From Dysgonamonadaceae bacterium (lineage in GTDB: Bacteria > Bacteroidota > Bacteroidia > Bacteroidales > Azobacteroidaceae), in the NCBI GenBank assembly GCA_031269685.1, contig JAISYU010000075.1, positions 35,914 to 99,913 of the forward strand: DNA of 64,000 bases, written 5' to 3'. Positions 1-64,000 of this stretch are shown here, piece after piece. The notes under the pieces were generated by a model. It saw only the letters and a program-made list of their open reading frames with translations. It was not told where the DNA came from and did no database searches. Numbering within the stretch: position 1 is the first letter of the stretch; each line of letters opens with the position of its first letter. Both the position numbers and the translations under genes were made by a program.

Positions 1-50
1 CCCCTTTGCTGTTTTTTAGCGGAATATTTGGTTAATCCAGATATTAGGCT

Positions 51-58
51 TACCTTTG
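51..58 (+). promoter_or_regulatory. Bacteroidetes-type -7 promoter element (TACCTTTG) for sufB
   Basis: TACCTTTG matches the TAnnTTTG consensus 16 nt upstream of the sufB ATG. Confidence 0.6.
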
Positions 59-74
59 TTCGATAAAAACGGCT

Positions 75-1520
75 ATGTCAGACGGCAAAAACATTCTTAA
101 CGATTTAACCAATAAGGAGTATGAGTACGGCTTTTCAAGTAATATCCGTACCGACTTCGCCCCTGCGGGGTTGAACGAGGAGGTAATACGGTTTATCTCT
201 GCCAGGAAACGGGAGCCGGAATGGCTGCTCAAGTTTCGTCTTGATGCTTTTCGTTACTGGCAAACACTTGAGATGCCCGACTGGGCTCACCTGCGCATAC
301 CTCCGATAGACTATCAGGATATAATTTACTACGCTGCACCGAAGACGACGCTCCCGTCAGCGGCTGACGGTGAGATAGATCCCGAACTTGAAAGGACCTT
401 TGACAAGCTTGGCATACCGCTTAATGAGCGTAAGGCGGCTGCGGGGATTGCGGTGGATGCTGTTATGGACAGTGTTTCCGTGAAGACGACTTTTAAGGCG
501 GATCTTGCTGCGCGGGAAATAATCTTCTGTTCGTTCAGCGAGGCTGTTCTGGAATATCCCGAATTGGTCAGGAAATATCTCGGAAGTGTTGTCCCGTATC
601 GTGACAATTACTTTGCGGCGCTCAACTCGGCGGTATTCAGTGATGGTTCTTTTGCTTTTATCCCGAAAGGAGTACGTTGTCCGCGGGAACTTTCCACATA
701 TTTTCGCATTAACGCTATGAAGACGGGACAGTTTGAGCGTACTTTGATTATCGCCGAGGAAGATTCTTATGTTAGTTACCTCGAAGGTTGCACGGCGCCG
801 ATGCGTGATGAGAACCAGTTACATGCGGCGATTGTCGAGATAATAGCCTTTGACCGTGCGCAGGTTAAGTATTCGACTGTTCAGAATTGGTATCCGGGCG
901 ACAGGCAGGGTAGGGGAGGGATTTATAATTTCGTTACTAAACGTGGGATCTGTCGGGGCGAATCGTCGAAGATTTCTTGGACGCAGGTTGAGACCGGTTC
1001 TGCTATCACGTGGAAATATCCTTCCTGTATATTGCTGGGGGATAACTCTATCGGTGAGTTTTATTCGGTTGCGGTGACGAACAATTTCCAGCAGGCTGAT
1101 ACGGGGACGAAGATGTTACACATAGGAAAGAACACACGCAGCCTGATAGTTTCAAAGGGAATCTCTGCCGGGCGCAGTGAGAACAGTTACCGAGGGCTGG
1201 TTCAGGTCAATGCCGGAGCGGAGAATGCCCGCAATCATTCCCAGTGTGACAGCCTGTTACTTGGAAGCGACTGTGGCGCTCATACTTTCCCCTACATGGA
1301 CATCAGGAATGAGACGGCGGTTGTTGAGCATGAGGCTACTACGTCAAAGATTAACGCTGACCAGTTGTTTTATTGCAACCAGCGCGGCATTTCGACGGAG
1401 GAGGCTATTTCGCTGATTGTTAATGGGTATGCGAAGGAGGTACTGAGTAAGTTACCTATGGAGTTTGCTGTCGAGGCTCAGAAGTTGCTTTCTGTTAGCC
1501 TTGAGGGCAGTGTAGGATGA
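75..1520 (+). CDS. sufB: Fe-S cluster assembly scaffold protein SufB
   Basis: 481-aa ORF with SufB-typical segments ([52 protein letters not shown]). Confidence 0.95.
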
Positions 1521-1568
1521 GTTATGGCAGGGTATTGACGATTATTGTGAATTATTAATATTATTGAA

Positions 1569-1608
1569 GGCGGCGGGGTGCAGTGATGCATCCCGCTGCT
1601 GCTTTTAT
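1569..1608 (+). terminator. Probable intrinsic terminator after sufB
   Basis: GC-rich inverted repeat ggcggcggggtgca-gtga-tgcatcccgctgctgc followed by tttt. Confidence 0.5.
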
Positions 1609-1686
1609 GGTGGTTAGCGGTTACTTTTGCAGGAAGCCCTGTTAAACGAGTTTATTGACGTCCTATGCCGGCTTTGCCTGCGTCGC

Positions 1687-2301
1687 CTAATACACAGGGA
1701 ATAGAATAAACACAGTTGCGTCCCACACGGCGTGCGAGATGACAATCGGCACGAGGTTTTTATTGTAGCGGTACATCACGCCCCAGAAGAGTCCGCAAAC
1801 CAGAGCCGCCATTATAAGCATGAAATTAAACGACCAGATGTGTACCAGCGTATAGACTGACGCCGTGACGATAAGCGCCGTCCATTCTCCGTATCTTTCT
1901 ATCAACGAATGTTGCACATAGCCACGCCAAAAGATTTCTTCTGCCGGACCGATAATGAGAAGCAACCCAATCGCGATCAATGTTTTACTTTGCCCCTCTT
2001 TTAGGGCGTAGATACCCTCAACCTGCGGGCGGGCAAAGTCGAACAGTGATGCCGAAAAGAGATCGCCGAAATAGAATATAACCCAAAGCGCGGCGGCGGA
2101 AAGCAGTCCCAGGGCGACGGCTTTAAGGTTGAGTTTAAACTGCTTCGGAATTTCCCTGCGTTGTGTTATGCTGATTCCGATTAGCGCTAACGCCGAAACG
2201 GACATGGTTATCCAGAAGTTGAACATGTGTTTTGTCCAGGGCGAAAACATCACGAACCACAACACGGCGGCAAGGGATAGGAAAACGGGCATCTTTTTCA
2301 T
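1687..2301 (-). CDS. CPBP family intramembrane metalloprotease (CAAX protease-like)
   Basis: Multi-TM protein with the EEIFWRGYVQ motif and later conserved H residues (LVHIWS, ISHAVWD). Confidence 0.85.
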   Translation of the reverse strand: MKKMPVFLSLAAVLWFVMFSPWTKHMFNFWITMSVSALALIGISITQRREIPKQFKLNLKAVALGLLSAAALWVIFYFGDLFSASLFDFARPQVEGIYALKEGQSKTLIAIGLLLIIGPAEEIFWRGYVQHSLIERYGEWTALIVTASVYTLVHIWSFNFMLIMAALVCGLFWGVMYRYNKNLVPIVISHAVWDATVFILFPVY

Positions 2302-3212
2302 ACGATGAGCGCAATTATAAGTCCGACCGTCATTAAGACGCTAAAACCGAGTTGCAGTTGCGCGGTCATCCTGTCGACATCATTTATGGGCGAAGTATCT
2401 GATGATCGCGCTTTTAACATGGTTTTACAGTTACGGACGGCGATCGGGACAGTCAGCCACGTCAGCAAAGTCCATACCGGCAGAATGTGCAGCAAAATCA
2501 TCACGACAACCGCAGAATACGTGAAAACCGTCAGCAGGCAATAGTAGAAGATCGACGCTTTGAGACCCAACAGTTTGGCAAAAGTCGTAGTTCCCGCTGC
2601 TTTGTCGCGTTGCATGTCGCGCGTATTGTTACTGTGCAGCACGTTTACGGTTATGAAAACTTCGGGCAGCGCCACCCAAAATAAAAGCCACTCGTAGTAA
2701 CCAAGCATCACGAAGGCAACGCCCATCACAATCGAAGGTCCAAAGATAATGAAGATCAGGAGGTCGCCGAGTGCGCGGGATTTCAGCAGAAAATAGAACA
2801 GGCAAGCAGCGATTCCGACGACGCCTACGTAAAGCAGTCCGACGCCCGAAAAGTGAAGCAACAGCAGTCCGACGGCAATTCCCACCGCCAAAAAAGTCAA
2901 GCCGAAGGTCAAAATCTGTTTCGGTTGGAAACGACCCGAAGTAAGCGACGTCGCTCCCGGATTGCCTGCTTTGTCGATGCCGGTGCGGAAATCGTGGTAA
3001 TCGCTAATAAGGTTGCCGGCGGAATGAAACAGCACCGCGCCCAGCACCGCGAGCGCGCCTAAGTACCACCGCGACTCAATGTTGGGGAATACATTCCCTT
3101 TCTTTATAAGCCAGATCGTGTCGAGCAATGCGACGATTGCAGGACTGAGCGAAACAGGATACGACCATGGGCGCACCGCCTCTATCCAATCTTTTAAAAC
3201 AAGTCTTTTCAT
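2298..3212 (-). CDS. menA: UbiA-family prenyltransferase, MenA-like (1,4-dihydroxy-2-naphthoate polyprenyltransferase)
   Basis: WIEAVRPWSYPVSLSPA, NLISDYHDFRTGID, NTRDMQRDKAAG aspartate-rich motifs; 4-bp overlap with the CPBP gene. Confidence 0.8.
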   Translation of the reverse strand: MKRLVLKDWIEAVRPWSYPVSLSPAIVALLDTIWLIKKGNVFPNIESRWYLGALAVLGAVLFHSAGNLISDYHDFRTGIDKAGNPGATSLTSGRFQPKQILTFGLTFLAVGIAVGLLLLHFSGVGLLYVGVVGIAACLFYFLLKSRALGDLLIFIIFGPSIVMGVAFVMLGYYEWLLFWVALPEVFITVNVLHSNNTRDMQRDKAAGTTTFAKLLGLKASIFYYCLLTVFTYSAVVVMILLHILPVWTLLTWLTVPIAVRNCKTMLKARSSDTSPINDVDRMTAQLQLGFSVLMTVGLIIALIV

Positions 3213-3300
3213 TGTTATTTCAGTATGTGGGGGATTGTTGCGTCCTGTTTTGTATAATTTGACATATACAGGCAGTCACATCCCCGGTTAAAAATCGTTA

Positions 3301-3308
3301 CAAAGGTA
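3301..3308 (-). promoter_or_regulatory. -7 element TACCTTTG (minus strand) for the menA-like gene
   Basis: CAAAGGTA on + strand, upstream of the 3212 start. Confidence 0.45.
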
Positions 3309-3428
3309 ATATAAAATGTAATATCTTTGACGTCTTTTAGCCGAAATTTACCGTCGCCGCTAAGGATTTTCCCCCTCTCCGCCGCTTTTTTTGGGGTTGT
3401 TAGCGGTAAATTTTTGCAGGAGCTAGTG

Positions 3429-3516
3429 CTGACAGGACGGCTGGCAGCAGGAGACAGGACGGCTGTCAGCAGGAGACAGGACGGCTGTCAGCCGGAGACA
3501 GAGCGGCTGTCAGCAC
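3429..3516. repeat. 22-bp tandem repeat, 4 copies (gagacaggacggctgtcagcag)
   Basis: Copies at 3429, 3451, 3473, 3495; each contains gacag...ctgtc inverted arms. Confidence 0.9.
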
Positions 3517-3530
3517 GAGCTCGGTCGGAA

Positions 3531-3660
3531 TTTACGGTCAAAAATGGTCGGTTTTACCGCTTTATTTCATCAAAATACGCCCGTAATCTGTCAGATTTTA
3601 CGGTCAAAATTGGTCGATTTCTACGCTTTATTTTATCAAAATATACCTCTAAACGGCAAA
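3531..3660. repeat. 66-bp tandem repeat, about 2 copies (3 x 22-bp register)
   Basis: tttacggtcaaaaatggtcggttttaccgctttatttcatcaaaatac... at 3531 recurs at 3597 (tttacggtcaaaattggtcgatttctacgctttattttatcaaaatata). Confidence 0.8.
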
Positions 3661-3722
3661 AAGAAAGCAGCAGACTTTCGCCTGCTGCCTGCCTTCATTA
3701 AATATTATAGCCTCTGAGAAAT

Positions 3723-3898
3723 GTTTCTTGCTGCCCCTTCCTTATGTCCTGTTGTCTCTCGGATCTGTTTCTTATTGCCCTTTCCTGCTGTCCTGTCGTT
3801 CCTTGAACCTGTTTCTTATCTCCCTCACTCTCAGCCTTATAGTTCCTTGAACTTGTTTCCTGCTGCCCCTTCCTGCGGTCTTACTGTTTGTTGGACTT
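3723..3898. repeat. 44-bp tandem repeat, 4 copies (2 x 22-bp register), running into the 3' end of the DUF4469-like gene
   Basis: gtttctt(a/g)(t/c)tgccc..tcct... units begin at 3723, 3767, 3811, 3855. Confidence 0.85.
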
Positions 3899-4675
3899 GC
3901 CGCCCTGTTTATTCTGTCCTGCCTCTTCCTGCCCCTCTTCTGCGGGCGTTACATAGCCGATCAGTTCTACGGGGTAGATTACTACGCGGGGAGTTTTCAA
4001 CTGTTTTTTCCCGCTGCCGGAGTACATGGTAGTTATTTTCAGGTTTAACTTCTCGTTGTTGAGGATACCTGAGGGCGCAACTATAATCAGTTCGCCCGGG
4101 TTGTTAACTATCACGTCTACCGACGGCACTTTGTATTCAACTCCTGTGCCTGACGAGACGGAGATAAAACTGACGCATACCTTTGCATCGGGCGGCGTTC
4201 CGACGTCTATCTTTATGTTGTGCCCATAGATTTTGACGTTTCCGCCCCTTGTGATTTTGCTGTCTATCGCCCCTGTTTTTATGTCGTGCACGGAGACGAT
4301 CCTGATAGGGATCTGCGGCTCTACCTTTTGCAGCGCCGTGTTTTGTACCGCCTCTAAAAGTTTGTCGGTAGGGGTTATCTTTATCGAGGCTTGCGCTGGA
4401 TATTCGCCGTCCTCAAAGAGACCGGGGATCGTCGGGTGGAGGTTCTCGATACTTGACGAGTACGAGAAACCGTTCCGCATCCAGTCGAGCAGGATTTCGT
4501 TACGCGCTACCTCGACCGCCATCGCCATTGGCTTACTGATTCCGTAGTTCCTGCTGGCGATTGATTCTGCGAGGTCTTCTTCGTTGAAGATCTTCTGGTT
4601 TACTACCTGAGCCGAGTATTTCTTCTTCGGGTCGTTTCTAAGAGAGTTCACTCTCATTATGTACTTTATTACCAT
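3881..4675 (-). CDS. HU-like DNA-binding protein with DUF4469-type C-terminal domain
   Basis: N-terminal HU-like segment (LAESIASRNYGISKPMAMAVEVARNEILLDWMRNGFSYSS) followed by an Ig-like DUF4469-type region; charged Q/G/E tail. Confidence 0.7.
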   Translation of the reverse strand: MVIKYIMRVNSLRNDPKKKYSAQVVNQKIFNEEDLAESIASRNYGISKPMAMAVEVARNEILLDWMRNGFSYSSSIENLHPTIPGLFEDGEYPAQASIKITPTDKLLEAVQNTALQKVEPQIPIRIVSVHDIKTGAIDSKITRGGNVKIYGHNIKIDVGTPPDAKVCVSFISVSSGTGVEYKVPSVDVIVNNPGELIIVAPSGILNNEKLNLKITTMYSGSGKKQLKTPRVVIYPVELIGYVTPAEEGQEEAGQNKQGGKSNKQ

Positions 4676-4795
4676 CTCTTTGTTATTTTTAAACAGTTTA
4701 GTTATTACCGTTGAGTTCGCGTTATAAATAAATAAGTATTGTTATTTAACTCCCGTTTCGCAGCGCTTCCTTAGTTTGCACCTTGAAACCGGCTG

Positions 4796-4803
4796 CAAAG
4801 GTA
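4796..4803 (-). promoter_or_regulatory. -7 element TACCTTTG (minus strand)
   Basis: CAAAGGTA on + strand upstream of 4675. Confidence 0.4.
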
Positions 4804-5282
4804 TAACATAAAATCAGACCCGTCAAGCGATATTGTGACTATGTTAGCTCTATTTTTGGCGGTATCTGACGCAGTCTGGCGCTTACTTCTTAACAATCAG
4901 CGACTAACACCGAACAAATATTTCTTTAATTTAAGCGAATTTTTATGGTAATCGTTGAAAAAGTTAACGGTTTCAGTTATTGATTTTGGAAGGCTCGCCG
5001 TATTCATTTTCCGTTATTGTTAAAATATTATTACCTAATTTTACTAAAAACGCATCCTGCATATTGTATGTTTACATCTTAATCCTGAACTTTGCACCCT
5101 TAAACAGTATATAATATACGTAATGATTATCAGTAAAGCAGTTGTTGTTTTTCGCTACATTGGCGGTTTGACTTGACAATATTTCCGCCACAGGGCGGGA
5201 CAGGGTCAATAAAATTTAAGGTTCTCAAAACAATTCCTTTATTTATTTGTTTAGGTATATATATGCAAAATTGCTATTTATT

Positions 5283-6134
5283 ATGAAAGTACTATTTATT
5301 TCACTGCTCATCCTGATTCCCATAACGGGATTACATGCGCAGGTAACAATCGGGTCAACCGATGATCCCGCTCCGGCGGCGCTGCTTGACTTAAAGGAGC
5401 ATCCACCGACCAATAATAATGTGACGGCAGAGACAGGCGGATTATTATTGCCAAGGGTTAAGTTAAGTGACCCGACTGTTTTCGGGCTTACCGGAAGTGA
5501 CGGTAATCTCTTGAACAAGACAGGGATGCTGGTCTATAACGTGAACGAAAAGCGGTCTAAGGGTTTAGTGAAGGCTATTTACCAGTGGACGGGCGATAAG
5601 TGGGAACTGCTGCGGAAAGTGACTACCACAGGCGGTAGCCCGGGCAGCGCCTTAACAAAGAAGGTTATTTACGAAAGTCTCAAAGATGGGGACGGTAAAC
5701 CGATTGGGGCTGACCCTACCAGGACAGTTTCCATCGGTAGATTTGAGTTCAGGCTGGATCGAAGCAATGTATTAGATAAGGGTTCTACGAAGACTTTCAG
5801 GTCTATTCCTCAGATAAGAATAAAGGTCGGTGAGTCCGGGACGTTTAGATGGTATTTCAACCAGTACTGGGATTTAGATTTGCAGCCTTCTGGTCAGATT
5901 AACAATAGTTATTCTTTTGAATATATGAATAAGTCGCTGACAGCCGGAAATTGGACGGAGTGTACTATTACTGATAATATTATACATACGATGTCGCTGC
6001 TGGAAAGGAATGAGATGTGGCTCTTTGACCATATTAACAGCAAAATATATAATGTCCAGTTTTTAGCATTAGGGAACTCTACTTCAGATGATGCTCATCC
6101 TAAAACGTACGCTATAATTGCGCGCGAGTATTAA
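5283..6134 (+). CDS. Secreted protein of a Bacteroidetes-type family (VTIGS..PAP.ALLDLKE N-terminal motif), paralog 1
   Basis: Signal peptide MKVLFISLLILIPITGLHAQ, then VTIGSTDDPAPAALLDLKE...GGLLLPRVKL; homologous to the next two ORFs. Confidence 0.7.
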   Translation: MKVLFISLLILIPITGLHAQVTIGSTDDPAPAALLDLKEHPPTNNNVTAETGGLLLPRVKLSDPTVFGLTGSDGNLLNKTGMLVYNVNEKRSKGLVKAIYQWTGDKWELLRKVTTTGGSPGSALTKKVIYESLKDGDGKPIGADPTRTVSIGRFEFRLDRSNVLDKGSTKTFRSIPQIRIKVGESGTFRWYFNQYWDLDLQPSGQINNSYSFEYMNKSLTAGNWTECTITDNIIHTMSLLERNEMWLFDHINSKIYNVQFLALGNSTSDDAHPKTYAIIAREY

Positions 6135-6153
6135 CCATTTAAATAGATTGTAT

Positions 6154-6927
6154 ATGAAAGTTATTAATAGAATAAACGCTTTGTGGCTCCTTTTTGTACT
6201 GCCTGCCGCAACACAGGCGCAGGTTTCAATCGGCACCAAGATGCCGGACCGGTCGGCGCTGCTGCAAGTCGGCGAATATGTTTCCCCTACTGCCGGCGAT
6301 GAGACTTCAAAACTTGGCGGCATACTGCTGCCCAGGGTTGAACTGACGGACCTGAATAAGGCGTGCGTGATTAGTGAAGGTTCCCCCGCAGAGCAGAAGA
6401 CCGAGATGACGGGTGCGATTGTCTATAATGTCGGAACAACCAACGGCATAGAAGAAGGACTCTACGAATGGGACGGAAGCCAGTGGAGCTCGCTGGAAAC
6501 TGAGACGAATATTATCGGCTCGACTACCAAAAAGTCGATAAAGAGAGTTACTTCCGCTCAATTCGAAACTAATTATCCTGAGGTTCAGATGGGTATCTTT
6601 AAGTTCAGGATGCAGCCGACTAGTTATATATACCAAAGGATACCTCAGATTGCCCTTGTAAATAGTGCTACACCGTACAATGTTTGGTGGCATGTTACCG
6701 AATATTCTAGTGGCTCTGACTTAAGGCATGACCTTTTCTACGCAAAGCTTGGTACGGCTAATGAGTTTAAACATATTGCCCCAAATAATATCCTGAATCC
6801 AAATAATGTGCGACATGAGGTCTGGGTACCGGACACGAACAACAATAAACTGTATCACGCACAGTTTATTATCGCGGACTGGGGATTAAGTGTACCAATA
6901 TATGCGATAATAGTGACAGAGTATTAA
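6154..6927 (+). CDS. Secreted protein, paralog 2
   Basis: Signal peptide MKVINRINALWLLFVLPAATQAQ, VSIGTKMPDRSALLQV...LGGILLPRVELTDL. Confidence 0.7.
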   Translation: MKVINRINALWLLFVLPAATQAQVSIGTKMPDRSALLQVGEYVSPTAGDETSKLGGILLPRVELTDLNKACVISEGSPAEQKTEMTGAIVYNVGTTNGIEEGLYEWDGSQWSSLETETNIIGSTTKKSIKRVTSAQFETNYPEVQMGIFKFRMQPTSYIYQRIPQIALVNSATPYNVWWHVTEYSSGSDLRHDLFYAKLGTANEFKHIAPNNILNPNNVRHEVWVPDTNNNKLYHAQFIIADWGLSVPIYAIIVTEY

Positions 6928-6944
6928 TTAAACAATAATAAGAG

Positions 6945-7745
6945 ATGAAGACAACAAAGAAACTGGGACTGTTATTAGTTTTCCTTTGCATCGTTAGCGC
7001 TGTCCGCGCCAATGTTACAATAGGACTGCTGGAAGCGCCCGCCAAAGGAGCGCTGCTCCAACTCAAGAATATCGAACCTACACCAGCAACACAACCAGGA
7101 GACGCAAACGCCAATAAAGGCTTGCTGCTGCCGCGCGTGAAACTGACCGCGCTCAATTCACTCGCCCCATTCGGTAACGTAAGCGCAACCAATCATGTCG
7201 GGCTGCTCGTCTATAACATCACCGAAGACGAACCAAAGAAACTGAAGAAAGGCGTCTCGGTATGGACAGGCACGGAGTGGAACATCATCAAAAGTCTAAC
7301 CATTGATCTTGGTACGGTTAAAGACCTGGGCGTAAAAAAGGTGCAGTATACTGACATAACGCCAGACTTCTTCAAGAACGTAACTCTCGACAGCCTGCGC
7401 ATATTTATGGATGTTGGTAGCAGTTCACAATACGCTATCCCGTACATGATGCTTACCCCGAATGTTCCACAGGGAAGGACGAAGAGCTACAATATCAACT
7501 ACTTATGGTTCAAGGTAGAGGGAACTACTACTACATATAATGATGCCACTTCCAAAACGGAGTTTAACAATTCAACTAACACCCCACACGCCTTAACCGC
7601 CGAAACACTGAAAACAAACATGCGCAGTGAAGCATGGATCATAGACGATGAAAGCAACGCAATCTACCGCTCTAACTACTTTGTAGTGGGTGATGATGAT
7701 ATAGGCAATGACAGGACCTACACAATAATTAACGAAGCCTTCTAA
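6945..7745 (+). CDS. Secreted protein, paralog 3
   Basis: Signal peptide, NVTIGLLEAPAKGALLQLKN...KGLLLPRVKLTALN. Confidence 0.7.
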   Translation: MKTTKKLGLLLVFLCIVSAVRANVTIGLLEAPAKGALLQLKNIEPTPATQPGDANANKGLLLPRVKLTALNSLAPFGNVSATNHVGLLVYNITEDEPKKLKKGVSVWTGTEWNIIKSLTIDLGTVKDLGVKKVQYTDITPDFFKNVTLDSLRIFMDVGSSSQYAIPYMMLTPNVPQGRTKSYNINYLWFKVEGTTTTYNDATSKTEFNNSTNTPHALTAETLKTNMRSEAWIIDDESNAIYRSNYFVVGDDDIGNDRTYTIINEAF

Positions 7746-7768
7746 TAACATAAGGCAACGAAAAGCAA

Positions 7769-7805
7769 GCGCCCCGCGAAAGTATCGTCTACTTCCGCGG
7801 GGCGC
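7769..7805. terminator. Bidirectional intrinsic terminator between convergent genes
   Basis: Near-perfect inverted repeat gcgccccgcgaaagta-tcgtc-tacttccgcggggcgc. Confidence 0.8.
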
Positions 7806-7837
7806 AATGTGTTGCAACGCCTTCCGGCAGGCAATGA

Positions 7838-9154
7838 TTAGATGTACATGTTGATGATCGCCTCGTAAAGTTCCTGCTTGCCGCTGACCTGCTCAGGCTC
7901 TCCATTTGCCGCAGCATAAGCGTTAAGGTCTTCCAGCGACAGCCTTCCCTCCTCAAACTCTTTGCCCTTCCCGGCGTCAAATGAGGAATAACGCTCCTTC
8001 AACATCGCAAGATACGGCGACCGCTCAAGTACTGCCGCCGCTACCTCCAACGCCCGCGCAAAAGCATCCATTCCGGCTATGTGCGCAATGAAGATGTCCT
8101 CCAAGTCGGTACTGCTGCGGCGTGTCTTGGCGTCGAAGTTAGTACCCCCGCCCTGAAGCCCGCCGTTCCTCAGGATAACGATCATCGCTTGCGTAAGCTC
8201 GTTGATGTCTATCGGGAACTGATCCGTGTCCCATCCATTCTGACTGTCTCCCCTGTTAGCGTCAATAGATCCAAGCATTCCCGCGTCGGCTGCCGCCTGT
8301 AACTCGTGCTCGAAAGTGTGACCCGCAAGCGTCGCATGGTTGACCTCGATGTTAAGTTTGAAGTCCCTGTCAAGGTCGTTAGCACGCAAAAAGCCAATAA
8401 CCGTCTCCGCATCGACGTCATATTGATGCTTAGTCGGCTCCATGGGTTTAGGCTCAATGAGGAACGTCCCCCTGAACCCGCGAGCACGAGCATAGTCACG
8501 GGCTGCAGTGAGCAGTTGCGCCAGATGCTTCTTCTCCCGCTTCATGTCGGTGTTGAGAAGCGTGTAGTAACCTTCACGCCCTCCCCAAAAGACGTAGTTT
8601 TGCCCGCCAAGTTCAATAGTTGCATCAATGGCATTCTTAATCTGTACGGCTGCCCTGGCAAGAACGTTGAAGTCCGGGTTAGTCGCCGCACCGTTAGTGT
8701 AACGCTTGTGCCCAAATACATTAGCCGTCCCCCAGAGTAACTTGATGCCCGTCTCCTGCTGCTTTTGCTTCGCGTAAGCAATGATCGCCTTCTGGTTTCT
8801 TTCGTATTCCTCGATCGACGAGCCTTCAGCTATCAAGTCAATGTCGTGGAAACAGTAATACTCGATGCCAAGCTTTTGCATCAGTTCAAAGCCTGCATCA
8901 ATCTTTTGCTTGGCAATGATGAGCGGAGTGTCGCCCTTCGCCCATTCAAACGTCTTCGTTCCCGGTCCGAATGGATCTCCGCCGTCCGCGCACAGTGTGT
9001 GCCACCACGCCATTGAGAACTTAAACCAGTCTTTCATTTTCTTTCCGTAAACGACCTTTTCTGCATCGTAATAACGGAACGCAAGAGGGCTCTTACTGGT
9101 TATACCCTCGAACTTGATTTTCCCAATTTCAGGGAAGTATTCCTTTGTTGACAT
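7838..9154 (-). CDS. xylA: Xylose isomerase
   Basis: 438 aa; [58 protein letters not shown]. Confidence 0.97.
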
Positions 9155-9204
9155 AAGTGTTTGGTGTTTGTTATTCGTTTATCTTTCTTCTTTGTGTCCG
9201 TTGA

Positions 9205-9645
9205 TCAGTTTGACGTCGGGATTGGTATGGTACGGATTCTTTCCTCATGCCGCCCCCCTTCAAAGGCAGTTCTTAGAAATGTTTCCACCATCCTTTCCGC
9301 ATCTTCTGCAGTGATTAACCGTCCTGGCAAGGCAAGGATATTAGCATCATTGTGCGCCCTCGCAAGCCTGGCTGTCTCTTCGTTCCAGCATACTGCCGCG
9401 CGAATGTCCCGATGCTTGTTAAGCGTCATGCCGATGCCATTGCCTGTACCACAGATAGCGATCCCCTTATCGGCTTCGCCTGATTCGACTGCTGCTGCTA
9501 ATCTATGACCGTATACGGCATAGTTGACGCTTTCCGGTGAACCGGTTCCATAGTCGATGTATGGTATGTTTTTTGCGTCAAGCCACTGCCGAAGGTGTTC
9601 TTTTAGCGCGTATCCTGCGTGATCGGATGCGAGACCGATTTTCAT
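9205..9645 (-). CDS. rpiB: Ribose-5-phosphate isomerase B
   Basis: MKIGLASDHAGYALKE, GIAICGTGNGIGMTLNKH. Confidence 0.95.
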   Translation of the reverse strand: MKIGLASDHAGYALKEHLRQWLDAKNIPYIDYGTGSPESVNYAVYGHRLAAAVESGEADKGIAICGTGNGIGMTLNKHRDIRAAVCWNEETARLARAHNDANILALPGRLITAEDAERMVETFLRTAFEGGRHEERIRTIPIPTSN

Positions 9646-9657
9646 TTCCGTAACAAT

Positions 9658-11679
9658 CTAAAGTATTTGCTTGACTTGTTTGTACACGTTTTCTGCAGTG
9701 AACCCGAGCTTCTCGTCAAGCGTTTTATAAGGCGCTGAGAAGCCGAAGGACTCTAATCCCCAGATTGTGCCGCCGGAGCCGACTAAGCCGAGCAGGTTCA
9801 CGGGCAGTCCTGCCGTTAATCCGAAGATCTTTTTGCCCGGGATAATTACACTGTCCTGGTATTCTTTTGTTTGCGAGCGGAAAAGTCCCTCGGACGGGAT
9901 GTTGACTATCCTGACTTTTACGCCGTCGCTGCGAAGTAACGTTGCCCCCTCTACCAGTGTAGATACTTCCGAGCCTGAGGCAAGCAGGATTACATCGGCG
10001 CTACCGTCACATTCTACTACATATCCGCCTCTTGCAGCCGCTTCCGCTGCTTTCCTGCGGTTTGTTGAAGGCAGGTCGGCGATGTTCTGGCGAGAGAGTA
10101 TAAGTCCGGTCGGTGTTGATGTGTTTTCCAGCGCGAGTTTCCAAGCGACGGTTGTTTCATGTACGTCAGCCGGGCGAATTGCGAGGAAAGAGTTTTGTCC
10201 TTTGTGGTTCTTTAGTTTTTCCATTAGCCGAATCTGTGCTTCATGTTCGACCGGTTCATGTGTTGGTCCGTCTTCTCCAACTCGGAATGCATCATGTGTC
10301 CAGATGAATTTTACCGGAGTTCCCATAAGAGCAGCCATACGTATTGCCGGTTTCATGTAATCGGAAAAGACGAAGAAGGTTCCGCAGGCGGCAATTACTC
10401 CACCGTAAAGACTAATGCCGATTGAGATACATGCCATGGTTAGTTCGCTCACTCCAGCCTGAAGGAACGAACCTGTGAAATCCCCTTTCTCGAATGCTTT
10501 GGTGTTTTTAAGGAAGCCGTCTGTTTTGTCGGAGTTTGACAGGTCGGCAGAGGAGACAATCATATTTTCTACCTGCTTGGCTAATGCCGAGAGTACTGTG
10601 GCTGATGCCGCGCGGGTGGACTGTCCGGGTTTCTGTTCTATACTTGCCCAGTCTACTTCAGGTGCTTTTCCTGAAAGCCAGTAAGCGAGTTTTTCGGCTC
10701 TTTCGGGGTTTGCTTTTTGCCATGTCTCCTGTTCGGCGCGGCGTTCTGCAACGATTTTCTTCAGTTCTTCCGCGCGGTTTGCATAAAGTTGTTTTGTCTC
10801 TTCAAATATTATGAAAGGTTCTGCAGGGTTTCCGCCGAGGTTTTCGATTGTTTTCTCGAATGATGCGCCTGATTCACCGAGAGGCATACCATGTGTAGCG
10901 CAGTTATTCTCAAATGATTCGCCGTTTGCTTTGCGTGCGCCTTTACCCATTACGGTTTTACCGATTATGAGAGTTGGCGCATTAGTAGAGTCTAGTGCCT
11001 CGGTTAATGCTTTTTCTATAGCTGCGGCATCATTCCCGTTGATTTCGATTACGTTCCAACCCCACGCGCGATATTTAAGCGCTGTGTTTTCCGTTGTCAC
11101 TGCGCTTGTGGTTGTAGAAAGTTGAATGTTGTTAGAATCATAGAACATTATAAGATTATTGAGTCCGAGATGCCCTGCAATACGACCTGCACCTTGTGAA
11201 ATTTCTTCCTGTACTCCGCCGTCGGAAATGTATGCGTATATTTTCTGCTTGAGTATGCGACCGGTGCGTGCTGCAAGGAATTTTGCGGCGATTGCGGCGC
11301 CGACGGCGTATGTATGCCCTTGTCCGAGTGGACCGGAAGTATTTTCTACGCCACGTTTGACGTCTACTTCGGGATGTCCTGGCGTAACGCTGCCCCATTG
11401 ACGGAACAGGCGAAGGTCTTCCAGTGAATATTTGCCTGCCAGAGCGAGTACCGAATATAGCATTGGCGACATGTGCCCAGGGTCGAGGAAGAATCTGTCG
11501 CGTCCTTCCCAGTAGGAATTTTGGGGGTCGTAGACAAGGTATTTGCTGTACAAAACGTTAATGAAGTCTGCGCCTCCCATCGCACCGCCCGGGTGTCCTG
11601 ACTTTGCTTTTTCGACCATTGCGGCAGCCAGGATACGAATATTGTCGGCTGCAAGATTTAGTGTATTTATATTACTCAT
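9658..11679 (-). CDS. tkt: Transketolase
   Basis: 673 aa; KSGHPGGAMGGADF, FFLDPGHMSPMLYS, GPLGQGHTYAVGAA, HDAFRVGEDGPTHEPVE. Confidence 0.96.
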   Translation of the reverse strand: MSNINTLNLAADNIRILAAAMVEKAKSGHPGGAMGGADFINVLYSKYLVYDPQNSYWEGRDRFFLDPGHMSPMLYSVLALAGKYSLEDLRLFRQWGSVTPGHPEVDVKRGVENTSGPLGQGHTYAVGAAIAAKFLAARTGRILKQKIYAYISDGGVQEEISQGAGRIAGHLGLNNLIMFYDSNNIQLSTTTSAVTTENTALKYRAWGWNVIEINGNDAAAIEKALTEALDSTNAPTLIIGKTVMGKGARKANGESFENNCATHGMPLGESGASFEKTIENLGGNPAEPFIIFEETKQLYANRAEELKKIVAERRAEQETWQKANPERAEKLAYWLSGKAPEVDWASIEQKPGQSTRAASATVLSALAKQVENMIVSSADLSNSDKTDGFLKNTKAFEKGDFTGSFLQAGVSELTMACISIGISLYGGVIAACGTFFVFSDYMKPAIRMAALMGTPVKFIWTHDAFRVGEDGPTHEPVEHEAQIRLMEKLKNHKGQNSFLAIRPADVHETTVAWKLALENTSTPTGLILSRQNIADLPSTNRRKAAEAAARGGYVVECDGSADVILLASGSEVSTLVEGATLLRSDGVKVRIVNIPSEGLFRSQTKEYQDSVIIPGKKIFGLTAGLPVNLLGLVGSGGTIWGLESFGFSAPYKTLDEKLGFTAENVYKQVKQIL

Positions 11680-11729
11680 TGTAAATGTACTGATATTATC
11701 CTGTTAGATTTTTATTTGATAAAACGTTG

Positions 11730-11737
11730 CAAAGGTA
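11730..11737 (-). promoter_or_regulatory. -7 element TACCTTTG for the tkt-rpiB-xylA gene set
   Basis: CAAAGGTA on + strand upstream of the tkt start. Confidence 0.5.
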
Positions 11738-11799
11738 CAAAAAATAATATTATGTTCAAGTTTTTCGTTCCTTTTATGCGCGTTTTAATTGTTTTTGTT

Positions 11800-11807
11800 T
11801 ATCTTTG
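11800..11807 (+). promoter_or_regulatory. -7 element TATCTTTG
   Basis: TAnnTTTG match 17 nt upstream of the ATG at 11824. Confidence 0.6.
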
Positions 11808-11823
11808 CATAAAATTATAAAAT

Positions 11824-13230
11824 ATGCCAAGAGATAGAGGAGGTTATGGGTTTTTAATAAAGTGGTTAATAGTTGTATGTGACATTATTTTATTTAATGT
11901 CCTGTTTCTATTGATTGGTGACTGGTGCAGGATGCAGGAATATGGAGACAATCATTTTCACTTCCGCACTATTATTTTGCTGTTGAATGTCTGTTATTTT
12001 CTGGCGCTTTATTTTGTGCCTATTTCTGTTCACAAGCGGGTTATTTTCACAGACAGGGTTATACAGCGTGCGTTGTTGTTGGTTTCTACTCAACTCATAA
12101 TGTTTCTGACATGTCTTTTCCTTTTGAGTTTTGAGTCTGATATTTTACTTCGCAACTTTGTTATTTTGTATTATTTGCTTCTTTATCCGGCATTTACTGT
12201 TTGGAGGGTTATATCGCGAGAGGTATTGAAGTGGAACAGGAAGAAGGGTAAAAACTTTAAGCGCGTCATTATTGTTGGGGCGGGCAAGAATGGTATGAGC
12301 CTTTTCTTGGAGATGAAAAGGGAATTGTTTTATGGTTACAGGATTATTGGTTTTTTCGATGACAATATCGCATTGAGGAATATTTTACCCAATTATTTGG
12401 GTATGACTCACGAGGTAGAGAAGTTTGCACTTGAGAATAATGTAGATGAGATTTACTGTACTCTACCTAATTCCGAGGATGAAAAGATTGTACGCCTTTT
12501 GAACTTTTCAGAAAAGCATATGATCCGTTTTTATATTGTACCTGAGTTTTTGCGTTATGTAAAGCGTCTTTTGGATTTGGAAAACATTGAATCGGTACCT
12601 GTAATGGCTGTTCGTGCGGAGCCATTACAGTCTCCTGTTAACAAAGTGATAAAGAGGTCTTTTGATATTATATTTTCCCTCTTTTTTCTTTTGTGCATAT
12701 TTCCTTTTTTGTACATTATACTTGGCATAATTATTAAATTATCTTCGCGTGGACCTGTTTTTTTCAGGCAGAAGCGTACGGGCATTTACGGTAATGAGTT
12801 TTATTGCTATAAATTTCGTTCTATGCATCCCAACATGTCTGCTCATGAGAAGCAGGCAGCGAAGGATGACCCGCGGATTACGCGCATAGGTAATTTTCTG
12901 AGACGTTCCAACCTCGATGAGATCCCGCAATTTTACAATGTTTTGAAAGGAGATATGAGTATTGTTGGTCCACGTCCCCACATGTTGAAGCACACGGAGT
13001 TATATTCGAATATCATAGACCGTTACATGGTTCGCCACTTGATTAAGCCGGGCATAACGGGCTGGGCTCAGATTAATGGTTTCCGCGGAGAGACGCGGGT
13101 AGTTGAAGAGATGGAGGCTCGTGTCCGTTTTGATGTATGGTACATTGAGAATTGGTCTTTACTGCTTGACATTAAGATTATTATTGTCACTGCTATCAAC
13201 ATGGTAAGGGGGGAAAAGAACGCATATTGA
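11824..13230 (+). CDS. Undecaprenyl-phosphate sugar-1-phosphate transferase (WcaJ/WbaP-like exopolysaccharide polyprenyl glycosylphosphotransferase)
   Basis: N-terminal TMs and Rossmann-like domain (RVIIVGAGKNGMSLF); C-terminal sugar transferase (KRSFDIIFSLFFLL, KFRSMH, LRRSNLDEIPQFYNVLKGDMSIVGPRPH). Confidence 0.93.
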   Translation: MPRDRGGYGFLIKWLIVVCDIILFNVLFLLIGDWCRMQEYGDNHFHFRTIILLLNVCYFLALYFVPISVHKRVIFTDRVIQRALLLVSTQLIMFLTCLFLLSFESDILLRNFVILYYLLLYPAFTVWRVISREVLKWNRKKGKNFKRVIIVGAGKNGMSLFLEMKRELFYGYRIIGFFDDNIALRNILPNYLGMTHEVEKFALENNVDEIYCTLPNSEDEKIVRLLNFSEKHMIRFYIVPEFLRYVKRLLDLENIESVPVMAVRAEPLQSPVNKVIKRSFDIIFSLFFLLCIFPFLYIILGIIIKLSSRGPVFFRQKRTGIYGNEFYCYKFRSMHPNMSAHEKQAAKDDPRITRIGNFLRRSNLDEIPQFYNVLKGDMSIVGPRPHMLKHTELYSNIIDRYMVRHLIKPGITGWAQINGFRGETRVVEEMEARVRFDVWYIENWSLLLDIKIIIVTAINMVRGEKNAY

Positions 13231-13278
13231 CATATTTTCGGTGATGCGTTGTGAATAAGAAAAGGCAAATTCCTTACT

Positions 13279-14298
13279 ATGGAAATTACAGGCTTGGATA
13301 ACAGTATCAGATGGGATGCAATAATACGCTCAATGCGCATTTACGACGTCTATCACACTTCAGCCTACCATGCTTTGGAATCCTCCGGTACATCATTATT
13401 GCTATCTTCTTCTTTTGGAGGCGAATTGATAGCAATACCGGTTGTTGTCCGCCGCATAGAAGGCACTGATTATAATGACATTACCTCTGTCTACGGTTAT
13501 TCGGGACCACTTTCGAGCGCAGTTAACCCAGACATTGATCATATTTCCGCTTTTCAGAATGAGTTACGTGAATTTTTCGATTCGAGGTCTATTGTTAGTG
13601 CTTTTGGGCGTCTTCATCCGTTTTTTGACGTCCAGGAGAACATTCTTAAAGGCTTAGGCGACACGGTTATAAGCGGCAAGACGGTTTATATTGACCTTAG
13701 TTTGAGTGAGGAACAGCAGTTACTGCAATACTCGCGCTCATTGAGGAATCGGATAAACCGTTTTCACAATTCGGGGAATATAATTGTCAGGAAATATGAT
13801 ACGGATGCTGATATTGACGCCTTTGTTTCTATCTACCACGAGACTATGCGCCGTGTAGGCGCTTCTGTTTCATACTTTTTCGACGTTAATTACTTTCATA
13901 CGTTCCTTCGTAACATTCCATCCTGCTTATTTCTTGCCTGTTATGACGGCGAGCCGGTTTGCGGCACTCTTTTCACGGAATGTAACGGCATTATACAGAC
14001 ACATTTAAGTGGTACTATGAATAAGTTTCTCCATTTAAGTCCTTTAAAGTATGTTCGTGATGAGATACGGCGCTACGGGATTCGCTCGGGATTTCATTAT
14101 TTGCACATGGGAGGCGGTGTAGGCAGCAGATCCGACTCTGTTTACGGTTTCAAGTCGCAGTTTTCACGCAGTGAGCTCTTGTTCAAGACTTGGAGATACA
14201 TTCATTTGCCGGATGTGTACGATGAAATGACACGTCGTCGCGGGATAGACAACACACAGGGCGCTGATTTCTTTCCTTTGTACCGTTTTGGTGCATGA
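13279..14298 (+). CDS. FemAB/GNAT-like acyltransferase, probably polysaccharide-associated
   Basis: FemAB-like C-terminal GNAT fold (SLRNRINRF, IYHETMRRVGAS, HYLHMGGGVGSRSDSVYGFKSQFS); immediately follows the sugar-phosphotransferase gene. Confidence 0.7.
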   Translation: MEITGLDNSIRWDAIIRSMRIYDVYHTSAYHALESSGTSLLLSSSFGGELIAIPVVVRRIEGTDYNDITSVYGYSGPLSSAVNPDIDHISAFQNELREFFDSRSIVSAFGRLHPFFDVQENILKGLGDTVISGKTVYIDLSLSEEQQLLQYSRSLRNRINRFHNSGNIIVRKYDTDADIDAFVSIYHETMRRVGASVSYFFDVNYFHTFLRNIPSCLFLACYDGEPVCGTLFTECNGIIQTHLSGTMNKFLHLSPLKYVRDEIRRYGIRSGFHYLHMGGGVGSRSDSVYGFKSQFSRSELLFKTWRYIHLPDVYDEMTRRRGIDNTQGADFFPLYRFGA

Positions 14299-14316
14299 GG
14301 TGCGCATTAAGACAGG

Positions 14317-14673
14317 TTACTTATTCTTTTCGTCTCTCGGCGGCGGTTGCAGTTCTTTGTTTATTCCGTCCCAGTCTGTAGGCACTATTGTTCCGTCTTC
14401 TTTCACGTATCCCCAGTATTTTTCCGGCACTCCCCACCATTCGAGGAATCTTCTTTGTTCTTCGATTGACGGTGTTTTCTTTTTGACGGGGAAATCCCAA
14501 ATTGACCGCGTATTTCTACGTTTCCGTTTTGGTTTTTCCTCTTTACCGAGTGCTTTTGTCACGTCTTCGAGTGGAGTATTTATGTCTATCGGAGATAATT
14601 TTGCTTCTTCTTTTTTGGCTTTGATTTCCGGCCGTTTTTTTTCACCGGCGTTTTCTTTTGCATCTTTTTTCAT
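14317..14673 (-). CDS. Lys/Glu-rich hypothetical protein
   Basis: 118-aa ORF with its own TACCTTTG promoter (minus, 14678-14685); no recognised family. Confidence 0.55.
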   Translation of the reverse strand: MKKDAKENAGEKKRPEIKAKKEEAKLSPIDINTPLEDVTKALGKEEKPKRKRRNTRSIWDFPVKKKTPSIEEQRRFLEWWGVPEKYWGYVKEDGTIVPTDWDGINKELQPPPRDEKNK

Positions 14674-14713
14674 TCTGCAAAGGTATATATTTTCGTTTTA
14701 ATCTTATTTATCG

Positions 14714-14721
14714 TACCTTTG
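14714..14721 (+). promoter_or_regulatory. -7 element TACCTTTG
   Basis: TAnnTTTG match about 30 nt upstream of the ATG at 14752. Confidence 0.55.
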
Positions 14722-14751
14722 CACAAAATTTAATAACAAACAATATATTTT

Positions 14752-17604
14752 ATGAATAAGCAATCCGAGTCTTTCACTTCATCAAGGCGTAAGTTCCTCA
14801 AATCAGGTATGATAATTGCGGCAGGAATACCGGCAATAAAGATGTTTCCCATGCATGCAACAGTTACAAACAGGCAACAAATTGCCGGTAATGTATCTGG
14901 CGAAGACAAACTCTATGAACTGTTTAAGAACCCTCCCGTAACAGCAAAACCATTTGTAAGATGGTGGTGGAATGGTGATAAACTTTCGGATAAGGAAATA
15001 CTCAGGGAATTAGATATTATGAAGGAGGCAGGTATTGGCGGAGTCGAAATTAATCCAATCGCATTCCCCGGAGGAGATGACCTCGCGATACCAACGCTAA
15101 ACTGGCTTTCACCGGAATGGATTGAAATGGTGAAAGTTGCACTCAAAGGAGCAGAAGAACGAGGCATAATTTGCGACATAATTGTCGGTTCCGGATGGCC
15201 CTTTGGTACGGAAATACTTGAAGGTGATGACCGTTCGCAACTTCTTACCCTGACAAGCAAAAAAGTATCGGGAGAAGGAAAAATATCACTCAAAATAGAA
15301 GATATACTTAACGACGCCAAACCTAACGTACATGCTCACAAAGGCGCTGATAACGAACTGTATGCGGTTGCTCTTGCTCCGGTTGTAATGGATAAGTTTA
15401 AAGATCCGCAATGGATTCAATTTGATGGGAAGAGCGAAACATTGGAAATAGATCTCCCTCAAGGAGAACATATACTTTATGCGCTGGTTAAATGTACGGG
15501 TTTCCAGGCTGTTATCAACGGTGCACCAGGAGCAGGAGGTCCTGTCTTGAACCACTACAACAGGGAAGCAACGGAAAAATTCCTCAACAGGATGTCTGAT
15601 ACGCTTTTTCCTCAAATAAAAGGACTTAAAGGATTCCGCGCATTGTTCTGTGACAGTATGGAACTTGAAGGCGCTAACTGGTGCCCTGATTATATCGAAG
15701 AATTTAAAAAGAGAAAAGGATACGACATAAAGCCTTACTTGCCGTTTATACTGTTTAAAGTCAGCGGAATGGGCGCAAAGGTTCAAGGAGGTGAAATAAC
15801 ACAACTTGTTGGATACGCAAAAGACACAGTCGACCGCGCACGATATGATTTTTATACCACATGTATGGCAATAATTACAGACAGATTCCTTGTAACATAC
15901 ACAAAATGGTGCAACCAACACGGGTTTAAGTCGCGCATGCAAGCCTACGGAAACGAATTTCATCCCCTCGAAGCGTCACTTTCCATAGACATCCCGGAAT
16001 GTGAAACATGGGTCTGGGGCAGAACCAGAAAAGAAGACAATTCAACCTACATTGACTTCGTTAACATCAATTCCGCTACTAATGTAAACAAATTCGTTGC
16101 TTCCGCAGTGCATCTGTCAGGAAAGAAAACAGTCAGTTGCGAAGAAATAACCAACACAGACTATGTCTTCCGTACATCCCTCGAACAGGTTAAAATATGC
16201 GGCGATCAAAGTAACCTCTCCGGCGTGAACCACTCCATATTGCATGGCTTTAACTATACGCCGCTCGAAGTCCCATTCCCCGGGTGGATTAGATATGGCA
16301 CATTCTTCAATGAACGTAACCCCTGGTGGAAATACTTCAAGCACTGGACCGCTTACAAAGCCCGTTTATCCTCAATATTGCAGGAAACAGAGGCATTTGC
16401 AAACATCGCAGTAATGCATCCGCTTGCCGATATGTGGTCCATTCACGGACCGCAGAGGGATCCATTTCCACGACTTCAATATCCTCCCTACCAGTATAAA
16501 GTATGGGAGGCGATTCACAAAAACGGTAACAGTTGCGATTACATCTGTGAAAGTATTATACAAAAAAGTCGTATGGAAAAGGGATTTCTTAAATATGGCA
16601 ACGCAAAATATAACACATTAATACTGCTTGAGGTCGAAACATTGCAACCCGCAACCGCAAAAGCACTTGTACGGTTTGTATCCTCCGGCGGCAAACTCGT
16701 TTTTGTGGCAAAAGAACCCCATAAGTCTCCAGGACTGCTCAATCATGAAAAAGGTGACCGCGAAGTAGCAAAGATTATTGCCGGAATAAAAAAATCATGT
16801 CCGCAAAGGATCTTTAACGTAAGTGCACCGGAAAACAATATCTTGACATGGTTCGCAGATCTTCAGCAACAATGTGGCATAACTCCATATATCATCATTG
16901 ATAAGCCGTGTAGCGCAATAAGTCAAATCAGGCACAAAACTAACGGTAAAGATATTTTCTTTATATCGAATGTAAGCCAAACAGATACTTACAGGTTGAA
17001 CCTGCAATTCCCCGAATCAAAGGGAAATCCGCAGGAATGGAATCCCGAAACAGGCGAACGTAAACCTCTTCCCGCCGAAAAAACCCTTACCATAGAATTA
17101 CCTCCCGCAACATCAAAACTAATAGTGTTCGATGATTCCCCTTTCCGCCCGCTACTTGGCGTTGCACCGGAAATCACGGAAAATTCCGTCCCGCTGACAC
17201 TTAAAGGATGGACAATGCGCCTTGAACACATCAACGGTACTTCCCGAACAATGAAGATCGATACCCCGTTCGACCTCTCAAAAGATGAATCTACCCGCTC
17301 GTTTGCAGGATATATATATTATGAGAAGCAACTCGGAGATGTTGACGGTTATCACTGCCTTGACCTTGAAAAGGTACACGGTGTATCGGAAGTGTCGATC
17401 AACGGCGTCGAAATAGGTAATCGCTGGTATGGCAGGCACAGGTACAACCTGCCCGGAAACATCAGCGGTAAAACCCTGCAAATAAAAATCTCAACAATAG
17501 TCGGCAATTATCTATTGTCAACGCCACAAAACCATACCCACGGATGGGTGCGTGGTAGCGGATGGACGCCGGTAGGAATTGCAGGGGAAATCAAGTTGCT
17601 ATGA
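14752..17604 (+). CDS. GH106-like glycoside hydrolase (alpha-L-rhamnosidase-like), Tat-type signal
   Basis: SSRRKFLKSGMIIAAGIPA (RR motif), VRWWWNGDKLSDKEILRELDIMKEAGIGGVEINPI, C-terminal beta-sandwich GNRWYGRHRYNLPG. Confidence 0.75.
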   Translation: MNKQSESFTSSRRKFLKSGMIIAAGIPAIKMFPMHATVTNRQQIAGNVSGEDKLYELFKNPPVTAKPFVRWWWNGDKLSDKEILRELDIMKEAGIGGVEINPIAFPGGDDLAIPTLNWLSPEWIEMVKVALKGAEERGIICDIIVGSGWPFGTEILEGDDRSQLLTLTSKKVSGEGKISLKIEDILNDAKPNVHAHKGADNELYAVALAPVVMDKFKDPQWIQFDGKSETLEIDLPQGEHILYALVKCTGFQAVINGAPGAGGPVLNHYNREATEKFLNRMSDTLFPQIKGLKGFRALFCDSMELEGANWCPDYIEEFKKRKGYDIKPYLPFILFKVSGMGAKVQGGEITQLVGYAKDTVDRARYDFYTTCMAIITDRFLVTYTKWCNQHGFKSRMQAYGNEFHPLEASLSIDIPECETWVWGRTRKEDNSTYIDFVNINSATNVNKFVASAVHLSGKKTVSCEEITNTDYVFRTSLEQVKICGDQSNLSGVNHSILHGFNYTPLEVPFPGWIRYGTFFNERNPWWKYFKHWTAYKARLSSILQETEAFANIAVMHPLADMWSIHGPQRDPFPRLQYPPYQYKVWEAIHKNGNSCDYICESIIQKSRMEKGFLKYGNAKYNTLILLEVETLQPATAKALVRFVSSGGKLVFVAKEPHKSPGLLNHEKGDREVAKIIAGIKKSCPQRIFNVSAPENNILTWFADLQQQCGITPYIIIDKPCSAISQIRHKTNGKDIFFISNVSQTDTYRLNLQFPESKGNPQEWNPETGERKPLPAEKTLTIELPPATSKLIVFDDSPFRPLLGVAPEITENSVPLTLKGWTMRLEHINGTSRTMKIDTPFDLSKDESTRSFAGYIYYEKQLGDVDGYHCLDLEKVHGVSEVSINGVEIGNRWYGRHRYNLPGNISGKTLQIKISTIVGNYLLSTPQNHTHGWVRGSGWTPVGIAGEIKLL

Positions 17605-17717
17605 TTCAATCTTGCTACTTACACTTACACTTACACTGTTACTGTTGATTTTTGTATTTAAGCAAACAGGCACGCACAATTTATTCTGTTAAAATATATT
17701 TTTCCTTAATCAATGTG

Positions 17718-17843
17718 AGGCAGGCTTTCCGGCAACGCTGGTTTTTCCGCCAAAGACTTTGGAAAACGCTACTTCATTGAAGGAGATCTCGCCAAAGTGT
17801 TTGGCAGACTTTCCGGCATTAAAAAAATACTTTCCGAAAAATT
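17718..17843. repeat. Degenerate 21-bp tandem repeat, 6 units
   Basis: In 21-bp register: aggcaggctttccggcaacgc / tggtttttccgccaaagactt / tggaaaacgctacttcattga / aggagatctcgccaaagtgtt / tggcagactttccggcattaa / aaaaatactttccgaaaaatt; units 1 and 5 match at 15/21 positions, units 2 and 4 at 13/21. Confidence 0.6.
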
Positions 17844-17846
17844 CAC

Positions 17847-17854
17847 TAAATTTG
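17847..17854 (+). promoter_or_regulatory. -7 element TAAATTTG for the FkbM gene
   Basis: TAnnTTTG match 18 nt upstream of the ATG at 17873. Confidence 0.5.
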
Positions 17855-17872
17855 TCCTTCAAAAAAACAAAT

Positions 17873-18634
17873 ATGATTTCACTTATTAAGAAACTTATTT
17901 TTAAGTATTTTAAAATTGAGGATTACCTTCGCATACTTCAATGGCTTTATTTCTTTTCCTACAAAACGGGGTTATTGTTACCGAATAAGCGTTATACATA
18001 CCACTATTATGTGAAAAAACTGATTAATAAAGGTGATACCATTATTGATATCGGCGCTAATTTAGGTTACTATTCTATCTTATTCGCTAAGTGGACGGGA
18101 ACTGCAGGTAAAGTTTTTTCGGTCGAACCAATTGCGATTTATAATAAAATCTTTAATGAAAAGGCGAAAAGATACAATAATATTAAACTCTATCCTTATG
18201 CTTTGGGTGACGAGGAGAAGAAGGTGGAACTTGTATATTCTTCCCCTGAAGGATTTTTGAGTACAGGCTTACCTCATATTTATAACCCGCAGGTAGATGG
18301 AAATATAGAAAAGCAAGAATTTACATTTGAAGCACAGATGAAAATTCCGTCTGTTCTGTTCGGTGATTTGGAGAGGATTGATTACATTAAATGCGATGTT
18401 GAAGGTTTTGAATACATCATTCTTTCCAATATGAAGGAAATCATCCGAAAAAGCAAGCCTAAAGTGCAAGTTGAAGTGTGGGGCGAAAATGAGGAAAATA
18501 TACTCCGATTATTTGAGGAATTGGGATATTTGCCTTATAAACTTTCTCGTAACCAATTAGTGATTCAGGAAAAAGACAAAAGTTCGGTTGCAGGAGATTA
18601 TATATTTCTTCCTAATAAAAAATGTTTTACATAA
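17873..18634 (+). CDS. FkbM-family methyltransferase
   Basis: DTIIDIGANLGYYSILFAKWTGTAGKVFSVEPI, DYIKCDVEGFEYIILSNM; start revised from 17759 because the upstream part is repeat DNA and a promoter precedes 17873. Confidence 0.85.
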   Translation: MISLIKKLIFKYFKIEDYLRILQWLYFFSYKTGLLLPNKRYTYHYYVKKLINKGDTIIDIGANLGYYSILFAKWTGTAGKVFSVEPIAIYNKIFNEKAKRYNNIKLYPYALGDEEKKVELVYSSPEGFLSTGLPHIYNPQVDGNIEKQEFTFEAQMKIPSVLFGDLERIDYIKCDVEGFEYIILSNMKEIIRKSKPKVQVEVWGENEENILRLFEELGYLPYKLSRNQLVIQEKDKSSVAGDYIFLPNKKCFT

Positions 18635-18686
18635 TTTTTAAGCATCTAAATTTGTGCAAGAATAAAGGATATTCAAAAATAATCAG

Positions 18687-18694
18687 TACCTTTG
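18687..18694 (+). promoter_or_regulatory. -7 element TACCTTTG for the paaK cluster
   Basis: TAnnTTTG match about 27 nt upstream of 18722. Confidence 0.55.
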
Positions 18695-18721
18695 TAACCT
18701 GAACAGAAAATTATTCCAAAC

Positions 18722-20020
18722 ATGAAATACTGGCAACCTGAGATAGAGACTATGCCGCGGAAAGAACTTGAAGCCCTTCAACTCGAACGGCTTAAGTTTA
18801 TGCTGATTACGGCTCAAAATTCACCCTTTTATAAGAAACTGTTTGCAGAAAAGGGTGTCGAGCCAAACAAAGTGAAATCACTCGAAGACCTTCGGCTACT
18901 ACCGTTTACATCAAAGGACGACCTGCGCGAAAACTATCCTTTCGGGATGGTTGCCATACCTTTACGGGAATGTGTGAGGCTTCATTCATCAAGCGGTACG
19001 ACCGGTAATCCAACAGTTGTGTTACATTCCAGAAAAGACCTCGATGAATGGGCGAACCAGGTGGCGAGATGCATGTACATGGTGGGGATCCGAGACTATG
19101 ACGTGTTTCAAAACACATCGGGATACGGCATGTTTACAGGCGGACTGGGATTCCAGTACGGCGCAGAGAAACTTGGCTGCCTTACGGTGCCTGCTGCCGC
19201 CGGAAATTCCAAACGGCAAATAAAATTTATAACTGATTTCGGAACGACATGCCTTCATATTATACCAAGTTACGCTACACGGCTTGCAGAAGTAATGTAT
19301 GCGGAAAATATTGACCCCCGTAAAGATACAAAACTGCATACGTTATGTATAGGAGCGGAACCACACAGCGAAGAACAGCGTCAAAGGATAGAACAGTTGC
19401 TTGGTGTGAGAGCATTTAACTGTTTCGGTATGTCGGAAATGAATGGTCCAGGTGTCGCATTCGAATGTACCGAACAAAACGGGTTACATATATGGGAAGA
19501 TTATACTATTGTGGAGATAATTAACCCCGAAACGCTTGAACCTGTGGCTGATGGAGAAGTCGGAGAGCTTGTGCTGACAACAATTAACAGACAGGCTATG
19601 CCGCTAATACGCTATCATACACGAGATTTAACTTCAATAATCCCAGGTAAGTGCCCATGCGGACGAACGCACAAACGCATTAGCAGATTTAAGGGACGCA
19701 GCGATGATATGCTGATACTGAAAGGAGTAAACATATTCCCAATTCAAATAGAAAGGGTTCTTATGATGTTCCAAGAGCTTGGCAGTAACTATCTTATAAC
19801 AGTAGAAAATATCGACAACAATGATGAAATGCTGATTGAAGTTGAACTAAACGACCTGTTCACAGATGATTATGCAGTACTGCAAAACCTGACTAAGAAT
19901 ATCGTACGGCAACTGAAAGATGAACTCCTGATAACACCAAAACTGAAACTTGTGAGCAAAGGATCACTTCCTATTCATGAAGGAAAGGCTGTGAGAGTTA
20001 AAGATTTAAGAATATTCTAA
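18722..20020 (+). CDS. paaK: Phenylacetate-CoA ligase (PaaK family)
   Basis: 432 aa; LHSSSGTTGNPTVV, FGMSEMNGPGVAFEC, RFKGRSDDMLILKGVNIFPIQIE. Confidence 0.93.
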   Translation: MKYWQPEIETMPRKELEALQLERLKFMLITAQNSPFYKKLFAEKGVEPNKVKSLEDLRLLPFTSKDDLRENYPFGMVAIPLRECVRLHSSSGTTGNPTVVLHSRKDLDEWANQVARCMYMVGIRDYDVFQNTSGYGMFTGGLGFQYGAEKLGCLTVPAAAGNSKRQIKFITDFGTTCLHIIPSYATRLAEVMYAENIDPRKDTKLHTLCIGAEPHSEEQRQRIEQLLGVRAFNCFGMSEMNGPGVAFECTEQNGLHIWEDYTIVEIINPETLEPVADGEVGELVLTTINRQAMPLIRYHTRDLTSIIPGKCPCGRTHKRISRFKGRSDDMLILKGVNIFPIQIERVLMMFQELGSNYLITVENIDNNDEMLIEVELNDLFTDDYAVLQNLTKNIVRQLKDELLITPKLKLVSKGSLPIHEGKAVRVKDLRIF

Positions 20021-20032
20021 AATAAAAAGGTT

Positions 20033-20458
20033 ATGACAATAAATCAAATATCTATATTCCTCGAAAATAAATACGGCAAACTAAGCGAAATACTTGCCAT
20101 GCTCGGAAAAGAAAATATACGAATCATTGCAGCAACTGTTGCTGACACCTCTGAGTTCGGTATTCTGAGAATTATCGTTAATGATGCGCAAAAAGCGTAT
20201 GACCTGCTGAAAAGAAACAATGTGAATGCAAATATTACCGACGTATTGGCAATTACAACCAAGTCGGAAGCAGGAACTTTCGCTTATACATTCAACCTAT
20301 TCACTATGGCAGGACTAAGTATAGAATATATGTACTGCTTTTCGGTTGGAGAACAGTCAATACTGATCCTGAGAACAAATAATCGTAATGCAGCCCTTGA
20401 AGTTATACAAAAAAATAACCTCGGATACATAGATGAAAACAAACTAAACAGCCTCTAA
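20033..20458 (+). CDS. ACT-domain protein
   Basis: Two ACT-like halves (QISIFLENKYGKLSEILAMLGKENIRIIAATVADTSEFGILRIIV); downstream of paaK. Confidence 0.85.
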   Translation: MTINQISIFLENKYGKLSEILAMLGKENIRIIAATVADTSEFGILRIIVNDAQKAYDLLKRNNVNANITDVLAITTKSEAGTFAYTFNLFTMAGLSIEYMYCFSVGEQSILILRTNNRNAALEVIQKNNLGYIDENKLNSL

Positions 20459-20461
20459 ACA

Positions 20462-21415
20462 ATGAGAATATTTACTAATGTAAAAGATTTGGGAGATTTG
20501 AAAATCGCCTTAAATGAAGCTTTTGAAATAAAGAAAGATCGCTTTGCTTTTAAACATCTGGGAGAAAACAAAACACTTATGCTTGTCTTCTTTAACTCAA
20601 GCCTCCGCACAAGATTGAGTTCACAGAAAGCAGCAATAAATCTCGGAATGAACACAATGGTACTTGATATAAACCAGGGCGCATGGAAACTCGAAACTGA
20701 ACGTGGTGTGATAATGGACGGGGATAAGTCCGAACACCTGCTGGAAGCAATACCCGTTATGGGTTGCTATTGCGACATAATAGGAATACGCTCTTTCGCA
20801 AAGTTTGAAAATAAAGCCGACGATTACTCAGAAAAAATACTTAATCAGTTTATAATAAACTCAGGTCGCCCGGTATTCAGTATGGAAAGCGCTATAGTAC
20901 ATCCATTACAGGCTTTCGCAGACCTGATTACGATAGAAGAATTCAAAACAAAAGCACGTCCTAAAGTCGTAATGACTTGGGCGCCTCATCCACGCGCACT
21001 TCCTCAAGCGGTACCAAATTCTTTTGCAGACTTTATGAATGAGGCGGATGTGGAATTTGTAATCACTCATCCGGAAGGGTATGAACTTGACCCGCAATTC
21101 GTACGGGGTGCAAAGATTGAGCATAACCAGGAGAAAGCCTTTGAAGGCGCTGACTTTATTTACGCTAAGAATTGGTCGCCGTTTCGCGATGATATTTACG
21201 GACAGGTAGTAAATATAGACCTTTCGTGGACAGTGGATTCACGCAAAATGAACCTTACGGACGATGCATTTTTTATGCACTGCCTACCTGTGCGCCGCAA
21301 CATGATAGTTACAGATGACGTAATAGAAAGCCCGCGTTCGATAGTAATTAAAGAAGCAGCCAACCGCGAAATATCATGCCAGGTAGTACTAAAAAGGATG
21401 CTTCGCAGTTTGTGA
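20462..21415 (+). CDS. argF': N-succinylornithine/N-acetylornithine carbamoyltransferase
   Basis: FFNSSLRTRLSSQKAA, INQGAWKLETERGVIMDG, MTWAPHPRALPQAVPNSF, FMHCLPVRRNMIVTDDVIE. Confidence 0.92.
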   Translation: MRIFTNVKDLGDLKIALNEAFEIKKDRFAFKHLGENKTLMLVFFNSSLRTRLSSQKAAINLGMNTMVLDINQGAWKLETERGVIMDGDKSEHLLEAIPVMGCYCDIIGIRSFAKFENKADDYSEKILNQFIINSGRPVFSMESAIVHPLQAFADLITIEEFKTKARPKVVMTWAPHPRALPQAVPNSFADFMNEADVEFVITHPEGYELDPQFVRGAKIEHNQEKAFEGADFIYAKNWSPFRDDIYGQVVNIDLSWTVDSRKMNLTDDAFFMHCLPVRRNMIVTDDVIESPRSIVIKEAANREISCQVVLKRMLRSL

Positions 21416-21460
21416 CAAGTTTTTCCACGTAGAAGGCGGTTAGAAAGCAAGATCTGCAGT

Positions 21461-22117
21461 TTATTTATTCTGTGCTCGATTCACTCTTCTTTTCACTAAG
21501 TTAAGTTCTTTCTCGGTCAGGGTAAGTGCATCGACAATCTCCTCGATCACCTCTTCAATCCTGTACACGGAAGCCTTTGCAATCCTCTGCGATGCCTTCC
21601 TGTAAAATGTTAAACTATACGCCTTGTCCAAGAAAATCTGCTCAGCAGAATAAATCGGCTGCAAGATTGAGTTGCTTTTAGGATAATTCAGTACATTATC
21701 CGGATTCTTTTCCCATTGTTTTTGTTTGTCGAACGCCTCTTTCTCCATAAAAGTAATATTACTTACTTTCATGGAACAAACACTGTCATTGAACAAAAAT
21801 GTTGCTGTATAATTCATATACATAGCAAAAGTTTGCATCATCTGCTTACTGATTTCAATATAATCAGTAAGATTACAGACAATCCTGTCCGGCTTATCCA
21901 TTGCCACGAATCCCTCAACCGGTTTAAGGTCGTTATTAACATAATCTAGTATCCGGTCATGAATTTCTTTCTGCGTCAGATTTGCATTGATATTTTCCAT
22001 AAACGTAATTTTTCCGTTTACAAGCGGAATACTGTCTGATTTGGAAAATACCGGCAACGAATTTGAGCAGAATAAAACAATCAGACTCAACAATAAAACA
22101 TACACTTTCCTTTTCAT
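21461..22117 (-). CDS. Secreted hypothetical protein (DUF4468-like)
   Basis: Signal peptide MKRKVYVLLLSLIVLFCSNSLPVFS; internal start chosen because the longer ORF overlaps the divergent amn gene. Confidence 0.55.
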   Translation of the reverse strand: MKRKVYVLLLSLIVLFCSNSLPVFSKSDSIPLVNGKITFMENINANLTQKEIHDRILDYVNNDLKPVEGFVAMDKPDRIVCNLTDYIEISKQMMQTFAMYMNYTATFLFNDSVCSMKVSNITFMEKEAFDKQKQWEKNPDNVLNYPKSNSILQPIYSAEQIFLDKAYSLTFYRKASQRIAKASVYRIEEVIEEIVDALTLTEKELNLVKRRVNRAQNK

Positions 22118-22225
22118 ATTTGTAATAAATAAATTATGCTGCAAAATTACATGAAAACATTTAGAAATCCAAACACGTGCAAATAAGAAAGTCATTGAAA
22201 ATAAATATTTATTAACTTTTTTTCC

Positions 22226-22233
22226 TACCTTTG
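22226..22233 (+). promoter_or_regulatory. -7 element TACCTTTG for amn
   Basis: TAnnTTTG match upstream of 22269. Confidence 0.55.
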
Positions 22234-22268
22234 CAACCGTATTCAAACTCAAAACAACGCGAACCAAA

Positions 22269-23045
22269 ATGAAAACCAGACAGGAAATCATAGAAAACTG
22301 GCTGCCGAGGTATACGAAAAGATCCCTTGAAGAATTTACCCCGTATATCTTGCTGACTAACTTTAATAAGTATGTTGAGATATTCGCAGAGTACTGTAAT
22401 GTGCCTGTGATCGGAAGCGAAGGCAATATGCCGAACGCATCTGCCGAAGGAATTACGATAATCAATTTCGGAATGGGGTCAGCTAACGCCGCAACAATCA
22501 TGGATTTGCTTGTAGCTGTCAAACCTAAAGCAGTACTCTTCCTTGGTAAATGCGGAGGATTGAAGGCTAAAAATGAAGTAGGAGATTATATACTACCGAT
22601 AGCGGCAATACGGGGAGAAGGGACGTCAAATGACTATATGCCCGGCGAAGTTCCTTCCTTGCCGGCGTTCAGTTTGCTGCGCGCAGTGTCATCTATCGTC
22701 CGCAACCACGGAAGAGACTACTGGACAGGGACTGTTTACACTACCAACCGCAGGGTATGGGAACATGACGAGGAATTTAAGGATTATCTGAGGAAAATTC
22801 GCGCTATCGGTGTTGATATGGAGACAGCAACATTGCTTACTGTCGGCTTTGCTAACCAGATTCCTACCGGAGCATTGCTTTTAGTCAGCGACCAGCCAAT
22901 GATTTCCGAAGGCATCAAGACTGAAAAAAGTGACGAGCGAGTAACTAAAAATTTCGTCAGGGAACATGTGCTTATCGGCATTGAATCTCTCAAAACAATT
23001 ATCGAAAACAAAGAAACTGTAAAACATTTACGCTTTGAATGGTAA
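22269..23045 (+). CDS. amn: AMP nucleosidase
   Basis: Nucleoside phosphorylase fold (INFGMGSANAATIMDLL, VLFLGKCGG, GVDMETATLLTVGFAN, LLLVSDQPM). Confidence 0.9.
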   Translation: MKTRQEIIENWLPRYTKRSLEEFTPYILLTNFNKYVEIFAEYCNVPVIGSEGNMPNASAEGITIINFGMGSANAATIMDLLVAVKPKAVLFLGKCGGLKAKNEVGDYILPIAAIRGEGTSNDYMPGEVPSLPAFSLLRAVSSIVRNHGRDYWTGTVYTTNRRVWEHDEEFKDYLRKIRAIGVDMETATLLTVGFANQIPTGALLLVSDQPMISEGIKTEKSDERVTKNFVREHVLIGIESLKTIIENKETVKHLRFEW

Positions 23046-23048
23046 GAC

Positions 23049-24065
23049 ATGGCAAAAGAACTTAACTTTGAAGACATAAAAAGGAGCATTATTGCCGGAC
23101 AATTTGCGTCTATTTATCTGCTACAGGGCGAAGAAGAATATTTTATCGACCGACTTACAGATGAAATAATCAACAATGCGCTAAAAGATGAGGAACGTGA
23201 CTTTAACCAGATCATTTTTTACGGCGCGGATGCTTCACCGGAGGCTGTGATTGGTGCATGTAAGAGATTTCCTTTGATGTCAGAGCGACAACTTGTGGTT
23301 CTTAAAGAAGCGCAGAACATGAAGAACAAAGATATTGAGGAACTTGTTTTTTATGTCTCCAAACCTCTCACTTCGACAATCTTCGTAATCTGTTACAAAC
23401 ACGGTAAACTTGACGGGCGAAAGAAACTTCCCTCCGAAATTTCGAAAAAAGGCATTGTATTTGAGTCAAAAAGATTATATGATAATCAAATTACGCCTTT
23501 TATCTGCACATATATAAAAAGCAGGAACCTTCGTATCGAAGACAGTGCGGCTCAACTCATGGCAGATTCGCTTGGTGCTAATGTCAGTAAGCTTGTAAAC
23601 GAAATAGAAAAGCTTATAATCACATTACCCGCTAAAAGTACGATTACATCCTCGCTTATAGAAGAAAATATCGGCATAAGTAAAGATTTTAACAACTTTG
23701 AACTGCAGCGAGCGATCGCAAAGCGTGATGTGTTGAAGGCAAACCGCATTGCAAAATATTTTGATAACAACCCTAAGAATAATCCTTTAGTTTTGTCTTT
23801 GACAGTACTCTTCAACTTTTTCGCAAATCTTATGATATGCCACTATGAAAACGATAAATCGCTCGGTGCTATTAAAACGACTCTCGGTTTACGCTTTGAT
23901 ATGCAGGGTTATGATTATGTTGACGGTTTAAAGAATTACAATGCTTTCCAAACAATGCAAATAATCTCGCTTATCCGCGAAACCGACGCCCGTTCCAAAG
24001 GATTCAATTCCTCTCTGTCCGACGGAGCGTTGTTAAAAGAATTACTTTTCAGGGTTATGCACTGA
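23049..24065 (+). CDS. holA: DNA polymerase III subunit delta
   Basis: IYLLQGEEEYFIDRL, LPSEISKKG, LVNEIEKLIITL. Confidence 0.88.
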   Translation: MAKELNFEDIKRSIIAGQFASIYLLQGEEEYFIDRLTDEIINNALKDEERDFNQIIFYGADASPEAVIGACKRFPLMSERQLVVLKEAQNMKNKDIEELVFYVSKPLTSTIFVICYKHGKLDGRKKLPSEISKKGIVFESKRLYDNQITPFICTYIKSRNLRIEDSAAQLMADSLGANVSKLVNEIEKLIITLPAKSTITSSLIEENIGISKDFNNFELQRAIAKRDVLKANRIAKYFDNNPKNNPLVLSLTVLFNFFANLMICHYENDKSLGAIKTTLGLRFDMQGYDYVDGLKNYNAFQTMQIISLIRETDARSKGFNSSLSDGALLKELLFRVMH

Positions 24066-24080
24066 ATAAACTAAGCAAAA

Positions 24081-24239
24081 AGTATTATTAAATCAATCAA
24101 ATTCAGGTTAATTACGGCTTTAACAATCGTGTCTTGTGAGAAATACGAAAAGGAAGAAGATAATGCCTGCATTTTTCAACAGGATATGACGGAAAACGAG
24201 ATAAAAGCCACTCTTCTTTATAAATTCTCTTCTTTTTAA
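24081..24239 (+). pseudogene. Possible start-less lipoprotein-like remnant
   Basis: Open frame KSIIKSIKFRLITALTIVSCEKYEKEEDNACIFQQDMTENEIKATLLYKFSSF* resembles a lipoprotein signal peptide with a Cys, but has no ATG/GTG/TTG at its start. Confidence 0.3.
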
Positions 24240-24249
24240 TTATTTTTCT

Positions 24250-24257
24250 TACCTTTG
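24250..24257 (+). promoter_or_regulatory. -7 element TACCTTTG for ribE
   Basis: TAnnTTTG match upstream of 24303. Confidence 0.55.
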
Positions 24258-24302
24258 CGCGGCAGATTCATGATTTAATTAATCATTATATATATAATAA
24301 GT

Positions 24303-24905
24303 ATGTTTTCTGGAATAGTTGAAGAAGTGGCTACGGTAACTGCGTTAGCTTTGGACAGGGGCAATATTGACATTAGCCTTCGTTGTTCGTTTACCGGGGA
24401 ATTGAGAATAGACCAGAGTGTTTCTCATAACGGGGTTTGCCTGACAGTTACGGCGATAGATGGGGATATTTATACTGTGACGGCAGTCAGGGAGACGCTT
24501 TTGCGTTCTAATTTGGGTTTATTGAAAGTTGGCGACATTGTGAATGTAGAACGCAGCATGATTATGAACGGTCGTTTGGACGGTCATATAGTCCAAGGGC
24601 ATGTTGATCAAATTGCGATATGTGCATCGGTAAAGGAGACCGCCGGTAGTTGGCTTTTCACGTTTGACTATCTTTTCGACAAGGACATGGCGAAGCAAGG
24701 CTATATTACGGTTGAAAAAGGTTCCGTATGCGTGAATGGTGTTAGTTTAACGGTTTGTAATTCTCGGGACAATGGTTTTCAGGTAGCGATTATCCCATAC
24801 ACTTACCTGAACACTAATTTTCATTCTATAAAGGAGGGGACAGTAGTCAACCTTGAGTTTGACATTGTTGGCAAATACATCAGCAAGTTACGTGCTTTTT
24901 TGTAA
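24303..24905 (+). CDS. ribE: Riboflavin synthase, alpha chain
   Basis: MFSGIVEEVATV, SVSHNGVCLTVTAI, GRLDGHIVQGHVD, VNGVSLTV. Confidence 0.95.
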   Translation: MFSGIVEEVATVTALALDRGNIDISLRCSFTGELRIDQSVSHNGVCLTVTAIDGDIYTVTAVRETLLRSNLGLLKVGDIVNVERSMIMNGRLDGHIVQGHVDQIAICASVKETAGSWLFTFDYLFDKDMAKQGYITVEKGSVCVNGVSLTVCNSRDNGFQVAIIPYTYLNTNFHSIKEGTVVNLEFDIVGKYISKLRAFL

Positions 24906-25814
24906 GAGCAAATCTTTGATGGTCTTTATTTTCTCTTTATTGGGAATAGAGGCGTCAATATTGTTGATTTTGAATCCCCGTCGTTCCATTCCGCGGAACC
25001 AGGTCATCTGTCTTTTTGCGAATTGGTGTATTGCTGTTTCGAGTTGGCAGTACATTTCTTTGTAGTTTATTTTGCCGATTACGTAAAGGGTAACGAATTT
25101 GTATTCCAGTCCGTAATAGATCAGGTCATCTGGATTTATTCCTGTGTTGAGCAGGTTTTTTATTTCGTCGACCAATCCTTCGTTGAGGCGTTGGGATAGT
25201 CTTTTGCTGATTTTTTCCCTTCGGTTATCGCGGTCGACATTTATACATATTATAAGGCTGTTTATTTTTGGGGAATCTCTGCGGCTATATTCGTGTGTTT
25301 TGTTAAATTCTTCGATTTCGATAGCCCTTATTGCGCGGTGTGGGGAATCGAGATCGGTTTTGTTGTGGATATTTTTGTAAGACTTGAGTATTTCGCCGAG
25401 CCTGTCTATTGGAAGATCCTTTAATTGCTTTCTTAATTCGTTGTTTTGCGGAACATTTGGGAGGTTGAAGCCGCCGAGTACGGACTCAATGTATAGTCCT
25501 GAGCCGCCGCAAAATACCGGAGGGGTTCCTCCTTTTGCTTTCAGGCGGTTAAAAGTTTCATGAAAGTCGTGTTGGAATCTGAATATGTTGTATTTCTCGC
25601 CGGCATCGCAAATGTCTATCAGGTGATACTTCACTTCTTTTCCGTTCACGGTATAATCCTTTATATCCTTGCCGGTTCCGATGTCCATTCCGCGATATAC
25701 TTGCCTTGAGTCGGCGCTGATGATCTCTGTTTCGAGTTCGGCGGCGAGTTTGGCGGCGAGGGCTGTCTTGCCGGAGGCGGTAGGACCGATAATTGTAATC
25801 AGTTCATATTCCAT
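24888..25814 (-). CDS. miaA: tRNA dimethylallyltransferase
   Basis: IIGPTASGKTALAAKLA, IISADSRQVYRGMDIGTGK, QFAKRQMTWFRG. Confidence 0.95.
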   Translation of the reverse strand: MEYELITIIGPTASGKTALAAKLAAELETEIISADSRQVYRGMDIGTGKDIKDYTVNGKEVKYHLIDICDAGEKYNIFRFQHDFHETFNRLKAKGGTPPVFCGGSGLYIESVLGGFNLPNVPQNNELRKQLKDLPIDRLGEILKSYKNIHNKTDLDSPHRAIRAIEIEEFNKTHEYSRRDSPKINSLIICINVDRDNRREKISKRLSQRLNEGLVDEIKNLLNTGINPDDLIYYGLEYKFVTLYVIGKINYKEMYCQLETAIHQFAKRQMTWFRGMERRGFKINNIDASIPNKEKIKTIKDLLLQKST

Positions 25815-25821
25815 ACGGTTA

Positions 25822-25829
25822 CAAAGGTA
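25822..25829 (-). promoter_or_regulatory. -7 element TACCTTTG for miaA
   Basis: CAAAGGTA on + strand just upstream of the miaA start. Confidence 0.5.
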
Positions 25830-25892
25830 ATTATTTTTCTTTGCAAATAAAATTGTTGCGATTCTGTGAATTTAGTGTAATTTTGGGGCTGA

Positions 25893-27923
<2,031 letters not shown>

Positions 27924-27930
27924 TTGTGAG

Positions 27931-27972
27931 TTATACTCGGAGAACGGAAAATTATACTCGGGGAGCGGTTAG
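27931..27972. repeat. 21-bp direct repeat, 2 copies, just after ligA
   Basis: ttatactcggagaacggaaaa / ttatactcggggagcggttag. Confidence 0.6.
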
Positions 27973-28032
27973 TAAAAGACTAATGGTCAAGGGTAAGAAT
28001 CTTTTGTCTGAATCTGAAAATCAATAAAAAAA

Positions 28033-28107
28033 GTAAACGAGTTAACAGGTTTGGCATTTGGATTTTTGTTATGAAGACAGAGAAGGATGCGCCCGTTTAC
28101 TCGTTTA
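28033..28107. repeat. Long-loop inverted repeat
   Basis: gtaaacgagttaacagg (28033-28049) versus the reverse complement of cccgtttactcgtttac (28091-28107), 15/17 matching. Confidence 0.5.
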
Positions 28108-28166
28108 CCCCATTTATTGTACAAATTATAATTCTTAATTTTTCTTTCTTTGTTTATAAATTTAAA

Positions 28167-28829
28167 TTAGGGAATAATTGCGAAATAGATCGGAGACCAG
28201 GGACCTTTTTCGTTGCGGGTATTTTGCCATCTGGCAGCGAACCAGACGGTTTTGCCGCGATCTTTTTCGGAAAAGGGGATCTCGATCGGGGTATTGGTAT
28301 CCGAATCTTTCTCTGTAAGTTGAGAAATATCGGTTGGTTTTTCATCAGAAACGACATAGACAAAATCGATACCGTGTTGCCCTTCCGGTTTCGCCTTTGA
28401 GGTTTCCGATTCTCCGAATTCCACTGTCAGGTATCGGATTGTTTTTAGTACTACGTTCAGCCAGGGGTAATTTTTTTCCACCGGGGCTGGCGTGTGAGTC
28501 GTTTTGTGAATCGGCAATCCCATTTGGATTAGCTGACCGCCGGTCAGTTTGTCGCTGTTAATGAGATACTTCTTAACGATTTCACGGATGTACGACTCAT
28601 ATTCTTTCCGCGCCTGCTGCCGGTCAAAAATGGTGATGCTGGTGCGGGTTTTGGTGTCTTCTGCGATAGCATACATGTTATCGTAGTTGCCCTTCCTTCT
28701 GGCAAGTTCGTGATACTTTGGAGGCGGCATCAGGTCTTCAGCCCCGAAATCGCTAAGATTAATAAAGAACACGTTTTGCCATTTGTTAAAGTCTTCTTCC
28801 TTTGCAGGAATATAATCTTTATTTGCCAT
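28167..28829 (-). CDS. Lineage-restricted hypothetical protein with Ig/Fn3-like C-terminal segment
   Basis: 220-aa ORF; C-terminus GKTVWFAARWQNTRNEKGPWSPIYFAIIP; shares its C-terminal part with the fragment at 37290-37592. Confidence 0.7.
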   Translation of the reverse strand: MANKDYIPAKEEDFNKWQNVFFINLSDFGAEDLMPPPKYHELARRKGNYDNMYAIAEDTKTRTSITIFDRQQARKEYESYIREIVKKYLINSDKLTGGQLIQMGLPIHKTTHTPAPVEKNYPWLNVVLKTIRYLTVEFGESETSKAKPEGQHGIDFVYVVSDEKPTDISQLTEKDSDTNTPIEIPFSEKDRGKTVWFAARWQNTRNEKGPWSPIYFAIIP

Positions 28830-28865
28830 ATCTTTTTCGTTTTTAATTTGAAAAAAAATCGCGAA

Positions 28866-29159
28866 TTATAATTTGTTTCTTTGTTGTACCGAATTGTCTT
28901 CCCGATTCACGGAAAAACTTTTTCGGTGTACCGAAAAACTTTCCGGGTGTACCGAAAAACTTTTTCGGTGTACCGAAAAACCTTCCGGGTGTACCGAAAA
29001 ACTTTTTCGGTGTACCGAAAAACTTTCCGGGTGTACCGAAAAACTTTTTCGGTGTACCGAAAAACTTTCCGGGTGCACCGAAAAACCTTCCGGGTGTACC
29101 GAAAAACCTTCCGGGTGTACCGAAATTCTTGTAACGTTATGTATAACTTTTTTTGTCAT
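28866..29159 (-). other. Repeat-encoded 97-aa heptad ORF (FSVHPEG/FSVHRKS)n between promoter and the 28829 gene
   Basis: ATG-initiated frame MTKKVIHNVTRISVHPEGFSVHPEG... open through the 21-bp array; coding status unproven. Confidence 0.3.
28911..29131. repeat. 21-bp tandem repeat array, about 10 copies (gtgtaccgaaaaactttttcg / gtgtaccgaaaaactttccgg alternating)
   Basis: Direct reading; ccgaaaaa-c-tttttcgg is a palindrome with 8-bp arms and a single central base. Confidence 0.95.
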
Positions 29160-29167
29160 AGCGGGTG

Positions 29168-29175
29168 CAAAGGTA
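29168..29175 (-). promoter_or_regulatory. -7 element TACCTTTG reading into the repeat array and the 28829 gene
   Basis: CAAAGGTA on + strand, immediately on the 5' side of the array. Confidence 0.55.
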
Positions 29176-29233
29176 CGTATTTTTTTTGAATAAACAATAT
29201 GTTTTACAAAATTTGCAGGGTTATGGCGAAAAT

Positions 29234-29650
29234 TTATTCACCAATTATCTTAACAAGTACCCTCTTTTGCCGTTTTCCGTCGTATTCGCCGTAAAAAATC
29301 TGCTCCCACCTGCCAAGGTCAAGAGAGCCCTCAGTTACTGCTACAACAACTTCACGTCCCATTAACTGACGCTTGAGATGAGCGTCGGCATTGTCTTCAA
29401 AACTATTGTGATTATATTGACTGTGTGGCTTTTCAGGGGCTAACCTTTCAAGCCAGCCTTCCATGTCCCGATGAAGCCCGATTTCATCGTCGTTGATAAA
29501 TACGCTCGCCGTGATATGCATCGCATTGACAAGCGCTAACCCTTCGCCGATGCCGCTCTCCGAAAGACACCGCTCAACGTCAGGCGTAATATTTATATAC
29601 GCCCGACGCGTCGATGTATTGAACCAAAGTTCTTTACGGTAAGATTTCAT
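29234..29650 (-). CDS. yjbQ: YjbQ family protein (UPF0047, secondary thiamine-phosphate synthase-like)
   Basis: [73 protein letters not shown]. Confidence 0.9.
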
Positions 29651-29662
29651 AACAGTATCGTA

Positions 29663-32600
29663 CTACTTTTGTACCCGGACGGTCACCGGACCCAACAAAC
29701 CGGATTCCTGTAACGGACTGTCGGGACGTCGAGAATAGTCGCTGTGGGTGATGAAAGTATATCTGCCGCTCGTGCGTGGCTCGCCATTCAAAAGCCACTG
29801 GGGCCACTTGTCCTGGTGCGCTTCATGGTCGCGATATGGTCCGTCAAACGGTAACCTTTCATCTCCTATAAGACGATTAACCCAAAGATTGACAACCTCA
29901 ACAGTCAATTCATTTTTCCCATCTTTCAAGGCAGTAGTAATATCAACATGCCACGGAGAAGTCCAAACAGTACCGGTTTCCTCGCCATTAAGGAAGACGC
30001 GCGCAATATTCTTTACCTTGCCCAGATCAAGGTAACAGGTGGAGTTTTGAAGACTTGCGGTAGACAGATTGAACGTCGTAGTGTAAAATGCAGTCCCGGA
30101 ATAATACTTAATACCTTCGTCGGTGTGCTGACTCCAGTCCGTAAGAGATTCAAAAAGAATCTTATCAGGTCCACCCCACTTTGGATCAAACGAAACAACC
30201 CATGGATCTTCAAGAGTTAGCAGGATCTCTGTTTCAGGAAAGTTTTTAGCCTGCTGTGAAGATTTGACGTCGTTAACTTTTTCACGGAAAACAATAAAAT
30301 AACTTTCGTGAGAGTTAAATTTAAGAGGGATGGCAGTCAGTCCGTCTTTTTCGGAATACTCAGGCAAAAAACGGCGATTACCGGTAACAGGATCCCATAT
30401 CTCAGGTTGTAAACCGGAGACGCGGAAGGTCGCAATCGCACTGTGGATCGTATCCAGCCTGTTAGAAACAAAGTATATCTCCGCATCAGAAGTAGTACGG
30501 TGGGTATATCTAATTTCGCCCGTGGACGTAAAGTCGGGTGGGGTAGTGCGAGAAAGAATTTCAGATGTCACTGCGTAATTCGGATAGAGATTATCTGCTT
30601 CGGTAGCAAGCCGTGAACCAAAATAAAGAGTGCCTTTTCCAAATGACCGCTTCTCAATAGTATTAGGAAGTTTACCTTCACCCCATATTTCCTTTGCAAG
30701 CGCCCTTACCCGATCGTCGCAAGCAGGATAATCTTCAAGACTCGGCGATTGATGAGGCGGTAAACCGATGACAGTTGCCCCATTTTCAAGTAGATACTTA
30801 ATTTTATTGAGCAGGGCAGGAGTCATAGTTTCGGTATAAGGCAGCGCCAGCAAACGATATGTCGCTCCGCCAGGGAAAACGATATTGCCGTCTTTCACTT
30901 CCGAATTCATGAAGATTCCGGGAGGACATCCGTCGAAACTGTAACCCTTTCTGTCAGGTATCATTGAAGTATTTCGGAAATTGCGGTACCGCTCAACGTC
31001 GCCCTCCAACGATTCAAGCGCTGACTCCGGCGGAAGAAAAACATGGGGAGCCCCTTCAGGCGTCAGATAAAGCACGTCAGCAACCGTACGACCCTGTTGA
31101 AGCAAAAACTGACACCGACTGACATATTTGTGATACGCATCGGACAGATACCACCACGTTTGACCCCTGTCCCAGTGCACACCGTAGATTCCCATAGTCA
31201 TTCCAGGTCGCAGGCTGTCGGGAAGCGCCTGATGCTCGAAAGTGTGATACATAAACCTGTTCACGCCTCCAGCAAATGCCCAGTCTCCCTGATTCTTGAC
31301 GGAAGCAGGATGTTGACGGTAACCGTCAAACGCACAGGTAAATGATTCGGATGGACATACCGGTTGACCAATTATATGGGCGGCGGAAGATCCCTCTATG
31401 ACACTGAAAGCAGAGTTGAAATTACTCAACCCTGGCTGCAAACTCCAGAACTCACACATCGGAATATCACCCGCTGCACCGAGTTCGATGTCGCAAGTCG
31501 GATTAAGGTCGTAAGGTTCGATAGACAGTTTCATGCCGTATTTATCTGCGTATCGCTTGAGGAATCCTACATGGTTGTCAATGACCAATTCCTGGCACGT
31601 TATTCGCAAATCCCAAAGAAATCGCTCGCTAACCTCACGACTTTCTACAAGCAACCCTGCATAGACAGGATAATACGGAAGAGGATCATATCCCCGCCTG
31701 CGAGTAAATTCTTCGCGAAGGAAAGGCGTCCAATTTTGTGCACCCATTTCCCAACTGTCGAAGTGTAGCAATTTAATACCACCTCCCCTTTCCGAAGCAC
31801 GTTTAAATTCAGCACGAGAAAAAAGCTTCTCAGTGAAATTATCAAGGTGAAATCTAATAGCCGACGAATCCAATTTATCAGACTCAAAGCCAACGCCAGG
31901 AATTGGGGCAGGACGAGTCGCAGCGCCGTTATTGGTGGCTCCAAATCGCATGATATTCCATTTTCCGCGGGGAGCATCCCATTCAAGTTTACCGGTCTCC
32001 TTATTAAATAAAGCAGTAACGTCCTTGATTTCAGACTTGTTGATAGCAATGTCGCCAGGCTGTGCAGTCATATAACCGGACATTGGAATGAACTGCGGAA
32101 CACCTTTAGATGAACTGTAAGGTTTTCTATAATAAAGAGCACGTTCGTCTATTTCGGGAATATCCATATATGAACTGCCGGAGACAGGTATCGTATCTAT
32201 CACCGTCGCACCTGCCGGTACGGCAAGCACAGTCACATCTTCGTAGTAATTTTCCCATCGTTCACGCGACTCAGGCGTAAAAGCGCTTCTGCCAAAAAAC
32301 GGTTTCTTCGGTCCAGGCTTGGGTAAGTTAATGCTTTGCAAACCTTTACCACCTTCAATTTCAGTCTTGGAGTATACCAAATGCTGCATCGACTGCCTTC
32401 CTTCAACCCACGGTCCACCACTTCCGTTCCAGCCCGGACCAATGCCGACTGCCATCACAATTCCCAGCCTTTCACATTCGCGAACCGCATGTACAAAGCG
32501 ATCTTGCCACTCTTCACTCATATAGTCCACATCGCCGCGCGGAACGCCAACATTGACCTCCATGAAGAGTACATAACCGATGCCCGCTGCCTTCATTGAC

Positions 32601-32773
32601 TCCAAATCTTTCGTAATACCGTCTACCGACAGATTACCGTCCATGAAATACCAATAGACGCCAGGTCGAGCGCTGTCCGGCGGATTAGTAAACCCAGCCT
32701 CAAGAAAACTCAATCTCTTACAGCCGGAAAACCAGATAGCAATCAAAACAATAACTAAAAGAAATTTATTCAT
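29663..32773 (-). CDS. GH106-like glycoside hydrolase (alpha-L-rhamnosidase-like)
   Basis: 1036 aa; lipoprotein-like N-terminus (IAIWFSGC), FTNPPDSARPGVYWYFMDGNLSVDGITKDLESMKAAGIGYVLFMEV, LHFDSWEMGAQNWTP. Confidence 0.8.
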   Translation of the reverse strand: MNKFLLVIVLIAIWFSGCKRLSFLEAGFTNPPDSARPGVYWYFMDGNLSVDGITKDLESMKAAGIGYVLFMEVNVGVPRGDVDYMSEEWQDRFVHAVRECERLGIVMAVGIGPGWNGSGGPWVEGRQSMQHLVYSKTEIEGGKGLQSINLPKPGPKKPFFGRSAFTPESRERWENYYEDVTVLAVPAGATVIDTIPVSGSSYMDIPEIDERALYYRKPYSSSKGVPQFIPMSGYMTAQPGDIAINKSEIKDVTALFNKETGKLEWDAPRGKWNIMRFGATNNGAATRPAPIPGVGFESDKLDSSAIRFHLDNFTEKLFSRAEFKRASERGGGIKLLHFDSWEMGAQNWTPFLREEFTRRRGYDPLPYYPVYAGLLVESREVSERFLWDLRITCQELVIDNHVGFLKRYADKYGMKLSIEPYDLNPTCDIELGAAGDIPMCEFWSLQPGLSNFNSAFSVIEGSSAAHIIGQPVCPSESFTCAFDGYRQHPASVKNQGDWAFAGGVNRFMYHTFEHQALPDSLRPGMTMGIYGVHWDRGQTWWYLSDAYHKYVSRCQFLLQQGRTVADVLYLTPEGAPHVFLPPESALESLEGDVERYRNFRNTSMIPDRKGYSFDGCPPGIFMNSEVKDGNIVFPGGATYRLLALPYTETMTPALLNKIKYLLENGATVIGLPPHQSPSLEDYPACDDRVRALAKEIWGEGKLPNTIEKRSFGKGTLYFGSRLATEADNLYPNYAVTSEILSRTTPPDFTSTGEIRYTHRTTSDAEIYFVSNRLDTIHSAIATFRVSGLQPEIWDPVTGNRRFLPEYSEKDGLTAIPLKFNSHESYFIVFREKVNDVKSSQQAKNFPETEILLTLEDPWVVSFDPKWGGPDKILFESLTDWSQHTDEGIKYYSGTAFYTTTFNLSTASLQNSTCYLDLGKVKNIARVFLNGEETGTVWTSPWHVDITTALKDGKNELTVEVVNLWVNRLIGDERLPFDGPYRDHEAHQDKWPQWLLNGEPRTSGRYTFITHSDYSRRPDSPLQESGLLGPVTVRVQK

Positions 32774-33010
32774 ACCTTATAATTTTATAAATTTAACGCC
32801 GCAAAGTTAAATGAATTTTTCGGGACTGCAAAAAATAAACATTACAAAATTCTACGAACAGAAATGAAGGCGGCAAAAAAAGAATTAGTAAACGAATAAG
32901 CAATAATAGTTTTTCAAGAAAAGATTTGCAAAACCTGCTTTTTTATAGGAATGTATGAACACTTGGAAATTTTTATCTAATACATTTCTTTGAATTTAAT
33001 AAAAAAGAAG

Positions 33011-33018
33011 TAATTTTG
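33011..33018 (+). promoter_or_regulatory. -7 element TAATTTTG
   Basis: TAnnTTTG match upstream of 33056. Confidence 0.45.
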
Positions 33019-33055
33019 TGGCCAAATATTTTTATACATAAAAAAACTCTGAAAT

Positions 33056-34747
33056 ATGATTAGAAAAATCATTAATCTATTAGTTATTGCCGTACTGATT
33101 TTTGTACAGGCAATTGAAGTAAACGCAAAAAAGAAAGTGGAAAACTCATTGCGCGTTTCTCTTCAACAACGTGTCGATTCACCTTACGAAGGCGATGAGG
33201 GTCTGAAAGTTATTACAAACTCAATCCAACTCTGGCGCCCAAGTGAAACGGCTATAATTGTCTGTGATATGTGGGACCGCCACTGGTGCCCGGACGCTAC
33301 AGCACGGGTTGCCGAAATAGCGCCACACCTCGACGAAGTGCTCAATATCGCTCGCGAAAAAGGCGTGAAAATCGTGTTCGCCCCAAGTGAATGTATGGAT
33401 TATTACCGTGACTACCCGGGCAGGAAAGAAGCACAAAAGTTCCGTGATAAAAAAATCATGGAAATTGCCAAAAAGAATTCCTTTGGCGGCAGATTGCCTT
33501 CCGAAGAGGGCGCCCTGTGGCCCATAGATCAATCGGATGAAGGTTGCGAGAATGATGGCGAAAAGCCAAAACTTGTCTGGAAAAAGCAAATTGACGCACT
33601 GACAATCAAAGATAATGACCTTATCAGTGACAGCGGCACAGAAATAGGTTCCTATTTCAAAAAGAAGGGCATCAAAAACGTGATATTGACCGGAGTGCAT
33701 ACAAATATGTGTGTCATTGGACGCTCGTTCGGTCTAAGGGCTATGAAACAAATGGGTGTAAACGTTGTACTTATGAGGGATATGACCGACCTGATGTACA
33801 ATCACGCTATGCCGCCTTATGTTGACCATTTCACCGGTCTCGACCTGATTGAGGAATATATCGAAACTTACGTTTGCCCGTCAATAGTTTCTTCGGATTT
33901 TACAAATAAGAAGCAATTCGTTTTCAAGGATGATAAACGCCCCCGAGTCGCCTTCCTGACCGCCGAAAGTGAGTATCGCGCAAATCAACGGTTGCCGCAG
34001 TTTGCACATGACCTGACAATGAAGAATATACATTGCGATTTCGCACTCGGATTACCCATCATGGGAGAGGCTAAACCTGACGCTACCAATGAAGTGAAAG
34101 CAGAGTACGCTGCCTACGGTATGCCGGTTGATATAGAAAAAAGTAACACCGAAGCACCAACCCGCCATAATCTCGAAAATCTGCAGATACTCGAAGATGC
34201 AGACCTTGCAATAGTGTTTATCCGCCGTCGTGCACTCGAATCAAGTAAAATGCGTAAAATAAAGGAATATGTAGCCTCCGGTCGACCCCTTATCGGTATC
34301 CGTACGGCTTCCCATGCATTTGACGCCAAAGGTAACGTCCCCCGTTCGGGTGGTAGCATTGTCGCTGCAGATGAAAAGGCAGACAATGAACTTGACCAAT
34401 GGAGCGAATTTGATAAAGATGTACTCGGAGGCAATTACCAGGGACATTACGGACACCTGAAAACAGGCACCGATGTTACTTTAACTCCCGGTATGGAAGA
34501 ACATCCGATTCTTAGAGGCGTCGAGCCTTTCAACAGCCCTAACTGGATGTACAAAAACCGTCCCCTGCGAGCAAAAGATATACAGGTTCTTCTGCTCGGT
34601 ACAAATCCCGGAGTCCCCCAAGAACCAGTCTGCTGGCTGAAAGGTAATATTTTCTATACTTCTCTCGGACATTGGGACGACTGGAAAATAAACAACTTCC
34701 GTAAACTGATGCTCAATGCGGTAGATTATCTCTTAATCCAAAGATAA
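33056..34747 (+). CDS. Secreted isochorismatase-family hydrolase fused to a ThuA-like domain
   Basis: N-terminal cysteine hydrolase (IIVCDMWDRHWC, LTGVHTNMCVIGRSFGLR); C-terminal ThuA-like (RPLIGIRTASHAFDAKG, GNIFYTSLGHWDDW, FRKLMLNAVDYLL). Confidence 0.85.
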   Translation: MIRKIINLLVIAVLIFVQAIEVNAKKKVENSLRVSLQQRVDSPYEGDEGLKVITNSIQLWRPSETAIIVCDMWDRHWCPDATARVAEIAPHLDEVLNIAREKGVKIVFAPSECMDYYRDYPGRKEAQKFRDKKIMEIAKKNSFGGRLPSEEGALWPIDQSDEGCENDGEKPKLVWKKQIDALTIKDNDLISDSGTEIGSYFKKKGIKNVILTGVHTNMCVIGRSFGLRAMKQMGVNVVLMRDMTDLMYNHAMPPYVDHFTGLDLIEEYIETYVCPSIVSSDFTNKKQFVFKDDKRPRVAFLTAESEYRANQRLPQFAHDLTMKNIHCDFALGLPIMGEAKPDATNEVKAEYAAYGMPVDIEKSNTEAPTRHNLENLQILEDADLAIVFIRRRALESSKMRKIKEYVASGRPLIGIRTASHAFDAKGNVPRSGGSIVAADEKADNELDQWSEFDKDVLGGNYQGHYGHLKTGTDVTLTPGMEEHPILRGVEPFNSPNWMYKNRPLRAKDIQVLLLGTNPGVPQEPVCWLKGNIFYTSLGHWDDWKINNFRKLMLNAVDYLLIQR

Positions 34748-34825
34748 AAGTATGAAGAAATATTGTTTGCCGTCTTTACCTTAACATTTAATTGTTTCCT
34801 TTGCACCCTAATTGTTTTTTTTGTA

Positions 34826-35935
34826 ATGAAACAGATAACCAATTTCATTTTACTGAAATCTCTTGCAGTTACGTTACTTTCACTTGAATTGGGTCTGGTT
34901 TTTTATGTTATACTTGATGTAAATGTACTGACTAATATTGTCAGGCAGGACGGGGATGCTGATGTACTGGGTTATTATTATAATATTGAGAATCGACAGA
35001 CGGATGATTCGGCTTATGAAAGTGTTTTCGATAACAATGTTGTTATTTTTGACCTTGACGGATCAAGATCGAGGGCAGATATTGCACGGATAATCCATGG
35101 TATAGAGGATTTTAGCCCGGCGGCAGTTGTTCTTGATGTCATCTTCCCTGATGTTTCGGACAATGATGTTACCAGTGATAGTTTACTTGCGGAGACAGTT
35201 GCGCGGTTTGACAATATTTATACTGCGGTAAGGATAAACGGCGATACGGTAGACCGTTCATTCTTTTCCGAAGGCGGAAAAGGAAGAATTAAGGAAGGTT
35301 TGGTTAACCATATAACGAAATACCGTCCGTATGAGATTTTAGAAGATGATACTATTCCTTATATATGTTTCGCTGTTGCCGGCATTGAGGGAGAAGCTGA
35401 TGAAGCACGGCTCATGAATTTCCTTGATAAAGACTTTACTGTTTTCAGTTTGGTGACAGAGTTTAGTCGAGAGGATGTTGAAGGGAAGATAATCCTGATA
35501 GGAGATTTGAATGACGGGAGGGATGCGCATGATATGCCTTTTCGTATAGACGGAGGATGGAGGGTGCCCGGTATTCGCCTGCTTGCCCACAGTTGTTCTA
35601 CTACTTTGAGCGGTAGATGGATCATTGTTTGTCCGCAGTATGCCGGCTGGATAGTTGCCTCGGTGTTTACGTTCCTGTTTTTGGTTTTCTGCTACCGGTT
35701 AGATGAGGTGGAACGTCTTCATTCTTCCATTCGTAGCCTTATTGTTGCCTCGGTCAGGATAATTCTTATTGTTCTACTTCTTTTGGGCGGTTTTATCATG
35801 TTTTCCAGGTATGATATTATTGTGAGTCCCCTTTACGGTATACTTTCGCTCACCCTTACCGGATTTGCTTCGGCGATCCTTGAAGTTTGCAACTTCATTC
35901 TGAATAAGTTCATCCCATTGGAAAGGAAACGCTGA
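34826..35935 (+). CDS. CHASE2-domain membrane protein without an obvious output domain
   Basis: N-terminal TM, CHASE2-like NNVVIFDLDGSRSRADIARIIHGIEDFSPAAVVLDVIFPD, C-terminal TM helices. Confidence 0.7.
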   Translation: MKQITNFILLKSLAVTLLSLELGLVFYVILDVNVLTNIVRQDGDADVLGYYYNIENRQTDDSAYESVFDNNVVIFDLDGSRSRADIARIIHGIEDFSPAAVVLDVIFPDVSDNDVTSDSLLAETVARFDNIYTAVRINGDTVDRSFFSEGGKGRIKEGLVNHITKYRPYEILEDDTIPYICFAVAGIEGEADEARLMNFLDKDFTVFSLVTEFSREDVEGKIILIGDLNDGRDAHDMPFRIDGGWRVPGIRLLAHSCSTTLSGRWIIVCPQYAGWIVASVFTFLFLVFCYRLDEVERLHSSIRSLIVASVRIILIVLLLLGGFIMFSRYDIIVSPLYGILSLTLTGFASAILEVCNFILNKFIPLERKR

Positions 35936-35943
35936 GCGGAAGG

Positions 35944-37212
35944 TTATTTTTCCTTCGCGTCGAAATATTCTGCGAGCTTGGCGTAGCGTCCCGTGACTAT
36001 CCCTGCATTATTTACGGAAAATATTGTGGGAGTTCCGAGCACTTTGTAGGCGGAGAAGTTCTCGCCGGCGACACCTTTAAAGTCGCACAGTTTATCCTGC
36101 CACGGGAATTTGTCGGCAGTGTAGTGGAAGGTATAATTATCGTGGTCGGCAGCGACAGATATTACGCGCATCCCGTTATCCAGCACCGCCTGATAGTGTT
36201 TTTGCAACTCGCCGAGTTCATTTTCGCAGCTTCTGCAGCCTGTTTCATAGAAGATTATGATACTGTTGGCAGGGTTTATGCTATCTCCCAATACTTTCAG
36301 TTGAGGCGCTTCATGCCCCGCGGAAAGTGTTTCCTCGCCGCCGACATCTGCGAGCAGGTTTTCTTTTCCGTAGCGGTAGAACGTGATTGTTATCTTGCCG
36401 AGCAGTTTATTTTTGATATCGTCACTGTCTATTCTTAATAGGGCTTTTCTTATGTCCGATATCAATATGGAATCTCCGAACGTGGTGAGCATACTTATCC
36501 AGGGGTCTATGAATTCGTTCCAGAGTCCACTGTTATATAATATGTCGAAGTCGAGTTTTTCCAATGCAAATGCTCTTTTTTCGGCTCTCAGTTCGTTTTC
36601 CGGCAAGTCGAGCCGGCTACCGATGCCGGTGATAAAGTTTCCGAACTCGCGTATTCTCGCAGCATAAAGGGCGCTTGCGGAAGTTTCGCTATGCAGTGAG
36701 TCGAATTGCATGCCGAGCAATGCTTTTTCTTCGAGCAGCGGTTTATGGAGATGGCTGTCGGGGGAATCATAAGCCTGCAATGCGACATTTATCAGCTTGT
36801 ACTTTTCAAGTATCTCGGCTTGCTTGAGATATTTGCCGAATAGGAACTCATTCTCTTTCGAGCCTTTGTAACTTATCGTCGTAAGATTGGGAATTGCCTC
36901 CGTGCAGGAGACGGTAAACTCCGGCTCACCGTTAATTATTATCTCCAGCCCGCCTTCTCCGACGATCATGAATTTGGATACGCCGGTGAAACCGTTATAT
37001 TTTTCGTCCGGCAGGAGTGTTACGCGCCCGTTGCCGTCAAGAGAGCCCCGCTGTATGGTATCCCTGAGATCCCCTTTGGAAGCTATGAACACGTACGGCT
37101 TACCTGCGAAGTGCGGCAGGTAAATATTGACATTCTCTGCGAATATTATCCCTACCGGTATAAAAATCATAAGTACCTGCAAAATAATTATTTTCTTAAT
37201 TTTATTATTCAT
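35944..37212 (-). CDS. Thioredoxin-like (TlpA/AhpC-TSA) secreted protein
   Basis: C-terminal ANSIIIFYETGCRSCENELGELQKHYQ, VLGTPTIFSVNNAGIVTGRYAKL. Confidence 0.75.
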   Translation of the reverse strand: MNNKIKKIIILQVLMIFIPVGIIFAENVNIYLPHFAGKPYVFIASKGDLRDTIQRGSLDGNGRVTLLPDEKYNGFTGVSKFMIVGEGGLEIIINGEPEFTVSCTEAIPNLTTISYKGSKENEFLFGKYLKQAEILEKYKLINVALQAYDSPDSHLHKPLLEEKALLGMQFDSLHSETSASALYAARIREFGNFITGIGSRLDLPENELRAEKRAFALEKLDFDILYNSGLWNEFIDPWISMLTTFGDSILISDIRKALLRIDSDDIKNKLLGKITITFYRYGKENLLADVGGEETLSAGHEAPQLKVLGDSINPANSIIIFYETGCRSCENELGELQKHYQAVLDNGMRVISVAADHDNYTFHYTADKFPWQDKLCDFKGVAGENFSAYKVLGTPTIFSVNNAGIVTGRYAKLAEYFDAKEK

Positions 37213-37289
37213 TAGTTATTAATTTCTATTTTTAAACACTTTTCTATTAGTTATAAACTATTAACTCTTCACTATTCAGGCTTAATTTT

Positions 37290-37592
37290 CTACGCTATTG
37301 CGCAGTAAAATATTTTTGATATAGGACCTCTTTTCCCCTTCTGGTTGACCCAGCAAGCCGCTACGTAAACTATTTTTGCGTGATCAGCCTTTGAAAATTT
37401 CAGGTTGTACGGAGTTTTTGTAGCGAGAACGCTATTTTTTAATTCGGATACATTTGTTGGCAGCGCATCGAGGACATCATAGAACAACATGGCTCCTACT
37501 ACTCCTTTCCACCTTATACCTCCGAATTTCCACTTAATGTCTCTTGATATTTCATTAATAACTTTAAATCTATCAAAGTCATCAAGGATTTT
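37290..37592 (-). pseudogene. 5'-truncated paralog of the 28167-28829 hypothetical protein
   Basis: Reverse-frame reading *KILDDFDRFKVINEISRDIKWKFGGIRWKGVVGAMLFYDVLDALPTNVSELKN...FSKADHAKIVYVAACWVNQKGKRGPISKIFYCAIA* aligns with VEFGES...GIDFVYVVSDEKPTDISQLTEK...FSEKDRGKTVWFAARWQNTRNEKGPWSPIYFAIIP*. Confidence 0.65.
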
Positions 37593-37686
37593 TTAATTTG
37601 TATCTTTTTTGACATTGTTTAGTTTGTTTTGGGCTGCAAATATAGGTGTTATTTTTAAATATGCAATGGTTTTTTTTAAAAAGTAT

Positions 37687-37694
37687 TATATTTG
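37687..37694 (+). promoter_or_regulatory. -7 element TATATTTG for the ClC gene
   Basis: TAnnTTTG match upstream of 37714. Confidence 0.5.
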
Positions 37695-37713
37695 CACCTT
37701 ATTTTAATCAATA

Positions 37714-39507
37714 ATGGTAAGAAATAAGGAAAAAAATACCTGGTTTGATGCACTGCTTCTCTGGCGGGAGAAGCATATTAAAGAACGGTATTTTATTATT
37801 ATATTAAGTTTTGTCCTCGGTATCGCAACTGCTACTGCAGCATGGCTGCTTAAAGAAATTATACATATAATACAGCATTTTCTTACCGAACATGCACAGG
37901 TGAACGGTACAAATTACCTGTTCCTTATATACCCCGTAGCCGGCATACTTATATCGGGATTACTCGTTAAATACGTTGTACGCGACGATATTAGCCATGG
38001 CGTAACCAAAATCCTGCATGCTATCTCCCAACGTAAAAGCCGCATCAAGAGACATAACATGTGGTCTTCGCTTGCCGCAAGTTCTATTACGATAGGTTTT
38101 GGAGGATCGGTTGGAGCCGAAGCGCCTATCGTTCTTACCGGATCTGCTATCGGTTCTAACCTGGGGAAACTTTTCAAAATGGAGCATAAGACGCTCATGC
38201 TCATGGTGGGATGCGGCGCTGCCGGAGCGATTGCCGGTATCTTCAAAGCGCCTATCGCCGGACTTCTATTTACCATCGAGGTTCTTATGCTTGACCTTAC
38301 GACTACCTCAGTGCTGCCGCTGCTTACTACATCTATCACCGCCGCTACCGTATCTTATGTGCTTACAGGCACGGATGCTATGTTTAAATTCCAGCAGACG
38401 GAAGCCTTTTCCATGGGCAGGATTCCGTATGTATTAGCGCTGGGCGTGGCATGTGGACTGATTGCACTTTATTTTACACACATATCTATATGGCTCGAAG
38501 GCATATTCCGTAAACTTAAAACGTTCCGTAAGAAGTTCTTACTCGGATCTGCCATGCTTAGCATACTGATTTTCCTTTTCCCGCCGCTATACGGCGAAGG
38601 TTACGATGTTATCGGAGGATTATTAGGCAATTCAGGCGATAACCTGCTTTCAGGAAGCGTTTTTGCGCCGCTGGGCGGTAATCCGTGGGGTATTGTAATT
38701 TTTCTTGCAATTATCATCTTTATGAAAGTATTTGCAACTGTGGCTACTAACGGTGGCGGCGGTTGCGGCGGAATCTTTGCCCCATCCCTTTACCTTGGGT
38801 CAATAGTAGGCTTCACATTTGCCCGCAGTTTTGAACTGTCGGGAATACATTTACCGGAAGAGAATTTCGCCCTCATGGGGATGGCAGGGATGATGTCCGC
38901 GATTATGCATTCTCCCTTAACGGCTGTTTTCCTTATCGCCGAACTGACCGGCGGCTTCGACCTCTTCCTCCCGCTTATGATAGTGACGCTTAGCGCATAT
39001 ATAACCATACGTTTCTTTGACCGGTACAGCCTCTATTCAGTTCGGCTGGCGCAAAAAGGAGAACTGCTGACCCACCATAAAGATAAAGCGGTGCTTACGC
39101 TGCTCAACGTTAACTCTGTGATAGAAACAGACTTCAGTACGGTACACCCATGGGAGACACTCGGTGACGTAGTACGGTCTATCGCCCGCTCAAGCCGTAA
39201 CGTGTTTGCCGTAACCGACGACGGGAATATCTTGCGCGGGATTGTGCTGATCGACGATATACGTAATATTATGTTCCGGCCGGAACTCTATGAACGGTTT
39301 AAGGTTAAAAAATTCATGGTGTCGCCTCCCGCAAAGATAGAAACATCAATGCCGATGGAAAAGATAATGCAAATTTTCGACGATACCAAAGCGTGGAACC
39401 TGCCGGTGGTAGATGAAAAAGGACGGTACCTCGGATTTGTCTCAAAGTCCAAAATATTCAACGCTTACAGGGAAGTGCTTGTCGAAAACTTCTCCGAAGA
39501 TGAGTGA
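37714..39507 (+). CDS. ClC-family chloride channel/transporter with C-terminal CBS domains
   Basis: GFGGSVGAEAPIVLTGSAIGSN, GGGCGGIFAPSLYLGS, MAGMMSAIMHSPLTAVFLIAELTGG, CBS-like tail. Confidence 0.95.
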   Translation: MVRNKEKNTWFDALLLWREKHIKERYFIIILSFVLGIATATAAWLLKEIIHIIQHFLTEHAQVNGTNYLFLIYPVAGILISGLLVKYVVRDDISHGVTKILHAISQRKSRIKRHNMWSSLAASSITIGFGGSVGAEAPIVLTGSAIGSNLGKLFKMEHKTLMLMVGCGAAGAIAGIFKAPIAGLLFTIEVLMLDLTTTSVLPLLTTSITAATVSYVLTGTDAMFKFQQTEAFSMGRIPYVLALGVACGLIALYFTHISIWLEGIFRKLKTFRKKFLLGSAMLSILIFLFPPLYGEGYDVIGGLLGNSGDNLLSGSVFAPLGGNPWGIVIFLAIIIFMKVFATVATNGGGGCGGIFAPSLYLGSIVGFTFARSFELSGIHLPEENFALMGMAGMMSAIMHSPLTAVFLIAELTGGFDLFLPLMIVTLSAYITIRFFDRYSLYSVRLAQKGELLTHHKDKAVLTLLNVNSVIETDFSTVHPWETLGDVVRSIARSSRNVFAVTDDGNILRGIVLIDDIRNIMFRPELYERFKVKKFMVSPPAKIETSMPMEKIMQIFDDTKAWNLPVVDEKGRYLGFVSKSKIFNAYREVLVENFSEDE

Positions 39508-39518
39508 CCGGCGTGTGA

Positions 39519-42500
39519 TTACTTCCGAATGACTGCAACCGGTCCCAAAAGCCCGCTCGCACGTAACGCCGAGTCCTTCTTCGGACGATTAAATGTCCAT
39601 GTCTTACGCTGATCCTCAGGCAGGTTAGCGTCATAGACAAGCCTGTTAAACCACGTGCTTGTTACCTCTATCTGCAAAATATTCGCGCCCGGCTTAACGG
39701 CATCCGTGACATCCAGACTGTACGGCGGCGTCCATAAAGTACGTAGTCTCTTTCCGTTAAGGGTGACCGCGGCAATCATTTCCACCTCACCAAGATCAAG
39801 ATCGTACCTAGTATCCTTATCATTGCCGGAATTGTCTATCTTAAAGGTAGTAGTGTATGTCACAGACCCGGAAAAGGCTCTCGCCTCCGGTGAAATATCA
39901 AGGTCTTTCCAGGCTTTCAGTTCGTCAATAACTACACTCTCAGGCGCACCCCAGCCCGCGGGAAACGAAAGCGTCCAAGTCCCCGAAAGAGGAGTGGATG
40001 TCGCTATCACAGAGGCTTTATTCTCTATTGAAGGAAGTGCGTTATTTCTAAAAATGACGAAACACGAACCTGCACGAGCCAAATTAAACTTTACCGAAGT
40101 CCTCCCCGATTCCCGCCGAACAACCTCCGCAGGATGAATTTCACCGCTTACAGGATCCCATATCTCAACGTTAGAAGTATTGGCGAAACTTAATTCCCCG
40201 CTGAACCCAGCGCCTTCCTCAGCTGCAACATAATACCAGTCAGCGCCTTCCGTCCGCCTGTGCAGCCACTTCGCGCCATCTCCAATAACATCAGGGACAA
40301 TCTCCAATGCCTTCAAAGATTCCCCAATGGTCTTTCCCGATAACACTTTCCCCTTACCCAAACTGCGAATGTTGCCACCGGCAGATCCCCAGATCGCCGC
40401 AACAGCCTCATCAAACCGCCTGCATGAAACATCCCCACCAGACAATGTCGCAATACCTTCCGGCGAATCCCCCACAACAGTAGCGCCTGCCTTAACAAGC
40501 TCAAGCAGTTTCTCCAGCGTCTCCGGCAACATCCGCTTGTTATCCGGCAACCACAGTAGCGAGTAAGTGATGCCCTCCGGCGTAGTAATTTTCCCGTCAC
40601 GGACGGAAAGACGGTTCAACAAGACATCAGGATTGCAGTAATCGTACTTGTAGCCTTCCGGAAACGGCGCATTCTGATCCGGCTTGTGGTTAATCTCATC
40701 CCCCAGGTACCACAAGACATCCGAAACGGGTTTCCCGCGCTCCAAGAGATAGTTAAGCCGTGAAAGATAAGTAGTAAACTCAGGAAAATGCTTCCACCAG
40801 GTTTGCCCCCGGAGGAACGGCGTGCCTATACCTGCTTCTCCGAAAGATGTCCCCGGAGGCAGGCAATCCGTACGGGGGTTATGCGTATATGTATGGAATA
40901 CCAAATGAGTTACACCCTCTATAAAATTTCTGTTAGCAACCTCTTTCATCATACTAAAATGTTCATCCCATGTGAGACTGAACGACGTAAAAGCCTCCGC
41001 AGCAACCCGCGTCTTCCCATACAGGCGAGCCGCAGATGCAGTGGGCTTAACAGGTTTGAAATTGATGGAACCGACAAATGAACGCTGTAACGGATGCCAA
41101 AATTCACACATCGGGACATCCGCATGCTTGTAATATTCCATTATATCGGCAGGAAAAATATCCCCGGCTGCCGTTTCGTATGCAATAGACATGCCCCTCT
41201 CTCTTGCAAGCCCCGCCATGCGACCGTAAAACCTGTTCGCAAAAAGATCACCTACCGTCGCCCGCCAGTCACGAAGAAACCGCGTCGTCGTCTTGTGATC
41301 ATCAAGAACATAACCGAAGACAGCAGGTAACCATTTGCGGAGCGAATATTTAGTATAACGTTCAAATTCCGCCTCCATGTCCTTAGTCCATGTCTGAGTC
41401 TTGCATTCCCAACTGTCCAACAGCATCCCGTTCAATAACCCGCCGGCAAGCGGTCCTCCGAAAATGCGCCCGATATATCCCGCAAACTGCGCCTCAGAAC
41501 CATTGCAGGATAGCTTATCACACTCCCAGCCTGTGCCTTCCGGCGGTGCCGGCGCATTTTTCATGCCGGCATTCACGTGACCGATACGCAGGACTGTCCA
41601 TTTCCCTTCAGGTGCTTCCCAGTCCAGATTTCCCTCAGCGTCAAACTTCGCACTGAGATCGAGAATATTATCCGTCCTTACAAAAGCCCCATGAGACTGC
41701 GCGGGATTGTCATTCGTGCGTACAATATTCCGCAACGTCCAACCGGCTTCCGACTCCCAGTTATTCTTCCTTGCAGCAGAGTATAACCGTAACGAAGAGA
41801 TGTGCATGTCATGTCGATTGCAGATATTGATGCGGTAAGTAGCCGTAGCGGATGTTTCGGGACAGGCAAGCGAAATCGGACGGTCATCCTGCCAACTGCT
41901 TTGCGGCATCTCAAGATTCAAAAGCTCCTTAGCCTTTCCCCCATTGAATGTAGCTTGTACATTAACACTCACTCCGGGTTCGTAACACCAGCCGTGATCA
42001 AAACCCTGAATACTCGAAAATTCAACAGTCCTGACTGTGACCGGCTCAGGGAATGTTATCTCTATCCAATGCGGGTTATTATCCGGTACCGGCGGCAGTT
42101 TTAAAGGCTTACCACTGTTAGTGTTCCCCAACAAAAGGTCTTTCCATGCCAAATCAATATCACTCTTTACCGACAACGGTTTAAGGGATTCCCCGGTGTC
42201 GCCGAGCGGAGTCGGAAATGCAAGTACGGCAATGTCACGATAGTCACGCGATTTCTCACCGCTTGGCTCCGGAATTGCCAATGCTATATTCTTCCGTTCC
42301 CCTCCCTCAATGTCGGTACGACTCCAGGCAAGATGCCGCATAGCGTTCTCCGGCTTAATCCACGGTCCTCCCGACATAGCCCAACCAGGGCAATTCTGCA
42401 TGGTAAACCTGAGCCCCAGCCGGCGACATTCCTCCGCTGTATATTTCAAAGCCTCATCCCATGCCGGACTCAGGCACGTGATTTGCGGATCTACACCGGG

Positions 42501-42797
42501 CCACGCTCCGCCAAACTGCCCGTGAAACATCTGGATGCCGGATAATCCCGCTCCGGCTATTGCTTCCAAATCCGCGGTGATACCGGGTGTCGCTACGTTG
42601 CCTCCGATGTAATGAAACCATGTCTCAGGATGATAAACCTTAGCAGGCGACCGGAATGATACCTCATCGGATTTCCCAAACGGTCGACCTATTTCTTCAA
42701 GCGATGGCGCAAACGGTGTAATCCTGTGTCGGTTGCACGCCTGAACCACAACTAATAAACACAGACTTATAAAATAAATGCATCTAAAACTTTTCAT
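39519..42797 (-). CDS. GH106-like glycoside hydrolase (alpha-L-rhamnosidase-like)
   Basis: 1092 aa; lipoprotein signal (VVVQAC), ETWFHYIGGNVATPGITADLEAIAGAGLSGIQMFHG, LLDSWECKTQTWT. Confidence 0.8.
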   Translation of the reverse strand: MKSFRCIYFISLCLLVVVQACNRHRITPFAPSLEEIGRPFGKSDEVSFRSPAKVYHPETWFHYIGGNVATPGITADLEAIAGAGLSGIQMFHGQFGGAWPGVDPQITCLSPAWDEALKYTAEECRRLGLRFTMQNCPGWAMSGGPWIKPENAMRHLAWSRTDIEGGERKNIALAIPEPSGEKSRDYRDIAVLAFPTPLGDTGESLKPLSVKSDIDLAWKDLLLGNTNSGKPLKLPPVPDNNPHWIEITFPEPVTVRTVEFSSIQGFDHGWCYEPGVSVNVQATFNGGKAKELLNLEMPQSSWQDDRPISLACPETSATATYRINICNRHDMHISSLRLYSAARKNNWESEAGWTLRNIVRTNDNPAQSHGAFVRTDNILDLSAKFDAEGNLDWEAPEGKWTVLRIGHVNAGMKNAPAPPEGTGWECDKLSCNGSEAQFAGYIGRIFGGPLAGGLLNGMLLDSWECKTQTWTKDMEAEFERYTKYSLRKWLPAVFGYVLDDHKTTTRFLRDWRATVGDLFANRFYGRMAGLARERGMSIAYETAAGDIFPADIMEYYKHADVPMCEFWHPLQRSFVGSINFKPVKPTASAARLYGKTRVAAEAFTSFSLTWDEHFSMMKEVANRNFIEGVTHLVFHTYTHNPRTDCLPPGTSFGEAGIGTPFLRGQTWWKHFPEFTTYLSRLNYLLERGKPVSDVLWYLGDEINHKPDQNAPFPEGYKYDYCNPDVLLNRLSVRDGKITTPEGITYSLLWLPDNKRMLPETLEKLLELVKAGATVVGDSPEGIATLSGGDVSCRRFDEAVAAIWGSAGGNIRSLGKGKVLSGKTIGESLKALEIVPDVIGDGAKWLHRRTEGADWYYVAAEEGAGFSGELSFANTSNVEIWDPVSGEIHPAEVVRRESGRTSVKFNLARAGSCFVIFRNNALPSIENKASVIATSTPLSGTWTLSFPAGWGAPESVVIDELKAWKDLDISPEARAFSGSVTYTTTFKIDNSGNDKDTRYDLDLGEVEMIAAVTLNGKRLRTLWTPPYSLDVTDAVKPGANILQIEVTSTWFNRLVYDANLPEDQRKTWTFNRPKKDSALRASGLLGPVAVIRK

Positions 42798-42817
42798 ATT
42801 ATAATTATTTTATGATA

Positions 42818-44488
42818 TTAACACGCAAGCAATATAATTAATTGTGCACTCAGTACCCGAAGAAACATTGTAAACGGATAAACCGTGGCGTAACCGACAG
42901 ACGGAATATCGTTGCCTGCCGCCGCATTTGAATACGCCAGCGCGGGAGGGTCGGTCGTGCTGCCGGACATAAGTCCCATCAGTGTGAAATAGTTTAGCTT
43001 GAATATACTACGTCCAATAATTCCCACAATAAGAAGCGGCACTACGGTAATGATAAGTCCAAGTCCTATCCACAAGTAGCCGCCTTTATCTACAACAGTT
43101 GAAACGAAATTCTCACCCACCCCTATACCTACACTGGCAAGAAAGAGGCATATTCCAATTTCACGAAGCATAAGGTTTGCGCTCATCGTGGTGTATGTAA
43201 CGAGGTGATACTTTGGACCGAAGATACTGATAAGTATTGCAACAATGAGCGGACCGCCTGCAAGCCCAAGTTTAACCGGTTGTGGTATTAGGGGGAATAC
43301 TAACGGGATACTGCCAAGCAATACGCCGAGGAAGATACCTATGAAGATCGGTATGAGATTTGGTTCGTTCAGTCGTTTCATCTGGTTACCGAGGAATCGT
43401 TCCACGCTCGCAATAGCGGTTTCGTTGCCGACCACAGTCACACGGTCTCCTATTTGAAGCGATAATCCGGGATCAGCGATAAGATCTACACCTGAACGGT
43501 TTACGCGGGTAATGTTAACACCAAAAATTGAGCGCAAGTTCAGATGACGTAACTGTTTGCCGTTGATATTTGATTTGGTAATAAGGATACGGCGTGAAAA
43601 GAGATGCTTGTCAAGCAGTTCCCATTCGTGCTTTTCCATTTTAACGGGTATTCCGAAATAAGATTCCACAGCCTCACGGTCTATCTTGGTTGTTGCTACA
43701 AAGATCCGGTCTCCTTCGTTCAGAACGGTTGCCGACGATGCAATATCGGCTTGTTTTGTTTGCGCGTAGAGGATTCGTGAGACCACAAAACTGCGGTTGA
43801 TGATTCGTCGCAGGTCGCCGATATTCTTACCGTAAGTGGCAGGATTTCGCACTTCGATTGAGATTAGTTCGACGCTTTCTTTTTGTCCGAGCATTTCTAT
43901 CAGGTTTTCAACTTCCTTTTCATTATTGATTCTGAAAATAACCTTTATCAGCAATATTGAGCCTATAATCCCTACAACACCAAGCGGATATGCGACTGCA
44001 TAACCAAGCGCTATACTCTGGTCGTTAGCGCCTGTTATATCGGAATATGCCTGTTGAGCAGCACCAAGTCCGGGAGTATTAGTTACGGCGCCGGAGAGGA
44101 TTCCAACCATAGTCTGAATCGGGACTTCGGTAACGTAATGTATTATTAACGTCACGATTATGCCGGTCAGTACTATTCCCATTGCCAGCATATTGAGGGT
44201 GATTCCTCCCTTTTTGAATGAGGAGAAGAAGCCGGGCCCAACTTGCAGACCGATGAAATAAACAAACAGTATCAGTCCGAATTCTTTCATGAAATGCAAA
44301 ATATCATCATTCACGCTCAATCCGAAATGACCGGCAACAATGCCTGCAAAGAGCACGAAGGTTATGCCGAGCGATACGCCGAAAATTTTAATTTTACCCA
44401 GTGTGATACCCGCAGCAATCACTAACGCAAACAATAGAACGGTATGAGCAATGCTGCTGCCGAAAAACAAATCGTTTAACCAATCCAT
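42818..44488 (-). CDS. AspT/YidE-family putative transporter with TrkA-C domains
   Basis: 556 aa; duplicated membrane domains, [22 protein letters not shown], two RCK/TrkA-C-like segments, [13 protein letters not shown]. Confidence 0.9.
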
Positions 44489-44500
44489 ATATATAAGAAG

Positions 44501-45082
44501 TTATTTACCTAAAACATCCGTTATATTCACCATAAACAGCCTTACCGAAATTGCTAGCAGGATGATGCCGAAAAACTTTCTCAGAACATAAATTCCGCCT
44601 TTCCCGATGATTTTCTCCACCAATTGCACATTCCGAAGGACAAAATAAACGATGAGCATATTCAGAAAAAGTGCAAGAATGATAGCAAGATCATTATATT
44701 CCGCTTTCAGAGAGAGCAGTGTAGTGAAGGCTCCCGGACCTGCGATCAGGGGAAAAATCACGGGTACGATGGTTGCCGAACTGTTTGGTCCGTCCATTTT
44801 GAACAATTCCCAACCAAAGGTCATTTCACAGGCTATCACGAAAATAACAAGTGAACCGGCAACTGCAAACGATGCTTCATCCACATTAAACAGGCGTAAA
44901 ATGCCGCCGCCAACATAAAAAAATGCCACTAAGATCAGGAAAGAATAAATTGCCGCCCTGCTTGGGCTGAATGCCCGTTTCTTGTTTTGCAAATCAACAA
45001 AAATCGGCAGTGAGCCGACTACGTCAATAATTGCAAACAAGACAATGAAAGCACTGACTAATTCCTTGAAATTGAGATACAC
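44501..45082 (-). CDS. MarC-family membrane protein
   Basis: FAIIDVVGSLPIFVDL, IVPVIFPLIAGPGAFTTLLSL. Confidence 0.88.
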   Translation of the reverse strand: MYLNFKELVSAFIVLFAIIDVVGSLPIFVDLQNKKRAFSPSRAAIYSFLILVAFFYVGGGILRLFNVDEASFAVAGSLVIFVIACEMTFGWELFKMDGPNSSATIVPVIFPLIAGPGAFTTLLSLKAEYNDLAIILALFLNMLIVYFVLRNVQLVEKIIGKGGIYVLRKFFGIILLAISVRLFMVNITDVLGK

Positions 45083-45292
45083 AATTATTATTTTTTACGG
45101 AATAAAACAATCAAAAATCATGAATATGTAGCCACAAAAGTAGAACAATTATTTAAGAATACAAAATATGCAGAAATAATGAACATGGTATCAAAAATCA
45201 CATTCATATCTTAATTACATACTATCGCATTAATATAAACCGGCACAATAATGATAAGGAATATATCGGTTTACAACATAGAAAAGTACAAA

Positions 45293-45853
45293 TTATTTTC
45301 TGATTCTATTTTCATTTTTACTCACAAAACTTTTCCAATTGGTATATTTTTTATCTTCTTTCAATCCATTGTTCTGGTAGAAATGGCATAAAGCGGCAGC
45401 CAAGCCATCTGTCGCATCCAACATCCCGGGCATGTTTTTGTCGGGGATTTTAAGTATCTTCTGAAGCATTGCAGCGACCTGTTCTTTGGATGCGCGACCA
45501 TTACCCGTGATTGACATTTTAATTTTCAGCGGAGCATATTCATAGATTGGAATATCACGCGACAATGCAGCAGCCATTGCAACTCCTTGTGCGCGTCCGA
45601 GTTTAAGCATACTCTGCACATTTTTCCCGAAAAACGGCGATTCGATAGCAAGTTCATCAGGCAAGAACTCGCCAATTAGGCTGATAATACGTTCGAAGAT
45701 CCGCCTCAGACGCAAGTAGTGGTCATCAGCTTTGCGCAGTTCCAAGACACCCATCGCTATCAGTGACGGCTTGTTATTGGTAATTTTAAGCAGTCCGTAA
45801 CCCATTACATTAGTACCAGGGTCAACACCAAGAATTATTTTTTCATCGATCAT
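45293..45853 (-). CDS. ruvC: Crossover junction endodeoxyribonuclease RuvC
   Basis: [55 protein letters not shown]. Confidence 0.95.
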
Positions 45854-46152
45854 GATGGCGCAAATTTATAAAATTATTCTAATACTGCAAAAAAAGTTTT
45901 ATATATTAACATAGTTAAATTAAAAATATTTTTTAGTAAAATGTATGGAATATTTGGTGAATTATCTTTCAGAACGTTTTCCTCGCCCAGGATTTCTTCC
46001 TATGAGACGTCAGGATATTTTCCCCACTTGAGGATTTCTTTCCTATCCGGATTAATCCTGAGAAAAGAATCGGAAACGCCAGATTGTTCTGTTAAGTTTG
46101 TTTGATTAGCGCAAAAAATAGAGATTATTTGTTTGGTTAAAAAAAATTTTTA

Positions 46153-46160
46153 TAACTTTG
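46153..46160 (+). promoter_or_regulatory. -7 element TAACTTTG
   Basis: TAnnTTTG match upstream of 46211. Confidence 0.45.
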
Positions 46161-46210
46161 GGCGCTTTTTTTTAGCAAGAAATTTTTCATATTCTTAATA
46201 TTAAATAAAC

Positions 46211-49200
46211 ATGACAAAGTTTTTACTCAAATCCATTATGACTTGCTTCTTCATGGCGAGCGCAATGGCGCCGGCTTTTGCCGACGGAACAATCAATGTT
46301 GCCGACGGTACGGGCGACGGAACAGGATGGAGTTATTCTAATAATTCTATCGTTATTGAGGCTGCCGGCAGTTATACCCTTACCGGTACGACTGAAACGA
46401 ACAGCATTATCGTTAACAGCGCGTTGACGGTAAATATTACTCTGGACGATGTCAGTATTTCTACTGTCAGTCCATTCTACATTACTCCCAATACTGCGGC
46501 GGCAAACACGATTGTTAACCTAACGCTTATAAACAGTAATGTATTGACTGCTACAAAAAATGGTACGGCTGAGGGAGGTTTTGCAGGTCTCGGTGTCCCA
46601 TTACATTCGACCGTCAATATTAACGGCACCGGCTCTCTGATTGCGACAGGGAGCAAAGATAACAGTAATAGTGGCGGCGCAGGTATCGGAAGCCAAAAAA
46701 ATAAAAGTTCCGGTAAAATCAACATCAACAGCGGGTTTATCACTGCCATAAGCCAGGATAAAGCTGCCGGTATCGGCTCAGGTTATCATGGCACGCAAGG
46801 AGCAGTTGCAATAGAAGGCGGTGTTGTCATTGTGGAAAATAAAGGCAGCGGAAACAGTATCGGGCATTATAACGGTACCGGCGGTTCATTTACCATTGGC
46901 GGTAATGCTGTGGTGATTGTAAAGTCTTCCATCCATGATCCGGTTGTCACATCCGTACGCAGAAAAAGCGGCTTGCTTCTGGAAGATACAAAGTGTACGT
47001 TCTACAGTGAAAGTGTTGCGATTACCAATGATTTTACATTTCCTGCGAATAACACGATCACGATACCGGAAGGCAAATCTTTATCCATACCGGAAGGCGT
47101 AAAGATGACCAGTAACGGTACAGTCAACGTGGAAGGTACATTTACTATCGACGGCGAGTTGATCAACAACGGAACTGTTCAGATAGATGGTGTAGCCGTC
47201 AATAACGGAAATACGGAAAACTTCGGCGCTATCACTATTTATGGCAGTTATGTAAACAACGGTACAATACGTAACCGAAATGACGGGGTGATAAACGGTA
47301 TAATTAGCGGTAATCCGCTGACAGTTGAACTTTATACGATCGACATAGGCACTGTAACTGAAAATGGACCGGGATACACGTTTGAAAATGGACTCGTTAC
47401 CTTGATCGAAGCAGACGCTTTCTATACCGTTACGGGTGTTTCTTCAACTAATCGCATAGCAGTAGCGCCAAGTATAACGGTAAATGTTATTTTCAGCGGA
47501 TTGAACATAACATCTTCCGAAACGCCATTGACAGCAGGTTCTTCGTCCAAAGTCAACCTTACGCTCAATGGAGCAAACGTCTTGACCGCAACGGGTAGCG
47601 AAGCTGGATTTGGTATATCGCAGGGGACATCCGTAATCATTGATGGACAAGGTTCGCTTAATGCTACAGGCAACAGTAATGCCGGTATAGGAGGAGAAGG
47701 AAATATTACCGTCAAAAACGGTACAATCACGGCTTCATCAACTTCGTCTTTCGGTATTAACGCAAATATCGCTGTTAACGGCGGTGTAGTAACAGCTATC
47801 GGAGGCGAAGGCAAGGCAAGTACCAACGGCGCATTCACTATGGACGGTAACGGAGTAGTGATCGTAGAATCAATAGGTGACGCTTCAGCAAAAAAGCAAG
47901 GACTCCTTATCAACGGCAATGCAGGTACAATCTATGGAACAGGTGTAAGTCCTACACTAAGTTGGACATTGCCAGAGGGCAAAACCTTTACCCTTGATGG
48001 AGCAAGAACATTTACCGTCGCTACGGGTAAAACATTTACTAACAACGGAACAATAGAAGTTTACGGAGATCTCAACGTTAATGGAACACTTGTCAATAAC
48101 GGCACGATTAGAAAATGCGGCACAATTACAGGCGATATCAACGGCAATCAGCCTGTGGACACTCAACGCGAACAGATTGCTATTGATCTGGCTACTGTGA
48201 ATGCTTCCGGTGAAGGCTACATCTATACATACAGTAAACTTACGTTAACAAAGAATAATGCGGAATATACCCTGACCGGAAAAACTACCTCCAAAAGCGT
48301 AGAAGTCGCAGCAGGTCTGTCGGTAAAAGTAAATCTCAATAATGTAGATATTCAGGCGTCAAAAGCATTATTTATCAATCCATCGTCTGTGGCTGACATC
48401 ACTATTACCGGTATAAATACCCTTATCAGTAAAACACAGGGTAGCGCCGGTATTGGAGTTCCAGCAGGCGCAAAAGTAATCATCAACGGTACAGGTTCAC
48501 TTAGAGCTGAGGGTAACGGTGGTAGCAGCGTCGGCGGCGCCGGCATCGGAGGTACAGCCAATATCTCTGCAGGAATTATTATCATCAACGGAGGTGAAAT
48601 AACCGCAATAGGTAATAAAAAAGCAGCAGGTATCGGTGGTGGTTATCATTCCGGTTACGAAGAAATTCAAATAAACGGAGGTTTTGTATCTGCTACCGGC
48701 ATCTTCTGGGCTAGTTCTAAAGGCGATGGCATAGGCGGATACGGCAGTGACGCACAAGTACCAGCAGGTCCTTTCAAAATGAATGGAACCGGCGTAGTTA
48801 TGTCAACTAACGTGCGGGATAAATCACCCAAGCAAAAAGGATTGCTGTTTGACCTCGGAAGAGGTTACCTCTATGGAACCGAAGCTGAAATCAATCGCGA
48901 TATAACAATGCCATACGGTTCTCAACTGACGGTCAAAGCAGGTCAGACACTGATAGTTCCCGAAGGAGTTACGCTAAATTGGGGAGCAAGTACTGAACTT
49001 TCTTTTGAACAAGGCTCCACCTTCATAAACAATGGTACACTAAACGGATACGAGCGAGGCAAACAATTAAGCATTGACACCGAAAAGGCAAACGTATCTG
49101 GTAGTGGATCTATCAATCTTACCGAAATCCCCTACGATAACCGCGACCGCCTTTATTTCCGTTTCCACATTCTTGCCAACTGTCTCTTCGACGGAACTAA

Positions 49201-50410
49201 AACAACTACGATGACCGAATCGGAAATACTTGGGTGGGAGAATAAGGTCGTCGAATTTGAATCACTATTGGAAAAACATTCACCCAATGTCAATGTTGTT
49301 ACCGAAACAGTATCACACAAGGAACAGACCACAGGTACCGGTACGGGCAACAGTAACAGTTTCGGTGCATTTTCGGTCAATGAAAGTAGCCTGAAGTCCA
49401 AATGCATGGACGTCTTCGTAGCAAGACCTACAGGAAGCCCCTCTTATGCGGCATATTACGCCGGTGAATATATTCACATGACCGTAGGTAGTGGCGCGGC
49501 AGCAATGATGCACGAATATGCCCATCACGTACAATCCTTGCTGACCAATTACAATCCCGATGACGGACAGTCTTGGGAAGCGCTCTATTACCGCTACGAC
49601 ACGATGGCTACCAACTTCTATTGGGAAGGACTTATCAAAGATCAGGGTGAACTATGGGATGGCGATGACGAATGGCTCTATGCAGACACTAACGAGCAAT
49701 TGTGGCCCGACGAAGTTATTTTCCCTGATTATGGAACTGTGGCTACCGGCAAAGCGCTTTACACCTCTGTATTTACCGGAGGTTCGGGTGATGGTAAATT
49801 CGTATACTCCAATTCAGGTTTAGTACCGCCTGTTTCTTCAAACGGCTGGTTGTTCAAAGTAACCTTCTTCCCGAACGACAAGAGTAAACACAATATTACT
49901 AAGGACATACCTTTGAGGTTTGCAGGAGTCAAGCTTGATCCCACTATTACGCTTATGCAGTTTAACATCAGGGAACCGGAGATTCCATCTCCCTATGTTC
50001 TAACAGATCCGACGCTTCCCGTTACTATTGAATATAAAACACAGGGTGCGCCTAGTGACACATACACGACCACTGCTCCGAGTGCACCGGGTAATTATAG
50101 TGTCAGAGCGAGTTTTGCAGGCAACGACGATTACAACGCGGCATCGGCAACGATGAACTTTACCATATACGGAGTTAATGCCATACCCAATACCGATGCA
50201 AAAGAACAGGTAGTCATTACCTCAGGTAAAGGTTTCATACGGGTTGACGCCGGCGTTGGAGCAGCAGGTTCCGTGCTGAGCGTATATACAGTATACGGTT
50301 CGCAAGTTGCTTCGAAATACATTACCGCAGGACAGACGGACATTCCGGTAGAACGTGGATTGTATATCGTCAATTACGGTAGTGCAAGGAAAAAAGTAAT
50401 AGTCCGGTAA
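46211..50410 (+). CDS. Large secreted multi-repeat protein with putative HExxH metallopeptidase domain and T9SS-type C-terminal sorting domain
   Basis: Signal peptide; three paralogous repeat blocks (GAGIGS/GIGGEG/GGAGIGGTA with INGTGSL); GAAAMMHEYAHHVQSLL; C-terminal ...VYTVYGSQVASKYITAGQTDIPVERGLYIVNYGSARKKVIVR. Confidence 0.75.
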   Translation: MTKFLLKSIMTCFFMASAMAPAFADGTINVADGTGDGTGWSYSNNSIVIEAAGSYTLTGTTETNSIIVNSALTVNITLDDVSISTVSPFYITPNTAAANTIVNLTLINSNVLTATKNGTAEGGFAGLGVPLHSTVNINGTGSLIATGSKDNSNSGGAGIGSQKNKSSGKININSGFITAISQDKAAGIGSGYHGTQGAVAIEGGVVIVENKGSGNSIGHYNGTGGSFTIGGNAVVIVKSSIHDPVVTSVRRKSGLLLEDTKCTFYSESVAITNDFTFPANNTITIPEGKSLSIPEGVKMTSNGTVNVEGTFTIDGELINNGTVQIDGVAVNNGNTENFGAITIYGSYVNNGTIRNRNDGVINGIISGNPLTVELYTIDIGTVTENGPGYTFENGLVTLIEADAFYTVTGVSSTNRIAVAPSITVNVIFSGLNITSSETPLTAGSSSKVNLTLNGANVLTATGSEAGFGISQGTSVIIDGQGSLNATGNSNAGIGGEGNITVKNGTITASSTSSFGINANIAVNGGVVTAIGGEGKASTNGAFTMDGNGVVIVESIGDASAKKQGLLINGNAGTIYGTGVSPTLSWTLPEGKTFTLDGARTFTVATGKTFTNNGTIEVYGDLNVNGTLVNNGTIRKCGTITGDINGNQPVDTQREQIAIDLATVNASGEGYIYTYSKLTLTKNNAEYTLTGKTTSKSVEVAAGLSVKVNLNNVDIQASKALFINPSSVADITITGINTLISKTQGSAGIGVPAGAKVIINGTGSLRAEGNGGSSVGGAGIGGTANISAGIIIINGGEITAIGNKKAAGIGGGYHSGYEEIQINGGFVSATGIFWASSKGDGIGGYGSDAQVPAGPFKMNGTGVVMSTNVRDKSPKQKGLLFDLGRGYLYGTEAEINRDITMPYGSQLTVKAGQTLIVPEGVTLNWGASTELSFEQGSTFINNGTLNGYERGKQLSIDTEKANVSGSGSINLTEIPYDNRDRLYFRFHILANCLFDGTKTTTMTESEILGWENKVVEFESLLEKHSPNVNVVTETVSHKEQTTGTGTGNSNSFGAFSVNESSLKSKCMDVFVARPTGSPSYAAYYAGEYIHMTVGSGAAAMMHEYAHHVQSLLTNYNPDDGQSWEALYYRYDTMATNFYWEGLIKDQGELWDGDDEWLYADTNEQLWPDEVIFPDYGTVATGKALYTSVFTGGSGDGKFVYSNSGLVPPVSSNGWLFKVTFFPNDKSKHNITKDIPLRFAGVKLDPTITLMQFNIREPEIPSPYVLTDPTLPVTIEYKTQGAPSDTYTTTAPSAPGNYSVRASFAGNDDYNAASATMNFTIYGVNAIPNTDAKEQVVITSGKGFIRVDAGVGAAGSVLSVYTVYGSQVASKYITAGQTDIPVERGLYIVNYGSARKKVIVR

Positions 50411-50428
50411 TCCGGCAATAACAATCAT

Positions 50429-50470
50429 AAAGAACCCCAAGAGTTGGACAACTCTTGGGGTTCTTTATTT
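50429..50470 (+). terminator. Intrinsic terminator after the 1399-aa gene
   Basis: Perfect 17-bp inverted repeat aaagaaccccaagagtt-ggac-aactcttggggttcttt. Confidence 0.9.
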
Positions 50471-50602
50471 AAGTTGACGAAACGCACTTTCAGGGTCAAA
50501 AGTCTATCTCGTCGTCTGACGAAAAGTATATTTCTTTGCGAAAACTTAATCAACATTTATTGCAAGAAATATTTTTGATTATTCATTATTAATTATTTTT
50601 AC

Positions 50603-50610
50603 TATCTTTG
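50603..50610 (+). promoter_or_regulatory. -7 element TATCTTTG driving the TPP-riboswitch leader
   Basis: TAnnTTTG match immediately upstream of the THI element. Confidence 0.6.
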
Positions 50611-50617
50611 CAGTCGA

Positions 50618-50697
50618 AATCTTTAGGGGTGCCCGGTCGGGCTGAGAACATACCCTTTGAACTTGAACAGGTTAGTACCTGCGTAGGGACAAAGATT
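50618..50697 (+). ncRNA. TPP riboswitch (THI element)
   Basis: ggggtgcccggtcgggctgagaacataccctttgaacttgaacaggttagtacctgcgtaggga matches the THI box; P1 stem aatcttt/aaagatt. Confidence 0.95.
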
Positions 50698-50817
50698 GCG
50701 GTATACAGTTATAAGTTTTTGCTTACCAAGCTCCTTTCGATTTCGTTTTTAATAATTTCTCTTAGGTTACTTAAGTCACTTAAGCGGAGTAATGTTTAAT
50801 GTTTCAAATAATTAAAA

Positions 50818-53058
50818 ATGAAAAGAAAACTTTTACTCGCGGCTACTTTGCTGCATTGTTTTGCGACATTCGCCGAAAGTCCAGGCGATTCGCTGAAAAT
50901 CAAAGATCTCCAGGAGGTGCAGGTTATCTCCGTCAGAACGGGCGAAAAGACCCCGATCACGTACTCTAACCTCGACCGAAGTACTATCGAGGCTAACAAT
51001 TTTGGGCAGGATATTCCATATCTCCTGACTTTGACCCCGTCCGTTATATCTACTTCCGACGCCGGAACGGGTATAGGCTACACAGGGTTTCGTATCCGTG
51101 GCACCGATGCTAACAGGATCAACGTTACAGCTAACAGTGTACCGCTTAACGATTCCGAATCTCACGGCGTGTTTTGGGTGAATATGCCCGATCTCATTTC
51201 GTCCCTGCAGGATTTGCAGGTCCAGCGTGGTGTAGGGGCTTCAACCAATGGCGCAGGCGCTTTCGGCGCTTCTATCAATATGAAGACCGGATATATTCCG
51301 CAAGAGGCTTATTCCGAATTTAACGGAAGTTACGGCTCTTTCAATACTGCTAAAACGACTTTTAAACTTGGAACAGGTAAGATTGCTGAAAATTTCACTT
51401 TCGACGGTCGGATTTCCTCTATTTCCTCCGACGGCTTTATTGATCGGGCTTCCGTTAGTCTGAAATCATATATGGCTCAAGGCGCTTATTCCAAAAATAA
51501 TACGCTGGTCAAATTCATTACACTCGGCGGAAAAGAGCGCACTTACCATGCGTGGGACGGCGTACCGAAGGAAATACTGGAAACCGGTAACAGGACTTAT
51601 AATCCGTCCGGCAGTATGGGAAATAATGATTTCTACGATAACCAAACGGATAATTATCTGCAAACGCATTATCAACTGAGTCTCATGCAACGATTAACCG
51701 ATTGCATTAACTTGAACGCAGCATTGCATTACACTAAGGGTGCAGGTTATTACGAGGAATATAAATATAACGACGAGGCAAACTATTATCCGGTTGTATT
51801 GAAAAAGTATTTGCTTAAACCATTCGTGAATGATGCCGGAGAAATTTCGGAAAATTCCGACCTTGTTCGCCAGAAGCACTTGGATAATGATTTCTACGGC
51901 GGAATATTTTCACTTGATTACGAACTGAATAAATTGGATATTTCACTTGGCGGGGGTATAAATAAATACGATGGCAATCACTGGGGGCTTGTAAAATGGG
52001 TGAAGAATTATGCCGGCGATGCTGATTTTTACCCTGATCATGAATATTACCGTTCTAAGGGAGTCAAAACCGATGCTAATATTTATCTAAAAAACAATTA
52101 CAGCCTGTTCGATAACTTAAATCTTTACGGCGATCTTCAGTATCGTTTTATTGATTACAGTATCAACGGCAAAAATGACAAATGGGACAAGCGTATCAAT
52201 GAAATGCAGAATCTTAATGTTGATCGGCGTTTTGACTTCTTCAATCCCAAAGCAGGCATCTTTTACCGAATCAATAAATATAATAATGTATATGGTTCGG
52301 TTGCTGTTGCTCATCGCGAACCTAACAGAAATAACTATACCGATGCCGGCGAAACTGAAAAACCTGTTGCTGAACGACTGACTGACTATGAATTGGGTTA
52401 CCGGTTTGCTAACGGACGCTTTTCGGTAGGTTTGAATGTCTATTACATGCTTTATAAAGACCAACTTGTACTAACCGGAAAGGTAAATGAAATAGGAGAA
52501 CTGCTCACCTCGAATGTACCGGACAGTTACCGTGCCGGAATTGAATTGACGGCAAGCGTAAATATTACTCCTGACTTGTCTTGGAGTGGCAATACTACTC
52601 TGTCCGACAACAGGATCAAAGAATTTACAGAATATGTTGAAGATTGGGAAACGGGAACTGCTGTAAATTATCTGGGAACTGTACCTATTGCCTTTTCTCC
52701 TGACATTATTGCAGGCAGTATGTTTTCATACGTTCACAAAGGATTCCGCGCGGCTTTGCAGTCGCAATATGTCGGCAAGCAGTTTATGGATAACACCGGC
52801 AGCGCCGACCGTAGCATTGATGCTTATTTTGTTAATAATTTGCGTTTTGGGTATGATTTTCCCTGCAAAGGCACATTCCCTTTTGTCAGTGTCAACCTGC
52901 TTGTCAACAATATTTTCAATGAAGAATACGAAAGTAACGGCTACGTTTGGTACACCTGGTACGAAGGTACCTGCAATGACCGTAAGCGCGGCAATGACCT
53001 GCGTTATTTCCCGCAGGCAGGTACTAATGTGATGGCAAATATTGTGATAAAATTTTGA
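50818..53058 (+). CDS. TonB-dependent outer-membrane receptor, probably thiamine or thiamine-precursor uptake
   Basis: 746 aa; plug domain (GIGYTGFRIRGTDANRINVTANSVPLNDSESHGVFWVNMPDL), C-terminal barrel ending in ...NVMANIVIKF; downstream of a TPP riboswitch. Confidence 0.9.
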   Translation: MKRKLLLAATLLHCFATFAESPGDSLKIKDLQEVQVISVRTGEKTPITYSNLDRSTIEANNFGQDIPYLLTLTPSVISTSDAGTGIGYTGFRIRGTDANRINVTANSVPLNDSESHGVFWVNMPDLISSLQDLQVQRGVGASTNGAGAFGASINMKTGYIPQEAYSEFNGSYGSFNTAKTTFKLGTGKIAENFTFDGRISSISSDGFIDRASVSLKSYMAQGAYSKNNTLVKFITLGGKERTYHAWDGVPKEILETGNRTYNPSGSMGNNDFYDNQTDNYLQTHYQLSLMQRLTDCINLNAALHYTKGAGYYEEYKYNDEANYYPVVLKKYLLKPFVNDAGEISENSDLVRQKHLDNDFYGGIFSLDYELNKLDISLGGGINKYDGNHWGLVKWVKNYAGDADFYPDHEYYRSKGVKTDANIYLKNNYSLFDNLNLYGDLQYRFIDYSINGKNDKWDKRINEMQNLNVDRRFDFFNPKAGIFYRINKYNNVYGSVAVAHREPNRNNYTDAGETEKPVAERLTDYELGYRFANGRFSVGLNVYYMLYKDQLVLTGKVNEIGELLTSNVPDSYRAGIELTASVNITPDLSWSGNTTLSDNRIKEFTEYVEDWETGTAVNYLGTVPIAFSPDIIAGSMFSYVHKGFRAALQSQYVGKQFMDNTGSADRSIDAYFVNNLRFGYDFPCKGTFPFVSVNLLVNNIFNEEYESNGYVWYTWYEGTCNDRKRGNDLRYFPQAGTNVMANIVIKF

Positions 53059-54126
53059 TTATAACATACCGCCGACATTGCTTTCGGAAGGTTTTTCCAG
53101 AACCCGGACTTTCTCACCTTCTTTGAGTGAATGAACGCCGGCAGAAACAACGATCTCTCCTGCCGACAATCCTTTAAAGACAACGATATTGCCGTTTTTG
53201 CGGAGTTCGGCAGGGAAGACGTTTCGGGTTCTTACCGTTTCGCTATTGGGATCATATACCCAGACACTTGAAACCGAATTATTTTCAAACATTGCGGAGA
53301 GGGGAATAGTAACCATTGTTGAATCTTCCGGTTTATAATGAATGTTTACCGTTGTCACCATCCCCGGCGAAGGCATTGTCTGTTGTTCTCCGGCACGCAT
53401 CTTCAGGCGCACGGTGTAAAGTTGATTCATATTTGCTTTGTGAGTAATCCCGACTAAATCAAGTAGAAACACATTTTCGGGGAAAACATCGACAGTGCAT
53501 GAAAAGGCATTGAATCTATCTCTTTTAATAAGTTCTGAGGCTGGAATATTTATTTCAACTTCAGGATTATCGGCTGTAATTATCGACAGGACAGTCATTC
53601 CTGCGCCAGCCGTCTCGCCTTCTTCTAATATTCGTTTCTGCACATAACCATCTATCGGTGCAATGAGGCGAGTATCGGCGAGGGCGTTTTTATGCGCCTC
53701 ATATTTGGCGGTAATTTGTTTTAATCCATAGACAGCCTTATCGCAATCATTGTCTGTCACGCCGCCTGATTTGTGAAGTTCAACGATACGGTCTGACTCT
53801 GCTTTTATACGCAGGTATTCGGCTTCTGTGGCTGCGAGTTGTACTTCGTAATCACGGGAATCGAGTATCGCCAGAACATCTCCTTTTCGGATATGCGCAC
53901 CTTCCGTTACCTGTATCTTTTCAATCGGTCCCGCAACGCGGAAAGAGAGATTAATGTCTGCCGCAGCCTTTATTTTTCCAATAAAAACAGATGTTTCGGC
54001 TTCTTTGTAAGCGCGTACCGTATCGACTTTCACGGTTCTGGCAGTTTTCTCCACGTTTGTTCTTTTGCCTGTGCATGCAAACAACAGCAGGCAGTTAATA
54101 ATCAGGATAAATGTATATAATTTCAT
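53059..54126 (-). CDS. RND efflux periplasmic adaptor (MFP/HlyD family)
   Basis: Lipoprotein signal LLLFAC; DINLSFRVAGPIEKIQVTEGAHIRKGDVLAILDSRDYEVQL; LIAPIDGYVQKRILEEGETAGAG. Confidence 0.88.
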   Translation of the reverse strand: MKLYTFILIINCLLLFACTGKRTNVEKTARTVKVDTVRAYKEAETSVFIGKIKAAADINLSFRVAGPIEKIQVTEGAHIRKGDVLAILDSRDYEVQLAATEAEYLRIKAESDRIVELHKSGGVTDNDCDKAVYGLKQITAKYEAHKNALADTRLIAPIDGYVQKRILEEGETAGAGMTVLSIITADNPEVEINIPASELIKRDRFNAFSCTVDVFPENVFLLDLVGITHKANMNQLYTVRLKMRAGEQQTMPSPGMVTTVNIHYKPEDSTMVTIPLSAMFENNSVSSVWVYDPNSETVRTRNVFPAELRKNGNIVVFKGLSAGEIVVSAGVHSLKEGEKVRVLEKPSESNVGGML

Positions 54127-54135
54127 AAATGACTG

Positions 54136-55089
54136 TTATTTTTGAAAGTTTTTTCCGTTTCCCCTTAAAAATTCCTCAATCTTCATTCGTTTTTTACCTG
54201 CCTGTTGAATGTCGTTCAGCCTTATAAATCCATCCGAAACAGCAACATCGAGATAATTCTTTCCATCCGAAACAACAGTTCCGGCGGGCAATCCGTTAGG
54301 AATTGCGATTTTTGCAACCTCAAACACTTTCAGGCTGATTATATCATTGTTAATAGTTTTCAGATCTGTCCATGCGGCAGGATAAGGCGCAAGTCCACGC
54401 ACAAAATTGTGTATTTCTCCGACTGTTTTTCCCCAGTCAATCTTGCATGTTTCCTTGAAAATCTTAGGTGCTGGCTTCAATACAATTTCCTGCGACATAG
54501 CATGTTTCTGTTCGATTCTCTGCGCGGTTCCCGAAACTATTGCGTCAACTGTCTTGAGAACAAGTTGAGCGCCAATAGCCATCAATTTATCGTGTACTGT
54601 TCCTGCGTTGTCTGTTTCGGCGATTGTAATCTTTTCACTGGAAATGATTTTGCCGGTATCTATTTCATGATCTATCAGGAAAGTAGTAACTCCTGTTTCT
54701 TTTTCACCGTTGATAATAGCCCAGTTAACAGGCGCCGCTCCTCTGTATTGAGGTAAAAGCGAAGCGTGCAGGTTAAAAGTACCAAGTTCCGGCATATCCC
54801 ACACAGATTCCGGTAACATCCTGAAAGCCACAACAATCTGTAAGTCCGCCTTCCATGATTGCAGATGTTTTAGAAACGCAGGATCTTTAAGTCTTACAGG
54901 CTGCAAAAGCGGCAAATTTTTCATAATTGCATACTGTTTGACGGGGCTTTCCTTGAGATCGCTTTGATGCTTACCGGCAGGCTTATCAGGCGTAGTAACA
55001 ACTCCCACAACATTATATCCGCCGTCGACTAATGCTCTGAGGCTTTCAACAGCAAACTCAGGAGTCCCCATAAATACTATTCGAGACAT
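54136..55089 (-). CDS. fmt: Methionyl-tRNA formyltransferase
   Basis: MSRIVFMGTPEFAVESLRAL, FNLHASLLPQYRGAAPVNWAIINGEKETGVTTF; start placed at MSRIVFMG. Confidence 0.96.
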   Translation of the reverse strand: MSRIVFMGTPEFAVESLRALVDGGYNVVGVVTTPDKPAGKHQSDLKESPVKQYAIMKNLPLLQPVRLKDPAFLKHLQSWKADLQIVVAFRMLPESVWDMPELGTFNLHASLLPQYRGAAPVNWAIINGEKETGVTTFLIDHEIDTGKIISSEKITIAETDNAGTVHDKLMAIGAQLVLKTVDAIVSGTAQRIEQKHAMSQEIVLKPAPKIFKETCKIDWGKTVGEIHNFVRGLAPYPAAWTDLKTINNDIISLKVFEVAKIAIPNGLPAGTVVSDGKNYLDVAVSDGFIRLNDIQQAGKKRMKIEEFLRGNGKNFQK

Positions 55090-55339
55090 AATATAATATA
55101 AATATAGAGCGCAAATGTACAATAAATTTCCGACAATTATCTTAACATGCTATTTTCTTTTCTCTTAGGAGACAAACAGAAAAAAAACAAACTTTTTTTC
55201 AAGAAACTCATCTAAACATTTGTTTGTTAAAAAACTTTATGTAATTTCTCCTTCGCTATGAGAACAAACATCATATATATTAGCAGAAAGAAGATGCATG
55301 ATACGGAAAAGTACTCAACAACGTAAGGCATTGTCGGTT

Positions 55340-55464
55340 CCAAATTATGGAATTCCGAGACCTTTAGATTTAAATCGGAACCATTTAGATTTAAATCCAA
55401 GCCCTCTGGATTTAAATCCAAGCCTTCTGGATTTAAATCGGAGCCTTCTAGATTTTAAAAGGTG
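55340..55464. repeat. 21-bp tandem repeat, 5-6 copies (ccttctggatttaaatccgag-like)
   Basis: Units at 55361 (20 bp), 55381, 55402, 55423, 55444; palindromic ggatttaaatcc core. Confidence 0.9.
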
Positions 55465-55655
55465 CTTTTGAAGGTTGCAGCAGTCTGACTTCAGTTACCA
55501 ATCTTAACCCTGTGCCACAAAGCATAACCAACGGGGTATTTAGTGAAGTTGATTTAAGTAACGTCACGCTTTACGTTCCCGCAAGTTCCGTAGAAGATTA
55601 CAAAGCCTCAGCAATATGGAAGAATTTCGGAGAGATTAAGGCATATAAACATTGA
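55452..55655 (+). pseudogene. C-terminal remnant of a BspA-like leucine-rich-repeat surface protein
   Basis: Frame ILKGAFEGCSSLTSVTNLNPVPQSITNGVFSEVDLSNVTLYVPASSVEDYKASAIWKNFGEIKAYKH*; preceded in frame by TAG with no start codon. Confidence 0.75.
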
Positions 55656-55700
55656 AGGTCGTGAAGCGGTAAGAAAGAACATTTCCTAAGTATAATAGAG

Positions 55701-55731
55701 AGAGGGCAATCTTTTCAGACTGCCCTCTTTT
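55701..55731. terminator. Intrinsic terminator
   Basis: agagggca-atcttttcagac-tgccctcttttgtt hairpin with T-run. Confidence 0.75.
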
Positions 55732-55786
55732 GTTATGCTTTCTACCTTTTATCTATATACTTATAGCAGGAGAGGTGAACAGACCG

Positions 55787-57655
55787 TTAAAGAAGCACAT
55801 CAATGCTCCGCTTTACGAACTTGCCGAGAGCCTCACCCTTGAGCAGCCCGTTGGAAAGAAGCGCAATATCGACTAACTGGCTGACAAGATCTTTCGTATT
55901 ATCCCTGTCGGAAACGGCTTTCTTGATAAGAGGAGCGTCAAGGTTGACAATCATGTTGTAAGAGACCGGCATATCGCCGTAGAAACTCATCATGCCACCC
56001 TGAAGTTCGGACATCTCCTTCATCCTTCGCATAAATTCATTCTGGGTGATAGTAATCGGGTTACCGGTTTCGCCGATATGTTCAAAGCCTACGATAAACT
56101 CGGTTTGCTCAACAGGAGGAATCGCGGTCTTGAAAAACTCCACAAGCTCTTTTCGCTCATCGTCTGAGAGTTTTACCTCCTTTGAATCGGTTTTTTTGAT
56201 AATGTTGTCTATAATATCGCTGTCAACACGGACAAATCTGGTTTTATCAAGCTGCTGTTCAAGTTTGTTGACGAAATGGACATCCAGCTGACCGTCAAGC
56301 AACAGAACATCGTATCCTTTTTCGCGGGCTTGGTTTATATAAGCAAACTGCCCGTCTTTATTAGTAGTGTAGAGATATATAATGTTCCCGTCTTTGTCGG
56401 TTTGTTCGGCTTGAATAAGCGTTTTATATTCGTCAAGAGTAAAACATTTGCCCTCAGTGTTCTTTAATAACGTGAACTTTGTGGCTTTCTCGTAGAACTT
56501 TTCGTCGGTAATGATACCGTATTCGATAAATATCTTGAGGCTGTCCCATTTCTCCTCGAACTGCGGGCGATCACTATTAAAGATCTCATCAAGCCTGTCG
56601 GCAACTTTCTTAGTTATATAAGACGAAATCTTCTTCACGTTGGTGTCACTCTGAAGGTACGAACGGGATACATTGAGCGGGATGTCCGGCGAATCAATTG
56701 TCCCGTGCAGCAGGGTAAGAAATTCAGGAACGATGCCTTCCACAGAATCCGTGACGTAAACCTGGTTGCAGTAAAGTTGTATTTTATTCTTCTGAAGGTC
56801 AATTCCTTTCTTTACCTTTGGGAAATAGAGAACACCGGTGAGGTTAAACGGATAATCAACGTTAAGATGTATCCAGAACAGCGGATCTTCCGAGAAGGGA
56901 TACAGTTCCTTATAGAATTTTCTGTAATCATCTTCCGTAATGCCGGCAGGTTTACGAGTCCAAAGAGGGTTCGTCTCGTTGATGATGTTATCTTCGTCTG
57001 TCTCGACTGATTTTCCGTCTTTCCATTCGGTTTTCTTTCCGAAGGCGATAGCAATCGGCAAAAAGTGGCAGTACTTTTTGAGGAGCGATTCGATTCGCGC
57101 CCTGTCAGCAAAGGTTTCACTCTCCTCGTCTAAGTAAAGGATGACGTCAGTTCCGCGATCCACCTTCTTTGCATTGGAAATAACATATTCCGGCGAGCCG
57201 TCACATTCCCACTTGATGGCTTCTTCACCATCACGCCAGGACTTGGTAACAATCTCAACCTTCTTCGCAACCATGAACGCAGAATAAAAGCCAAGCCCAA
57301 AGTGACCGATGATAGAATTGGCGTCCTTCTTATATTTATCAAGGAAATCATTTGCAGAAGAGAACGCAATCTGGTTGATGTATTTGTCGATTTCTTCCGC
57401 CGTCATGCCGGTTCCCCTGTCGGAGATGGTAAGTGTTTTATGTTTCTCGTCAAGGATAACACGGACAGTCAAATCGCCCGTCTCACCGGAAAATTCACCG
57501 ACAGAGGCAAACGTTTTCAACTTCTGGGTAGCATCTACAGCATTGGAAACAAGCTCACGGACAAAGATCTCGTGGTCGCTGTAAAGAAACTTTTTGATGA
57601 TTGGGAAAATGTTTTCGGTAGTTACGCCGATCTTCCCTGATTGTTTAGTATTCAT
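55787..57655 (-). CDS. htpG: Molecular chaperone HtpG (Hsp90)
   Basis: KFLYSDHEIFVRELVSNAVDATQKLK, LTISDRGTGMT, GHFGLGFYSAFMVA. Confidence 0.97.
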   Translation of the reverse strand: MNTKQSGKIGVTTENIFPIIKKFLYSDHEIFVRELVSNAVDATQKLKTFASVGEFSGETGDLTVRVILDEKHKTLTISDRGTGMTAEEIDKYINQIAFSSANDFLDKYKKDANSIIGHFGLGFYSAFMVAKKVEIVTKSWRDGEEAIKWECDGSPEYVISNAKKVDRGTDVILYLDEESETFADRARIESLLKKYCHFLPIAIAFGKKTEWKDGKSVETDEDNIINETNPLWTRKPAGITEDDYRKFYKELYPFSEDPLFWIHLNVDYPFNLTGVLYFPKVKKGIDLQKNKIQLYCNQVYVTDSVEGIVPEFLTLLHGTIDSPDIPLNVSRSYLQSDTNVKKISSYITKKVADRLDEIFNSDRPQFEEKWDSLKIFIEYGIITDEKFYEKATKFTLLKNTEGKCFTLDEYKTLIQAEQTDKDGNIIYLYTTNKDGQFAYINQAREKGYDVLLLDGQLDVHFVNKLEQQLDKTRFVRVDSDIIDNIIKKTDSKEVKLSDDERKELVEFFKTAIPPVEQTEFIVGFEHIGETGNPITITQNEFMRRMKEMSELQGGMMSFYGDMPVSYNMIVNLDAPLIKKAVSDRDNTKDLVSQLVDIALLSNGLLKGEALGKFVKRSIDVLL

Positions 57656-57763
57656 AATGTCAATATCTTTTTAGAATTATTAATCAGGGAAAACCCATAT
57701 CAAAATATATGCCTGAAATAAACCCATGACATTTTGGCACAGACTTTCCTTTTGCAAATAAAT

Positions 57764-58279
57764 TTACAACATACCGTCAGGTAATCTCAAAAGCAGGGTT
57801 TTCTCCAATATATCAACGGACAGAATGAAATCCTCGGTGACAGGGATGAGCGTTTCACCGATGGGCGTGTCAATGACAAACAGGTTGTTGATAGTCCGGT
57901 TATCAACCGCAGAGATAATTCCTATCTCGCCGTAAGATTCGTCGATAACGGTAAAACCGGTAAAAGAATCACAGTTGTATAGCCGGTCAAGCGGTTTGTG
58001 ATTAAGGAATTTCTTATGGAAATAAATCATTCTTCCCGTCAGAAACCGTACCTTATCGGAAGAGTCTAAGCCCTTCACGACAACAATGCCGGTATTGTCT
58101 GACCTGAAAGTGGATTCCTTCAACATAAATGGAACAAATATCCCCTCTATGCAGCATATAAAAAACGGGCAAACAGACTCCGTAAAACATTCACCGGTAA
58201 ATGTGAACGCAATCTCACCCCGCGTCCCGTGCGGCTTGCCAAACCGTCCAACTTCAACTAATTCTTCGATTCGTATCAT
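57764..58279 (-). CDS. rimM: Ribosome maturation factor RimM
   Basis: VEVGRFGKPHGTRGEIAFTF...IGIISAVDNRTINNLFVI...LIPVTEDFILSVD. Confidence 0.85.
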   Translation of the reverse strand: MIRIEELVEVGRFGKPHGTRGEIAFTFTGECFTESVCPFFICCIEGIFVPFMLKESTFRSDNTGIVVVKGLDSSDKVRFLTGRMIYFHKKFLNHKPLDRLYNCDSFTGFTVIDESYGEIGIISAVDNRTINNLFVIDTPIGETLIPVTEDFILSVDILEKTLLLRLPDGML

Positions 58280-58330
58280 GCTGCAAAATTAAATAAAAAA
58301 ATATAATTTTCAATTTCAAAATATTTGCCT

Positions 58331-58338
58331 TATCTTTG
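58331..58338 (+). promoter_or_regulatory. -7 element TATCTTTG
   Basis: TAnnTTTG match about 20 nt upstream of 58359. Confidence 0.55.
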
Positions 58339-58358
58339 TCGACAAATTTCAAGAGAAT

Positions 58359-59195
58359 ATGAGAATATTTACTGTGATAATGTTTGCTTTTATCGTTTTA
58401 CAGGCTCACGCCCAGATAGAAAATGATAAGGATTTCATCACCCTTCAAACCTCTGTCGCTGCCGTTTTGAACAAAATAAGGGCGATCGAAGGCGAATACT
58501 CCAGACTAACCGACAGACAAAAAAGAGATGCCGACGAAGTAGGAGCGATAAAGGAACGCTACCTGAAAGCAGTAGATGAGCGTAACAAAATCTTGTTCAA
58601 TTTCATTGGAAACCATCCCAAATCTTATGTCAGCCTCATCACTGTCGCTCAACTGAACGACGAAAATCAGGTGTCGAAACAAACTCTCGATTCGCTTTTC
58701 AAATGCCTCGCTCCAATAATTCAGGATACTGACCTCGGAAAGACCTTAAAGAGGGATATAAAAACCGTTATCAATAACACAGTAGGCAGTATCGCTACCG
58801 ATTTTACCCAGGAAACACCGGACGGTAAACCGGTCAAATTGTCGGACTTCCGCGGAAAATATATCCTCATTGACTTTTGGGCGTCATGGTGTGGTCCGTG
58901 TAGAAGGGAAAACCCAAACATAGTTAAAGCCTACAATAAATTCAAGAATGAAAACTTTACCATCATTGGTGTATCCCTCGACAAAAGCCGGGACGCATGG
59001 CTCAACGCTATCGAAACCGACGGATTAAAATGGATCCAGGTCTCCGACCTTAATTACTGGGATAATGAAGCCGCAAAAACTTTCGGAATCAAAAGTATTC
59101 CCCAAAATATCCTCATAGATACCGCCGGAATAATTATCCGTAAAAACCTGAGGGGAGAAGAACTTCAAAAAACTCTATCGGAAATATTTCAATAA
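58359..59195 (+). CDS. TlpA-like thioredoxin-fold secreted protein
   Basis: FRGKYILIDFWASWCGPCRRENPNIVKAYNKF; signal peptide MRIFTVIMFAFIVLQAHAQ. Confidence 0.88.
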   Translation: MRIFTVIMFAFIVLQAHAQIENDKDFITLQTSVAAVLNKIRAIEGEYSRLTDRQKRDADEVGAIKERYLKAVDERNKILFNFIGNHPKSYVSLITVAQLNDENQVSKQTLDSLFKCLAPIIQDTDLGKTLKRDIKTVINNTVGSIATDFTQETPDGKPVKLSDFRGKYILIDFWASWCGPCRRENPNIVKAYNKFKNENFTIIGVSLDKSRDAWLNAIETDGLKWIQVSDLNYWDNEAAKTFGIKSIPQNILIDTAGIIIRKNLRGEELQKTLSEIFQ

Positions 59196-59219
59196 ACCAA
59201 TAACAACAATAGATATATT

Positions 59220-60668
59220 ATGGAACAATTAGTAGCAACCGCCGACATCGGATCTTCTAAAATTGTGGCAATGGTAGCCCGGAAACAATACGGACAATAT
59301 CATATAATCGCCTCTGAAACCCGCACCCTTGACATTGAAGATCAAACAAAAGCATTTGTTAAACGAGGGATAATAACAAACATCCCAACTGTCGCAAAAA
59401 CTGTCGCAGAAATGGTCGCCAAACTGAATCAAAAGATAGAACCCGAGAATCTGAGACTGGAAAAAATCTATATCGGTTACGGCGGACAGGGATTACACTC
59501 CCAAATGATAACAATGAAACGCCAAATCGACGGAAATCCGATCGCCCGGGAAGATTTGGAATCATTCCTCGACGAACTCAAAGAAGATCAGGAATACGAA
59601 AACACCAGAACATATTTCCAGTCTTACTTTATCGACGGAAATTATGATAATAATCCAGAAGGGAAAACCGGTAATACTCTTCAGGCACAATATCTTCTCC
59701 TGAAAGGATACAACTGTAAAGATCTGGGTAAACAGATCGAAGAACGAGCCAGCAAAAGTATCGAAGTGAAACGGATACTTGTCTCGCCCGAAGCCACTGC
59801 TTATGCAGTACTCGAAGATAATGAGCGGAAAGAAGGCTGTGCATTAGTTGAGATTGGCGCCGGATTAACTACCGTTTCCATATATCATAATAATGAACTC
59901 AAATTCATGACCACAATCCCGATTGGAGGTTATGCGATAACCAAAGACATCAGCAGCCTTAAGATTCCATTCGCTGAAGCCGAAAATCATAAGATCAAAC
60001 ACGGCAACGCCAATAAAATACAACAGGATAACATCAGCACGGACATCCCTACCGATGAAGATAAACTCCAGGCAATAAACAATATCATCGCTGCAAGGGT
60101 AAAGGAAATAGCTGCTAACGTTAACGAACAAATAATACAGTCTCAACACGCCGCTAACGTCAGGACAGTGATAATCACAGGCGGCAGTGCATCCCTTGCC
60201 GGATTGGAAACCATCTTTGTAGAGAACACATACCGCCCGGTGAGAATTGCAATCTCCCGCCGGACATTTGTAAAACAGGATACCGAAGAAACGATTGACA
60301 AAGCAAACTCTGCGGTCATCGGAATGTTCGCAATGGTAAAAGAAAACTGTTGCAAGGAAATAAAAAAGCAAGTTGATCCTATTCAGACCGGACCATCAAA
60401 AAAAAGCGTAGTGGAGACATTTAAAGAAATGTTCTTTCCCGACGAAGAAACACTCAAACAATCCGAAGCAGCCGGTACCCTTCGTGAAAAAGAAGCCGAA
60501 AAAGAAAAAAAGAAGGCATTGGAAATCGAAAAACAAAAACAGAAAGCAAAAGAAAAAGCCGAGAAAGAAGCAGAGAAAGTTAACCAGCCAGGATTCTTTG
60601 ATTCCATTTCCGATTTCTTTTTCAACGATACGACAACGGATGGCAACAATAATACACCCAAACAATAA
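59220..60668 (+). CDS. ftsA: Cell division protein FtsA
   Basis: [70 protein letters not shown]. Confidence 0.92.
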
Positions 60669-60683
60669 CAAAGTACAGTAAAC

Positions 60684-61943
60684 ATGGAAGAAAAAATAGC
60701 AGCAACCGACAGGGAGATAGACTTCGATTTTAATACCGCGAAACCCTCTCGTATAAAAATCATCGGCGTCGGTGGAGGTGGATGTAACGCTGTGACGCAC
60801 ATGTACAATGAAGGCATAAATGATGTATCCTTTGTCATCACCAACACCGATCGCCCTGCACTTGAGAAAAGCCCCGTACCGTCAAAGATAGTGCTTGGCA
60901 AAAAAATCACCGACGGCAGGGGAACCGGAAACCGTCCCGATGTAGCGGAGCAGTGCGCCCTGTCGAGCGAGGAAGAAATCCGTGAACTATTCGACTCCGA
61001 AACCGACATGGTATTTATCGCTGCCGGCATGGGGGGGGGTACCGGTACAGGTGCGTCGCCCATTATTGCGAGGATAGCCAAAGAAGAGCATAAACTGACT
61101 GTTGGCATTGTCACGATCCCTTATTATTTTGAGATGGGGAATAAAATCTTCCAGGCTCTTGACGGCGTTGAGAAACTTAGTAAAAACGTTGATGCGTTAA
61201 TCGTTATCAACAATGAAAAACTCCTTGAGACGTTCCCTGACAAACTAACTTTCGCATCATTTAAAGACGCTGACAATACACTTTTAACCGCCGCCAAAAG
61301 TATATCCGACATCATCACCGGCGACGATTACATCAACATTGACTTTAACGACGTCAACACTACATTGCGCGGCGGCGGGATAGCGGCTATCAGTTACGGC
61401 GAAGCCAACGGGGAGAACAGGATTACTAAAGCGATCAACATTGCCACGAGTTCGCCGCTGTTAAACAACAACAACCTTTACGACGCTAAAAAAGTATTAC
61501 TCGTCATTCATTGTTCCGAGCAGAATGGTATTATTAACAGGGAGCTCAAAACCGAAGTGGGCGCTTTCATGCGAAAATTCTCGAACGACATCTGTGTTAT
61601 TTGGGGTGTTGGCATTGATAACACTCTCGACGAAAGGGTTCGGATAACTGTTCTTGCGTCAGGCTTTTCCCTTGATAACATGGAGATGATGGACATTAAA
61701 AGGGAGCATGACAAAAAGATTATGACCGTTGAAGAACGTAATAAAAAGGAAGTCGATGAACAAAAAGAAAAAGAAGCCGAAGCAACTCGCATTGTACTCA
61801 TCACCAGATACTACGGTCAGGATGCGGTTGCGGAGATCCTCGGCAAGACTGAGCCTAAGCCATATATCTTTACTGTCGCCGAACTTAATGATGACCTTGT
61901 CATTGAGGAAATAATCAACACCCCCTCTTTCCGCAGGAAATAA
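60684..61943 (+). CDS. ftsZ: Cell division protein FtsZ
   Basis: [46 protein letters not shown] tubulin signature, C-terminal TPSFRRK. Confidence 0.96.
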
Positions 61944-61976
61944 GCCACAAAAAGATTGATCCTACGTTGAATTATT

Positions 61977-62777
61977 ATGAAGAAATACATTTCCGACTGG
62001 ACGGTTCGAGAAGTTATTCGCAAGGGTGATGTCTGTTTATTGCGGATGGTTTTGGAAGGAGACGACCCTGAGTTGTTTCCCGACATTATGCCAGGGCAAT
62101 TTGTCCAGGTAAAGGTAGAAAAATCGCCGTTGACTTATTTACGTCGTCCGATCTCCATTCATTTTGTCAATTCCGAAGAGCGTGAGATTGGGTTATTGGT
62201 GCAGGTTATTGGGGAAGGCACTAAAATTATTGCGGGCGTGGCGACAGGTGAGAAGTTGAATTTGATTTATCCTTTGGGTAATGGATTTTCGTTGCCTGTC
62301 AATGAGGATAAGAGGCAGAGATTCTTGCTTGTTGGAGGCGGTGTTGGTGTAGCGCCCTTGCTTCTTCTTGGGCATCGGCTGAAGCGGTTGGGATTTACCC
62401 CTGACTTTCTGCTTGGGGCGTTTTCTGCGGATAAATTCTTTGACAACAAGCCGTTTGAGGAGACGGGCAACCTGTATCTTACTACGGAAGACGGTTCGGC
62501 GGGCGAGAAAGGATACGTAACTGACCACACTGTGCTTGAAACATGGAACTACGACTTTATTTATACCTGCGGTCCGCGACCTATGATGAAGGCAATTGCG
62601 GGATATGCTTTGTCGAAGGGTATACCCTGCGAGGTATCGCTCGAAAATACGATGGCATGTGGGATCGGCGCCTGCCTCTGTTGCGTGGAAAAGACCGTCG
62701 GGGGGAATGTTTGCGTCTGCACGGCGGGACCTGTGTTTAACATTTTGGAATTGCAATCATGGCGCGGCTTGAAATAG
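61977..62777 (+). CDS. pyrK: Dihydroorotate dehydrogenase electron-transfer subunit
   Basis: [55 protein letters not shown] (2Fe-2S ligands). Confidence 0.95.
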
Positions 62778-63670
62778 AAATTGGTGGAGTTAGATTTAAG
62801 AATCCCGTTCTAACTGCTTCGGGCACTTTCGGATATGGCGTAGAGTACGCTGATTTTTTAGACCTTTCCCGGCTTGGCGGGATATTTGTTAAAGGAACTA
62901 CGCTTGAGCCGCGAGAAGGAAATGATTATCCCCGCATGGTTGAGACTCCTTCCGGCATGATTAATGCGGTCGGCTTGCAAAATAAGGGAGTTCAACATTT
63001 TATTTCGCAAATTTATCCTGAAATAAAGGACATTGACACTAATATTATGGTCAATGTAAGCGGATCTACGGTAGAGGATTACGTTACCTGCGCCGGTATT
63101 ATGGATAAACTTGAAAAGATTCCTGCTATCGAGCTTAATATTTCCTGTCCTAACGTCAAGCAAGGCGGAATGGCTTTCGGTACAAGTGTAAAAGCGGCAT
63201 CTGAAGTTGTCGGCGCCGTCCGTCGCGTGTATAATAAGACCTTGATTGTGAAACTTTCGCCTAACGTGACCGATATTACGGAAATTGCCCGCGCTGTTGA
63301 GTCTGAGGGCGCTGACGCCGTCTCTCTTATCAATACTTTAATGGGAATGGCGATTGATATTGAGCGTCGTCGTCCCGTACTTTCCACCGTCACCGGCGGA
63401 TTATCCGGCGCCTGCGTTAAGCCTGTCGCCCTGCGCATGGTTTTTCAGACAGCGAAGGCTGTAAAAATCCCTGTTATCGGCATCGGCGGCATATCTTCCT
63501 GGCGTGATGCGGTAGAGTTTATCCTTGCCGGAGCGAGCGCCGTAGAAATTGGCACTGCGAACTTCATTGATCCGGCAGTGTCGGTCAAAATCATTGAAGG
63601 CATAAATGAATATCTTGACCGTCACGGGATTGTTTCTGTAAATGATCTTGTAGGAAACCTTCTTTCTTAG
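62759..63670 (+). CDS. pyrD: Dihydroorotate dehydrogenase catalytic subunit (class 1B)
   Basis: [65 protein letters not shown]; overlaps pyrK by 19 bp. Confidence 0.96.
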
Positions 63671-63726
63671 TTAAGAACTCTTAACTCTTCTTTTTTCTCT
63701 CTTATTTCTTTTAATAATATCAGGGA

Positions 63727-63806
63727 CTTTCAAGGCTTTAATGATTTTAAGGACGTTAAATGCTTTGAAGGCTTTAATTATTTTAAAGTCTTTAAAGACA
63801 TTAAGG
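63727..63806. repeat. 36-bp repeat (about 2 copies) built on a degenerate 9-bp register
   Basis: ctttcaaggctttaatgattttaaggacgttaaatg / ctttgaaggctttaattattttaaagtctttaaaga. Confidence 0.6.
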
Positions 63807-63818
63807 ACGGAGATTGTT

Positions 63819-64000
63819 ATATTTTGCGACCGCACGCTGATATTTTGTTAACGTACACTAATATTTTGCGACTGCACGTTAATATTTTGTTAACGCACGC
63901 TGATATTTTGTTAACGCACGCTGATATTTGTCAGACGCACGCTGATATTTTGTTAACGCACGTCAATATTTGATGAACGCACGATGATATTTGTCAAACG
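63819..64000. repeat. 21-bp tandem repeat array, at least 8.7 copies (atattttgttaacgcacgctg), truncated by window end
   Basis: Units at 63819, 63840, 63861, 63882, 63903, 63924, 63945, 63966, 63987, all exactly 21 bp apart. Confidence 0.95.

Follow-up and report, generated by a model that had tools for sequence, protein, structure and literature searches.

BrickBuilt, a minisatellite/MITE of Porphyromonas gingivalis, is made of 23-nt units with one conserved unit sequence; its leader and tail are conserved, its terminal inverted repeats are IS5-like, and it does not carry its own gene (PMC4596501). REP units are constrained by a cognate HUH transposase and by a GTAG motif (PMC8266576). A survey of prokaryotic satellites, i.e., tandem repeats of 10-200 nt, gives up to about 23 satellites per Mb in bacteria (PMC6749651).

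The window, i.e., the whole stretch of 64,000 nucleotides analysed here, comes from contig JAISYU010000075.1 of a Dysgonamonadaceae bacterium. On its minus strand are found, in this order, a promoter core (TACCTTTG), a 21-bp tandem array and a gene encoding a protein of 220 aa, whose family is called A in the following. The comparison with the described systems leads to these points: (i) as in BrickBuilt, the arrays are found in Bacteroidales, are intergenic and multicopy, repeat every two helical turns or so and have promoter activity nearby; unlike in BrickBuilt, the units differ between loci, the arrays are linked to gene families, and, apart from a poly-T/A match, no terminal inverted repeats were found on either side of the window array; (ii) as in the REPtrons of the REP/RAYT (TnpAREP) system, palindromic repeats lie beside a gene and related repeats elsewhere in the genome; unlike in REPtrons, the family A protein has no HUH (Y1) domain (Pfam, NCBIfam; the predicted fold is helical plus FN3-like), and the units are head-to-tail, have a fixed 21-bp period and are unrelated on close paralogues; (iii) with respect to the satellite survey, about 100 arrays of at least four units are counted here in 0.92 Mb, the counting methods being different, and the arrays are partly tied to gene families and have a fixed period; (iv) as in the type III toxin-antitoxin system ToxIN, a promoter is followed by tandem repeats and then by a small ORF; unlike in ToxIN, the family A protein is unrelated, the array is not cognate, and sister families carry their array 3' of the gene.

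No paper on 21-bp arrays associated with these genes was found in a search that covered subscription journals thinly, and for DUF6261 a single paper, unrelated, came up. Judged against the searchable literature, with few subscription journals, the array-gene system is apparently undescribed. These arrays are a class locked in position and in period, free in sequence, and tied to particular gene families.

The array of the window

Table 1. Positions of the array, of its gene and of related features in the window
Feature	Position	Strand	Remarks
21-bp tandem array	28912-29125	- (orientation taken from the downstream gene)	TRF, 10.2 copies, two variants
Promoter core TACCTTTG, Bacteroidota type	29168-29175	-	From the sequence; reads CAAAGGTA on the + strand
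Array-to-start-codon spacer	28830-28911	-	About 82-83 nt; family A median 72 nt
97-aa ATG ORF traversing the array	28866-29159	-	ORF list
Family A gene, 220 aa	28167-28829	-	KDYIP... GPWSxIxxAIIP
Truncated family A copy, 66-aa ORF, C-terminal part	37290-37490	-	C53:73209-73421
Orphan 21-bp array, GATTTAAATCC unit	55361-55455		TRF; unit family of the array of paralogue L117 and of orphan L065:18714
21-bp array, ATATTTTGTTAACGCACGCTG, at contig end	63819-64000		TRF; unit also at the start of C54 (L067:1-152)

The initial annotation had described a 21-bp repeat array of two alternating variants, with a near-perfect palindrome in the unit, between a promoter and a hypothetical gene. The array is real, it does lie between the promoter core and the gene, and the 97-aa heptad ORF and the 220-aa gene are both present where they had been placed (Table 1). 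By TRF, these arrays are minisatellites (head-to-tail repeats of 10-100 bp), and that of the window gives a 94% match when scored with a 42-bp period. The two other points hold in part. The variants CCGAAAAACTTTTTCGG and CCGAAAAACTTTCCGGG alternate over about 8 units, while the 3 promoter-nearest units are all of the CCGGG type; the alternation is thus partial. The palindrome ccgaaaaa-c-tttttcgg is perfect, and confined to the TTTTTCGG variant.

The single-stranded leader of the window folds with z = -7.45, none of 100 shuffles being equally good, and the same array family is present at at least three further sites of the genome. On both grounds the array is far beyond chance. An exact-pattern scan of genome contigs with its unit gave no match.

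Elsewhere in the window, arrays of other unit families are found at 3431-3519 (22 bp, GACAGGACGGCTGTCAGCAGGA) and at 3722-3880 (44 bp). A TPP riboswitch lies at 50615-50707 (Rfam RF00059, 73.9 bits), and Rfam gave nothing else over the window.

Position and period of the family A arrays

Among the family A loci with enough upstream sequence, an array precedes the start codon in 94 of 99, and in 69 of 72 for the cross-phylum set. The period is 21, 42, 63, 84 or 105 bp in 93 of the 94 arrays and 62 bp in the remaining one. The periods observed (21, 41-42, 63, 84) are all near multiples of 10.4-10.5 bp; the spacing of two helical turns, suggested at first for the window array only, is the conserved feature. 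The distance between array end and start codon has a median of 72 nt (interquartile 59-94), and the arrays typically lie 30-130 nt 5' of the start codon, in the window genome, in its relatives and in other phyla. The median is 9.7 units, with 2.4-24 copies across loci; these copy numbers may be collapsed since most loci come from short-read MAGs. It must be noted that loci of one genome are partly non-independent and that gene calls in the locus survey follow simple ORF rules. In the sampled part of the window genome, a 5' array is found for 6 of 8 family A genes vs. 30 of 672 other genes (p = 4e-7), and a 3' array for none of 6 family A genes.

These values bear on a neutral explanation, i.e., minisatellites that expanded by slippage in intergenic DNA under weak constraint, two-turn units being favoured mechanistically. 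Family A loci of several phyla have an array in about 95% of cases, at a constant distance from the start codon, which speaks against it. Random phasing in related genomes had been named as the sign of neutral satellite DNA; the opposite is seen, i.e., the position with respect to the gene is fixed.

Promoter and transcription

Of 69 Bacteroidales family A loci, 32 have the motif TAnnTTTG within the 200 nt that precede the array; the opposite strand has it in 11 of 69, and 5.6 are expected from shuffles. In the array-to-start spacer the motif is found in 2 of 77 such loci, 2.6 being expected. Family A arrays are thus probably transcribed as leaders and, judging from the promoter motif upstream of it, so probably is the window array.

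At locus L006 (C11:3081), the promoter and the leader of the window (about 85 nt) are conserved with the first codons MTKKVIH, and the array is absent. Runs of (AC)n, up to 44 units long and with 80-150 bp of conserved flank, lie upstream of several family A arrays (L117, L118, L126, L139 and also L250) and at contig ends.

Folding and coding capacity of the units

The units have 12.62 matched palindromic positions vs. 10.94 +/- 0.17 in dinucleotide shuffles. Stems of at least 5 bp are found in 37 units vs. 11 expected, and are often loopless or have a loop of 2-3. A perfect circular palindrome was rejected as unifying rule, the enrichment being moderate.

As a structured RNA leader, a transcribed hairpin ladder could control how the family A mRNA is translated or how stable it is. 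The place of the array between promoter and gene agrees with this, as do the folding of the window leader given above and that of the arrays in general, which fold better than column-permuted controls (p = 6e-12). However, sense and antisense strands fold equally well (p = 0.46) and the preference for G-U over A-C is not significant (p = 0.15); a constraint at the RNA level is thus not demonstrated, and strand-specific RNA structure was discarded for want of a signal in the folding comparison. Moreover, many stems are loopless, a 21-nt period is not that of an A-form RNA repeat, and the arrays of families B and C (see below) lie 3' of the gene, some of them past terminator-like hairpins. A structured RNA leader is considered rather unlikely.

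The leader could also be translated into a repeat-encoded heptad peptide, of 97 aa in the window. An ATG ORF is open directly behind the promoter, its promoter-proximal codons (MTKKVIH) are common to the window locus and L006, and the sense frames of the arrays are slightly stop-depleted (2.54 vs. 2.31 +/- 0.05). Against this, ATG ORFs traverse the array in 42 of 80 loci in sense and in 38 of 80 in antisense (equal flanks), the DUF6261 arrays include 41-bp units, which shift the frame, and the units, hence the encoded peptides, have no sequence in common between loci. The heptad peptide does not hold as a rule and is very improbable; the 97-aa ORF of the window probably arises only as a consequence of the 3x7 period.

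Diversity of the unit sequences

The 21-bp period is constant between family A loci while the unit sequences are mostly unrelated. No relationship is seen between the units of L114 and those of L117, which are close paralogues. L222 and L223 encode near-identical proteins and have spacers 88% identical; their units match at 9 of 21 positions, i.e., at random level. The unit type of the window is found without gene at C28 and C32, and at C18, where a gene relic that begins with MAHKDYIPGEV comes after it. The array is thus not a cognate partner inherited with the protein sequence, and co-inheritance of array and protein, contradicted by L114/L117 and L222/L223, was abandoned. The flanks of the arrays are conserved only within subsets of loci.

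Family A protein and its distribution

Family A has 29 matches in the window genome (2.23 Mb, 125 contigs). The 220-aa protein belongs to no family of Pfam, NCBIfam, PADLOC or PHROG, and no match with defence or phage protein families was found (PADLOC, PHROG). In the AlphaFold2 model (mean pLDDT 90, pTM 0.51), the N-terminal domain is helical and the C-terminal domain forms a sandwich; this predicted sandwich matches fibronectin type III domains of the PDB (E about 1e-4). Carriage by phages was rejected, no relative being present on viral contigs, and so was carriage by plasmids, since a search of PLSDB did not find families A and B.

The order promoter, repeats, gap, small ORF, and the fact that the genes are multicopy and horizontally shared, recall a type III toxin-antitoxin pair, in which the array would be a repeat RNA antitoxin and the 220-aa protein the toxin. 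Yet PADLOC, Pfam and NCBIfam gave no toxin match (ToxN, CptN or TenpN), the structure matches include no ToxN-like fold, the C-terminal domain being FN3-like, and near-identical proteins with unrelated arrays speak against the fit of a cognate RNA. Such a pair is extremely improbable.

A scan of genome contigs for family A gave 358 confirmed coding stretches, of which the best 80 are nearly all from termite-gut MAGs of Bacteroidales, Treponema, Planctomycetaceae and Oscillospiraceae, with one cultured carrier, Geminisphaera colitermitum TAV2 (Opitutaceae); this apparent restriction of habitat must be read with the fact that the seeds of the scan were themselves termite-gut sequences. The accession range JAIRJQ-JAITXW corresponds to termite-gut MAGs (PMC11257099). 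In the tree of family A, 9 of 10 spirochaete proteins cluster with moderate support within the diversity of Bacteroidota, which favours transfer over binning error.

Other gene families with arrays

An all-against-all comparison gave three more multicopy families adjoining arrays, B, C and D, unrelated to family A. Their arrays are distributed as follows: (i) family B, 21 bp, 3' array in 14 of 16 and 5' array in 1 of 17 (Fisher p = 2e-6); (ii) family C, 21 bp, 3' array in 10 of 12 and 5' array in 1 of 11 (Fisher p = 6e-4); (iii) family D (DUF6261, PF19775), 5' array in 20 of 24 and 3' array in 5 of 30 (Fisher p = 1e-6), with periods of 41-43 bp and multiples. DUF6261 has 14 matches in the genome, and the L015 gene scores 120.9 bits for a Pfam cut-off of 27. 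The predicted fold of the family B protein is helical, with two bundles, and has no significant PDB match; the family C protein is mostly helical by sequence.

Five family B loci from other parts of the phylum were compared: the 3' 21-bp array is retained at L333 and L335, an array lies 5' at L334 and L336 (the latter with three units only), and L332 has none. The search for family C covered near relatives. At several family B loci a terminator-like hairpin separates gene and array, so the array is probably outside that mRNA. Since the arrays of families B and C are 3' of the gene, and several of family B are past such hairpins, control of the transcription of that gene cannot be the sole role. 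With arrays on both sides of genes, a single account must act at the DNA level, or else the families use the same module differently.

Arrays across the genome

The survey covered 924 kb of the 2.23-Mb genome, sampled as stretches. It gave 100 arrays of at least four units; the fundamental period is exactly 21 bp for 49 of them and 42 bp for 7. The density of 21-type arrays per Mb is 68 in the window genome, 136, 35 and 26 in three relatives with family A, and 0 to 19 in seven other genomes (small samples), six of which have no family A match. About two thirds of the sampled 21-bp array loci (about 38 of 57) adjoin ordinary genes, and convergent gaps are over-represented among array sites.

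The many orphans (49 period-21 arrays in 924 kb), the excess of convergent gaps and the lack of a conserved sequence are in favour of the neutral explanation. It fails on the side rules, since unrelated families use opposite sides and the other side is nearly empty. Neutral growth accounts for the orphan arrays, and is strongly disfavoured for the gene-linked ones; as an explanation of the whole it is quite unlikely.

A selfish or mobile satellite would make the gene-linked arrays masters and the orphans their dispersed copies, in a REP/RAYT-like manner, the copying agent being the gene product or a host enzyme. The recurrence of the window array type at C28, C18 (with the gene relic) and C32 supports it. 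Moreover, 26 of 46 orphans have a unit family common to another array, and 11 of 17 multi-member unit clusters contain exactly one gene-linked array. This one-master pattern is weak, however (p = 0.04-0.48 depending on the threshold). Three orphans were followed through the whole genome: one of them led to loci of family B, another only to further sites without known family gene, and the third to nothing. The rule of one master and many orphans was thus kept as suggestive only. In addition, no transposase-like domain was found, and near-identical genes bear unrelated arrays. A mobile satellite is considered unlikely.

Several contigs end inside arrays (the window end, L035, L067). The end of C53 and the start of C54 lie in one 21-bp array type, and these contigs are thus probably neighbours split by the assembler.

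Two further kinds of dispersed arrays were observed. The first is based on 9 bp (CTTTAAAGN, periods 9/18/27/36) and is often beside 21-bp arrays (window 63727-63796; L026, L028, L036, L045, L047, L053). The second is a 23-bp family with a single conserved unit, CGACAATGTATGCTGGCATGCAA (L024, L030, L034, L036, L040, L053, L058, L066), nearer in kind to BrickBuilt than the sequence-free 21-bp class is.

Discussion

A conserved position and a helical spacing, together with a free sequence, suggest a cis element read by its geometry. The side rules of the families, the palindromic excess of the units and the promoter motif upstream of the array are also in favour of this reading. We tentatively propose, at somewhat less than an even chance and from sequence comparisons, that the arrays may be cis-acting control elements read through helical geometry and tied to gene families. 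The array would present one dyad-symmetric unit per two turns, all units facing the same side of the DNA helix, or alternatively a hairpin ladder in the leader. A putative factor, sensing the dyad or the structure and tolerant to the sequence, would bind cooperatively to the array, and its binding would set the expression of the neighbouring gene. Slippage would alter the number of units and whole arrays would be swapped between loci; owing to both processes the bases would turn over fast, selection holding spacing and place.

Three results count against this geometric reading. The array-linked proteins resemble no DNA-binding family (Pfam, NCBIfam, structure comparisons). The position of the array after the gene in families B and C, and the ordinary neighbours of about 38 of 57 loci, are also against it.

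The chances seem to us even that a new class of genetic elements is at hand, i.e., geometry-coded arrays in which the two-turn spacing and the place beside the gene would be conserved across phyla and the sequence exchanged wholesale, forming a common cis module for unrelated families. If true, a cis element with conserved period and position and a free sequence would evade homology-based searches, and it would be a rare case of selection on DNA geometry, not on base sequence, across bacterial phyla. The arrays join several unnamed multicopy families, DUF6261 among them, in one testable system, and give a handle on the sharing of genes across phyla in the termite gut.
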